A stretch of DNA of 64,000 nt. Origin: Mesodorylaimus sp. YZB2_4. Lineage: Eukaryota > Nematoda > Enoplea > Dorylaimida > Dorylaimidae. The stretch spans positions 186,001-250,000 of the forward strand of contig JASANH010001722.1 in assembly GCA_030248295.1 (NCBI GenBank), in the 5' to 3' direction. The stretch's first letter is position 1, and the number at the start of each line of letters is the position of its first letter. This document shows positions 1 to 64,000 of the stretch, piece by piece. The notes below the pieces were generated by a model. The model saw nothing but the letters and a program-made list of their open reading frames with translations. It ran no database searches and had not been told where the DNA came from. A program made the translations under genes and the position numbers.

Positions 1-1169
1 TCACCCTGAGCGCGCCATTGGCCCCACCCCCCTAGATATCGATGTGGCCTATTTTTTTGGCGCATTCGACTTCTAATTTGCTTATGGTCATCTAACATAT
101 CCGCTTCAGTCCTCACTTGTGCCTGTAAGTAACTCAAATATACAATCACAGGTGTGGCAGACACTACCTACAGTATGCGGCTATAAGAAAACCTCTGCCT
201 ATGAGACCGGGAACACGGAATGAGTTTGTAAAACTCCTCTCGTTTTACCGTTTACCATCTCCCCCGTTTCCGTTTTTTCCCCGGTGCCGCCCCCCCTTCC
301 GTTCGCACACGCCGTCGTACAGTATATTTACACACCCACACTTAAAAATCTCGCCAAAAGTTCAAATCGAATTTCTGTTTTCATAAAAGCAGGGCGGATT
401 GGGAAAAAATAGTAGTCTGACCACGTGCGCGTCTCAGAATTTGCAAGTAGTCTGAAAATCAGTTGCTGATAAGCCGGTTCAAACTTTTAATGCCTAAAAT
501 GACACCTGAATGAGTGAATGACGCGAACGGCATGATCACATGAGCAGGTTGTTTGTCAGGTAAGCTAGCAGGCCATTAGATAAAGCCAGTAGAATCAAGG
601 TTTCTCATGTTTAGCTCCAAAACCATGCAAAACGCTAAAGTGATCAGCACAAACCTCCTGGGCAACTTAGACTGGCTGACTGTGCTTTCTTACAGGGACC
701 CACCCATGGGCCGTTAAACTTATCACGTAGCAGTAACGTTAGGCAAATTCTGCGTCACTTCTCGCAGTGCGTGCGATTTTACCACCACTTCACACGTCGC
801 GTTGGGCGTAAATCTATAGTCTGTTGCAGTCGGAGATAAAACAAATCGACAAACATGCTTCAAAAAACTTATCGTTAGGCGGAGTATTATTCAGGCTTTA
901 CTTATGATCAACAACTTTTTTTAAAACGAGTCCTCAATTCACCTAATGTTCAGTTTTTTGCATCCTGTAAAATGTTATCATCACCAGCCGCCCCCTTCCA
1001 CGTCATACGATTCGACTAACCATGACTCTTTATGTTTAGTTAATCTGAAATTATTGGTCGGAGTCGGCTACATAAGCTCAAGAAAAAGTCTTCTGCAGCT
1101 GATCCATTCAGCTATTCAACTTGCTTCCATCGAGTCAAAGATTCAATCTTTCAACTTTCTGAATCGAAT
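1..1169. other. Intergenic, no gene recognised
   Basis: No open frame here shows a recognisable domain, signal peptide or splice structure. The stretch presumably holds the upstream control region of the peptide gene at 1170, but I see no convincing TATA box. Confidence 0.5.
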
Positions 1170-1397
1170 ATGAAGGTTTCAGTGGTCATCGCTTTCGCCT
1201 TGCTGGTTTCTTGTGCCATATCCGTGGCCACTGCCGATATCAAAGGAGACGAGTGTGGCTGCGCTGGAAAATGTGACGATGGCGACGACAATCGCTGCAA
1301 CACGTGCTGCATGGCCAAATGTAAGAAACAACATCCAAGTGTCATTGGTGGCCATTGTGGCAGCTTCTTTCGCAAAACGTGCTGGTGCGATCAGTGA
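1170..1397 (+). CDS. Small secreted cysteine-rich peptide
   Basis: A single-exon frame of 75 aa starts at ATG 1170 and stops at 1397. Residues 1-22 are a clear signal peptide: Lys at position 3, a hydrophobic core (VVIAFALLVSCAISVA), then a small-residue cleavage site. The mature part of about 53 residues holds ten cysteines in the order C-x-C-x3-C, C-x2-CC-x3-C, C, C-x-C, enough for five disulfides, and ends in a CWCDQ tail. This layout is that of a secreted defensin-like or knottin-like peptide; antimicrobial, structural and signalling roles are all possible and the family is not identified. The antisense strand is also open here, which is a shadow of the coding frame. There are no close neighbours; the next gene, at 4.1 kb, is on the other strand. 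Confidence 0.62.
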   Translation: MKVSVVIAFALLVSCAISVATADIKGDECGCAGKCDDGDDNRCNTCCMAKCKKQHPSVIGGHCGSFFRKTCWCDQ

Positions 1398-4127
1398 GCT
1401 GCAAGACGAAAGCGCGTCCAAGAAAGTTTTTCAAATGTTTATTCAAGTTTTGCAAACGTTTTGATTTCTGTCAGCACTATTGCTCATTTTTTTATGAATA
1501 GCATTGATCATAGTTCAATCATAATTATTAAAGGAATTCATCCTGCTGTAAAGGCAACTTTTCAGCTAGCAAAATATTTGAAAGACTTGTGCGCTACACT
1601 TTTTTTCGCACTAGGCTTAACTTGCTATAGAGTGCTAAAGCGCCGCTCGCGGGAAATTTAAAAGTTCGAACATAAAAAAACGGAGAGTTGGTTTCGAGAA
1701 ATCTGACTTATATTAAGTTAATTAAAATGTCAATGTGCCAAATTTGTTTCCCAAAAATTTTTTGGTAGACCATTCATTGGGAACCGCCAATGCACATGGT
1801 GGCGACACGGCTTAGACTGGCAAGCGACTGGTCGGTTCGGCCAGAGACGCACTGCACAGTGTATTGCAATGTATTCGAACCACTTCGGTTGATGTTTCAG
1901 CGGCAGATATAGTCAATAGTCGAGAGTCGCAGTCCTGCATTTTTGCAGTCGGGGGTTTTGTCCCCGAGGCTTCGATCTCTCCTCTCCCTCCACCACCATG
2001 GTTTGCTGGTTGCACCTCTATGACAGCCCGAGACAATGGTCAAGTCATGCAGCTAATGTTCCGTATCAGGACAGTGTACAGAGGGACTTGGAACTGATGA
2101 AATTATTGATTTCGGTAGCGGATTTATGCGGGGCTGTCAAATATTGGCTTATGGCTTTCCTTCTTTTAGTTTTTGTGCAGATGAGGTTTGCTAGTGTTCA
2201 TAAAAACAACAGTACTGACTCCACATCGAACCTCGACGACACCCATGGGTCTGCTCAAGTTGTCGAATCTGGCGCATAATCCACATTACCAGCCAGTGAG
2301 CCTGCTGTCCTGGCTGCCTAGCTGCGAGTGGCCTCGGCTGAACTTTCAAGCTTTTTGCAAATAATAAGACTGTCTCTAGTGGTCGTACTGAACGGACCGG
2401 GGACCTAGAGCTGTGTGCAACACTTGCACTATGTCCCGCGTGCGGGTACATACAGAATGGCGTGGGCAGTTGAAGTACTACTTCTGTTTCACGAACACAA
2501 TTCACGTTTACCAAACTGATCTTACTGGCAAAACCAAAAGCAGCATTTTCAATAATCTACTTTGCTGATGGCAGGCCAGTTTTTCTTAAAACATATTTTA
2601 TGGTCAACTGTATGTCCATATGTGACCTTCCCAATTGTGCAGGCCAGGAGGAGCGTCACTCCTCGAGTTTGAGGTTTTGACTCAGCGTGCCCAAGAGCTG
2701 GTGCAGCTACTTAACAGAGGCTGGTCCAAGACGCCTCGCTCATGGTTCTTTGCCCCCTCCTACCCGATTGTCGCAAAATGTAATCACGCTTTCGACTACA
2801 TGCTGACTTATGAGTGCGCTCGACATTCAAAATCGTCAAATGTGCTATCAGGCCCACCCAGTAGTGGCTGAGTGCTGTTTGTCAATCAACCCTGCATTTA
2901 CGACATTTCAAATGCATTAGGCTCTGTTGCCTTGCAACACCGCACCCTGCTGTCTGCCAGGCAAAACTCGTTTCATGTTCTCTTCTGCCAGAAACAGGCG
3001 AGAATAGCAGCGAATCTGTGCACTCGTATTTGATTTATGCCGCCGATTGACGCACTGCACCCTCCTGGCGAGATTTATATTTAAAGTTTTCTTGAATGGA
3101 ACCCAGTTACTACGCTCAGCCAGATGACATTTTGTCGAGCTCCAAGATTAATTGGTTCTATAAAAATTAGAATTTGTTCTGAGTTTTGTGAAAAACTTTG
3201 TGTTTTTCCTTGAAAAATCGATTTGTAAGAAAAAAGACGGTATTCTTTGCGTTTTTGCTTGCCTTAGGCTAAATGAAACAAACGCTAACTGACATTTGCG
3301 CATGGAATAGGCTTCGGAATGGAACCTCGTTCTGAGCCGCACCTTCGTCTGATTTTGGAGACAGATCGCGGTCGTAAAATGTTAAAACTACATTTTTATG
3401 GTGAAATAGTTGATTCCATAAAAGAAATCCACGCATGACATGCCTGAATGGGATTTGCTCCACGTCTGGGTCCCCTGCTTTGTAGCCAAAGTGAGCCCGA
3501 TTTGATCGTTCTGTCTGCTTGGAAACAATTTTTGCAAAGAAGTCTTATCACACTTTTCCTTTCCCAAAAGAAGCTGAGCAATCATGTGAAGTCACCAAAT
3601 ATCACCATACTGTAGTCATGTACAAAAATTGCAACATGCCAGTGCACATGAAAAAAAATAAGAAGAAATAAAAAAGCGCCACCAAATCACCCTATCACAA
3701 TTACAGCACGAAAGCACGCCCCGTGCGATGAGTGTTCTCCTGTTAGCCGTGCTGCTTAAAAATATCCTAATCCGACGGGTACAACAATTATGCACTTGAC
3801 AATTTTTAACACTTTCAGATATGTCAAATATGTCTGAGCTTGCATTACAGTCACTCGGAAATACATGAAACAAGGGTAGGGCTAACAGAAAAACAATGCG
3901 ATAACAAGGGCTACCATGCGCAGAAATAAGAAAAAAAGAGCACTGAGTAAAGCGGAAGCAGTGTAAAGTACAGCATGCACCTGTTACTAAGTTAGCTGCA
4001 AATCCCCTTATCACACTTATCCCAGATAAGGTTGAACCTTATGAGTAGGATAGGTAGGGCTAAATCGTACTCCCTACTGTATCTTAGGCAGCATCGCTGT
4101 AAAGAAGCAAAGCATGGGAAAACAGTG
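1398..4127. other. Intergenic, no gene recognised
   Basis: Several frames of 60-130 codons occur, but none shows domains, consistent codon use or splice borders. One GTTAGCCGTGCTGC motif near 3738 belongs to the motif family that is abundant at 6.0-8.4 kb. Confidence 0.45.
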
Positions 4128-5141
4128 CTAGCACGCATGCAAACCTAGAGAACCTGCCTGTTCAATATCTTCCATCCTCAATGCCCGAATTTGCAGCCTA
4201 TCAGCACTGTCCTTTAGGCAACCGACTACAGTCTGTTCAATGACACGGAAACACCCGGGGGACACGTTGTACTGACCTGATGTCACCTCGTATAGACATC
4301 GTTTCTGAGCTTTGATGGGGATGTTATCCTGACCGAACTTGCATATCATTTCGTACTTGTATGGCGCTTGACCTTCCAACCACGTGTCGCCAATGGTCAC
4401 TTCGGTCGGATATCCATCTTTGATGCAGCCAATTGGAACTGCGCTAGCTTCGCCATCGTGCGCTTGACATTGATAAAGGATGGTGGATTTTTGGAAATGT
4501 TCTTGGTCTTGCATACGACGTCCATTGTAGACGCATCCGCTCGGTTTGATGGCGATCTTACGATTGTTGTCCGGATCACGTAAACACGTGTACCAATAGT
4601 CGCCACGTTCGAATGTATCGCCCAAACCATACTCTCGATTGTCCTTCGTACACCCGACTGGACACATGCTGCACGTGCCATTCTTGGTTTTCAAACATTG
4701 ATAAACGAAACTGCCTCGAGTCACCTTCTCGTTTATGGTCACCCGCCGACCTTGATCGATGCAGCCGGCCACTTCGATCCGCAATTGATCACCTTGGCGG
4801 GAACAGGAATATGCATATTTTAGATCGTCCCACGTTTCATCAGGGGCGTGTTCTCGACCATTGTAGACGCACGATTTGAACACGATGCTCAAATAACCAT
4901 CGCCATCTTCCACGCATTGCATACGGTAACTATTGCTGTCGTAGGTGCCACCGACTGGGATCTCTTTGTTGTCCTCACTCAAGCATCCCTTCGGAACCAG
5001 TTGACCATTCTGGCATTGATACCAGTATCGTCCACGCTCCACCTTGGCTCCATTCGTCACACCGCCCGGACACGTTTCTTGGCCTCTGGCACGGGCTGCA
5101 AAGCCACAAAGCAAGACTGCAAGCAAAGGCAGGAGAATCAT
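4128..5141 (-). CDS. Secreted protein with six Fn1-like (MIG-18-type) repeats
   Basis: An uninterrupted minus-strand frame. The frame extends upstream, but the ATG at 5141 is preferred because it places a signal peptide (MILLPLLAVLLCGFAARARG) at the N-terminus, giving 337 aa. The mature protein consists of about six repeats of 45 residues, each with the pattern C-x-(Y/D)-(N/Q)-G-x8-12-(W/Y)-x-Y-x-C-x8-12-G-C. This matches what is known as the 'abnormal cell migration protein 18-like, fibronectin type I' domain, a family found mainly in nematodes. The expected location is extracellular matrix or cuticle; the role in this organism is inferred only. A TATA-like CCATAAAAGG lies about 80 bp upstream of the ATG (5221-5230, minus strand), which suggests an ordinary promoter. 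Absence of introns over 1 kb is unusual among the genes here. The last 30 residues lack the repeat pattern. Confidence 0.8.
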   Translation of the reverse strand: MILLPLLAVLLCGFAARARGQETCPGGVTNGAKVERGRYWYQCQNGQLVPKGCLSEDNKEIPVGGTYDSNSYRMQCVEDGDGYLSIVFKSCVYNGREHAPDETWDDLKYAYSCSRQGDQLRIEVAGCIDQGRRVTINEKVTRGSFVYQCLKTKNGTCSMCPVGCTKDNREYGLGDTFERGDYWYTCLRDPDNNRKIAIKPSGCVYNGRRMQDQEHFQKSTILYQCQAHDGEASAVPIGCIKDGYPTEVTIGDTWLEGQAPYKYEMICKFGQDNIPIKAQKRCLYEVTSGQYNVSPGCFRVIEQTVVGCLKDSADRLQIRALRMEDIEQAGSLGLHAC

Positions 5142-5220
5142 GGTGGCAGATGGATGAGAGCGGGAGATGATCAGTGGTTCAAGGAAAAATGATGCACTGA
5201 GCCAACTCACCCCTACGCCT

Positions 5221-5230
5221 CCTTTTATGG
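5221..5230 (-). promoter_or_regulatory. TATA-like box upstream of the Fn1-repeat gene
   Basis: On the minus strand the sequence reads CCATAAAAGG, about 80 bp before the ATG at 5141. Position and sequence suit a core promoter; this is inference from sequence only. Confidence 0.4.
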
Positions 5231-6239
5231 ACGAAGGTGAGTCGGGTGGGGAACGCGCAGTCAGACAAGGACGAGGAGGGTGCGGCGAGTGAGGACGCCC
5301 GACAACCGTCTACCACAATCTGATGACCTTAGGCGCACCAGCAATGACTACCATTCATAATGAAAAAGTAACCTCCCCCATTTGTTTTCTTGACGGCCAT
5401 ACTACTCGATCGTCTCAAAAGGCGATTATCGTACGGTCCGTTACTGTACCTACTGGCTGCTGGCTGCTGCACCTCGCGGCTATGGATCAGGCGGGCGAAG
5501 GACGCGAAAAGAGGCCGTGGGACGAATTTCAATGCAGACTCCTCTTCTAGAAGAGTAAAAGTGACGCTCCTTCCGGCGCGGCCTCATTCGTCACCTGTCT
5601 CCCTTACAAGACATAGCTCATGCTCGACATCACTTACCTACATGCCTCCTGGACCACTAGCACACCCAAAATACACCGACTGGCAACTGTATCACTAGAA
5701 TGTCCGGGACAGCGAAAAGCAACGAGGGACAATAAATTTTTATATTTACTCCCATTTCTGAAATAAAATTCCATTTTATAGTCTTTGCGCGTGCACTAGG
5801 TTCAAATCGCATACTAATTTCAAAACTTGTCTTCACAACGGGCTCCGTCTGGAATGTATCATAAACCATAGGCGCAACTTTCTGGCTGCTAAAACAAATA
5901 TGTCATAAGAAGTGGTTGAAATGAAACATAGCAGACTTTGCACTACTCTTGAGTTTCCTGCATCAACTAACGATGAGCTTGGTGGTTTTTTCCGCTGTCG
6001 CTATCAGTTACTCAAATCGTGACTCAAATACTTCCCGACGGCTAACAGAAAAATTTGCCTTGGCTTATGAGGCGCAACATTTTTAGGCAGAGTTGAATTT
6101 TTCATGTCGCCTCGGTGGTCGAAACTCAAATGATAAGAACGTTTTTGTGTTAGCCGTGCACATTGCGTGGCGTCACAAGAAGGGTCCCAAGCATCGCACA
6201 TCTACTAGGACGGGCAAGCGAAGAATATCCGCTTCCTTA
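5231..6239. other. Intergenic, no gene recognised
   Basis: No supported coding frame. Copies of the ACGGCTAACAGA motif near 6039 and 6149 mark the beginning of the repeat field to the right. Confidence 0.4.
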
Positions 6240-7078
6240 TGTGGCTAACAGAAGTACTATACTCTGTGCGCTGTTTGGTGTGAAAAATTTGTGGTCTTTG
6301 TGCAATGTACTTTTCTTCTCTGCACTCACTATGAGTGACACGACGTGTGTGACTCAACAACTTCCTGTCATCAATATGAAGTCCTTTCTCATCGTCAGTG
6401 CACGGCTAACAGAAGTCTCACCCATTTATGCGGTAAAATTAACAGGATGAGGTGTTATAATCCCGTTAGCCGTGCTGCTAATGCTTATTCTGTTTGCCTG
6501 TTTCCTCATAACGAAGCACATAATCAATCGGTCAAAGCAAAGGAAGCATAGAATTACAAATTTTAATGTTGTCAGGCAGAGACTTTTTTTAAATGTTGCG
6601 ACGCACGGCTTACAGAAGAAGAAGCATTTGGAAAATTTGTGAAGGCCACACCTTGAAATCGTGACGCCTACAAACTTTCTGTGCAGATTATTGTGAAAAA
6701 TTTGTAGTCTTTGTTTTTCTTTGGAAGCCTGGCTTTGTTTGTGGTACTCACCACCAGTGACCCTAACTTGTATGACCTTCTGGCATCATTACAAAGTCAT
6801 TTCTTATTGTCAGTGCACGGCTAACAGAAGTCTTACCCTTTTTTGCAGTAAAGTTAACGGGATAGGATGTTATTATCCCGTTAGCCGTGCTGCTAATGCT
6901 TATTCTGTCTGCCTGTTTCCTCAATACAAGCACATAATCAATCGGTCAAAGCAAAAAAGGGGAGATTTTAAATTTCAAGGTTACGAAGCAGAGGTTGTGT
7001 TTCAAATGTTGCGACGCACGGCTAACAGAAGAAGAAGCATTTGGAAAATTTGTGAGGGCCACACCTTGAAATCGTGAC
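6240..7078 (+). repeat. Tandem duplication of a ~413-bp unit
   Basis: Two head-to-tail copies, about 6240-6655 and 6656-7078. Landmarks recur at a spacing of 410-420 bp: GTGAAAAATTTGT at 6280 and 6693, GTGCACGGCTAACAGAAGTC at about 6399 and 6817, CCCGTTAGCCGTGCTGCTAA at about 6463 and 6878, and a segment ending TTGAAATCGTGACGCCTA at about 6650 and 7066. Each unit contains the CACGGCTAACAG motif in both orientations, so parts of the unit can fold back on themselves. Looks like a satellite-type or non-autonomous transposon array; not coding. Confidence 0.8.
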
Positions 7079-8639
7079 GCCTAATCGCAGTCGATCGTTC
7101 ATTTTGCAAAAGTCGACTCGTATATTACTCGATTGCAAAGTGAACGAACTTGTGTGAAGGCCGTTGGTGCTGTTAGTCATTTAAAAATTCACATTGAAAA
7201 CAAATTATAGGCACGCATATTAGATGGTCTGCACATAGTGTCCTTGAAGAAATGGCTCTCGTCGCCGACTTGTCTACCGTGTCGACTTTGCGAAATGAGT
7301 CGACTTATAGGAGGCCAGTTGGTGGCGATGAAAAATGATTTATCTCAACAAAAACTCATGTCTGCCAGCACCACGGTCATTGGCATAATGCGACGTTCAT
7401 TGACAAAGAGCCTACTTTTTTTTCTTGAATGGCACAAAACGGGACGCAGGCACTCGAGGCGAGGCAAGGTCGCGAGAATGGAGGCGTGCGTGCGTCCAAA
7501 TTAGGCGGCTGTTGTGAACGTGGCCGTACAGTTATCTAAAAATAGGTTTTGTGTCATTCTCGATCTAAACATGAAATGATGAATTTGTTTGGAAAAAGGT
7601 CTGGCCTTGAATGAATAAGAAGTGGATGGTAACTGAACAAGAACAAGGCGATTCAAGATGCGACTCTGTTAACCAAGGGCTTCGTACTCTGACCATGGAA
7701 TAAGGATACAAAGTACATTTCTCGTGCGAAAATGACTTAGGGATCGTCCAAAGTCAAACCCGCAAAAGCGCTAGATTAGCAAATAATGTTTCGCGTATTC
7801 TGAAACTGAGATTCAAAGACCTCGTGCATCGCATCGTCATGAAAGGCGAAGGTTTCCAAGTACACGGCTAATAGGAAAACGTCAAATGAAGCTAGTTGCA
7901 CCCATCAATGCTTGCTGTCAGAGCCCAGAAATGGCTTACAAGGTAAGAAAACAGCAGGCCTAGACCGAGAGCATGACACCCCACCTGTGCTGCCCCTGCT
8001 GCCTGTGCGATTTGGAGATGGAGACCTGGCTGCCATGCAATAGCGTCCATGCAGGCCAGGGATGGTCTCCTAATCCATGGCAGGGATGCGCACATCCAGC
8101 CGATAGCACAAGAATAATGATGAAGCTGCTTTTTCTTAGTTCCGAGCTCTGAGCCTTTCGAAGTGACAAGTTCTCGTTGGGTATAGTCACGAAAGCTAAA
8201 ATCCCACTTTTTGGAACAGTATTGGGCCGATTTACATCACAACATTTTACTTTTTCGCAGTCTTGGTTTCAATTCACCGTTTGAAGCGCCAGTATAGAAA
8301 TTCCCTTCCTTTCCTGTCTTACATCAAAATTTAAAAATTCACCCAATCTTTGCTTAAAACTCTTAGTTGGTCCGTGTGGAAACAGGTTAGCCGTGTGCGT
8401 CTTTTCCTTGTGAAAACCGGTTTTATGTTCACCTTCAGCGTCTAAGAACTGGTCTTTGTTCTAACCGCCGTAATTGGGTCTGTGGACCCAAGAAATAGAC
8501 CAACTAAGGGATAAAAACTGATGACTGGAGGATATTTCTCGACAAGAGTTCGACCTGTGATAGCTGACGTAGCATCACTCACTCTGGGCATGGATGGTTT
8601 AGCCAGGTGCTTTGTCTTTTTCTGTTGATTTGGGCTAGG
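7079..8639. other. Intergenic, no gene recognised
   Basis: No supported gene. Weaker copies of the CACGGCTAA / TTAGCCGTG motif occur near 7863 and 8389. Confidence 0.4.
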
Positions 8640-9155
8640 GGTCAATCCATAAAGAACGTCCCACCAGAAAAAGCTCGTTTTCTTGACTTCCCCTTCCCCC
8701 CTATCCACATTTCATCTATTTCGTCTTGACCCCCCCCCCCCCCCCCACCTGAAAAAAATGGTCGTCCACTTTAGCGGACCCTCTTCCATAGCAATTTCAT
8801 CCTGCGAAAAAATTGATCCAAGCATCGACCGATTCGCCAAAATGATGAGGATTTGTCTTCAGTCCGATTCGATCGCCGCATCTGTCATACTACATGTAAA
8901 TAAAAAATCACAATTTTCTCCAACATTAGTATATAATCACGCTTTAGGTGCGGGTGTTGTTCTGAGCTTCTATACACAGTGGCGGCGAGAAAACTGCTGG
9001 CCCGAGAGGGCGTTGTGCCAAAGGCGTCACTCCCCTTTTAGTATTTCATTTCATCCACGCTGAGGGTCAGATCGGTCGATGCTGGCAGCACAGCAATTGT
9101 CTCTGACGCCCCAATGATGGAAATGACAATTCTGGCGCCAGTGGGCCATGGCTAA
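8640..9155 (+). repeat. Dispersed repeat R3, uninterrupted copy
   Basis: Shares an ordered series of blocks with 13035-13452 plus 14992-15110: CCATAAAGRACGT, the C-rich stretch after TTTCGTCTTGACC, TTTAGCGGACCCT, CGACCGATTCGCC, GTGCCAAAGRCGTCAC, ATCCACGC, GGTCAGATC and CTGGCGCCAGTG. A poly-C tract of about 17 bp lies at 8731-8747. This copy keeps the empty site of the element inserted in the 13-kb copy. No coding capacity was recognised. Confidence 0.75.
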
Positions 9156-9569
9156 ACCCGGACTGGGTCGGGTTGCATAATTTGCATCATGCATTCATAA
9201 AGCCTTCCATCCCACGTGTTCTTTCTGCATAATTTCCAAGAGTGTCAGATAAAAAAGATGTGACAATGACTAATTTTTCTGAGTGATTTGTGTATAAGAA
9301 GGGGTCCATATCTGAGAGTTCCAATAAAAAACATTCTCAGCAACTCTACGTCATGAATGTGTTGGGACTAGCCATCGTCTGACTCGTGAGAAAGACTTGA
9401 TAATTTTTAACATATCGTAGGAGTATCTACAATCACATTTTGATTCCTGAATATGACAAATAAGTTCTTGTATAAACCTGGTATTTTAGCCTGTGCCCAA
9501 GCCACACAAAATTTGCACAAATAATAATACCCTCGACCACCATTAAACGTTATACATTGTCATTGCAAA

Positions 9570-9679
9570 ACAATTCGACTCCCGCCTCGGTACAAAATGA
9601 TTGTCAAATGCAGTATGTGTTCCTTAGCCCTCAAGTGCGCTGTATGGTGCTTGGCTATGGATAAAGTATGACATGACAA
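9570..9679 (+). repeat. tRNA-derived SINE family A, 5'-truncated copy
   Basis: The tRNA B-box (TTCGACTCCCGCC) is followed by the family-A tail: TCGGTACAAAATGATTGTCA, CCTTAGCCCTCAAGTGCGC, GGTGCTTGGCTATGGATAAA, GTATGACATGACA. The A-box half of the head is missing. Confidence 0.8.
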
Positions 9680-10594
9680 TTTACTGCATTCAATAGTCAG
9701 GTACCCTGACATTCCTCCATGAGTAGTGATGGTTCTGACTGGGGATAGCTTCCAGCACAATATGGCTCCGTAAGAAGTCTTTTTGTGAAGACTTTAGCAC
9801 ACTCTAGCGAGGGCTATTATTCAGGCGTTTCTTTGTTCAAATGGTATAGCCTGTCTCTGACTCCAAAAGTTAGTGATTCCTTGTCGCCCGCTACTGTAAG
9901 GTAGTTTTCAATTATTTCAGCACTATTTTGGGTACCAATATGAGTGAAGGCTGCTTTAAAAGGATTTACCTGTGGAATAACAAAAACTGAAACTTTTGGT
10001 GCCTATTGAGACGTTTAACGTCACATCGAAATATCAGTCACCTTTACAGCGAAGCCGGCACATTTTCAGAGGATTTGGTGCAAGGTTTTCATCACAAGGA
10101 ACTTCAGCGGCTTAGAGCAAATTCGGGTCAACCCGACCCGAAATATTGGGTTAGGTCGGATTGAACCCGACCTGATCTTGTGCCTAGCCATGGCGAGTGT
10201 GGGGAGAGTGATCGATCCCCCGGGCTGGGTCACCCCGTCGATGTGATGTTTTACTGGCAAGCATAGTCGCAAAACTCGCTCAGTCAGAGCATCTGGCCAA
10301 CTTCCTCCTCTGCATGCTGGGCGCTATCACAGAAGGCACCCGATTTGAGCGACAGAAACACTGGCAGCATCATTAAAATTGATTATCCACCTGGGAAAAA
10401 ACAGAAGCGAAAGGATGAAAAGTTTTTTGAAAACTTGCATCTTGCATCGATGAGTCACTCAAGAGGGGTTGTCGGATGAACGTTTGATTATTTTAATATC
10501 AGTAGTTTATAATCAGTATTCACTATTGCTGATTGCGTCGATTTCTGAGATATCCCCCTCCAATTTTGTAAAGTAAACCTCCAGCTTTCCGCTA

Positions 10595-10650
10595 ACCATT
10601 ATCCCCCCCCCCCCCCCAAGGATGGACGTCCTTCATGAATGGCCCCTTGA
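10595..10650 (-). repeat. Fragment of the R3 poly-C/GGACGTCC repeat
   Basis: A poly-C tract of about 13 bp followed by AAGGATGGACGTCCTTCATG and AATGGCCCC. In reverse it matches the start of R3 (GGCCATCCATAAAGGACGT). Confidence 0.45.
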
Positions 10651-11127
10651 GAAGTTGAATTTGTTTGATAACTACAGTCTTGAAAGGTGTAATGATCAAA
10701 ACTGACTTCGCCCCTGTTTACCTTGTGCTGCATTTGTATGAGCTGTGAATAATCACTTGATCTTTTAGATTGATGAACATCGCTCTTATACCCGACGGTA
10801 TTCGAATCCTGTGTTTTACAAAGAAGGGAATTGGCGCTATGACCCCTCCCCAGTGAAGCTAAAATCAAAAAAGGCTAGAAAAGGCGGTAATATAAGATAA
10901 GTCAACTTAACTCTTGCAGGAAAAAATCAGCTTTGCTACTCTTTTTTTTTGAATTGGCGCTTCTTTTCAGGACCAGTTCGAACCTGCGGCTCTCTGTGTG
11001 CGTCGACTACAGTATATTTTCCCGCCATTTCTGTTCGAGATGGCCTCTCCCTTGCTTGCTGCAGCTGCATGCTTTTTCTAGCTGATGGAAATCAAAAATT
11101 TTTGGTGTGTTGTGTCGATCAGTCACC

Positions 11128-14100
11128 ATGAATTATCTAAATACTATTTTTCCTGTTTGCGATACTCTTCCGAATTACCTTCGTCGATATACAAAATTGA
11201 ACGAAGCGGAAATTATTGGAAGCACTGAATCTTTCCCATATACAATTGTAGTTTGTGATCAAACGCCCCCTCGATCGCCTTTCAATGGTGGATCAGCGCC
11301 GTGTCAGTTTCTATTTTCTGAATTATATTCATCGGCAGAAAAAAAGAGGGCGGATAAAAATGAATTGTTCGTCAAAGATTCCCTGAATATTTCGCCTTGG
11401 TTTCGTCTACACGCTGTGACTGGCGATGCCTTATTGCGATATTTTTTTGAAAAATCCATATTATTTCGTGCATTAAACAATTCCGATTGTCCAAATTTTC
11501 TACTTCAAATTTCTGGTAAGCGAATTTACGGAAAATTTGGAAACATGATGAAATCGAAAATGATTCCTGAAAGAACGAAAAAGAAACAGAAACCAACGAT
11601 AAAAAGAAAACGAATCGTGATAGAAGAAGATAAAAGTGGTCGTGCAGAAAGCGGTCCGTCCGAAGTTGCGGGAACGAAAAAGCGAAAGAAACATCGTCGG
11701 GGAAAAAAGAAACAAAAAATTGCGAAAAGTAACGGTAAGTAAGTTAGATTTTCGAGAAAGGTACACGTCCGTTAAGGATCGCAATATATACTAGAATCGC
11801 GTAATAGCGTGGCCGATAGTACCAGCTTGGCAAGTGATGCTCGCGGATGTTAAATGGCTATATTCCCCTTTTTTTTCACATTTTCGAACGAGACTACTGC
11901 ACAAAGTCTGGGACTCGGCATTTTCAGAAATTTGTTAAAAAAGTTTCTCATGTTCAAAAATTCAAAAAAATGTTCAGGCTCTTCTGATAACTCATCCTTC
12001 GCGCGGACGCAGCAGCTGAGGATGAAGTTTCAGCCATGAGCCGGGTCAGAAGACTCGTTTCGCTTCCTTATTAGTCTTCAGCTTGCAAACACAATGCGCT
12101 CCTTGCCTGGTTGCTGATACAGTACGTTGATGCCCTTGAATATTTTACTGGATCACTGTAGGTAGGAAGCTGTCCTTTTCCAGTCGTATGCTCCCTGACT
12201 TCAAAGGTTAGGAAAAGATCTAGGATCAGCAGTTTGTCCCAACGAATGCAAATGGTTTTTTATGAATCGCAGCAATTTTTGCCTGCTTTGTGTCATTCTC
12301 TGCAAATTCATCCTTTGAGGCGCGGTAGCGTCCCCCCATGTAGTACATGTGCCGCACCAACAACGATATCTCAACGTAAGCCAATGAAATTTTGTGTTTC
12401 AGGAGGTAACATCTCTGACTGTCTGGATCAGTATCAAAAAAAATTTAACATCACAAGTTACCATAGAAAATACTTGCAAAAATTTTAGCTGCCAATGGCC
12501 GCGTGGTCAGCTGTAACGATCTAAAGGAAACGAACCGCTTCTGCACTAAGTAAACGAAAACACTGTGATGAGAGATCTGAGAGACAGTCAGCTCCAAAGT
12601 ATTCAGATAGGAAATTCTCGAACCTTGACCGCTAGTCGCAGCTGGCCATGTGGACATTGGCCATAGATGTGTAGGCATGTATGGGCCCGATATCTCACAA
12701 CGCTGATCAGGAGCTGTGTGAGAGTGGGGATCCAGCTACTCGTATATGGTTAATTGACAGGGTAACATCATTGTTGGTGCCTTTTAGCATTGATTTTCAC
12801 CAGGTATTGCCATGGATTGTTGTAGGGTGCTCAGACAGAAGGGAGTCCACTCAGCAAAATTATTATTTTCGCATTATTATTTGCACTCTAACTTTTTATA
12901 GCTCGATCGACTGCAATTACTGACTGAAAAATATCACTTATTACGCAGAGGGTTGAAGTTTTAGTTTTCGTTGGGGTCGCACTGGGTCCGTCAAAATATA
13001 CATAGATAGTTTACGTCATGTGTAATTCTTAACGATAGGGGCCATCCATAAAGGACGTTTACCAAAAAACGCGTTTTTTTGACTCCCCCTCCCCCTATCC
13101 ACCTTCCGTCCATTTCGTCTTGACCCCCCTTCCCCCCTCTAGAAATGGACGTCCAATTTAGCGGACCCTTCCACCCTTCATAGCAAATATTCGTTCTAAA
13201 AAAGCATTCTCCTTGCGTCGACCGATTCGCCGAAATGATGGGGGTTGGTGGCTTCAGTCTGATTCGACTGCTGCATCTGCCGGACTGGCAACTATAATTT
13301 TTCTTCCAAATCGGTATTGAATCCCGCTGACTTTTCGAAGTGGTCATAGACAGTGATTGCGAGGAAACAGGCTTGTTGGAGGGCAGGTTGACGAGGGCGA
13401 AGTGCCAAAGACGTCACGCCGATTTATATCTTATTTCTTTGGGATCCACGCCCAGGTCCGACCGATATATTGGTTGACCGATAATATCGGCCGATAATTG
13501 CGATATCGGTTATCGGCCGATACCGATAATTTGTGCTGCCGATAATGTAGATTTCTCTATCAATAAGAGTTTAGGGCGAGCATACGGCCTGTTGATAGTG
13601 ATTATGACGAGGAGCAGGGAGCTACGGACTCTCGATCAAAGAGGTCAGTGCCCAAGAACAGTCTGGAGCTAAATCACGACAAGTCACTATCATCATGATC
13701 ATGACTTTTCTTACTGGGATGCCCGCAATGGCACCAAAGCACTTTACTCTAAAAGCAGTTGGCTGTCTGTGTTGCATAGGCTAAGGTAGGAGGAGGAGGT
13801 GGGGCTAGCCCTGCCTTGTTACTTGCATGCTTCTCAATGAAGGCTATTTCTTTGCCTCGTGTCGTATTGTTATTAGACTGTACACTCAGAAACAAGAGTC
13901 CTTCTCATGCCCCCGCGGCACAATAAACTACACGTTAGTCTGACCCAAAAAAGGAGCTATGCCTACAAATTATCGCTGTAGTCGTAGCATTCACCCTTGA
14001 GTGAGATTTTGGGGATAAGGTTAGTCTTTCCCCATTCGGAGTCAGGGACAGGAATGGTGATGGCATTCAGGGTCTTCTGGGGTTGGAGATAACCCTGACG

Positions 14101-17100
14101 GGGCTGGGATAGAAAAAAGCTTCCTGGCTGTTGAAGTCCGTCTATCTGTTCATTCTTTTCTTGACATGTTTCAAAAACCTCATGAAGTTTGCCATGCATC
14201 GTAATTTTTTTTATAAGTATAAACATCTCAGTCATCTCAGAACGTTGCACATAATGCTGATACTATGTTTCGTGGGTATTTTCGTTTATCTGGACGTGGA
14301 AAAGTGTTTGAGGGTGAATCCCCGATGCATGTTTTTTTGGGATGGGGATCAGGGTCAGGGCCCCAGTCGAACACTTGAGCCCTCAAAAAGTTGTGAAAGG
14401 ATCTGCTTTGCATATTTCATTATCCCTACGTAGAGTCTAACAAAATGAGTTTCAGACAGGTCTGGGTCTTATTCAAGTTTCCAGGGTGTACATTTGCACA
14501 TAATGTACAAATGTAAGATAGAAGCAACAAAGTCCAGTTTTGTACTCCAATTTCAATGAAGGGAACTCTGCTGTTTCATGAGTGACTTCCTTTTACTCAA
14601 GCATCCAGACCCCCTGCCAGCTGGGTTTTAATATTTTTGCCCACTTCCTGACAGTGTCACACGGCTGGTCCTAGAGGTGTCATGCGTTGCCTCTAGTATA
14701 TGACATCTGCGAAGTGGAGTTTTCAGTTGGGATATTGCAACTTACATAGTCTTCGCTCCCGAGATTTTGCGCTACTTGATTGATTGATTGGTCTTTAAAG
14801 GAAGCCTAGCATGCGAAATTAAAAAAATTGCATGTTTTAAGGATAGTGATCTGACCGAAATTCAAATTTCCCGCCATAAAACTTGAATTTTTCAAGTTTT
14901 CAAAAATTATCGGCTTTATCTGCCAGTAATTGCGTTATCGGTTATCGTTTATCGGCCGATACCGATAATTGCCTCATCGGTCGGACCCCGATCCACGCCG
15001 ATGGTCAGATCAGTCGACGCTGGTACTGCTCAGCATCATCTCTGGCCTCCCAGTGACGCAACGAATAAATGTTACCCTGGCGCCAGTGGAGCATGGCGAA
15101 TGGGGAAGTATTGATCCTCCTCTCTGCCAGGTTCAACCAAACCAGCTTCAGCAGCTGAACCATGACCAGAGGACAGAACCAGGATCGAAATAAACCGCAG
15201 CTTTCCTGCTGCCAGTCAAGACGGACTAGACAAGTTGTACAGCTTGCTCGATCTTGGTGAAGATCAAGACACACCCGCGATAATTCTTAGTTTATGATTG
15301 ACCTTTCACTAGAAGCTTTTAAGTAATAATTTTTTTAATTTTGCACTGTCAGTCAGTGTGAAATGATATAAGGCACGCGGGTTGGTCCTGGTTCGGTTCG
15401 GTTTGGTCCTACTTCAATCGGCAGGCTCGGCGGCGGTAATCGATCTTAGTATCGTGGTATAAGCTGGAATATAATAGATGTTAGTCACTTGACGAAGAAT
15501 CTTCAAAAGAGTCATTTTTCTAGTCATGTGCAGTCGTGACAATTTGGTAAATTTGGTGTAAGGGAGCTGGGGTACCGAATTATGCAAGCTTTTCCCCCAG
15601 ATAGGCTTAAGTCCCGATCAGCTTCAGGACACCAAATTTACTTCTTGCCCAGCGTAGCACGACGGTTCGGCTGAATAGGTGGGGCTCGGCCACGCAATTG
15701 CCTCGACATGACAAGACAAACTTTTATTAGACTATGGTCACTGCGAGTGAACACGATATACTCAACTCTGCCTACATTAAAGAATCGGCTCCTTATATGC
15801 ATAGTCCTGGCCTGGAAAATACGAGAAATACTAATTCAAGAGCAACAACTAATCATGGCAGGACAAATATGCACGGGTTATCAGGTAAAGGTTAGACACA
15901 ATACATCATGCAAAACACAAATCACCATCACTGCATCTCATAGAACTAGTCCGACAAGACAAACGATGTCTCCAGGCAAATAGCCTAGATACATTCAATT
16001 CCTCAATGAATGATGCTGAATGTCTTTGGAAAACTGTCATACTGGCGCCAAGTCAAACCTATAAATAAGTACTGGATAATTTGGGGACACGTGGAGAACA
16101 TCTGCATCGAAAAAATTCATCCTTTGAAAAAAAAACACTAAATCGTCTTTATTTTTAAAGGATGTTACTGCATATTTAGTATATTTGCATAAATTCAATT
16201 TAAAAGGTCAAAAGTTCCATGCACGCTTAATACACCCCTATGTTCTAAATTTGCCGTGCCCTATTGCTGCAAGAAAGTCTCACGAAGCTGCACTTTCGCC
16301 CAAATTCCAGGCTAACGCAAGTTGAAAGAGTGTAGTTAAAAGAGGGTCCTGTCGTGCACATAAATATCTACTATGCAAGAGCTGTTGCGAGCATACTAGC
16401 AGCCTGCTGGTCGAGCAGGTGATATAAATGAGGCTAGTTGTTATGGTCTACTTGTCAGCCCTAAAACCGCGAGTGCAATGTGACCAGCCAGTAGCCAGGC
16501 AGGATCTTTCTCGATCACCTTTTGTCAGCCTGGACAATCCTACTACGAAGGCGATCAAACCACATGTACTACCTTTTTTAAGTTACATTTCATGAATATT
16601 TTGCTAATAGCCCTGTTATTGCTAAATATTACACAATAGTCTTGGCTCCCCTTATGGTAGCATAAAATTCATTAAGTACCTAATGAAATATTTTATGAAG
16701 TAGTCATTGAATCAAACCACCCTACCTACTATGCTTTGAAAAAGCTTGAAAGCTTAGAGGATCGAGCTTTTTTCTAGCGCTATGCTGTGGAATTTCCATA
16801 GTGTGCTCGCCTTCATTGTCCATGATATTTATTTACATTTCTCTTTGTGGAATTAAGCTTCTTTCTTTCTAGCCCCACCTATTGGCCTAACATTTGCCAG
16901 TTTAATGAAGAAACCGCCTTTTTCATTTCATTTCGTGCCATCTTCACTTTCGATTACAGCTAAAAGATTTCTTTATTGTTTCGATCTTCGCGAAAAATTT
17001 GTCGCTATGAATCATCCGATTGCTAATGCAGCAAAAAGTGGATTTCATTTAGATCGATCGCTTTTGGAAAACACGTTTGGATTTTTGCATGACGATCCAA

Positions 17101-20100
17101 TTTATGTAGAAGCGGATTGCGCTGTGAATTCCTTGATTCCATTATTGAGTCGCTGGATCAAGTTACATCGACGGCATACTTGCTATAGTTCTTCCTTGAA
17201 CATATTTTGTCCGATTGATGAATCGTTGACTTCATTTCCTGATAAGGATGAAAATCGATTGTCAATTTTGGTGCAAGAATATTGCCAAAAATTTCGTGTC
17301 AAGCGGGCGTTAGAAGTTATTTTATTTCGTGTCATTCCTATGGAATTATTCGGGGAAGAAAATACGACTCGTTTATTAAATGCATTTATCCAATTCGTCA
17401 TTACCGCCTGCCGATTCGATGTTATCAGCTTGCATCAATTTACGCAATGCGTGAAAATGAAGAAATGCCGGTGGCTGAAAATGATCAATAACGATAGCTT
17501 AAGGAAACATTTTCTATTGAGGCTATTACTTGTGCTTATTAGGTAAGTGCCTTATGGTCATTATGGTAAGTGTCAGATTTTTTGTGTCTGAGTCAGTAAT
17601 GAGCATGATTTTGTGGAGGAATTTGAGGTTTTTATAGTGTCATGCCGTAGTGGCAATAATAAGTTTTTCTGATTTCCATCTTTTCGCGCCCAGTTTTTAA
17701 AATTAGTCGCATTGGTTATCACTCGAATGATATGATAGTTCTTGAATTGTTTCAGATATCTTATCCGCGTCGTTTCATCCTGCTTTTACATCACGGATTC
17801 TCAATCTGATCGATATCAGCTGTTTTTCTATCGAAAACCGATCTGGCTTCGTATTTGCCGGCTTGCTGGCGCTCAGTTTATCGAACGTTGTCGTCTCAAG
17901 CCTGTCGTCGGCTTCGACCAGCAGGCTCCATATTATGGACCATTTGCGCTGCGCTGGGTTCCAAAAACAGGGGGCGAAGTTCGGCCCATTATTAGTGCTC
18001 AATATGGGCGAATTCGATCAAGTATGGTCGCTTCTGGCAGCGTAAAAGCGATGAACATGGATCTAAAACCAATTTTGGCCATTGCACAATATCTGGTTCG
18101 ACAAAAGACTGGACTTTTTGGTAAGTGCAGTTGGCTCTTTTGGACTGTGGAAGGCAATAATCACTAGCTCGGTGCCTGATTTATATTATTCACGCTGCAA
18201 GTTGGTGCGCGCGCAGTTATCGGCCAGTGTTCGAGTCGCGACAGAATCAACTATTTTGTTATAAGATTTTTTTGAGATTGTGTCCCTCACCTGCAAGTGC
18301 ACATACCCGGGTTTCCTGATGCGGTGACGCTGGTGACAGAAAACTGCTGCTAAGGTTTCTTAAGGTTTTTAAATGAGGTTTTTTGGACTGCTCCTCTTTT
18401 GAAGATGCGTAAACAATAAATGGGTATTTGATCTTCCTCCAGATCAATGTCATGCATATATGAATTAGCGAACAAGTCTTCTTGCTCCAGAGAAACGATT
18501 TAGTGATCATGTACATTATACTGTTGGGCCTTCTTACTGATTTTTCACTTTGACTTTAGTACAGATAGTCAAACCGCAGCGATTTTATGTATATCAACTA
18601 GCCCAAGAATGTCAGTTTTCTAGATGCCTCTGCCAGCACTTATGTAACGCATTTGTCACTATTTTAATGGATGTAGGATTAGAAACGGGTCTAACCCATC
18701 AGCAGTTATGAGTGATGTAGAAATAGAAACGAGGCTTATAGGCTTTTAAACATGTCAATGCCTATCAGTCATGCGAGCATTCCAAGCGCTCTCTAGTGTT
18801 CGCATGCAGATATGTTGGCATTCGTCTCTCCGTTTGCTCGAGAGCGAGTCGCTTGGCTCATCCTGGATTTGATCCTTAGTGATAGAGGTTGCCTTGCGAT
18901 CCATAAATCCTTAAACCCTGCACGCCAGGCCATGAGTGGCTCACCAAGTACGTCGAGATGCTTCGAGTGGAGATACAGGAGCCAAATGAGCATTCAGTCT
19001 CGGCTGTTAAACACCGACAGGATCATAGCCCACCTGTCATCATCTGAGGAAGTAGGTGTCCAGTCCAGGATGCCCTCGCGTGGAGGTGCAGGCAGTATAT
19101 GTACACGCAGACGGACGCTGGTGTGTGAGCTGGTTCCTGCACAGGCCTCCTTAGAATGTTTGACTGCTGGCTAGCTGGCTACACACAAAATGGGCTTCGG
19201 TCCACAATAAAGTTCAAGAAAATGTAAAGTGATGTCAGAGCATGCATGATAGCCTATAGTGTGCCTTTCTTGGCTCTCTGCCATTTCAGTAGTCGCCAGG
19301 TCACACAATACTTTCCTGATTTTTTTCCATAATAACGTTAATTCGTATTCTACATTTCTGTCTCTATATTTAGGCAGCGCAGTAAATAATTCCAAAGAAA
19401 TTCATTTTAACTGGCGTAATTTTGTGATTGGGAGGTGTCAAAATCGCTGTCAGTCGACTCCTCATTTCATTGTTAAAGCTGATGTAACTGGTTGTTACGA
19501 TTCGATTAATCAAGATTTGCTGTGGGCCATAGTGAATGAGCAATTGTTGAAAGACTCGCCCAATTACTTCGCATTACAAGGTCACTTTTTCATACGCTCA
19601 GCACCATCAGTTGATCAGCCTTCGAGCAATGGCAGTTTCACCAATACAAAATTTCGATATTCCGTGCGTCCATTAGATCAATATGAATCATTGGCTCGGC
19701 ATTATTCATCCATGGATTCAGCGAAAGGCTCGAAAGCCTGTGTTCTGGTAGTTCCACGAGGCGATTCGATAGTGATTTCAAAAGAATCGGTTTTACAAAT
19801 TTTTAAACAATTAATTTTTCGTCGAACTTTAAAAATGAGTGGTGATCGAGGCCGATATGTGCAAACGTTGGGACTTTCGCAAGGGTCGTCGCTTAGCGTG
19901 CTGTTATGCAATTTATATTTGGGTACTTTAGAGAAAAAATATTTTAAAATTATTATTATGGACAAGGAAGACTTGTTGGTGAGGCATTTTTTAAGATTTT
20001 TCTAGAGCTACAGCCACTCTGTAGGTCAAAGTAAAACTGGATCTTCATCTACGTTTCCAAAATTGTATGCATTTCTGACATTTCAGATGCGTCAAGTTGA

Positions 20101-20740
20101 TGATTTCCTATTTGTCACTCCATCTATGAAACGTGCTCAACGATTTTCTGAAGTTATCTCTCACGGATTTCCAGATTTTAATTGTCATTTCAAACCAGAA
20201 AAGACTGTAACTAATGTGGAGTGGGAAATGACGGTTTCCGAAGATGTCGCAATCATCATGAAATCAAATGATCATCCTTGGAAAAATTGGATTCCTTGGT
20301 GTGGTTTGTTATTCGATGCCAACTCGCTTAGTGTTTCAATGGATTCCAATCGCTGGAGATTCAATGATGCACGAAATCAAATTATGGTCGATTTTTCAAA
20401 ATATCCTCCGTCATATGTTATTCGAAAGATGTTCGATTATTTGCGCATACGCGCCTCTCTTATGATTTTTGATAAGTCAATAAATGCGCCCGTTATTTTA
20501 CGTCGTAATGTGAAATTTTTGACACGACTTTTGGCAAATTGGTACGCTGCATATGTTCGAGCGTATGAAAATAGTGTGGTCGTGGATGTGAGTGCGAAAC
20601 GTCGACTACAAGACAAGAAGTTTGTGGATGAATTATGTAAAAGAATTTTTAGTGCTTTATCTCATCATGTTCCTGGAGTTAAAATGGTGAGACTTAGTAT
20701 GATAAGGAAGATCCTTTTGGATGAACTTGGCTTTGAATAA
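11128..20740 (+). CDS. TERT: Telomerase reverse transcriptase, five exons
   Basis: Exons 11128-11734, 16873-17542, 17756-18120, 19374-19978 and 20087-20740; all borders are GT/AG and the phases agree, giving about 966 aa. TERT adds telomere repeats to chromosome ends in the nucleus using an RNA template. Exon 1 holds a TEN-like domain (about residues 1-135, ending LLQISGKRIYG) and a very basic linker, a likely nuclear signal. Exon 2 carries the CP/QFP region (RVIPMELFGEEN ... KCRWLKMI). Exon 3 carries motif T (FYITDSQSDRYQLFFYRKP) and motif 1 (LRWVPKTGGEVRPIIS). Exon 4 carries motif 2 (GSAVNNSKEIHFNWRNFV), motif A (VKADVTGCYDSI) and motif B' (QTLGLSQGSSLS). Exon 5 has motif C (RQVDDFLFVTP), motif D (KTVTNVEW), motif E (WCGLLFD) and a C-terminal extension. 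All three catalytic Asp residues are present. ATG 11128 is chosen because the TEN homology starts there. Extra small exons inside the 5.1-kb first intron cannot be excluded. Confidence 0.93.
12317..12985 (+). repeat. Dispersed repeat R1, copy 1 (in TERT intron 1)
   Basis: Aligns in order with 38214-38935. Shared stretches include GCGCGGTAGCGTCCCCC, ATGTAGTACATGTGCC, CACCAACAACGATATCTCAA, GAGCTGTGTGAGAGTG, GACAGGGTAACATCA, GGTGCCTTTTRGCATTGATT and GTAGGGTGCTCAGA. Middle parts diverge. No coding frame persists in both copies. A short piece (GTGCCACACCAACAACGA) recurs near 57800. Confidence 0.8.
13035..15110 (+). repeat. Dispersed repeat R3, second copy, split by an insertion
   Basis: The left part 13035-13452 and right part 14992-15110 together match the uninterrupted copy at 8640-9155. 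The 1.54-kb hAT-like element lies between them. The right part resumes with ATCCACGCCGATGGTCAGAT and ends around CTGGCGCCAGTGGAGCATGG. Confidence 0.78.
13453..14991. mobile_element. hAT-like non-autonomous DNA transposon, 1.54 kb
   Basis: The left end reads CAGGTCCGACCGATAT and the right end, in reverse, TCGGGGTCCGACCGATGA, so the two form an imperfect terminal inverted repeat. The duplicated target TCCACGCC (13445-13452 and 14992-14999; up to GATCCACGCC) flanks it. Both subterminal regions are crowded with TATCGGCCGATA-type palindromes. An 8-bp duplication and a CAGG-type terminus are known hAT hallmarks. No transposase frame was recognised inside, so it is probably mobilised in trans. It sits in TERT intron 1. 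Confidence 0.83.
15547..15641. repeat. Short inverted repeat, 13-bp arms
   Basis: GTAAATTTGGTGT at 15547-15559 is repeated perfectly in reverse complement at 15629-15641, with about 69 bp between. It could form a stem in DNA or in the TERT pre-mRNA. Function unknown. Confidence 0.6.
16250..16595 (+). repeat. Dispersed repeat R2, copy 1 (in TERT intron 1)
   Basis: Aligns with 40170-40548 through GTCTCACGAAGCTGCA, AAATTCCAG, ATAAATGAGGCTAGTTGTTA, TGTGACCAGCCAG, GATCACCTTTTGTCAGCC and CAAACCACATGTACTACCTT. Both copies are intronic, one in TERT and one in the PP6 regulatory-subunit gene. Non-coding repeat of unknown class. Confidence 0.8.
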
Positions 20741-22342
20741 GTGCGATTTTTCTGTTGTCAGATCTGTGTGACATAAAAGTGTTGATCGTGATTGCGCTGT
20801 AAACTACTAAATAGTCCACATATGCTAAACAAAAAGGTCGACACAATCAACATTCACACATGCTGATGTCATCGAATATTTTTCAATTAAGAATTCGCAT
20901 TTATCTCACACAGCGCATTGTAGCGACCCACAAACTAACAATAACTGCATGCAATACAGAGGGAAATACTCGGATTTCACGTGAACAATTTATATTTTCG
21001 ACTTCAGATAGAGAAGACTTCAGCTTTTTCCGGGGTCGTGGCCTAGCGGGTTAAGGCGTCTGCCTCTCACGCTGGGCGCGCACTTACATGGGAGGGTTCG
21101 ACTCCCGCCTCGGTACAAAATGATTGTCAATTTTGTGCTCCTTAGCCCTCGAGTGCGCCTCATGGTGCTTGGCTATGGATAAAGTATGACATGACATGAG
21201 CTGGATCTATAGGCACGAGTGAGTCATGTTGTATTTTTTGCAGTTCATATCTGGCTTGGTAAAGTTTTGACAACTTTTGGACCAGCAACGACCGATCCGG
21301 CGGGAGCAATCCGCTGATCTGATCCAACTGCTGGATCGGCCAGATTGGCAATGTGACAAATCATAACAGGAAATCCCTTTTTTCTTTCAAGAGTTCGAAC
21401 TTTACACCACGCGTTTTCCAAGGCAGATATATACACAGTCAAGGCAGGCGCTGCTTAGCTCTCCTATGTCCTTTGGGGTGTTCTAACAGAGAGACAGAGA
21501 AATGATGGCAGGTTGGAGAGGACGCAGTGCCAAACTTGTCATCCCCATCTATCTTCAATTTCTTGAAGTGGATCAGCTAGATCAGATAGGGATCGGATTG
21601 GAATCGGGATTCAGGCCTAGGGGCGGATCGATGCTTGGCTTTAGATACAGGAATAAACAAATGAAATCACTTCTCGATGTTATTACTGAGCAGTTGCGAG
21701 CCATGCATGCATTTTTATTTCAGAATGTTCGAGCATATGAGCTTTTTAATTTCAGAGCAGTAGACACTTTCAAACCTGAGTGTGCATTTTGTAACAATGC
21801 TGTATCTATGCCGCTCACTCTTTTGATTTTTACAATGTTCTGCTATGCGCACCAACGTCTTCTGGTAAAGTGCGCCCTCGCGTCGTTCAATATTGTTTCT
21901 CAGGTCTAATCATAGGTAAGAATTGCTAATATTGTGAGTTTCCTAATGCTTCCTCAGACACGTGAAGTGAGGATCGATCCAGATTTGGTATTGTCGATCA
22001 TAAAACTTCGATTCATGAGCAAATTTCAAATAATTGCTCATGGCTTTCCTTTGCAGTAAGATTTTATATTAGTTGTGAAGCTTCCTTAGAAGACAGAAAG
22101 CTCAAGCCGATGCAGCATGAAAAGGCTATAGAAGAACCTTCTGATTAATGGATCTGTTTGCTTGATCAGGCCATGAGGAAATATTTTACCTGAAGCACGA
22201 ATGATGAGTGGTACGCGATAATTATGGCGCGATGCTGCCAAAGCGCACGTTTCTCTTGTGTTCTGTTAAAGAAAACTACAGTACAGCTGGTTATATAGAA
22301 CCATAGAGTAGAGACTTCCCGATCTTTATGCCTTCGTCTCAG
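20741..22342. other. Intergenic between TERT and the coiled-coil gene
   Basis: It holds a SINE (separate entry). A frame at 21502-21909 exists but has no recognisable domain. Further 5' exons of the gene that starts by 22343 may lie here, because that exon begins in mid-codon. Confidence 0.4.
21034..21199 (+). repeat. tRNA-derived SINE family A, near-complete copy
   Basis: The head resembles a tRNA of the long-variable-arm type: A-box TGGCCTAGCGG, then TTAAGGCGTCTGCCTCTCAC and B-box GGTTCGACTCC. The tail follows (CCTCGGTACAAAATGATTGT, CCTTAGCCCTCGAGTGCGCC, TGCTTGGCTATGGATAAAGT, ATGACATGACATGA). The internal A and B boxes are the RNA polymerase III promoter. This is the best family-A reference copy in the window. 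It is not a functional tRNA gene: there is no 3' acceptor stem partner. Confidence 0.88.
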
Positions 22343-24010
22343 CTGATAGGCTTATATTTGCACATGAGTATCTTTCAAGGTACAGACGGCAACTAAATCC
22401 ACAATATGCACCCTTAATCTTCAGCGACATATCTGTTCCATGTGTTAAGTAAAAGATACTCGCTTTTTCTAATTTCTGGATTGCTCAACCAGCGCACGTA
22501 GACGATTGGGAAAATAATTTACCACACTATTTCTTTGATCTCTGAAGAAGGCCAAGATAAGGGAAATCCCTCTATTACTGTATCCAATGTGCGATTAGGT
22601 TCAGCTTGCGAGATCGTAATTGCGAATTATTTTCCAATGGACAAGAAGAAAGGAACTGAGGTAAAATATCTATTTGCTGCATCACCGAGAATCTGAAACT
22701 TTATTTAATAACCCTAAGCAGCCTCAATTTTTTTTAAAATCGATGTTTTTTTTTTAAAGTGCATGGCTCAAATTAAGTGACGCTAAAAATCATCTCTGCA
22801 TTTCTTTGAATGTAAAATCATTGTAACAAAGCTCCTCGCCTTACTTTAATTGCTCAGCGACCAGAAGTTTTAGATTTACCCACTCAACAACTTTAGAGAG
22901 AGATCAAAATCTGAAATCACCATTTACGCTCAGATCGATATTCGCGCTACTAAGGCTTTGCGAGAGGTGAGTTATTTATAGGAAGACTTTCTTTACTTGA
23001 ACTCTGTCAGTTTTTTGCACCATTATCTTATACAGTACAGTAAATGTGTTTTCTGAACCATAACAGTAGTATATTCTCACATCGACTTTGATATTCTGTC
23101 TGATTGTGTTAACTTACATTTCGATCATATGCGCTAGTAAATAATGATATACTGTATATGAGGACAAAGGACTATGCATAAACGCTGCTATGCATGGTAG
23201 CTGATTCGAGACTAATTTTTAGCAGGTTCAATAAGTTCATGCATGCTTCTATTCTGCTTCCTTTTCTATGTTTCAATCGTGTCCATTGTCGTGAAAACCT
23301 TGAGCTATCTATCACATATTCTTCATTTTTCAAGTCATCAAATCCTTCTAGGTAAAGGAGCAGCAAGAACAGCTCCGACTGAATCAGAAAAAGTTGGAAG
23401 AGATCAAACGCAAACTTGTCTCTGTTTATGAATCAAAAGAGAAAAATGAACATGTTTGCAATGCCAACAACCAGAAGAAAAATGATGTTTTCAAACACCT
23501 TTTTCGTCGCACTTTTATTCAAAGAAAGTATCGATCAAACTTTTAGATTTACCCACTCAACAACTTTAGAGAACAGACTAGGTGTGAAACTGTGAGGACA
23601 GACTTGGTGTGTAAGTTTTGCCTAAGCGAAGTGACATATATGATAAATTGATTAAATACTGTCACAGTGCAATAGAATTTTCAGAAAAATATTTTTTAAC
23701 CCGCCATTGATTTTACAGCTAAATATATAATTTTTGATTCGACTTCAGGCAAGCTGGCACCCGGCCTATATTTGGGCATAAAAATGAAATGGTGCTGAAA
23801 ATGAGTGTGAGATATCGGCTGCAACAAAAAAAAGTTTTACAAATTTTGTGAAAAAATTTTAAAAATTTTCTCCCTCAGTGTTGGAATTGTGAGAATGTGA
23901 CTGATAACGAAGATCTTGGCCTAGTGGAGTTTTATGATCGACGACCCGAACGAACTCCAGTTTGGAAAAGTCGATTCAGTTTCCGCATATCTGTGCTGGT
24001 ATGTGTATGA
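22343..24010 (+). CDS. Unrecognised coiled-coil protein gene, partial, with a duplicated exon
   Basis: Exons 22343-22443, 22502-22660, 22874-22966 and 23352-23546 join with matching phases. They encode a segment with ARYRRQL-like start (SRYRRQLNPQYAPLIFSD), a beta-rich part (NPSITVSNVRLGSACEIVIA), then IYPLNNFRERSKSEITIYAQ and a charged coiled coil (EQQEQLRLNQKKLEEIKRKL), stopping at TAG 23544-23546. The 5' end is missing: exon 22343 starts in mid-codon. Immediately after that stop, 23547-23606 repeats the start of the third exon (IYPLNNFRE), and 23879-24010 is another good frame (CWNCENVTDNEDLGLVEFYD ... KSRFSFRISVL) reachable in phase. These may be an alternative 3' end. The family is not recognised and no function is proposed. 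It ends 65 bp from the oppositely oriented dehydratase gene. Confidence 0.6.
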
Positions 24011-24074
24011 TGTAAAAAGTTGGTAGTGCTATTGTGATTGTTTTAATGGCACAATAGGAAAACGCATAGACCAC

Positions 24075-26523
24075 CTACTTCACCAGAAATCCGAATCCGA
24101 AAGGATCATCATCCTCTACAATAAATTCACATGAGCCAGAAAAATATGCTTTTCCAGCAACTTCAATCACAACAGCATTTTCGTGATCACCAATTGGTTT
24201 TTGGGCTGCTACTTTTCCTAGAATAGAAATAATTTAAAAAGGCATGATTTCGGGCTTTACTTAAAGTTTTCTAGCCTGTAAGCTCGTTTCAAAGCTTTGT
24301 TTTTATCGCAGTTAATGTTAAAAATATTTAGGTCTCTCTTAACCGTACATTTCACTCACACTGTTTTTTTTCTGCAGGCATGCAGTACTACAGCGGTGCA
24401 ATTAATGCATATCAACTATGCAATTATGGGTCGTTCCCATTCCCGTAAGAACTTTGGAAATTTACTCACTAGTGAATATGCTTGAGTTTGCGCCGCTAAT
24501 AAATTTAATAGTTTCATCGAGCACAATCATGCCTTTGTCATACATTAACGCCATCCTCGCTGTAACACCAGAGCCAGTTGGGCATCTGTCGACCTATTAA
24601 CAAAGTTCATAGAGCGAACATGGTTCACGTCAGAATGTGCGTCATGTATGTTTGAACCATGCTGAAACTCGTTCAGCAACATCAGAGGCATAATTTTGTT
24701 GAATGATTCCTTTCGTCCTTTTCTCAGTTAGAAATTCTCAGCTCGCAAGCTTTTGTCTGCAGCCTTGTAACTGTTGCAGGATCAGTTCTTGTTTGACTTG
24801 GACAAGCCTGAGAGTACCTCGAAGCTAGAGTAGCACGTGAAATGTGAATGTGATTGGGTGCTCATTTATAAGGTGGAAATCTGGATTTTTACAGAAAGTT
24901 GAATTCAGCGCACTTTACGAATTTTTGACTGTGATGCGCAGCCAAGCAGGTCATACTGTAATGCTGATTTCTCATCGCAATGATTTTGCTCTCAGTGTTT
25001 CCGCGCGCACTTTTTATTTGCAACTGTCACGATCACAACAGCTTTGTGAAATGCTCCAGAAATGGTATTTCTGATTATAATTATCAACAAAAAACCTATT
25101 TCAAAACTGTCAATTTCCAGACTAAATGTCAAAATTCTAGTCTAAATGTCAAAATGTGGTCATAAATGTTAATTGCTAGACCAAACTCTCAACTGTTCCT
25201 CCCAGCGATACTTCAGGCTCAATACCGATTCTAACGAAACTGATTCCGAGTACAGTAGAAACTGCTGCCTGGGCATCAGAATCGAAAGCGCGCGGAGTAT
25301 TTGCGATTCAGCTCTGAAAATCCGCCGCGCGCATTTTTTTGAATTAAGGGATTCGGATGTGAGCACAGTGAAGTTGCCCTGGGATCTGCAGTACATATCA
25401 CAGCACGGGCACCTTCTTCAAGGCATTGTGTGCTATCATAGATTTAGCTACAGACATACAGCAAAAATATAGATCCAGCTGTAATATTACCTCTCCATCA
25501 GCAAATATTGTCAAGTTGGTAGTCTCTTTTTGGGTTGCCAGCCTTCGGTCGTCAGTGAATATAACACCATACAAAAATGCTAAATCAGGTGCCGATTTAT
25601 TTTGGATAGGAATTTCCGCCATAAGATAGCCTGAAAAAATTTTGTATTGCATTTTTTTCTGCCTTTGCCGCTAAAACTCTTGCTTTAGTTTTTTCATACT
25701 GCAAATTTTGCAACCTACGTTTAATTATCATGGCCGTCTTTATGATGTCCCAAATCGAAGTGGTACCAAAAATGATGCCACATTGATCAATTGGTACAAT
25801 AGAATAGTAAGCGCCGCCAAATGCTATGTTAAGTTTGAGCTCTCCGATATCCGGCACAGTAACAGTGATATCTAAAATATGAATGTTTATTTGAGTTATC
25901 TAATTTTTTGTTTGAAAATTGGACGTTTTAGTTTTCTTTTCACAACTAATGTTGTGCAAGAAATTTTCACTTCTATGCAATATGAAAACTGTTTTACCAA
26001 GCTGCTTTTTTATACACCATCAAAAAATGTTATATAACAAGACTTCGCACTTGCCTTTTTTATATGAAAATGCTGGCACGCTCAAAAATCGAACTGCACC
26101 ATTCTGACGCGGATCCAAACTTTGCTTGACAAACATTTCCACCAATCCGCATGGCACTTCGATAGTTACTCGCATTTCTCCTCGATCTTCTCCCGCCTTC
26201 TTCCACATTCTCTCTACTATATACCTGCCCAAACATATGGTTGCATGGCCGCACATGGTGCTATATCCTTCATTGTGCATGAATAATACGCTGTAATCTG
26301 CCTTCTGATCGATTGCTGGCAATACCAAACACCCGTACATGTCCCTGTGGCCCCGTGGCTCCCACATCAAGAATTTTCGATACTGGTCCATGTTTGACAT
26401 GAGAAATCGCCGTTTATCCAGTAGTGTCGATCCAGGAATTTCAGGAAATCCATCTTTTACTATTCGCAATGGTTCTCCTCCGCAGTGCATTTCGCAGGTA
26501 CGAATGTTGATTGAATTCGCCAT
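24075..26523 (-). CDS. L3HYPDH: trans-3-hydroxy-L-proline dehydratase (proline racemase family)
   Basis: Five exons on the minus strand: 26523-26055, 25871-25719, 25630-25491, 24593-24470 and 24217-24075, all in phase, giving 342 aa, close to the usual size of about 350. The cytosolic enzyme removes water from trans-3-hydroxy-L-proline to give pyrroline-2-carboxylate, part of collagen-hydroxyproline breakdown. Seen: MCGHATICLGRYIVE with the first catalytic Cys, GAVRFLSVPAF, FGGAYYSIV, DLAFLYGVIFTDD, DRCPTGSGVTARMAL and VEDDDPFGFGFLVK at the C-terminus. In racemases the second active-site residue is Cys; here the aligned residue is Thr, as in the dehydratases. The Cys just before the PTGSG is not the catalytic position. 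The first intron has a GC donor (G|GCAAGT); the other donors are GT. ATG 26523 opens the conserved N-terminus. Confidence 0.92.
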
Positions 26524-27242
26524 TTTCTATTCTTATTCACAACATACGATAGCCGAGCAGAGAGCAGTTTTCTGGGCCTCTAGTGAGTAGTTTAAATGAT
26601 GCTTCCAGGCGGGTCTTGTTTGCGCAGGAGGGGTGGCCAGATATGAGTTATTTCTGTCTGGCCCGATGTCTTCTGCAGATAAGGCGCCCAGTCCCGCAGA
26701 AACTGTGTGTGGAGGGATACTGGTTTCATAAACGGCCTTACTTCTGCTAGAGACTGGCCTTACCAGTCTATGACACAAATTTTCCTAAGAATATGAGGAC
26801 ATTGCATTTTGGGTTCACCGCACTACTTTTTCTCTTTGCTAGTCACGTTTTTCTCTGTTCTCTTAATTCTTGCCAGGGTGATGGGAAATTTTTTGGCTTC
26901 CATGACGAAATTTTCTAGTATAAATCTTAGAAGTTACAGCTATTATACGGAAAGGGTGATAGATTTACAGTGGACAGATATGCATATGTATGTATATATA
27001 TATAAATACGGTTACTGGATCTAGATATCTATGTATATACTGGAGTGTTTTTTTCGATCAGCTTCGATGCGCCAAGTCTTATTACAACACATTTATTAAT
27101 GTTGTATAGAAACCACCCGTGGTAAAAAAATTTTCATATTGCATAATAGTAGCAATTTCTTGCACAAAATTGGTTGTGATAAGAAAAGTAAAAGTCTATA
27201 TTATGTGTGCATATATAAGGATCTGCACGGATATTTCCGCAT

Positions 27243-27282
<40 letters not shown>

Positions 27283-28376
27283 TAAATGTATATTTATCTA
27301 CTGTGTGCAGAAATGTTTATTTATATATGCAGTTATATATATTTTTATATGCAGATATATATTTATAGATGCACATATATATTTATAGATGCAGATATAT
27401 ATTTATATATGTAGACATATATATACATATGGAATATCAGTTAATTGTAAATCTATCGCCATTTCATTCCGTATTGCTGAAACTCCTCAGATTTATACCA
27501 GAAAATTTCATTTTGGGAGCCAAAAATTCCTTATCACCCTGGAAATAAACACATAACAGAGAAAAACGCGACTAGAGAAAAGTAGTGCGGTGAACCTTAA
27601 ATGCAATGTCCTCATAAATATCTATATATTTTTTTATTTAACTACGTTATGAAAGCAGTGATACAACATGTTAAAACTATATGTCGGAGGTCACATAAAC
27701 TGGCTTATGATATCACAATTTGAATAACATGTGTTGGATATAAAAGTACAGTATGTGCACGAACTGTATCTACAGAACGTATTTATCAAGTACCCAAGGT
27801 TTCACTGTACTCATATGGCCCATATTCAAACTCATGACACAAAATATTTTCAGGACTTAGTGCACATATGTTTGACCGTGACGAGAACATCCTACAATAC
27901 AACAAGTTTGCTATCGGCCATTTAATCGATTGTATAATATGCATTTATACCTAGTATACTGTAACTTATAATATGTTAGTGTATGTATTGGGGTGCTTAT
28001 TCGAACTAGCCTCATTAAGAGCCATGCATCGTTCATCATATGTTCCATTTGCTTTCTCAGACTGCATGTCAGTTCCACGAAGGAAAATTTATTTCTACAC
28101 TGTCCATGTAAGCATGCTTTGCAGAGAGCCAAGAGTTGATTAGGTCAGCTTATACTTCAATAAGCAATAAATATTCATAGCTGCGCAAATTTCTCAATTT
28201 TTGGCAGTAAGAAATGGTTTTTTTCGGTCACTGAAGATGGAATTCACTGATTTCAAACAGAAAGAAAGAGAAAAAGCAATTCATTTGCGCAAGCCATTCA
28301 ATAAATGTCAAACACGTTTTTTTGGACAAATTTTCTTGAGACTCGTTTGGTGATCCGACCAGTTGGGCGAGTGTGC
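26524..28376. other. AT-rich intergenic region
   Basis: No gene recognised. It holds AT-rich microsatellites (separate entry) and tracts of ATATATTTATAGATGCA-type repeats at about 27330-27420. Long frames full of Tyr and Ile are by-products of the TA repeats. Confidence 0.5.
27243..27430. repeat. TA microsatellite and ATATATTTATA-GATGCA minisatellite
   Basis: A run of (TA)n at about 27243-27279, then several tandem copies of a unit of about 24 bp, ATATATTTATAGATGCAGAT, to about 27430. Similar TA runs lie at 42381-42410, 43314-43330, 43480-43507 and 54680-54730. Confidence 0.85.
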
Positions 28377-28955
28377 TTAGTTTGTTTGCTCCGCATTATT
28401 TACAAAGGACATGCCCCACATAATTGACCAAACAAAACCGATGACAATTGGAGCTGTCAATATTTGAAGAAATGCTGCCAGTAAATTAATGCCAAACGCT
28501 TTTACTCTTTGTTCTTTATAATCCGTCTTGGAGCCAGTTAAACCAGCAAAGGCCGAGATCAGAGTTCCTAAAATTATTACTGCCATAAAACATATTTTCT
28601 TAATTGTCAGCAAAGCCTGGGTCCTGGCCTAGTAGGTTAGGCGTCTGTCCCTTAGGCGCATTCACAAGGGAGGATTTCTACTCCCATGACATGAGAAGGA
28701 GTTTAAAGAAAACAGATACATATTTTGTTTTATACACATTTTACATACATGTTTTATAAGAGTGAATATCCCACAGGAACTTAACTTACCAAGTCCAGGT
28801 ACCAAACTCAGCCACAAACAAACCCAGGCCAACCATCTGGGCATTGTAGGAATTGCCTTACGAAAAAAGCCTTTTTCTTCCACTGTAACCTGAGAAATTC
28901 GATATTCTCCGCCTGTTGCCGCATTCGTATCCAAGACCATACGTTCTTCGGCCAT
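28377..28955 (-). CDS. stum/SPEC3-family membrane protein
   Basis: Two exons, 28955-28790 and 28567-28377, with a 222-bp GT/AG intron in phase, giving 118 aa from the first ATG. An upstream exon joining at an AG near 28976 is possible. The hallmark of the SPEC3/stum family is seen: AIPTMPRWLAWVCLWLSLVP, then GLGTLISAFAGLTG across the splice junction, then a second hydrophobic span (FGINLLAAFLQILTAPIVIG) and FVWSIMWGMSF. Two membrane segments are predicted. In flies, stum is needed for mechanosensory transduction in some proprioceptive neurons; the role here is inferred from family only. The intron contains a decayed SINE. It points the same way as the dehydratase gene 1.9 kb downstream. Confidence 0.82.
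28621..28694 (+). repeat. Decayed SINE family A head in an intron
   Basis: TCCTGGCCTAGTAGGTTAGG, GCGTCTG and AGGATTTCTACTCCC followed by ATGACATGA. This is a diverged tRNA-like head whose middle tail is deleted. It lies antisense in the intron of the stum-family gene. Confidence 0.6.
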
Positions 28956-29855
28956 GACCAGCTTATCGACCGGCTTAATTTTATTGAAAATAAAGTTTTC
29001 TTTCGCCAAAGTAAAATTTCCAAACAGGAAAATTTTTCAGCTGCTGCGAAGCCTTAGAACAAAAAGAGTAGCAGCTCCTTCCAGAACCTATGCACTCTTA
29101 CGAGCTGATTCTGGTCGTCGTAGAAGATCGTTAGAAGAGAACGAGTCAGAGTCAGCTGCTTGGCCGTTTTCTAAATGGCACATCCGTTCGCCTTACGCCA
29201 GCCGCCAGCTCTTTCTCGATTTTCTCACCTTGCGTTCTAGCCCAAACAAAATGCAAGAATTCAGACTTGACAACATAGGGACCAGTTTCTGAGCGAAATC
29301 ACGTAACCAAGCCGCTTGTTTTTTTTTCTCTCTTTTCATTCAGTCTCTGGTGCTCGTATGAAATAAAAAAAATTTTCATTTTTTTGAGATATGGTTTTCT
29401 AATCTTGAAGCTGCAGTATTGTTGAAAATTCAAAGTGGTGTGGTGTGAGATCACCCTGTGTACACGACGCCATGCTATTGCCAAAAATTTATTCTGTTGT
29501 AGGCAGGCTTAGAAAAGCGCGAGTATAATTTGAATTTAAAGCGCATCTTGAAATTTGCGCCAAATTTTAATTTATCGGACAATTCAGTAAGAAGTAATCG
29601 CATATCACATAATATTCGTTGACAATCCAACGAGCACATAAAAATGAGCAGGTTTTTTTGTTATATGTACGTATTTATATCATTGAAGATCACAATAGCC
29701 GCAAGACTCCCTCTAATTCCATGTTTTATTGAAGCTTCATTGTTTTACTTGAAAAAGGGGAGATGTGCATAGGAAATACAGGTACAGCGATCAGCCTAGC
29801 GTTTTTTTCACATATATATATTTTGAATTAGTAGGCAGGTGAGGAGAAAGGAGAA
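28956..29855. other. Upstream region of the stum-family gene, no further gene
   Basis: Probable promoter and 5' untranslated sequence near the gene. A plus-strand frame at 28954-29292 has no recognisable content. Confidence 0.35.
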
Positions 29856-30570
29856 CTATAAATATCCACTCCAGACATTTTCAAGCTTGGATAAGTGCCC
29901 ATGGGATCGGGCGACATGCCATTGATTTAGCAAGTATCTCTTTAGCACAAACTCGAGTACAACTGCAGAATAGAGAAAAGATTGAGCTTGTCTTTGCGTA
30001 TATATATAACGTTTCGCAAGCAAAACGATGGTATTCAACCTGGTTTTGACATCGATTGGAAGCACTGGGTCGAAAAAGTCAAATAGGATATGCTCTACCG
30101 TCCAGTCGAGGCACAGGCCCTCCAGCATCTCAAAACGACGTATAACTTCATCCCATATTTTCGAGGAACACCTGCATGTGATAAGCGTGTATTCAATTGT
30201 ATCAGACCTAGCCCCACATGCGTTAGATTTAGCAAAAGTTAGATTGTTCTTCTTTTTGGGTCCACATACAGTTTCACACGGGGCCCACATGTATGCGTGT
30301 AAAATGGGTTTAGATTGGATTACCCCGAAAATGCATGCCAATATGGAAAGTTTTCTCAAACGAGATTTGAGGGGCAAAAAGGCCAGTCCACATTTCTCGG
30401 CCCTCTGAGATGGCCCAATTCATTTTTTGTGCTCTCTTATGTCCTGAACTGCCTGAACTGGTGCGCCACACTATTGTCCAGGATGAGTAAAATATGGTTT
30501 TAGATTTACAAAATCTAAACTCAACCAAAAACAGCGTAATTCCAACCTGTTTATGATCAGATGTCATTGC
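29856..30570 (-). pseudogene. LINE-type retrotransposon 3' fragment (zf-RVT region)
   Basis: The minus-strand frame ending at 29856 contains a Cys/His cluster typical of the region after reverse transcriptase in non-LTR retrotransposons (zf-RVT): ACGARSDTIEYTLITCRCSS followed by KIWDEVIRRF, then a Trp-rich stretch and LNTIVLLAKRYIYTQRQAQS. Related sequence continues upstream to about 30570 in other frames (WTGLFAPQIS, MHFRGNPI), so it is frameshifted. No reverse transcriptase core was seen here; it is a 5'-truncated dead copy. Confidence 0.72.
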
Positions 30571-31511
30571 CAAACGTCAGTGGTGCAGAGTGCTAGGTAC
30601 TGCAAGTTTGTGCTTTGCTTCGCTGACATTCTTCTACACAAAATGGCTTCCATTAAAAAACAAAATTGAATTTGTGCGGGATAATCGCCCTCTTGTGTCT
30701 ACAGGAGAATAGTCTACGAAATGTGTCATATTAAGTACAGGAACTCGTGAAAAGCTGTAAGCTTATTGAAAGAAAGCTGAAATGGGTGCCTGAAAATTTG
30801 CTATTTTCGTTCAAAACTTGCATTGCCATCAAACAAAAATTTTTTGAGGACACATGTTCCTGTGGATCGAAGTCTGCTCTAAGACTGCACATGACTACCC
30901 TTCCTTGGCCATCAAGTGCGCCATGGTGCTTCCCTATGAAAAAAGTATGACGACATGACATGACCCTGCACCGTACTGTATTTAGTTCAACTCAATCAAA
31001 GCCTGCTATTGCACAAATTACACAAGTCATTTCAACAAATCACCAACTTTACTAGTAACCTAGCCATCAACACGTATGCAGAAAACGTATCACAATAAGT
31101 GGGATGTGTCACAATGGGATGTGCAAGATCAGAAAAAAGCTAAAATCCTAGCAAATATATACTTTGTGCCTTCATACACCATATTCAAAATTTTCCGTTG
31201 TTACAATTCTGTTGAGCGTGCTGCCTGAAACAGAAAAAAATTAAATAACGATACGAAACCCATAGTTTTCTCGATAGCGCGAAAATAGACCTGTAACCAA
31301 GCCTGACCCCGCACCTGGGCTCAGGGGGAAATGTAGTAAGGCAAGACTTGCGACTGCGCATCGGCTTGATGTTTCAGCTGCAGGCGATGGCTTCATGTTT
31401 CATTCCATTCCTAGCGGCCTACCTGACAGAAGGATTACACACTTTCTAGGGCCAACTAGCTTCTCTCCCGCACCTGGGCTTATTTGACCAAATTGTGTAT
31501 CCTTATAAGGT
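30571..31511. other. Intergenic, no gene recognised
   Basis: Apart from a SINE tail at 30898-30963, no supported feature is seen. Confidence 0.4.
30898..30963 (+). repeat. SINE family A tail fragment
   Basis: CCCTTCCTTGGCCATCAAGT, GCGCCATGGTGCTTCCCTAT and AAAGTATGACGACATGACATG match the family-A 3' tail; the tRNA head is absent. Confidence 0.65.
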
Positions 31512-31830
31512 GGGGGAAAAATAATCGGACACCTGCAAAAAATTGGGTATCTGCGCTTTCTCTGTGAATTTTTTCCTCATACGTGCAACAAAGAGCAATT
31601 GGTAAGATATGACTTGATAGAATTGTTTGTTAAACAAAGCCCATCAAAGTCCAGTTATCTTTACCGTTAATGATTGAAAAAAGAGAAAAGACGAGTGGGC
31701 ATAAATATTTCCCGGGCAATAAAAATCGCACAGCAGATTTTCTGGTTTTCCGTTGTTGTCCAAGCCTAGTTATGTCTTGGTTTGGTTCCTGGTCTGTGAG
31801 TATAAATAGAGGTGCCTCAGGCATAGGATA

Positions 31831-31997
31831 TCATGTTCGTGTTCATGTTTTACTATATCACCAAACGCGCATGCGCACTCGAGGGTGAAGGGACACATTT
31901 TACACGAAATGATTTACCGGCCCGTGAGTCGAACACTCGCACGTAACTGCGCACCTGGCGTGAGAGGCAGACGCCTCCACTAGGCCACGAGGCCGGT
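31831..31997 (-). repeat. tRNA-derived SINE family B, full copy
   Basis: On the minus strand the head reads CGGCCTCGTGGCCTAG with GGCGTCTGCCTCTCACGCC and a B-box-like GTTCGACTCACGGG. The family-B tail follows: CCGGTAAATCATTTCGTGT, CCCTTCACCCTCGAGTGCGC, then GTTTGGTGATATAGTAAAAC and ATGAACACGAACATGAT. It lies between the Tc1 left TIR and transposase, so it was probably inserted after the transposon. Confidence 0.85.
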
Positions 31998-32038
31998 GGG
32001 TGGGCGTCTCCTTATCATCTCTTTTTTCTACCATCGAA

Positions 32039-33100
32039 ATGGCGACTCGAAAGTCTCATCTGACTGTTGGACAACGGTCATTGGTGGTCGATCTCAAGAA
32101 CCAAGGTCAATCGTATAGACAAATCGTCACGGCTACGGGCTTCAAGCGCTCCACCATCTTCTCGATTATCAAAAAGTCGATAATCTCCTAGACAGTCGAA
32201 GATTTGCCTGGACGTGGTCGAAAACGCAAGACGACGCACAGAATCGATCGCGAAATAGCGAACAAAGTAAAGGCGAATCGGCGAATATCGGCGGTCCAAG
32301 TGGCCAGGGAACTCGAACAATCCAAGAACATCACGATTTCGGCCGAAAATATTTGTCGACGTCTGCATGAGGCCGAATTCCGATCACGCACTGCCCGCAA
32401 AAAACAAATTCTTTCTGCCCGACACATGAAAGCTCGTCTGCGTTTCGCCATGGAACACAGGAACAAGCCCTTGGAATATTGGAGAAAGATCTAGCGGTCA
32501 GACGAGTCGAAATTCAATCTTGTTACATCAGATACCCGAACCAATCAGAGTTCGGCGGGAGGCAGGTGGAGCGTACAAGGTAAGCTGTACCCGCGGCACA
32601 GTCAAACTCGGTGGTGGTAATGAAATGGCGCTGGTTGATTGGAGTTCAACGATGAGTGCTGAGCACTATTGCCGCATTTTGGACAACAATTTGTTCCAAT
32701 CCACTGATCATTTGCGCATGCCAGCCGATTTCATCTTTCAGCAGGACAACGACCCCGAGCACACAGCGCGCAGAACCAACCATTGGTTCGACGAATATGG
32801 TGTTCACTTGCTGGAATGGCCTGCACAGAGTCAACACCTCAATCCTATCGAGCATTTGTGGAAAACACTAGAAATCGAATTGGGCGATCGTCGATTCACG
32901 ACCAATGATGAGTTGAAAGCTGCAGTGGCCCAAGCTTGGCAACGATTAGGCTTCCAAAAAATTCGCAGTCTGGTCGACCGTCGATCGATACTTTGTTAGG
33001 CCTCCATCCGCCTTGATGACTGCTTCCAGTCGACAGTCGATCGATGCCGCGGCGACTGGAAGCAGTCATCAAGGCGAAAGGAGGCCCCACAGAGTACTGA
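32039..33100 (+). pseudogene. Tc1-type transposase, broken
   Basis: The frame from ATG 32039 encodes an N-terminal helix-turn-helix (LTVGQRSLVVDLKNQGQSYR), then stops at TAG about 32189. The next frame has PGRGRKRKTT and a second helix-turn-helix and stops at TAG about 32494, directly before the catalytic RSDESKFNL. A frameshift follows, then GGAYKVSCTRGTVKLGGG, a short internal deletion, the second catalytic Asp (FIFQQDNDPEHTA) and the last acidic residue (NPIEHLW). The natural C-terminus is displaced by an inverted duplication (33009-33076) and resumes at 33044-33100. At least two stops, one frameshift and one rearrangement make it inactive. Confidence 0.9.
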
Positions 33101-33694
33101 TCAGTCGTCTGTGATCGATTTTGTGCATAAAAGTTACGGTGCACGAATATTTTTGTCCCCCTGGCTTTTTGGGGTAATGCTTGGATAACGATTGGCAAAC
33201 CGCCTTGTTTGGCTTTGATCAAAAACCAACTGATATATCTTACTTAGCGATAAAAACTGCGTGAAACATGCCGCCATTCAGTTTCTAAACATGAGCAGTG
33301 AATTAGCTAAAGCATCTCAAATGCTACAGAGCCCCATTTTTCTTGCGTGTCCGATTATTTTTGTCCCCCCTCCCCCCCAACACAGTGAAATACAATTTAA
33401 AAAACCTTCACATGTGGATCAGAGATTTCAAAAATGACACCAAAAACACCTTGGTTTTCTCAACATTGCCACACAACATCAGCGAACATCAGCGACAATT
33501 TCGCTGATGTTGTGTGCGGGGAGGGGGCCCGATCATCTTCCGGGGGGGGGGGCGACATGGTGGCCCATTCTGGTTGCATGAAAAATTGAATCATGTAAAT
33601 TTAAATTTCTCCCGCGAAAATTAAAAATTAGTTTAGACCTTCCAAGGCAAGACATTGCGTCATTTTTACTATAAGAAAATGAATTTTTTTTTGG

Positions 33695-34070
33695 GGGGGG
33701 GGGGGGGGGGGAGGGGGTGTGGGTCAAAAATAGCAAAGGTACCTGCACAACCTAGCCAGGCGGGACTGGTCTAAAATATTAGAAGGGTCCCCCCTTTACA
33801 AAATTTTTCCAAAATCTTTTAAGGGGCCTTCAAAAACAGTAAAGGTAGCTAGCTACCTGCACAACCTTGCCGTTCGGGACGAGGGGGTCTAAAAAGAGAA
33901 GGATCGCCCGTATACAACATTTTTTCAAACTTTTTTAAGAGGGCGGGGGGTCAAAAATAGCAAAGGTACCTGCACAACCTTGCCAGGCGGGACTGGTCTG
34001 AAAAATGAGAAGGGCCCCAATTTTCAAAATTTTCACCAAAATTTTTAGGGGGTCTACGCGACCTTACATA
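33695..34070. repeat. Poly-G tract and three-copy minisatellite
   Basis: After a G-rich run (about 33695-33718), three tandem copies of a unit of 100-125 bp begin near 33723, 33824 and 33949, each opening with TCAAAAAYAGYAAAGGTA and CCTGCACAACC and containing GGGAC and TCTAAAA/TCTGAAA. It lies just beyond the 3' end of the PP6 regulatory-subunit gene. Confidence 0.75.
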
Positions 34071-34217
34071 CCCGGTCAGCGATGTTGACAGCGAGCAGTT
34101 CAGTTGCCCCTTTTCAAGTTTTTTTGCTGGCCTTGAGAAACTTTTACAGAAAACTTTCATGTTTTTTATGCGCAACGCTTATTTTTCCACTCACCCTTTC
34201 GACATAGGAGTATTCGA

Positions 34218-37200
34218 TTAAGTAAACTGAGCCCAATCATTTGCGGATTCTTGCCTAACAAAAAATACATGGACAAGAGAGAAAAATTTTTCCTGACTGC
34301 TACCAACTTACTGATTTTTTGGCATTCTTTTGTCCCAAGGATCGAATGCAGCAGCACTGCCACCAGTTGTCTGATTCGATTCGGATGCTTGATTGAAATA
34401 AGCCCAATTATTTTCACCAACTTGTTCTCCTAGTATTTTTCCTTCACTTTCTTGTTTTGTAGAATTCGATGGAGGCCACTCATCGTCGAATGAAGCCCAA
34501 TTCTCGCTACTCGTACTGATTGGTTTCTTGGGTGAGGTCGCAGAAGACCATTCTGCTGGCTCACAGTCTACACAGGTGAAACTTTCTTTCAAATTTTCAT
34601 ATTTTCTTATATACTAGTCCTACCTTTACCAATTTCCATTTCCTCTTCTTCTTCATCACTGGAAGAGGTTAGTTGTTTGGCGGTGCTCAGGTCAACTGCC
34701 ATTTTTTCACAGCCAGAAATATCATTGCGACGCTGGAATGTGATTTCTTTTTCAGCCCACACATCTTCATCAGCTCCGATGGAACTAATGTGTTTTTCAG
34801 CCTCTGCTTCAAATGCTGATTCATCCATGGGCTAAAATTTAAAAATATAAACTGGAATTTACAAATTCAAAAATATGTTACTTCGTCTTTTAAAAAATCA
34901 GCAGCAGTGACATTCGATTTCGAGCTGAAAAAATACTTTTTTCTGATGTATGAGATACTGTAAAACTGGCATGGCATACAAGACATCATCTGCAGCCGAT
35001 CCACTTTGCAACGCATTTGACAGTGATCGCATGTCCTGCAAAAAAATCGCGATCATATCCCAGCCATTACGATCTAGGTCCGACAATGGATTCAATCTTC
35101 GACTCAAACCCAGCCTAGAATCCAACACAAACCCATTTTTTAATAGTCGAACCCAACGCATTCGCAAGTAAACCCAAATCTAAGAAAAATGACAATATCT
35201 TTTGAAATATTTGGCTAAAAACTGGAAAATCGCTTTTGATTTCTGCTACGTGCCAGAAAATATGCCGTACATGCTCTTGAACATGCTAGCGAAGCATTCT
35301 GTACTACATTCATAAGCATGTAGAGTACTGGCTGTATTCGAGCTGTGAGGTTGGCGGGAGAGTCTCCCCTGAAGTAAGGGCCTAATTATCATCCGTTGCA
35401 CACAGCGCTTCTGCGCTTGTCATGCCATACTTTATCCACAGCCAAGCGCCATAAGGCGCACTCGAGGGTTATGAAAAACATATTTGCCAATCATTTTTAC
35501 CAGGCGGGAGTCGAACCCTCCTATGTAAATGCGCGCCAACCGTGAAAGGCAGACGTGAAACAGTTAGGTCCTCGTGCTAGTACACTGAACCAACTGCGTT
35601 GTGGTGTAAGGTTCGAATCAAGCCACGCAGCCCAGGTACCTACCGAAATAGTTTATTTCTAGCGTCCACTACGCCGGACCAGATGGGACTCACGCAAGAT
35701 CGAAGAGCCAGCTGCAAACGTCCGGTCGTCGAGGAATACTGATCGAGACTGACTGATCCCCCGGGCAAAGAGCAGGGCCTTTATATACGTAGGCGATGCC
35801 CGGGTCCAAGGACTAGTCATATCAATCCCTCGCATGTCAGTAAAACAAGTCAGCTCGGCCTCTCGGCCTCGCTCGGCCCTGACCAGGGAGGGAGACAAAT
35901 AGTCTGTGCCTCGTGTGCACGCTAGATGTCTAACAAATAGTCTGTGCCTCTGTGCACACTAGATGTCCTATGCAAATAGGACCAGCACTGAAGGCACCTA
36001 TTACAGACGCCTTAACCGATAGGCCACAAATTCGGGCGATTTCGCGGCTTTCGCGTAATTTTTCTCAAAATGTTCAGCGACAACCTTAGTTGATATCAGC
36101 GACAATTTTGTTGAGAAAAATATGCTCTATCGACTGGTTGCCTTTTTTGGACTCTTTCTGCTTCCCCGATGTCTACACCGAATTTTTTCTATTTGAACTG
36201 CAAAAATTTACAATAACTCTTTGACAAAATCTGAAAATCGTAGATCAAGCCTTGAAGTTATATCTGCTTTATACAGCACATTTTGCTCTAAAAGATTGTC
36301 GCTGATATCAACTTTGGTTTTCGCTAAAAATTTCAAGAAAAATCGTCTTGAAGCGGCGACTCCGCACACGCGCCGAATTCGCGGAGACAGGGGCAACCGA
36401 CAATAATTAAGCCCTCGCTCAGCGTGAGACATTTTGTGGAGGCCATAACGCTCACACTGGAGTGGACCAAACGATAATTAATTTTTAGTCGTCCTAATGT
36501 CTCATCTATTTGCAAAAAGATCTCCGAAGATCCAATCAGCTCATCTAGTAGGCAACTGATAAAGCAACATGATTTGACCTGATCACATCTTCGAACTGTT
36601 TTTTTTGGATTCCTTTTACAGTAAATCGTGAAACCGAGAAGAATCCTGCTTAAGTCTCAACGTTCAATTACTTTTCGAGCAGTATTTTCATATGATATGC
36701 AAAGATTGTTTTTTGGGGTTTGGGTTCAGAAAAGGTCAACCTCGAAAATCCTTAGCCACTCTGCAGAAAAACCGACCAAACTCAGCCCAGAAGCCCAAAA
36801 AATGCTGTATGGTTGCGGTATGGGACCTAGTGTCGGACCTAGATAATGAGTAAAGTTCATACTTTTAGAGGACTCGCCCCCACGCCACCAGCAAAATCCT
36901 CAGTCTGATCAGTTAGCAGTCCATCGTCCCTGCTTGGCACAGCACCCACTTGGTCAGCTTCGCTCCGTTTTATGTAGTTTATCAAATAAGTGTCCACGAA
37001 CAGATTCCATGCTTGGCGTTCATCAACTGGTAGTTCTACAAGATAAAAAACCATATTCACCGAGCGGAAGTCGAACAAAATTGGCATGAAACCTAGAAAA
37101 ACTGACTGACTTACTCTCAAATGTGTCTTTCATGACGCAGGCATTAGGTCCATGGAGCATGGCATAATAAATGGAGACGGCCAGTCGCATGACATGGCCG

Positions 37201-40200
37201 ATATAGGGCGAAGCAAAACCCTCTGCCTTGTTGCTAAAAGTGAAAAACTAATTTTTTTCTCCAAATCAAACAAATTTCGACTCACGTAATATCCAAAGTG
37301 GCTTGATGCTGATCCACAATTATCTTCAAAATATGATGGGATTCCAAAATCTGAAACATAATTTTTTTAAAAACCCTGCATTAATGACATTTTGTGATCT
37401 AGTTATTTTTGTCAGCGTGAAAACACAGACAGTAAGCACTTATTCTACTAACCCACCCAGACTTGTAGAGCCTCGATTTTTTCGCTGTAGGTGCTGGAAG
37501 TCAAAAATTTAGCCCCCCCTCCCACCCCCACTGAAACATTGGTGTGCTAAATCTAAATATTACTTTCCTTTTTTTGTACTTCTGACATCGATTCTTGTGG
37601 ACTTCGTCTTTCAAGGGAGGAGGATCCCAAGAAATGCTCATGGGGCAATCGGTCATAAAATTCACTCACTTGTTTCAATAATGGAGAAGCATAGAATAAT
37701 AATTTAGGCGGGCATTGCTCACCAAAGTCGTCCACTTCACCCGTTGTTGCACATTCAGATCCACCCTCAGCCCCACAGCCGTCCTTGCCATCACTAGCCA
37801 TCTGCCCGTATAGTGCACAAATGAAACAGTTGACTACATTAGTGTGCAGAAAATTATTCCATTTGTGCTTGAAAAATAGCTCCTGCAAAACAAATGACAT
37901 CCTGATGTACTGTAATTAAAGAAACCTTTTTTTACACCATGCGCAAATAGTGAGATAATCGATCCTAGAGACAAAAATTAACGATTTTGTTTTCCCCATG
38001 GATTGGAGCACAAAATGACGGTCTTCTTCAGTGAATTATATAATATCTGATAATACGTACCAGGATTTCTACTAGTGCTTGTGTGGATGGAATGCTGCAT
38101 CTTTATTTTTATTATATGTCACACACAGTATGTACTGTATATGTAGATATACTTTACTAGCTGAATCTCTATTTATTTCATGTGATATATATTAGATATG
38201 ATGTGTATATCCATGAGGGCGCGGTAGCGTCCCCCATGTAGTACATGTGCCACACCAACAACGATATCTCAACAGCCTGATGTCATGAAGCGATGAAATT
38301 TCGTTTCTCAGTGTAACTTTACACTAGATTAAGTTCTACCCAAGGAATTTGCAAGATCTTTTTCCCTTCGGGCCCCACTCATACTAGGGGTGCGAGGGCG
38401 AAAAACCCGACCAGGTTTCTTGTTTTCGCTATAACTCGCGAACCATGCAGCCAAAACCGAAGAAATTTGGTGTGGACATAGAGAAAAACTAGTTAAGGAA
38501 GGCGCGTACCAAAAATCTTTTCGAAATCTTCACTGGTTATCCTTAAATATGGGCAGAAACGTGCCCGCGTCGTACATGTATGTTTGTATGTATGTATGTA
38601 TGGACCCGATATAGATCACAACGCCGATCGGGAGCTGTGTGAGAGTGGAAGATCCAGCTATATGCTCAAACGACAGGGTAACATCACTGCTGGTGCCTTT
38701 TGGCATTGATTTTGACCAGTTATTGACCCAAATTGCTGTAGGGTGCTCAGAAGGGGGTCCACTCGGGTGGAATTATCATTTTTTGTACTTTTAGACCCTG
38801 TAAAAACCGTCTGGAGAGGCCTAGGGCAACTTTTTATGGCTCAATCGAGTCAGGATGGTGCGGGGAGCAATTCCTGACCACAAAATTTTATTTGTTGCAA
38901 AAGTTAGAAGTTTTGGTTTTTGTTGGGGGTCCATTTGAAAAGAAAAACTCAAAAAATTTGGGAATGCAGAAAAATTCTGCAGGATATGACAACGATACTA
39001 GAAAACTTTAAGAAAGGCGCGAAATTCAAATTAAAGAACTGAATTTAAAAAAGAGGTGGTTATACAGAAAAGGCGTAATATGAAGAGTGACTGAAAAATA
39101 AAAACCGGACGTTAGAGGGACTAGTTTGCGGAAGCTCGCATCTTCCCCTCATACTTTTGCGAGTTAGGCGCAAATCGGGGTCGCTGCATGAGCTTCAATA
39201 AACACAAAATGCAGTAGATACGAGGGAAAGCGAGTCTGAAATCCTGTACATGGAAATCATGTAAAAGAAGTGAAAGCATGGGACTCACAAGACTACGTAG
39301 TAGCATCGAACAACATTTTAATGGGGGAATAAAAATCAAGCCAAAAAATCATTTTTGACCGCCACAAAAGTTGTCATGTCTTAAAAAAGAGCGATTTGTT
39401 TTTAAAAAGCGTTCTTCCTTCGAATTGTTATTAAAGTACTTGGCAATTAAACGGCGAAAATTCAGGTTATAATTAAGGATAGAAGATGCACTGAAAACGA
39501 GGTTGAAATGTTATGCCGTGAATGGCAGCGTGGAAAGATTGACTAGAGATAATGCTGCAACATATTTTATAAAATTTGGTCATTTGAATACTGCTTGTCA
39601 CTCACCATCAAATTTGACTTGGGCACATCATGTTCATGTTCATGATTTTCCACATCACCAAACGCTTGCGCGCACTCGAGGGTGAAGGGACACATTTCAC
39701 ACGAAACGATTCACCGGCCCAGCATGTTGGAAGTCAATTAAACTGCAATAAAAGGATCCTCATGACATACAAAACTAACCTAATGTTTGCTGAACTCAGT
39801 CTACAGTGCAACGTCTATTCTGAAGGAAAGCTTGTATTTCGCTGAAATACTAGTACTCAGATACGTGCCAACGAGTGCCTAAACTTGGCTAAGCCAGAGA
39901 AAGAGATTTAGTAAAAGACTCGTCATGGTTGTTGAGCGACAAAACAATGGCCACTGATTTTAATGTTTTGCGCATGCGTAAAAGCAAATTTTGTAGAATG
40001 GTTCTACTTGCACTCACGATTGCATGTGCTCGAACGCGGCCAGTCCTCGAAGGGCTATATTAGGCGGGTGGAGAGGAGTCAGGACTGAAAAAGGAGTGAA
40101 ATCCCATAAGCACTTATAAATTCCATGCATTAGGTCAGAAGCGCCAGGCACGCAAAACATCCCAGTGTCTGAATCTCGTTGTGCCCCACTGCTGCTAGAA

Positions 40201-43200
40201 GGTCTCACGAAGCTGCAAATTCATCAAAATTCCAGCCTGAGTAGAAGATTGCGCAATTGAAAGAGAGACCTGTCCTGCAAGTATAATTACATTTTCCACA
40301 ATGCAGTCCCTGAAATATCCATTATACAAGAGCTGCAGATGTGAGCATTTTCTAGCAGCCACCTTCCCCGAGCTGGTGACATAAATGAGGCTAGTTGTTA
40401 CGGTTACTTGTCAACCCTGAAATCGCGAGTACATGTGACCAGCCAGAGCAAGGCAGGATTTCTTGATCACCTTTTGTCAGCCTTCACTGGCCTGCTCCGA
40501 AGGCGCATCAAACCACATGTACTACCTTTCATAGTTTCATATCATGAATTTTTTGGAAATACGACTGGGATATACTTACCTTCAGTTTTTCAAAAAATGT
40601 TAAAATCGATTTGCAGGAGATCTGTACTTTATATGAACCCGCACCTGCATTTAATTAATATTCACATTAAAGTGGTTCTTCTTCGCCTTTAATACTAGAC
40701 GATTTAAAACCAATTGTCTATACACACGATATAAAAATAAATAAATATATCAATGTATATCTAATATGGAATTATGCACATCTACATATTTGCCGAATCT
40801 GGATACAGACTTCATGCTTATATATTGGGAGTTAGGATTATATGTATATCCTATGTATAATCTTGTATGTATAATGTATTTGATATATGCATGCACAGGA
40901 AATATTAGGTATTTTAGAAACTGATTTCGATTATTCAATAGAGTATTATTGTGTGTAATAGAAAAATTGGCAGGTTATATTATTCAAATACTTTATCGGT
41001 CAAAAATCATAAAATCAAGGTTGTTTATTGATGCAAGGCCCCAATCACTTTATCTGGAATTTTTAAAAATCTCAGATTGTGCGGGGTCACATTTTCTGGC
41101 TTGACTTGCCACCTAATATTCGAAATTCTCGAGGACATGACAAAATATAAGTGGGGCGTGTATATACTGTACATAAATTTATGGTGAAGTTGCACTGAAT
41201 TTGATTTTGTCTGGTTTATTTGGTACCAGACTCTGAATTCAGTAAAACCACCAGCGGTGTGCTTTTTAGTAGAAAACATCAACTTACTATCAAATTTCTC
41301 ATCAAATCTAACTTGGCAACTTCTTCGTGCACTTTTGGATGACCATTCGACAATAATTGAGCTAACAATTGTGTTAACGCTAAACGTGCCGAACCCAGCG
41401 GCGTATCAATTTTTCCCATCGGGAGTAATAATGGCTGCTAAAAATTACAAGACACATGTCGTTTTTAGCACAATTTTTTGCATACGGTACATACTTTCTT
41501 ATTTAATTCCAATAATCGCTTCAACTGAGCTAGGCCAGTGATCAAACATTGCTCAGTCGTTCGATAAGTATCCGGTTCCCACATGACACCAGCCGGTCTA
41601 TTGGCAGCGGCAATACGAGCGAAATCATCATCTTTGGCAGCCGCACATTTTTGCTCTGGATCATATTTTCCCAAATCATCGACCAAATTTAACGGGCTAA
41701 AGAAATCTGCTGGATATGTTTATACTTGGAATATTTTAACGTTTTTTAGAAATTTTTTTTAGCATTTCGTTCAGTGCAGGTAACAAAAAAATAAGCTTAC
41801 TTTTTCGAGTTCAATAATGTCTGTAATAATATAATGAAAATGGCACAGCCGCTGGTAGTTACTGAATCGGAATATTTATATTGATCTTTTATGGCCAAGG
41901 TCCGGCAAAGTAAGTCGTCCAAAACTGGTCTCCTGAGTGACAAAATACTCAACTCACGATCAGATCAGACGAGATTTTATGAGAGATAAATCAAAAATCT
42001 TACGATTCTAAAGCAGCCACCAAAGGATCGATATAATCTTCCATTAACGGATTATCATCGCGAGCGAACTGATCTCGTCGTAAGGCTCGAATCAATTCGA
42101 CCAATAGAAATGTTACATTTTGATGAGCTTCTTCTGGACGTGATGCATCAAGTTGGGATATCAGTTTTGGTATAAACGATCTTTCTCCTAGCCACTAAAG
42201 TTATAAGTGAGTCATATATAGTATGCTTTAATAGAATATGAACAATGAGCGCGGACTTGCAATGCTGCGCCTACAGCGTGCGACTTTTTCTACAGTGCAT
42301 ATATATCATATCTGCAGTAACATATATACGTTTTACATGGTTATAAATATATTCGTATTGAATATTTTCACACAGGCATATTATATATATATATATGTAT
42401 ATATATATATTTATGCTGTGCAGAAATGTATATAACATATATATATCACTCCACAAAATTTCCGAGCATCAACTAATAAGGTTCACGTTCATGTTTTACC
42501 AAATCACCAAACGCGCATGCGTACTCGAGGGTGAAGGGACACATTTTACACGAAATGATTTACCGGCCCGCGAGTCGAACACTCGCCCGTAACTGCGCAC
42601 CTGGCGTGAGAGGCAGACGCCTAACCCACCAGGCCACGAGGCTGGTAGAAAATTTGGAACGCTTCACGAATTTGCGTGTCATTAGGTTTCATGTCAATGG
42701 AATATGCAAAAAATTAGAGGCTAGATCTGCTAAAAATGTGTATGGCAAAACAGATCACGAAATACACTGCGTTAAGTGACATGACGTACTGTAACTCGAC
42801 AGACTTTTAGCCAAAATTTTTTATTGTCGACGGGAGTTTTATGGAATGATCTGACGGAAGATGTAGTGTTTTCTAAATTGGCACAGTTCCGTGAAAATAT
42901 TTATAAAATGACTTTTTGAGTTCTTTTTTATTTTATTTGTTTTTATTCATATTTTCACTTATGTTCGCATATTTGGTGTCTGGGGTCCTTGAGTGCGCAT
43001 CAGCGTTTGACTTCCAGTAAAAATGAATGAATGAATGAAAACAAGCAAATGCAACAATGCAGAACAAATATATGACATACCGAATGTACAACGTGTTTGG
43101 CTTAATAGACATTCCAAATGCTTGCGCATCAAACAAAAAAATATGAAATGCTGATACCGTATATCTAAAGTATACAGCATACTGTTTATGTAGTTTCGCA

Positions 43201-45056
43201 TCTCAATTTTTTTATACACTATATATACGTTTTTAAAAAATATACATAAGTACGAAGTTACCCTTCTTTGTAACCATCAGAGCACAAGGAGAGTGACTTC
43301 TAAAATAACGTGATGTATATATATATATACATATTGTCAAGTGATGTGTATATATATATCTGCTCCATGTATATTCTTGTCCTCTGCATAGAAATGGAGC
43401 ACAGATAAACCTCTAAACTATGTACCATATATATATATTTAGTTTATGTATACAGTATATACCTATATGTTTAGTTTATATATATGTATATATATATATA
43501 TATATAAACTAAAGTTTAGGGTCCAACATTTTCGCTAAGTCAACTAAAATATGGCTGCTGAATCTGAATATCATAGTATTTTCCTACATGCCGCATGTTA
43601 TATATATATTATATGCATCAAGTCATCCTAAGCCTGAAAACATGAGACAGAACCTACAGTAAATTAGAAACGCAAAACATTACCGTTTTTATAATCCGAG
43701 CCTGCTTATCATCATCGCCACCGCATGCCAGCCGGAATAACCCTTCAGCCAAAGCGGATATATCCAAATTCTCAATCAAGTTGTCCAAAAATGCTGGTTC
43801 CGCTTGCATATAAGCCAAAACCTTTAAAGTTTTCTGCATTTGTTTTTATTTTATCAACTTTAGTCAACCATTTTACATGATCGGCTTGTCTAGTTATGAG
43901 AAGACTGAAAACTTTATTGAAAAAGCTCGCCAATAGTGGATTTAACGTTTTCTTTTGATCATCGAAATTCGGGCGCACAAAATTTGCCAAAATATTAAAA
44001 CATTGAGTACATTTGCCCAATGCGGTTGTCAGCACTTCAGACCCGGCGCTGAGTATTTCGCTTGCCAAATGGGAATATCTGAAAGAGTCTGACAGTCAGG
44101 TGTCGGGCAGTTGGGTGCAGCTTGACAGGAGATTCCCGTCAAAGGCTTCAGAAGAGCTCGCGGTCAGTGATCGACCAAAAAGGTCTGTCCGAACAGAATT
44201 TCAGTCAGTTATATGACTTAAAGACGAAATGCACTCTAGATTCGATGTGGGAATATTCAAAAAAAGAGTGCGACATTCAGATTTAGCACCCATATTTTAG
44301 TGGGTTGCAAAAATTTTGGACCTCCAGCACCCATGCAAAAAGGCTCAAAATTTTGATTTCCTAATGGTCCCCCTTGCAATGAAAAATTTCGACTTTTTTC
44401 TGTGGGCGCTGGAGCCCCATCATTTTCGCTACCCCAACTTAACTATGGGTGATGAATCTGCATATCAAACTACTTTTTAATATATCCAAGTCGATTCTAG
44501 AGTTTACTTCGTCTTAAAGAGGAAAAAATTCACTCGCGATTTTTGTGAGATCAAGATTACATAAAAATCAATTTTACAAACTTGTATTTTCTAGTTTCAT
44601 CTTCGCAATATTCTGGCTCCGTCACGCAAAATTTTGTGAGTGCAATTAAATTTTCGTCTTTTGTTAAACTGCAAAAAAATATTAGTGGGCTAATTGCAAT
44701 GGTTTGTAAAAATATGTGGGGACTTACAAATCGGTTAATCGTTTATTGCCGCATTTTAATTCTTGTAAAATATATTCATCGTCCATGACTTCCGTCAGTT
44801 TGATGTCCTGTTTGCAAATAAAAGGGGCAAATAAGGTTTTGTAAGTACTAGGTTGTGATTTGGTGGAAAACCACGAACTTGGGTTTTATATAAACTGATA
44901 TTTTTTTTCTTTTTAAAGTCCTTTGGGCTACAAGATTATGCTAATTGACCGAATATGGGTACACAATCAACAAATCTGTGACCATATTCTTACAGGTTTA
45001 TCTAGTATGGTAGCCAATGAGCTAGTTTGAAATGCCGCTTCGGTTCGCCAAAACAT
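34218..45056 (-). CDS. PP6 regulatory subunit, SAPS-domain protein
   Basis: SAPS proteins bind and target the protein phosphatase 6 catalytic subunit. Minus-strand exons that join in phase: 45056-44994, 44807-44728, 44668-44582, 44078-43877, 43833-43684, 42194-42004, 41932-41801, 41696-41495, 41437-41288, 37882-37670, 37323-37286, 37233-37115, 37035-36863, then (at least) 34924-34882, 34831-34624, 34567-34312 and 34254-34218. Family signatures: MFWRTE start, DIKLTEVMDDEYILQELKCG, RKYKYSHLASEIL, LLASFFNKVFSLLITRQ, ALESRPVLDDLLC, TPLGSARLALTQLLAQLLSN, ELFFKHKWNNFLHTNVVNCF, then acidic DEDVWAEKEITF, WASFDDEW and a NDWAQFT end. About 600 residues precede the gap between 36863 and 34924, where one or more exons are unresolved; 34924 may extend to about 35041 after a TTTTTTGCAG. 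Total is about 800 aa or more, near the family size. Introns range from 43 bp to 3.4 kb. Confidence 0.93.
35418..36030 (-). repeat. SINE family A copy split by a solo LTR
   Basis: The tail and B-box side lie at 35418-35555 (minus strand: GGGTTCGACTCCCGCCTGG, then the CTCGAGTGCGCC and TATGGATAAAGTATGGCATG tail). The A-box side lies at 36006-36030 (TTGTGGCCTATCGGTTAAGG on the minus strand). The 450-bp LTR lies between them. It is in a PP6 regulatory-subunit intron. Confidence 0.85.
35556..36005 (-). mobile_element. Solo LTR of a retrotransposon, 450 bp
   Basis: Begins TGTAATAGG and ends CTGTTTCA on the minus strand (TG...CA), and is flanked by the duplicated target GACG (35552-35555 and 36006-36009). 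Internal signals are in LTR order on the minus strand: TATATAAAGG near 35787-35778, then AATAAA near 35657. A direct repeat with CAAATAGTCTGTGCCTCG lies at about 35897 and 35935. No retroelement coding sequence adjoins it, so it is a solo LTR left by recombination. A 4-bp duplication fits Ty3/gypsy-like or related elements; the class is not proven. Confidence 0.88.
38214..38935 (+). repeat. Dispersed repeat R1, copy 2
   Basis: Partner of 12317-12985. This copy lies in the 3.4-kb PP6 regulatory-subunit intron. It includes a GTATGTATGTATGTATG stretch near 38585 and the same GAGCTGTGTGAGAGTGG and GACAGGGTAACATCACTG blocks. Confidence 0.8.
39628..39726 (-). repeat. SINE family B tail fragment
   Basis: The minus-strand tail (GGCCGGTGAATCGTTTCGTG, CCCTTCACCCTCGAGTGCGC, GTTTGGTGATGTGGAAAATC, ATGAACATGAACATGA) is present; the tRNA-like head is missing. 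Lies in a PP6 regulatory-subunit intron. Confidence 0.75.
40170..40548 (+). repeat. Dispersed repeat R2, copy 2
   Basis: Partner of 16250-16595, with two short extra stretches relative to it (around 40280-40330). Lies in the PP6 regulatory-subunit gene's largest intron. Confidence 0.8.
42360..42430. repeat. TA microsatellite
   Basis: ATATATATATATATGTATATATATAT-type sequence inside a PP6 regulatory-subunit intron. Length variation between individuals is expected. Confidence 0.8.
42480..42646 (-). repeat. tRNA-derived SINE family B, full copy
   Basis: Nearly the same as the copy at 31831-31997: minus-strand head CCTCGTGGCCTGGTGGGTTA, GGCGTCTGCCTCTCACGCC, GTTCGACTCGCGGGCC, then tail CGGTAAATCATTTCGTGTAA and CCCTTCACCCTCGAGTACGC. 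Lies in an intron of the PP6 regulatory-subunit gene. Confidence 0.87.
43300..43520. repeat. Cluster of TA microsatellites
   Basis: Three separate (TA)n runs (about 43314-43330, 43424-43440, 43480-43507) in the same intron, separated by TTTAGTTTATGTATA-like sequence. Confidence 0.75.
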
Positions 45057-46420
45057 TTTCTGCGGGAGAAGAGCAAATCAGGAAAATATTTTCACGAGAA
45101 TGTTTTTACTTTCACATGTCTCTCATGTTTCTTTTCCACCGCTTACAGTATTTCTAGAGCACATTTGCGCACACCCACATTTCATCTATCCGTATGACAA
45201 AATCCCGCCTCCGCGGCCCCCATCGCCAAGGCGTCGTGCCTTTTGGCGCCTTTCTTTGTGACCGCGCTTTTTTGGCGCCAGTCACTTTTTTTTTTATGAA
45301 GCTTTAATCAACTTTGTTTTTCGTGTCCCAGCGCAATGCTCTAGACAAGCTGGACTTTTCCGAATAAGCAAGAAAACATTACGCGGCTAACCCAATGACA
45401 ATGGCCCAATTGGCCATCGCCTACGTGGCTTGGCGCCCAGCTGGAATCGCCTACTTGGGCAGCGCCTACTTGACCCAGCGTCCAGTTGGCGGCTCCCAGA
45501 TGGCCATCGCCCAGTTGGGGTGTGCCAGATCTTCCCTGTCTGGTGCTGTGCATCGACATTACTGCGCTGAAGTGATTAGCTCATGCGTGTAGCATTTGTT
45601 CCTGATGTTAAACATGCTTATCCGATACTGATCCAATTGTTATCTGCTCACTTTTAGATCTGGTTGTGAGCCAGGTCTATGCAGCTAGAATCCTCTAGAT
45701 CTGGCGAATGTTTTGCCCTAAAGCGGGCTAAACAGTGGATTTCTGGCGGACTGTTGTAAATCTAGATATAGGCCCATGAACAGCACAAATCCGCCTTATG
45801 TATTTTATAAGACGGTTGACGCAGCTGTCTTCGCGCGTTATGGTCTGATAAGCAATGACCGACAAGCCTGCGGCTTCTAGGAAACAGCTTAGTTTAACAA
45901 TCCATATTGTGGATAAATCAAAAGACTGCAAGAGGGAGCAGGTCTCAATCGAAAACTTTCAGACCCCAGTGCATGTATGCTTATTTACAACCAGCATCAA
46001 CTGAGCCGACCCTACAGCAGGCCTGAGTCCCGACCCTGATCCGAAAAAAGATTGATTGTGATGGCGTGTTTAACAGCGAGTCCCCACCTGCCTGCTTTGT
46101 TTCCTCGCTGCCATTCTGTATTGGACCACTCTGAATTACACACGACAGCGAAGGAGCGCCTAAAGCGGCATGCAAGCGTCAAATGAATGAGATTTAAAAG
46201 AAAAACGGAATTTCTCATAATACGTGTTTCACCTTATCATATTCCAGCAGATGCAGCACAACAAATTTTAATTGCTGATCCAGCAGTCAGATCGGATCAG
46301 GAGTGATCTACCCGTCGGACCAGTGGATCGGTGTTGTGACCATTGCCGCTAGGGGGCACCTGGAATTCTTGGGGTGTAGCTGATAAGATATCTGTCTCAT
46401 GACATGCTCACACGTTTCAG
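45057..46420. other. Upstream region of the PP6 regulatory-subunit gene
   Basis: Contains a degenerate GC-rich tandem repeat at about 45398-45530, built from GGCCATCGCCTACGTGGC / GCCCAGTTGGCG-like units. The open frames it produces in both strands are repeat by-products. No TATA box or CpG-rich promoter is evident. Confidence 0.4.
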
Positions 46421-47286
46421 GCTTTGCGAATCTGGAAGAATTTTCATGGACGGAACCTTCGATGTGGCGCCGAACAAGACAAGGAACACATACAAGGCAT
46501 TGTTTCGGTAAGCTTGGAGCTTGGAGTAAGCAAATTGCGTTAGCCTACAGATTTTTTTCAGGATGTTAAAGGATAAGGCTGTCGAAATGGGTCATCAACT
46601 TGCGCCGTTTTTCATCACGTCAGATTTCGGAAGTGGATTGATTCCAGCCATTGCTGAGGAATTCCCAAACGCTCGCCATCTTGGGTGCTTCTCCCACTTT
46701 TGTCAATGTATCCATCGACAAGTGCAGCGTCTAGGTGAGCTACGAAATATCTGTAAGATTGCTGCATTGTACTGTAGGTTTGCCAGACCCGTACACAAAT
46801 AACGAGAACGTTCGAATTCAAGTCCGTATGCTCATGGCGCTCGCTTTTCTCCCTGCACAACTGATTCGTCCAACTTTCGATGCATCACTGGATTAAGCCC
46901 CTCTTGCTATTCGCCCCTTTTTCACCTACTTCTCCGATCAATGGCTGAATGGAAACTTGCCAATGCCACTATGGAACATGTACGGGGTCTGTCGGCGAGC
47001 CAACAATGACCTGGAGGCTTGGCATAAGCGGTTCAGTTCAATTGTGGTGAAAAAACATCCAAATATTAATGAATTTGTTGAGGCCCTAGTCAAAGACTTT
47101 GATGCTAACGAAACTACCATCATCGCCGCCGCAGCTGGTCAAAATGTTGTTAGTCAAAACAAGAGATACGTTGCCATCGATCAAAGAATTGTGAGGCTTC
47201 AAGAGCGCTTCGATAATGGCGATATGACAGCTGTGGAGTTCATTCGTGGTGTTCCATATAATTTAGCGGGTCCCAAGGGCTTATAA
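46421..47286 (+). pseudogene. Mutator-like (MULE) transposase, internally deleted
   Basis: Exons 46421-46507, 46562-46734 and 46778-47286 are bounded by good GT/AG signals. They read GRIFMDGTFDVAPN (first catalytic Asp region), YKALF / RMLKDKAVEMG, FITSDFGSGLIPAIAEEFPN and GCFSHFCQCIHRQVQRLG (the second Asp and the CHxH-like region), then WNMYGVCRRANNDLEAWHKR typical of the MULE C-terminal part. A TAA at 46894-46896 interrupts the third exon, and the usual stretch between the GTF and YKALF motifs is missing. The N-terminal zinc finger was not found. Either a decayed transposon or a decayed domesticated copy; introns favour a host-like history or a transposon with its own introns. Confidence 0.78.
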
Positions 47287-47555
47287 TTTTCGAATTTTTT
47301 TGTCGTAGCATAATCAATTTTAAACTGACAAGTTCTTGCTTATGTTGTATCGATTAATTGTATTGTATGTTTGATTGATTGTATCATGACAGTAAATTTT
47401 TAGTAACATTGATATACCGAAGCGCAAATATGGACGGCGAAACTAAGGCCAGCGCAAATAGGAAACGGCGCAAATACTGTAGAACACGGCGCATTTAGGG
47501 CTGGCGCAACTAAAACGGGCGCAATCAGGGACGGCGCAACTAGGCTACACCCTTC
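47287..47555. repeat. Degenerate GGCGCAA-rich tandem repeat
   Basis: Between about 47432 and 47545, GGCGCAAATA / GGCGCAACTA / GGCGCATTTA recur roughly every 15-25 bp. Non-coding. Confidence 0.6.
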
Positions 47556-48452
47556 AACCCATCGGCAGAACCGTGGGGCAGGCCAGGCGCCCACCAGGGA
47601 CTTCGATTAGCATACTCTCAGAGGGCCTCTGCGGTCGTCGTTTCCTTCGGTTTATATTGGAAAAGTCCAGTAGTTGACTCCAGGGCAGGTACTTGGTTTG
47701 TCTGCGGATTTGTCTGTGGGTAAGATCTAGGCCGGTTGAAACATCGTCGTGCTTTGTTGTGCTTCGTAAAGAATCCTCTGGTGTTGACCGAGTCTTCACT
47801 GCGCCATCGACAGTGGAACTGTTCGCCAGCGTAGGCATCTTAGGACCGGGTGCATTCGACCAGCAGCCAGGCTGGTGTATCATTGCACAGAGCAGTTGCA
47901 TGCATCCTTGGGAGGCGCGGCAAACACGCGCGAAGGGTTTTTGAAGAATCGGGGTCTTAGTGATCGATACTTTGCGGGACAAGCCTTTCTACCAGGCTTG
48001 GGCTATCGAAGACCTTAATCCGCTCGCTTGTAAGATCAGCCCGAACCCGCCGGCACGAGAGCGAAGATCTGTCGCACTCAAACGAACAACATATCATTAC
48101 TTTTTTGGTGACACTAGTGGGATCCTACAGTAAAGACAGTAAAGCAGGAAAGACTCAGGTAACACCTGAGGATCCTTTGCGGGGCACAACAAAGCACGAC
48201 GATGTCTCAACCGTCCTAGATCTTACCCACAGACAAATCCGCAGACAAACTAAGTACTTGCCCTGGAGTCAACTCCTGAACTTTCCCAGTATGAACCGTA
48301 GAAAACGACGACCGCAGAGGCCCTTTGAGAGTGTGCTAATCGAAGTCCCTGGCTGGCGCCTGGCCTGCCCCACAGTTCTGCCAATTGGCTGGACAACACA
48401 AGGGGAGCTCCCCATAAATTCAGAAGAAAACAGATGGAACCAAATTGAGTGA
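47556..48452. mobile_element. Inverted pair of retroelement gag-like fragments
   Basis: Two related coding segments face each other. The minus-strand one (about 47800-47556) and the plus-strand one (about 48150-48395) both encode TKHDDVSTxLDLTHRQIRRQ, then TKYLPWSQLL, NRRKRRPQRP, ESxLIEVPGxRLACPTVLP. In the plus copy this follows TTGGTGACACTAGTGGGATC at 48105-48124, which resembles the start of the internal region of LTR retrotransposons just after the primer-binding site, so a Gag origin is plausible. Neither copy has a clear ATG or other retroelement domains. Confidence 0.6.
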
Positions 48453-48500
48453 AAACGAGCAATGGAGAGGCCTGATCTCTCCCTTGCTCTTACCGTTACC

Positions 48501-48662
48501 GGCCTCGTGGCCTGGTGGTTTAGGCCTCTGCCTCCCACGCAAGGCGCACAGTTACGGGCAAGTGTTCGACTGGCGAGCCGGTAAATCCTTTCGTGTAAAA
48601 TAAGTCCCTTCACCCTCGAGTGCGAAAAAGCGTTTGGTGATGTGGAAAAACATGAACATGAT
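48501..48662 (+). repeat. tRNA-derived SINE family B, full copy
   Basis: GGCCTCGTGGCCTGGTGGTT, GCCTCTGCCTCCCACGC, GTTCGACTGGCGAGCC head, then CGGTAAATCCTTTCGTGTAA, CCCTTCACCCTCGAGTGCG and TTTGGTGATGTGGAAAAACA, ending ATGAACATGAT. The B box is mutated. Confidence 0.85.
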
Positions 48663-50696
48663 CTACCGCCGGCCTGCCCTTATTCCACTCTGCTCCTCCT
48701 TATATACCGAGCCAACTACTCAAGCCACACCCCCGACCCGAGAGTTCCAGCCGCCCCCAAGCGGCGATGGTCACAGCATCGGTCGATGCGGCTGTAATTG
48801 GTGCCTCAGTGTTCTCTAATAGCATAACCATCTAGTGTTGGTTGGTTTAGTGTGCAAGCACGAGAACCCAACTGTTTGACGGCTCACATCGGAAAGAAAT
48901 GACTTTTGGGGCTGGTTTGCTTGCTCCTTTTAGTAGAGTGCGCCTCACATATACTGTACAGTATGCGCCTGTAAGTCATACATACATTTTGAGGCAACTG
49001 CACGGGCTCCAAGTCGATGTGACTACACCACACACCATCACAACTGACAAAATCAGCCGTAAATTCGATGTATACTGTAAGTTAGCTAATTTTTAGCTTC
49101 GTCAGCTCGATGAGGCAGGCCTACCAATTACTCTGCCTTTCGCAACGTTCCAACTTGCGCCTTTGCACAAAATAATCTTTTCAAAAATATTGAAAACTTT
49201 ATTCCAAGCTTTTGCGGTAGCTGCACACATTCGTGCATTTTGGATTTCTGCAGGATTTTCAAATGCATATCTCGGCTTGCAGAAGATGAAATAAAGATGC
49301 AGATATTTATTTGCGAAAAGATAAAGCGAGATACAGTTTTGGTAAGAATTGATATCGATATTCGTAACTATCTGAGAATATATGGATATTTATTACAACA
49401 TATTTATCCCAATCAACATGTACATACACGCGTTTTAGCATTGTGTAACTGGTCTTGCGCCGCTTACTGCCCATGCCCAATGCTCCAACTATCATTCCAT
49501 CAAAAAGGCGCCCCAAATATATTTCATCAAAAAAGTGGCAATGCCAAGTTTTTCACCAAAATTTTGCTTGAACCTTTACTGAATTGCCAATGTGTCAGAA
49601 ATTACACTCCTTCTTCCTACATAAATGTAAATTGTCATCCAATTTTTCTTCCTACGCAGCAATTTTGTTACTCTCTCCCCCGAGGCCACGCCTACTTCAA
49701 TGCCTACACTATATTTTCATTTTAGTCATAAAATAGATGCATTTTTGGGCAACAGAAGAATATTTGTCAAAACAAGAACTTTCCGACACGTTTTATGTCC
49801 ACTTCCGTGCGCCGCCTTGTATTTAAAAGTTTCCAATAGCAGTGGGTGTCTCTGTATTCACTGTAACTCACGATCAAGCTTCGAATTCAGCAAAGACACT
49901 AATCAAAGTTTTATTAAACTGGTACGAAGCGACTGCTATCAATTTTATATTTCAAACTGGTGGTATATAAGAGGAGGAAAGGACGAAATGATACCCTTTT
50001 ATTTTTCCGGTTCTCCAAGTGCAGTGTCGCCATGAGGCCATTCGTAATTCCATTAGTTTTCTTCTCTTTTGCTAAGTTTTCAAGTGAGCTGGCTTTTTTC
50101 AGGTTGGTTTCAGGTATTTTTTTAATTTCTTGATATTTCTTGCTAAGCGCGAACTATCGATTTTTGAATCTCAGTTAAAATTATGCGCAATCAATCAAAA
50201 TTAAAAAATTCTAATGTTAAATTTAAATTAAATAAATTCATTAATAATTAATTTTAATTTAATATTGATTTAGTTAATTAAATGAATTAGACCAGATTTG
50301 ATTTAAATTTCGTTTTTGGGCAACTCTGGCAGCCCAGTCGCAAAAACATTTTGAATAAAGTGTGCTCACGATTGACCCCAAATGTCTCTTCTGTACTAAT
50401 GATATCAAATTCTCAAAAAAGCTCTATGAAGCTCTTTGAAGTTAACGTTCGTTCCGTTCCGTTAACGGTTTCGAGTATTCCCGCCAAAACAGTAAATTCA
50501 AATTTTTTTCGAGCAATTTACTGTACATTGTGGCTTCTCATGATGAGACGAAGATTTTAATGAAACTGCTTCCGGATCATTGCGGGATACACATTTTTTC
50601 CCTGATAGTAGTTGTGCGAAAAGTGCAGGATACTTTAATTTATATTAGACCCCACCCAGTCGACTGAACTGTATTTGCCGATAACAGGTTTGTCAA
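48663..50696. other. Intergenic, no gene recognised
   Basis: Frames at 49240-49725 and 49700-50035 have no recognisable domain. A stretch rich in TTTAATTTAAATTA lies at about 50200-50310. Upstream exons of the Hog-domain gene might be here, but none can be supported. Confidence 0.35.
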
Positions 50697-50780
50697 GCCT
50701 GCGAGCCTTTTAAGGCACGCAGGCTTAAAAGGAGGTCCAAAATGATTTCTCTGTCCAGGAATCGAACCTGGAAGTGCTTT
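50697..50780. repeat. Hairpin and tRNA-like B-box remnant
   Basis: GCCTGCG and CGCAGGC arms with paired AGCCTT/AAGGC inside (about 50697-50724) form a strong stem. Next to it the minus strand reads CCAGGTTCGATTCCTGG (about 50755-50771), a perfect tRNA T-arm/B-box. No complete cloverleaf could be built, so this is scored as a tRNA-derived remnant. Confidence 0.4.
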
Positions 50781-50992
50781 TTTAAGGCATTGTAGAGGAC
50801 TTTTTTAGGCACTCGGTTTTTTTCCGATGCACTGCACTAAGATGACACAAATTTACATCCACAGCAGGCTTTGTTGTCCCATCTTGTTTCTCTTTTTTTA
50901 CACTCCCGCCTCTCCTTGTGATCACTTGTCAGATTTTCGAATGCTGTTGTCAACTTTTTCGACTTTGTGAATGCTAAACCACGACAGCGACT

Positions 50993-51640
50993 ATGAATAT
51001 TTTAGGTTGCCATCAAGGTCACAGTCATGGTCCAGGCGGTGCGAGACGACGAGCTTGTATCAGCGGTTCTGACCTGGTTACAACTCCGGCAGGTCCAAAA
51101 CGGCTCGATCAAATACAAATTGGCGATCTGGTTGCTATCGGCAATGGCCAATTCGAACCAGTGGTTACATTCTTACATCGCGATACAAGTCGGAATGTGC
51201 CGGGTTATCGAATAACCACGTCAAAAAACACCACTCTGACTCTTTCCTATGAGCATCTGATTTTTATGGCACCATCAAAGCATGCCATAATGATGAAAAA
51301 TGTCAAACTTGGTCAAAGAATTTTTCTTTTAAGAAAAGGAGTATTTTCAGAAGAGATTATTGTTGAAATTGAAAAAAGTGAACTGGAAGGTCGATACAGT
51401 CCACTGACAAAATCTGGTGTCCTGCTGGTCAACCAGATTCTGGTATCCTGCTATTCGCACGCTCATGATCACAATCTGATGCATCGTGTTGTCCAGTGGT
51501 TGCTTCCTTATTCACGCCTGGTCGACCTGTTCAAAACCCAGGATGATCTATTTGACAATCAGGAATGCATGCATTGGATTGGGGACACATTGTGGTATTT
51601 TTTTCGTCATTGGTTTATTGCTGATGATACAATTTTTTAA
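50993..51640 (+). CDS. Hedgehog-type Hog (Hint) autoprocessing domain protein
   Basis: One frame of 215 codons. Residues 22 onward form a Hint module: the nucleophile Cys in ACISGSDLVTTPAGPKRLDQ, then GDLVAIG, VTFLHRD, the TLTLSYEHLIFMAP block with its conserved His, KLGQRIFLL, and YSPLTKSGVLLVNQILVSCY near the end, as in the Hog half of Hedgehog. This domain cleaves its own N-terminus and joins it to a sterol. No Hedge or Wart signalling domain precedes it. Either ATG 50993 starts a Hog-only protein (such a protein is known in nematodes), or an acceptor at ATTTTAG (51000-51006) joins upstream exons that I could not find. The segment before the Cys is His/Gly/Arg-rich (CHQGHSHGPGGARRRA). Confidence 0.85.
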   Translation: MNILGCHQGHSHGPGGARRRACISGSDLVTTPAGPKRLDQIQIGDLVAIGNGQFEPVVTFLHRDTSRNVPGYRITTSKNTTLTLSYEHLIFMAPSKHAIMMKNVKLGQRIFLLRKGVFSEEIIVEIEKSELEGRYSPLTKSGVLLVNQILVSCYSHAHDHNLMHRVVQWLLPYSRLVDLFKTQDDLFDNQECMHWIGDTLWYFFRHWFIADDTIF

Positions 51641-52210
51641 GCGAAAAATGCTTTGTTGAAAAAATATATTGTCTTGATTTATAATGGAAATCATGGTTTC
51701 GTCTTGATCTTATTATTTTTTAAAACAGAGCCCAGGCTGGACTAGATTATGTTTTTCAAACTATCACATTTTCCTATATTTGTGGATTAGATTTCCGTGA
51801 GTTTATTATTTTTTTGGAGTACAGTATTCGCAAGTGGTCATCTGTGAAAACTGCGTGAAAAAGCTAATATACTAGTTCATTGTGAGTCATCTGCAAAAAA
51901 TTGTATTCCTCAAAAAATTGCTTCCTTTTCACATGACATATATTTTTGATCGCACTACAAATTTAAATTTCCCGCCAATTGCGTCCCGAAAAGAGGACTA
52001 ACGATAAGAACAAGATTCGCTGAACTGTTCATGTACTCTAAGCTACGCTCAGTTGAACTTGATTTTAAAACTATCACAAAGTTTTCAAAAATTCAGCTTG
52101 AAGCTTTGAAACAACTAAAACTAGAAAAAAGAGAACGCTGAAGCAACAGTATGTAGTACAGAGAGTAGGGCGGTGTAACCTGAAGCAAGGTCTGGGCCTG
52201 GTGTAACCGC

Positions 52211-52374
52211 GGTCGTGGGCTAGCGGCTTAAGGCATCTACCTCTCACGCTGGGTGCGCACTCACAGGGGAGGGTTCGACTCCCGCCTCGGTAAAAAATGA
52301 TTGTCAAATTATGAGTTCCCTAGCCCTCGATTGCGCTGTATGGTGCTTGGCTATGGATAAAGTATGACATGACC
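52211..52374 (+). repeat. tRNA-derived SINE family A, full copy
   Basis: GGTCGTGGGCTAGCGGCTTA, then CTACCTCTCACGCTGGGTGC, B-box GGTTCGACTCCCGCCTC, tail GGTAAAAAATGATTGTCAAA, CCCTAGCCCTCGATTGCGC and GGTGCTTGGCTATGGATAAA, ATGACATGACC. Very close to the copy at 21034. Confidence 0.88.
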
Positions 52375-54649
52375 TGAGGTGGCATGATGTGATTTGTATT
52401 TCCTCTTCGCTTAGATCCGTATCCCCGCTTAAAAAATTGGAAATCGAATTCTTAGAGAAATTTGAATGGCACGCTTTCGCGCGCTTTTGCCTGTGATTAG
52501 CATGATAGCAGATTACTGTAATCGCAACTATTTTCTGTGAAATTAGTCGAGAACGGATAAAAAGTATTTTTGCATTAGTTTTTTCGAGATTTATGAACCT
52601 GAGCGACTTCTTATGCGTTGAATTTTAAAATGTCGCTTTTGCTGACTATATGTCAGATCAACAACATTGGGGCAATATGTTTATATTTCGCAAATTCTCG
52701 TAATTTGGTGCTCGAACTGGGAACGATTTGATGGCAAAAATTTTACGCCTCCTGTTAGAGGATAGAAGACAAAAAAAGAAGAGATGCGATGGTTTTTTAC
52801 TGTCTGAAAAAGAATTTGAATAATCAGTGAAAGTTCCTGGAAACGCAAAGAACTAGAAGCAAATGTTTTTCTCAGCTAGAGCATGTTAGTATTTCTCCTG
52901 ATTTGTTCGAAGCATCTCACAAAAATTCCGAACTAAAATATCAGAAAGCATCATTTAAAAGAATGAGCAGCTGGTTTTTTCGGGCCTAGAAGTTGGCACT
53001 GACTCATTTTTTGCAACGTTTTCAACGAGCGATCGCGATACTTTTTATCAATAATCAACAGATTATGCAGAAACAGCGAACTATTTAATGAGAACATAGC
53101 GGTTACAGTATGACTAGCTGCCTGAGCATCACAGTCAAAAGTGCGCGCAATCAACTGTTTCTCTGCAAATTCGACTTTCGCCTGGTCTGGGAGAACAGAG
53201 AAGTTTTCTTTCTCTTTCACGGAGACTAAATATCACATCATGCTCACCTTCTTTTAAGCTACCCTCCACCCCGGCGCCACATAGCTTTAGCGTTCTCTTT
53301 TTTTCCAATTTCAGCTCTTTCATCTTTCTGGACCTCCCCGAGCTTTATCCTTGGTACGAAGCCGTCAAAATATTTTCTACTGTCTACGTCATTCTTCACA
53401 ATGGAAAAAATTCACGTGCATTTTCTGTTCAAATTTTTGCTCTATATCTTCCGAATGATTTACAGTTTGTAGCACATTGAGTTCTGAAACGAGCCTAAAC
53501 CTATTGGCCGAGTGAAAAGACATAAACGGACGATGCACGATGCAATTGAGTCGTGGTGACAAAGCTGTCACGCACGCTCTTGCCAATCAAATCCGCCACA
53601 ATCCTCTCCAGTCGTGTAAAACACCTTTTCTACCAACTGAGCTTCCTCCTTCTCCTCCTCCTCTCTCCGCTGACTCCATCATTCGCGATGCTTGCTCGAC
53701 TCGTTCTCCCAGACTAAAACATATTCAAACGGGCCAACATCCGAATAGTGCTTTGCCGGTCGTTTAAAGAAAAAGGTTTTTTTTGTTTAACAGAAACGAA
53801 CGTGAAAGTGAAAAAATCGAGGCAAACTAGGAAACGTTTTGGTTTTCCTAACTTATAAATTTCTGTCCAACTCTATTGGCAATTGTTGACGAATGCTTTT
53901 CTTACTCTTTCTTTCATCCGAAATCCATTTCCCACACTCTCCCCTACATCGCTCATTGGTATTGACGCTTCTGAGGCCACGTTTGGTCTTTGTGTTTCGA
54001 CCCTAAGCCCCGACTCATAGAAACCACGGTTCGGTAATCCTGTTGATTCGGGCGTGGACGCTGACTAAGCAGCCAATAGGAGGCTCAGCTCGTTGCTAGC
54101 TAGCATTTTGGCTTGGCTGATCGTGAGTTCACTCTGTACCTAATTGACTCCCGCTATTGCTTCAGGGAATAGGCGGGCGTACTTTTTAAGTTTCCTTGCG
54201 AAACGGACACATCTCGGATTTTAAACAAACTCTGTCTTTGCGCCCTGCCTTTGAAATTTATGACTGTTTTTTAATAAACTAGTTGTCCAGTTAGACCAGC
54301 CAGAGTAGCAGGATGTAGTGCTGTGATTTAGTGATTTTTTTCACTGGCTTGTCCGAATGTTTTCTACCAGCAGCTATCAACTAAAGGAAAGTAATTTTAG
54401 CTCTGTTTCAGGCTTTCCCTCAATTAGCTAGAGGGTCCACAAAACTTTCTTCCCTCTGCCAGTCACTCCGATATCGTTAAGCCTGCCAGTAGATCTGGGC
54501 GGTTGCTGGTGTTGTGGGTTAGGTACAAGTGAAGAATATACCAGTCTAGCTTTATTATACCACCTTGCTTTGAGAGCACTTGCACATTATGTATAAGGTG
54601 TACAGTACAGCACGTTTGTGAACATCTATACATGATGAAAATACTTATA

Positions 54650-54800
54650 GAATACATGTATACAAATACATATGTGTAGAGATATATATATGTATATGCG
54701 GTATATATACACATATATATACGCATATGCATATGTGCATATGCATGTGTGTGTATAGAATATTGTATATGCAGTATATAGTAGCCATTTATATGCACAC
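54650..54800. repeat. AT-rich microsatellite
   Basis: Mixed ATATATAC / CATATG repeats, for example GATATATATATGTATATG and CATATGCATATGTGCATATG. Confidence 0.75.
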
Positions 54801-56042
54801 ACACCTAACGTTATATGTTAACTATTAAACTAAAAAACCCTGTTAACTAAAAAAACCCAAACCTTTATGTCCTATCTCTTCTCTTCATCCTGCCGTTGTT
54901 CCCGCTATTGCATAGTCCGCTCTTTAGCCTCTTCTTATCGTCACTAAGTACAGACAGATAGGTCTGCTACCTTCTGCACAGTATAATCTTCGCTATTTAT
55001 GTTTTAAAAGATAATAAAGAGTAGTTTGTGGGGGGCCAACTTTTTGTCCCTGATCGTTAGTCATTTTCAAAAGGTATTTTTGGGTCTTTTATATGTTAAA
55101 CATATTTTTTAAGGCCGTTCTGCAGGTATATTTAGATGTAGGGTATACAGTATATAAGCGAATATTTGGTGTCTGCCGGTATGCATATATATTTGTGTAG
55201 GTATATTATATCTATGGGCATATATGTATATAAATTGTATGCGACCACCAAGTTTTTTCACATTATTCTAAACCTAACATTGGTAATAAGTCAAAACATT
55301 TCTCCCATTGAAAAGTTTAGGATACTGATCTTCTGCACTGCAAAAATTTGTATGATTTTTTTAATATATCGACGTAAGTAGTATACAAAGCTCAACTGAC
55401 CCGCTTAAAATACGCAAGATATTCAGGTCTTCAATCCAATTTCTTAAACTACAAGTAAAAATTCAGTCTCTGTTGCCGATTATTTCAGTTTGTTCTACAG
55501 TGACCTCTCTCCGTGGTCATGTCCGTAAAGACAAAATGCACTGAATAATCGTTTATGACTCTGTCCGAATTTCAATTTTAACCAAAAGGGGGTAATTTTT
55601 CCATAATCATATATCTGACATATTTTTAATTCGTTTGGTGCCTTTTTTCGATTGTATGCTTTATTTCACCTGCTGGTTTTTCAACAAATTAAACACATCA
55701 GTGATTTCAATTCCCTAGAAAAATCTGTTTTACCTTGCTCAAGCCGCATCTCTCTTTTATTCTTGCCTGATCACATAAATATGATATGTCATGACATATT
55801 TTTTTAGAAAATCGTGGAGAAGATAAGCAAGTTTTAAAGCAATCCAATATTTTGTCTCGACTCCGTTTCCCATTAAGTGCAACTCGATTATTTTTTCACT
55901 AAAAGTCATCTATTTTTCAAGTCATTCAACAAGTGTTGGCAAGCAATCATTGCTTTTACGTTTATTTAACCTTGTCGGTTTCGGATTTCGAAAAAAAGAG
56001 GCTGGTTTGTTGAACGTATGCAGGAAAAAAGATCAGGGTAGA

Positions 56043-59000
56043 ATGAAATCGCCAGTCCGAGTCACTTTTTCTTCAAGTTTAACATTTCCCGAAAATGACG
56101 GAGAAACTAATAACAACGGCCTTAGCGACGGAAATGCGGCAACCGTTTCAGTTTTACGGGCTCATCTTGACGACGGCTGTGAAGCGGGCGGAAGTGAACG
56201 AGCGCTAACCATCGATTCCGTACATCTACGCCCCACTTTTGTTGACTTGGTCGATAACAGCAGTGTGAAAAGTATTGACAGCACTGATTCAGCCAGTGGA
56301 AGCATGAATCCAATCAGTATTCGAGTCACGGCCGCCGAATGCAAGCCAAATGGCCGCGCAACAAGTAAGTCATCTTGTTGATTATCAGACCAGGCTAGGG
56401 CTCACATGCTGGACACATGATTCCCATGTCATAACCGCCCAACCTAATCAGATTTAAACATGGAACATGCTCAGTTGCTGATATCATATCTTTTTTTGAG
56501 AAATTCGTGTACTGTAGAGTTGTTGCAGCAGAAACAAAATTGCAGTCGTCATGGCATTAGTTTCTAGGCAAAAAAATGTGGAAAATTGCATTGTATTGTA
56601 TACAATTGCAGAAAACTACATATTCAAAAATTTCGAGATATTCCCACACAGAATGAAGGACAAAGTGCACTGTTTTCACTGCTTCAATAAACATCGCGAG
56701 ACAACTTGTTCTTTTTATTGCGCGCGAATTCTAAACGAAAGTTGCATGAAGACTTTTTGGACACTGTGTGGTCCACTGCTCCTAAATTCAGTGGGCATCA
56801 ATTTTTTTTTGTAGAGATGCGTACTCTATGTTTGCTAAATTGTCTCTAAAGTACACCCATCTTCCGTCAGCTCGTTAAGTTCATCTTCTGACCTTCTCTT
56901 TTCGGCTTGAAACAACTACTGTAGGTTTCTCGAATCTTTTCCTCCATTTTTTATGAAGAAATCTGGTGTGCTATTTCAATTGCCCTTGAAAGCGGCTCTA
57001 GCGATTACTTTTCCTGATTAGTTGATTATTTTCACAATGGGGATTTAAAATTTGAGCGGAACCTCACCTTTTCGCTGAATGGAGTCAGGCATTTTTCATT
57101 ATTCACTGTATTTATCCACCTGTTGCCCGATGAATTATATAATCTCTCAGTTATAATTTACAGGTCAGGGTCCATTGCGTAAGACCCCTTCTCGCACTGC
57201 TTTCTTGAAGCCTAGTTTTTAAACAGGGAACATACGCAAACAGAAAAAAAGTCCACAGTATTTGGACACAATATGTCGGCCACTGAAGTCATTTTTTATC
57301 CTTCTCAGGCTAACAATATCCTCTTTCAAATCATGTGGCAACCCTATTTTTGTTTCTGCCCATCACTTGCGCTCAAGAAGACAAAAACGCTGTGAAATTT
57401 TAATTTGCGCGCACATATGAGAGAACCTGAGAGTGGAGAGGTCGTTTGGCGTGAATTCAAATTTCACAGCATCTGATCTTCCTGAGCAATGGGGGGGGGG
57501 GGGGGGTGGTCAGTTGATTAATGTGTAACAGAAGAGCCCTCTGGTGTTTGTTTGGATGCTGTATTAAAAAGGTGAGATTGGTAGGATAAGGGTGTGGGTG
57601 AGCAGAAAGCATGTTGTGCAGTGATGTGTGCCTGGAGTTTGTAAAAGTGGTTCAATTACTGAGAAAAGCACTCAATGTATAACGAACCCTCTTTTAAAAT
57701 CATCATCATCGTCGTCGTCGTCTGATTACCCAAGAGATACATGCTCTTGGAGGATGGAAGACTCAACGGGAGCTATGTATCCATAGGGGCGCCACGTGTG
57801 CCACACCAACAACGAATACATACACAGTACTTTTTTAGCAATTGAACCACTCTTAAAGTACACTTTCCACGCATACCTCATTGCACAGCATACTGTACTA
57901 TCCACATGCGCACACCCCTCTCCTTCAAAGTCTCACTGATGTCCATCTCAAGATCAGGTTTTTGTCTCATATGACCGTTGTGCATGCAGCCCATCACGTC
58001 ATCCCCTGTCCATAGCCAAACAATATTGCACTCGAGGGATGGTGAATAAATATTTGACTGTAGTAGTTTTGCCATGGCGGGAGTCGAACCCTCCGCTCCT
58101 AGATACGTGCCCAGCGTGAGAGACAGACGCCTCAACCCGCAAGGCCACGACTGAGTCGCCATTAGATAAGCATCCAAAACCCCAGAGGGCTCTCCCGTTA
58201 CATATGAGTCGGTAAAATGTATGCACCACTTTTCACCAGCAGCCATTCTAGAATTAGTGGTATAAAGAAAATACAATGCATTCTCCTACATTTTATAACA
58301 TTCTGCAGCATCCAATTAAACATCGTGGTTCATGCAGTTATTTTATGTAACTACCCGCCTGGCAGTAAGCAGTTAGTACAGCAGCAGAGGCGAGAAGGAA
58401 GTGACTTTTGAAAACTTTCTTAATCACCCTTTTTTAATGAAAAGTTTACTGCCTCCATTGTGGATATGGATATCCATATTCATCTAGATATAATCAATAT
58501 CGATATCTTGTGACATATGGATATCAAAATCATATTCATATCTATATTTTTTGCCACATCATATCGACAGTAACTGTAGCCTATGGAGCCTTATATTTCA
58601 TCTCCTCCGCATTATCCGCATCTTTTCAGTGCCAACTTTTCCATCGCGTCTATTCTCGAGAGTTCGATTCTATGGTAACGTCTCACATATCACGCAGCTA
58701 GCCCTGCCTAAATTTTCCGACAAAATGTCACTTGCACTCTATTCAAACTGTCCACATAAATTATGCACAACTTGCTCCCCTGCGTTTTACACTCTTCACA
58801 TTGTCTTCACCAATTTTTCACTGCCTATCAATCGATATGCACTTATTGTCCAATTCATGCACACGCTCCATTTTTTGTAGATGACGACGTGAATGGGGAT
58901 GTGTCGAGTGTGGGCACAGTGGAAGGTGGAGAGCATGCAAGTGGTGAATCGCATTTCCTCAATAATTTCAAATTATTAACAGTCCCAAACTCAGTTGGAC

Positions 59001-59423
59001 GCGATTCACCAAGTATGGCAAGTATTAGCGAAGCTGAATCGTGTTATCAAGTCCAGCCTGGAGCTATTTATCCTAATCGGATCAACAGCCCCGATTCTGA
59101 TGGCGAATATGGTAAGTAGGGGAATGCGTATGTGTTTTTTTAGGACTTGCTGAATGCAATGTGCCATTTTATCAAAAGTCAAGCTCTGCACAGCACAGTC
59201 GAGGGCTAAAAAACACATTTTTTACCCGGGCGGGAGTCGAACCCCTCTAAGGCGGTGGAACCTTATCTCTGAGGTGTCTTTACTCTTTTTTTTTCATCAA
59301 GCACTACATGCTGCAAGCACCAATGAGTCATGCATTCACTCTGTAACGTCCTCTAGTGACATTTTCAACTTTCCTCCTTCTTGTTCTCCTCCCTTAGAAA
59401 ACCTAGCGCATATAAAAATTTAA
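56043..59423 (+). CDS. Ser-rich small protein, unrecognised, three exons
   Basis: Exon 56043-56364 (MKSPVRVTFSSSLTFPENDG ... ISIRVTAAECKPNGRA), donor A|GTAAGT; exon 58881-59111 after TTTTTTGTAG (DDVNGDVSSVGTVEGGEHAS ... RINSPDSDGEY), donor G|GTAAGT; and a likely 26-nt last exon 59398-59423 after a long pyrimidine run ending CCCTTAG, which completes the codon and reads ENLAHIKI-stop. Phases agree (1 and 1), giving about 192 aa. The protein is acidic and rich in Ser, Asn and Asp, probably disordered, with no domain recognised. The first exon's frame is open further upstream to about 55950 without an ATG. The middle exon could instead splice to exons beyond 59423; direct joining to the exon at 62932-62939 would hit a stop at once. 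Confidence 0.6.
57490..57507. repeat. Poly-G tract
   Basis: A run of 16 or more G in an intron of the Ser-rich gene. Similar homopolymer runs of G or C lie at 8731-8747, 10606-10618, 33543-33552, 33695-33710 and 60087-60099. G-quadruplex formation is possible. Confidence 0.8.
57996..58152 (-). repeat. tRNA-derived SINE family A, full copy
   Basis: Minus strand: AGTCGTGGCCTTGCGGGTTG, AGGCGTCTGTCTCTCACGCT, B-box GGGTTCGACTCCCGCC, then a diverged tail with CCATCCCTCGAGTGC and TTTGGCTATGGACAGG. Lies in an intron of the Ser-rich gene. Confidence 0.82.
59196..59250 (-). repeat. SINE family A fragment
   Basis: Minus strand GGGTTCGACTCCCGCCCGGG followed by TTTTAGCCCTCGACTG; the head and the last tail part are missing. 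Located between the second and third exons of the Ser-rich gene. Confidence 0.65.
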
Positions 59424-62400
59424 TGGCAGTGTCAGTATGACCAGAGAGACGGATACGATGTGTCGTCTCACAATTGAGCTGACTGATGAAGGATTCTTCA
59501 TAAAAATTGCATTTTCTTACCGATTCTTTGAAAAGGTCACGGCGGTGTGGATCGAATGGGAGGTGCTGGCATGCATTGGCGGTGGCCATTTTGTAAATCG
59601 ATCGAAAATGACACAGAAAAAGGTTTCTTAATTAGTCACTAGGCTCGTGGGATTTCGCATAAACGAGTCGCCACCTCGGAGCACTAGTGGCTTGAAGAGT
59701 TGAAGAATTGGATAAAAATTGTGCTAATCATTCTTTATTAGCTTTTGAAGAAAGACCGCGAGCTGGTTAGATCTCTGCTCTAAGATATATACTGATATGC
59801 ACTGCGAAGAATGAAGGAAAATTGAATATTTAGTACGCTTAAAGGATTGAAACATTTTTTTAGTTGTGTTCATATGACTCTAATCAAAAGTCGCTGTTTC
59901 CATTTTCGTGGCATAAAAGAATCAGAAAACTGAATTTGCGGGCAAAGAGCAAAACTTAGTCTGTTGCTTAGCCATCGTTCATCCTTAAAGCCAGCAGAGC
60001 TTCTTTGGGTAACGGAGTGCACGCGCAGATGTTGGCCGTGGCGCGGGGAGCGGGACCCCAGCGCAGCAGAGGGGAAGGGTGCAGGGGGGGGGGGGGGCGG
60101 GTGTGGGGAGAGAGCATGGCAGCGAGTCACAAGCCAAGGCGAGATCAGCAGACATAGCTAGCGGGATCGTCTGATCTATTCTTGCTTCACCTTTTCATCA
60201 GATAATTTAATTTCCTGTCTGAAAAGCCTTTTAAAATGCCTGTTGCCTATTTTTGGTCTAATTTCCGTGGGGATGCATTTAATTGAAGGTTTATAAGGCG
60301 GGCGAAACCTTCTCTAAAAAGCCTCTAAGCTGTGCGATCGACACCAAACCATCTGAAGAGCCGAGCCTGAAACCATATTTTGCACATTCTAGTGCAAGCT
60401 CGAAGCCGAAACGAAACTAAACATGACTTCTTTTTCCAACGAATTTGGTCATTAATGTCACTTTTGAATGTCAGCTGTCATATTTGCACAGTCGTAAGTG
60501 CATGCGCAACCTTCTAATAACTTTAATTTTTGACTAAGTCATTCGCCCTTGTATAAAGACCGGTTATCCGACTCTTTATAATACGTTTTAGAAAAACCAG
60601 TTATGTGCTTCGTGGCACGAAAATCCTTTATGGTCATAATTTAGTGCCGTGAGAAAGCTACCTTTGAAAGTCTTTGTCTAACAGCAGGGCATCAAATTAC
60701 TTTTCTTCACGTTGAGAGCCAGCAGCACGAAATAACACCCACATCGAGGAAGAGGAGCAGGGAAACAGAGGGTGCAGGTGTTGTCAGCACCTGACACACA
60801 GCAACTCTTGTAGGCTTCGCGTGTTTTGATGTTTCGATAGGAAGATATTTTGGTAGGCTTCCTGGTGGGAAGTGTTGTGCAGCAGCAATATAAGCGTAAA
60901 ATGCTGAATCTAGCAGAAAGCAGCGTGGGATCGACTCTTGGAACTACAGTAATGTTACTAATGCAGGTGAAGGCACTCTGGACTAACAGCTAGCACACAG
61001 CTTCCTTTTCTGATCTTGGCACCATCAGGATTGTTCTCGGCACAAAAGAGCAAATATACAGAAGAAAGAGTCACCACGTCTCCATGTCGACCTGCATTCT
61101 AAGAATAGTTAAATATTGATGCCTCTAGAACGTACATGAGCATTGATTAACGCCATGTTGTCTAAGTGATAAGGGTGCGAAACGGACATTCAATATGCTC
61201 GATTAACTGTAGGAAGCATGTGGAAGTTTCCTTGGGGCAAAAGAAATCTCTAACGCGTGCATGGCCACGTCGCTCTGCTCCGCTCGCCTGATCTTCTTTG
61301 ACACTATTTTTCTTGCTCCTTCCTACGGCTGGTCGTTTCGCGGCCATCTATGCACGAAGATAGGAAAACAGTTGGTTTTTTTTACTATCCTATAGCCCAT
61401 CGGCTATTTCACTCCTCATTCGAGCTGTCTCATATTTGAGTAAGGAAAAGAGAAAACCCTAGTATTGAAAAAAGAAACCACGTCTTCTCCTCCTCTAGCA
61501 AGCCTACTGGCGGCTGAGGCATGAATTCGAGACGAGTCGAAGCTTTAAATTAATTGTTTCCTCCGACCTATCGTAGTTTTCTTTTTCGACTCGGTCTTTT
61601 CCCCACACGAACTCATTGCCTTCAATGTCGTCTGACACACGCACGTAGCCCAATTGGACAGAGTGAGCCCCTGCTCGTACCCCCCATCTCTCGCATCCCA
61701 TTTGGTCGAGTCGACCACAGTCTTGGATCGAGAGATTTGAAAACGTTTTGGTTTGACTAAAATTTAATCACGCTCCCATTCCCTTTGCGAGTACAATTGA
61801 AGAAAACGAGCCGAGCGAGGGTGGTAACTGAATTTGCCCACTCTAATACAAACTTTGAACGTGTTGTTCGCGACTGGCTAAAACGTTTGCGTCGATCAAA
61901 AATTGTCGATTTATAGATCTTCTCTAAGCTTCAATGCTTCATCTCTTTCCATCGCTTCTTCACTTCACCTTGGCACGAAAGCATTTATGGTCGAGAATGT
62001 CGTCATTCGCCTTTTCCCTCATATCATCGTAGCCAAGGCGACCGTGCTCGGCCTCGCCTAATAGCTCACCCTCTTGATCTTATCATCATTTCATAACTAG
62101 AAAATCCGAGTTCGGAAGCGTCTTCGTTCGTTTATAAATGATCCTATTCAAATTTATATCGCATATTCTTTGATTTTAATAACTAAAATTTTCTATCATT
62201 TTATTTAAATTACCAACGATTATTAGTGGCCGAATTGAAAATTTTCCAACCCTGGCTTAGCTTTAAGAGAGTACGAAGAAAAGATCGCTTCAGCGGAGAG
62301 CACTGAAATTAGTCTCGGTGACGCGTTTGCGCACGTTCAGCGCCACTAACTGTCCTAATTTGTTTGACTAGTGGTCGTCACAACTTCGGAAGTTGGTTTG

Positions 62401-62938
62401 GACGAATTTTTTGAAAATCGACAAGGATTTTTATAATTCTGGCTCCAGCTCTATCGTCGCTAGACGTGAGTCTAATCTTCACGAGGTCATTTTTTGGCCT
62501 AACGCAGGTTATCGATTAGCAATCACGTGGTCACGGATTGCGTTTTGTGGATTTCCGATTTGTTTCATCCCTAGTTCACTCGGTCATTTTCCCAGAATTT
62601 TCGAGCATCAATCTGAAACACCGAAATCTTGTCGATTGGCGATCGATCAGTAAAATTTTTTCAATCAGACATCGATCGAAAAAATCGTCAGACTAATCGA
62701 TTCGACTAAAAGCTATCGATAACTGATTTCACAAATATAACGTCAACTTTTTTTCTGAACTAAACTCTAATTCGCCGAGGAAGCGTCGCTTCCCCAAAAT
62801 CAAATCGTGGACAGTTTCTGTTTCTGCGAAAAATTCAGTTGATCTCCGCTAAATTTTTGATCGCATAACCAATTTTTATCCAGAAAAATACGACTGCAAA
62901 GAAATCGATAATATTGTATTTTTCAAACCAGGAAAATT
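59424..62938. other. Intergenic and probable promoter region
   Basis: No coding frame is supported. A GC-rich patch with a G run lies at about 60040-60110. The 5' untranslated region and promoter of the gene at 62939 are expected in the right part; an acceptor-like TTTTTCAAACCAG ends at 62931, so non-coding first exons may lie upstream. Confidence 0.4.
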
Positions 62939-64000
62939 ATGAGTTCATCACAAAAATCGAGTGCCGCAACTTCGCCAACATCGGCAGGAATAACAGCTTT
63001 AGTGGACACAAATGGGAAGATCCCATTGGAGCCCGTTCTTCAAATACGTTTCGACTCATCGTTACCTCAGATGAGTATTATCGGCGATATTTCTCATCGC
63101 TCATCGACAACGCAATTAATCAATCATGAATTTAATCATAAGAAAACGAGCGGCGATTTGGAATGCGAAGAAAATGGGAGTAGTCAAAGCGATGATAACG
63201 ATGAAACTACAAAGTTACAGCAGGCGGGAAAACATAAAAGGAATACAAAATTATTAGCTGGACAATGTTCGAGTTCGAACTCACTCATTTCACCAAACAG
63301 TTTACTTGCGTCACCGAGTGGAGCAGGTGCCAATAAAACGCATTCTACAATCGCTCAACGTTTTTCTTTCGGATATCCAACAACAGCCGCTGAAAGAAGA
63401 GTTTTATTTTCATCAATGAGAATGAGACCGAAGAATTTAGCGAATTTGAATACATCGAATCAGCTATCGAATGGATCGGCTAGTGTAAAAACGGAGAGCG
63501 GCAGCGCTGAAAATTCTGGTTCCAACGCAACTACCAATATTGTGGTTGGATCTTCAACGAAATCAGTACCGCCAGCTGCTCTTATATCATCCGAATCTTG
63601 TCCAGATACTGTTTCCCCACCCAAACCTTCAGTCCCACTCACCACAGCGCAATCGCAGACCACATCGCCCCCGATATCTGTCCCGCCTACAACTGGTCAA
63701 TATCGTCAGTGCCACACTCATTTCATTTTAAATCGTCGTCGTCGTCAGCAGATTGTTCAATCGGCCACAACCGCCTCGTCGCCATCCATCGCCATTTCCA
63801 ATGGTCAAATAGGATTGTCGTCGATATTCGCCAGCGAATCGGCCATGGTCAACGCTGGTGCCGATATTAGTGATAGTGGTGGCGAAATGAGCACACCGCG
63901 CGGAGATTCCAGCGAGACTACGCCATCCACTAGTTTGACACCGACGCTGACTCGCAGTCCCGCTGCTCATCGCTACAACAAACAGTACAGCTTCGTTGGT
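62939..64000 (+). CDS. Ser/Thr-rich protein, 5' coding exon, runs off the window
   Basis: From ATG 62939 the frame stays open for 354 codons to the window end, long enough to be highly unlikely by chance; a TAA lies in frame upstream. The start is MSSSQKSSAATSPTSAG. The protein is rich in Ser, Thr, Asn and Pro, with many SP/TP sites (SPPKPSVPLTT, TPSTSLTPTLTRSPAAH), a possible folded or docking element (FSFGYPTTAAERRVLFSSMR) and a basic patch with five Arg (LNRRRRQQ region). It looks like a disordered regulatory or nuclear protein. The family is not recognised; the identifying domain is probably beyond the window. An acceptor just before the ATG suggests an upstream non-coding exon or a trans-spliced leader. 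Confidence 0.8.
   Translation, partial: MSSSQKSSAATSPTSAGITALVDTNGKIPLEPVLQIRFDSSLPQMSIIGDISHRSSTTQLINHEFNHKKTSGDLECEENGSSQSDDNDETTKLQQAGKHKRNTKLLAGQCSSSNSLISPNSLLASPSGAGANKTHSTIAQRFSFGYPTTAAERRVLFSSMRMRPKNLANLNTSNQLSNGSASVKTESGSAENSGSNATTNIVVGSSTKSVPPAALISSESCPDTVSPPKPSVPLTTAQSQTTSPPISVPPTTGQYRQCHTHFILNRRRRQQIVQSATTASSPSIAISNGQIGLSSIFASESAMVNAGADISDSGGEMSTPRGDSSETTPSTSLTPTLTRSPAAHRYNKQYSFVG

Follow-up and report, generated by a model that had tools for sequence, protein, structure and literature searches.

A five-exon telomerase reverse transcriptase gene with a probable, shortened TEN domain in a nematode genome

Relation to described telomerase reverse transcriptases

The C-terminal extension (CTE) and the TEN domain of telomerase aid DNA binding and repeat addition. 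Excerpts of Lai et al. 2017 (PMC5405514) state that one or more motifs of the telomerase reverse transcriptase (TERT) have been lost in all protostomes, that the N-termini are truncated in most nematodes with the exception of Trichuris, and that the Caenorhabditis TERTs are among the shortest and lack the CTE. The same excerpts describe the GQ motif as retained by nematodes, also by Caenorhabditis, and as absent in Tribolium castaneum, and they attribute to Cai et al. 2012 a Trichinella spiralis TERT with all 11 canonical motifs, including the GQ motif of TEN. The telomerase RNA outside Caenorhabditis is described as unsolved in an excerpt of PMC12921731.

The stretch of DNA analyzed here (the window, 64,000 nucleotides) comprises bases 186001-250000 of contig C81 of a 145-Mb assembly. 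It contains the one TERT gene detected in this genome, which belongs to a nematode with TTAGGC repeats of the telomere type. The likely product is read from a five-exon transcript, is 966 residues long and comprises a shortened and diverged TEN domain, a linker, the RNA-binding domain (TRBD), the reverse transcriptase domain (RT) and the CTE. As far as the description given by Lai et al. permits a comparison, the protein resembles the Trichinella spiralis enzyme in being a nematode TERT, with a GQ end that is putative here. Caenorhabditis elegans TRT-1 is likewise a nematode telomerase for TTAGGC repeats, but is short and devoid of a CTE in the excerpts of PMC5405514, whereas the protein predicted here has 966 residues and retains the CTE. 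Its TEN-like exon also sets it apart from the Tribolium castaneum TERT, for which the same source reports no GQ. Human TERT (PDB codes 7qxa, 7trd and 7bg9) displays the same order of TEN-like part, linker, TRBD, RT and CTE, but has a longer TEN, with which a direct comparison of the TEN-like part gives no significant score.

The original prediction had put forward the survival of a long TERT in some nematode lineages, on the premise that the C. elegans enzyme lacks the N-terminal region. The survival of the long form is already in print, and the premise conflicts with the excerpts of Lai et al., in which Caenorhabditis retains GQ. Because long nematode TERTs are reported there, the gene is a good further example of this form and not a new kind of enzyme. 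Its value is that it adds to the nematode TERTs a clean gene of five exons, with a probable TEN of reduced size and with TTAGGC arrays in the same genome; it may aid in tracing where nematodes shortened TERT and provides an anchor for the search for telomerase RNA outside Caenorhabditis.

Gene structure and catalytic core

The predicted splicing of the window joins five exons of the plus strand, from 11128 to 20740, into one reading frame of 966 codons and a stop codon (Table 1). The four introns measure 5138, 213, 1253 and 108 nt and are all of the GT-AG type, and the start, the end and the four junctions of the gene coincide with those of the original prediction. Exon 1 ends with a GTAAGT donor that is in phase with the acceptor of exon 2, and an in-frame ATG is found at residue 214, within exon 2. 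Further exons inside intron 1 could be missed because of its length of 5.1 kb. No Pfam domain over the cut-off was found in six ORFs scanned in intron 1, nor in ten ORFs scanned in and around introns 1 and 3.

Table 1. Features of the predicted TERT gene (positions in the window)
Feature	Position	Strand	Content and basis
TERT exon 1	11128..11734	+	Residues 1-202 plus one base; TEN-like region 1-137, basic linker 138-202
TERT exon 2	16873..17542	+	Start of TRBD, CP-like stretch 17175-17216, QFP region
TERT exon 3	17756..18120	+	T motif 17823-17846; motifs 1 and 2 17949-17990; alignment with human TERT
TERT exon 4	19374..19978	+	Motif A 19475-19501, A-B' insertion, motif B' 19865-19897; alignment with human TERT
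TERT exon 5	20087..20740	+	Motif C 20090-20122, D 20195-20215, E 20288-20317, C-terminal extension, stop
Tract aligned to the end of TEN (SPWFRLH...QISGKRIYG)	11392..11532	+	Residues 89-135; TEN profiles
Lys/Arg-rich linker	11539..11734	+	Residues 138-202; composition
Intron 1	11735..16872	+	5138 nt; includes a dispersed repeat element (about 200 bp)

A phmmer search of the PDB with the spliced protein (E up to 10) matched 17 distinct sequences, 15 of which are telomerase reverse transcriptases; the remaining two are chance-level matches (E 0.21 and 9.7). The best match is human TERT (E 3.9e-54), which aligns with residues 325-897, and the solved TRBD of 4lmo aligns with residues 289-464 (E 3.6e-17). 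PDB 3du5, which we take to be the TERT of Tribolium castaneum, was matched at E 3.8e-11 by phmmer, the likeness being that of a TRBD-less-divergent RT core. A solved beetle TERT is named in an abstract from 2026. Residues D584, D754 and D755 align with the catalytic aspartates of human motifs A and C, and motifs B', D and E and the A-B' insertion also lie within the human alignment. This alignment ends at residue 897, and the approximately 140 residues that follow motif E constitute the C-terminal extension. The names CP, T, 1/2, A, B', C, D and E are our own assignments to the stretches; with these assignments, all of the TERT motifs that had been predicted are placed, and the stretches from T to E fall inside the human TERT alignment.

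The Pfam family Telomerase_RBD (PF12009) matches exon 2 with 35.7 bits and exon 3 with 35.8 bits, against a cut-off of 25, and these two exons are its only matches in the whole assembly at E 0.001. The RVT_1 family reaches 26.0 bits on the ORF that holds exon 4, which is below its cut-off of 29.6, and the ORF of exon 5 matches no Pfam family. At the level of sequence, the identity of the locus as TERT is confirmed. It is extremely improbable that the locus is a decayed pseudogene, as 966 codons remain open across five exons, the splice sites conform to the consensus, the catalytic residues are kept, and these exons alone match the RBD family when the assembly is searched at E 0.001.

The N-terminal exon

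Comparisons of exon 1 with single sequences and with public profiles gave no significant result. Neither Pfam nor the PDB (phmmer) returned any match to exon 1 at E 10, and BLASTP against human TEN found nothing at the right place. In Smith-Waterman comparisons with human TEN, scores as high as that of exon 1 were obtained with 432 of 5000 shuffles, and as high as that of residues 1-145 with 313 of 5000; other ORFs of the window reach 45 as compared to 34 for the ORF of exon 1, which is outside the best ten of 829. A search of the genome with the Pfam model TEN_TERT gave no match, and neither did its controls. The single-sequence AlphaFold model of residues 1-156 (pLDDT 32.1, pTM 0.22) is of too low confidence to inform on the fold.

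A different picture emerged with a TEN profile built from five TERT sequences, two of them verified against the PDB and three unverified. With this profile, exon 1 ranks first among the 827 ORFs of the window with an E value of 0.0064 and 11.8 bits, followed by an ORF with 5.8 bits, and none of 5000 shuffles scores as high (best 8.1 bits). The C-terminal block of TEN alone again places exon 1 first (E 0.011, 11.3 bits; next 6.6), with none of 5000 shuffles as high (best 6.1 bits). Both the profile search and hhalign align the end of TEN with residues 89-139, and G99, Q127 and G130 occupy columns that are invariant in a MAFFT alignment with TERTs. In the profile-to-profile comparison, hhalign scores exon 1 at 26.0, above the best of 337 other ORFs (21.2) and the best of 300 shuffles (19.7), but assigns it a formal probability of only 10%.

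No profile detects TEN homology in the first half of exon 1; there, MAFFT sets IVVCDQTPPRSP beside the human block CLVCVPWDARPPP, a pairing that is suggestive only. The two TEN blocks are separated by 34 residues here and by 63 in human TERT. The TEN-like N-terminus of the original prediction is therefore upheld in part: its LLQISGKRIYG segment lies within the tract that the profiles match to the terminal part of TEN, while the first half goes undetected by them. We consider the assignment of exon 1 as TEN to be moderately supported by these alignments. Because TEN is recognized by profiles only and at its end, and the spacing of its blocks is reduced, the N-terminus is best read as a shortened and diverged version of this domain, which is probably what it is; the domain is missing from many invertebrate telomerases.

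Alternatively, the real TERT could start in exon 2, for instance at M214 with a product of 753 residues, and exon 1 would then be part of another transcript. Such a start would correspond to the truncated form that the excerpts of Lai et al. (PMC5405514) describe for most nematodes, and it accords with the in-frame ATG, with the position of exon 1 5.1 kb upstream and with its lack of significance in single-sequence searches. Yet the donor of exon 1 is in phase with the acceptor of exon 2, the tract of the window that most resembles TEN sits in this exon, and no Pfam domain over the cut-off occurs in the ten scanned ORFs of introns 1 and 3 and their surroundings. Codon usage also connects exon 1 with the other TERT exons: with a model trained on exons 2-5, its ORF ranks 6th of 339, and the five ORFs above it include two TERT exon ORFs from the training and one other frame inside exon 2. 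A start in exon 2 is, on balance, unlikely.

It is also conceivable in principle that exon 1 does belong to TERT but that its N-terminal part represents a basic extension specific to the lineage and not homologous to TEN, with the TEN-like tract having arisen by chance. Only about 50 residues align, the formal probability given by hhalign is low, and the profile was built in part on unverified sequences. Against this stand the first rank among 827 ORFs and the scores above all 5000 shuffles, both obtained with two profiles, the position and order of the tract upstream of the TRBD, and the agreement of G99, Q127 and G130 with invariant columns. We regard a chance tract as unlikely and retain the reading of a shortened TEN.

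The predicted basic linker between the TEN-like part and the RNA-binding domain is borne out by composition, as residues 138-202 include 25 Lys and Arg residues versus 6 Asp and Glu residues (pI 11.23). A role of this linker in nuclear localization or in contacts with nucleic acid is possible.

By analogy with the human and ciliate telomerases, the TRBD of the enzyme would hold the telomerase RNA, and TEN would help to keep the DNA and the template together for repeat addition. The gene is expected to be expressed as the five-exon transcript and to yield a catalytic subunit of 966 residues, whose RT, if active with an RNA partner as in other telomerases, would copy the RNA template into TTAGGC repeats. 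The GQ end of the shortened TEN may still allow it to dock on the RT/RNA core. A tentative extension of this proposal, to which we give limited credence, is a miniature TEN from whose middle about 30 residues have been lost, with the GQ end and the basic linker kept, in a nematode possibly outside the canonical SL1 group. If true, it would show how little TEN a TTAGGC telomerase needs, and would represent an intermediate between the full and the TEN-less animal TERTs.

No template of at least 9 bases of the GCCTAA repeat was found in the TERT introns. The lone 9-base match of the window, at 43627, compares with 2.9 expected by chance, and no Rfam family exceeds its gathering score in the window.

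The host genome and other features

The assignment of the window to a nematode, which the original prediction had suggested, is supported by the genome-wide searches. A five-unit TTAGGN pattern matches the genome 839 times in the forward and 823 times in the reverse direction, overlapping matches being counted, and among the matches listed the unit is TTAGGC at all places except four, which have one or two variant units. The cuticle-collagen N-terminal domain is matched 133 times. The repeat in intron 1 (window 14990-15186, about 200 bp) occurs, its own copy included, in at least 40 places on many contigs with at least 77% identity, as counted from 40 scored of 219 candidates, and it is also present on at least 10 contigs with cuticle-collagen matches. 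Because this repeat is common to the window and the collagen-bearing contigs, both are parts of one genome.

The canonical SL1 is absent from the genome at up to 1 mismatch, which hints at a lineage outside the nematode groups that have SL1. A second 18S copy on contig C162 (L039, 980-3037) is 95.2% and 97.5% identical, in two pieces, to the 18S of contig C791 (L038, 1226-3031), and is interrupted by an insert of some 280 bases. Contamination was considered as its source and rejected, as the identities and the insert give it the appearance of a degenerate copy from the same species.

Contig C15, 1.1 Mb long, contains two internal TTAGGC arrays (246076-246753 and 506545-506993) that are distant from either end. 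Another (C18:1046855-1047015, of 1047059) lies near the right end of its contig on the minus strand, in the orientation opposite to that of a chromosome end.

Contig C73 (244000-263200; L026, L027) carries a COX1 frame in the invertebrate mitochondrial code, followed by frames that we presume to be ND4-like, and a second, inverted COX1/ND4-like copy beside apparent nuclear genes. This arrangement is possibly a palindromic nuclear copy of mitochondrial DNA.

Other ORFs of the window matched known families. An ORF of 393 residues at 4131-5309 on the minus strand contains three Fn1_2 stretches (E 3.3e-44), and one at 26023-26526 on the same strand matches proline racemase over its initial part (E 2.7e-39). 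On the plus strand, a transposase-like ORF with DDE_3 (E 2e-7) is found at 32430-32996, and the ORF at 50978-51637, which encodes a Hint module (E 5.2e-28), is possibly a hedgehog-related gene.
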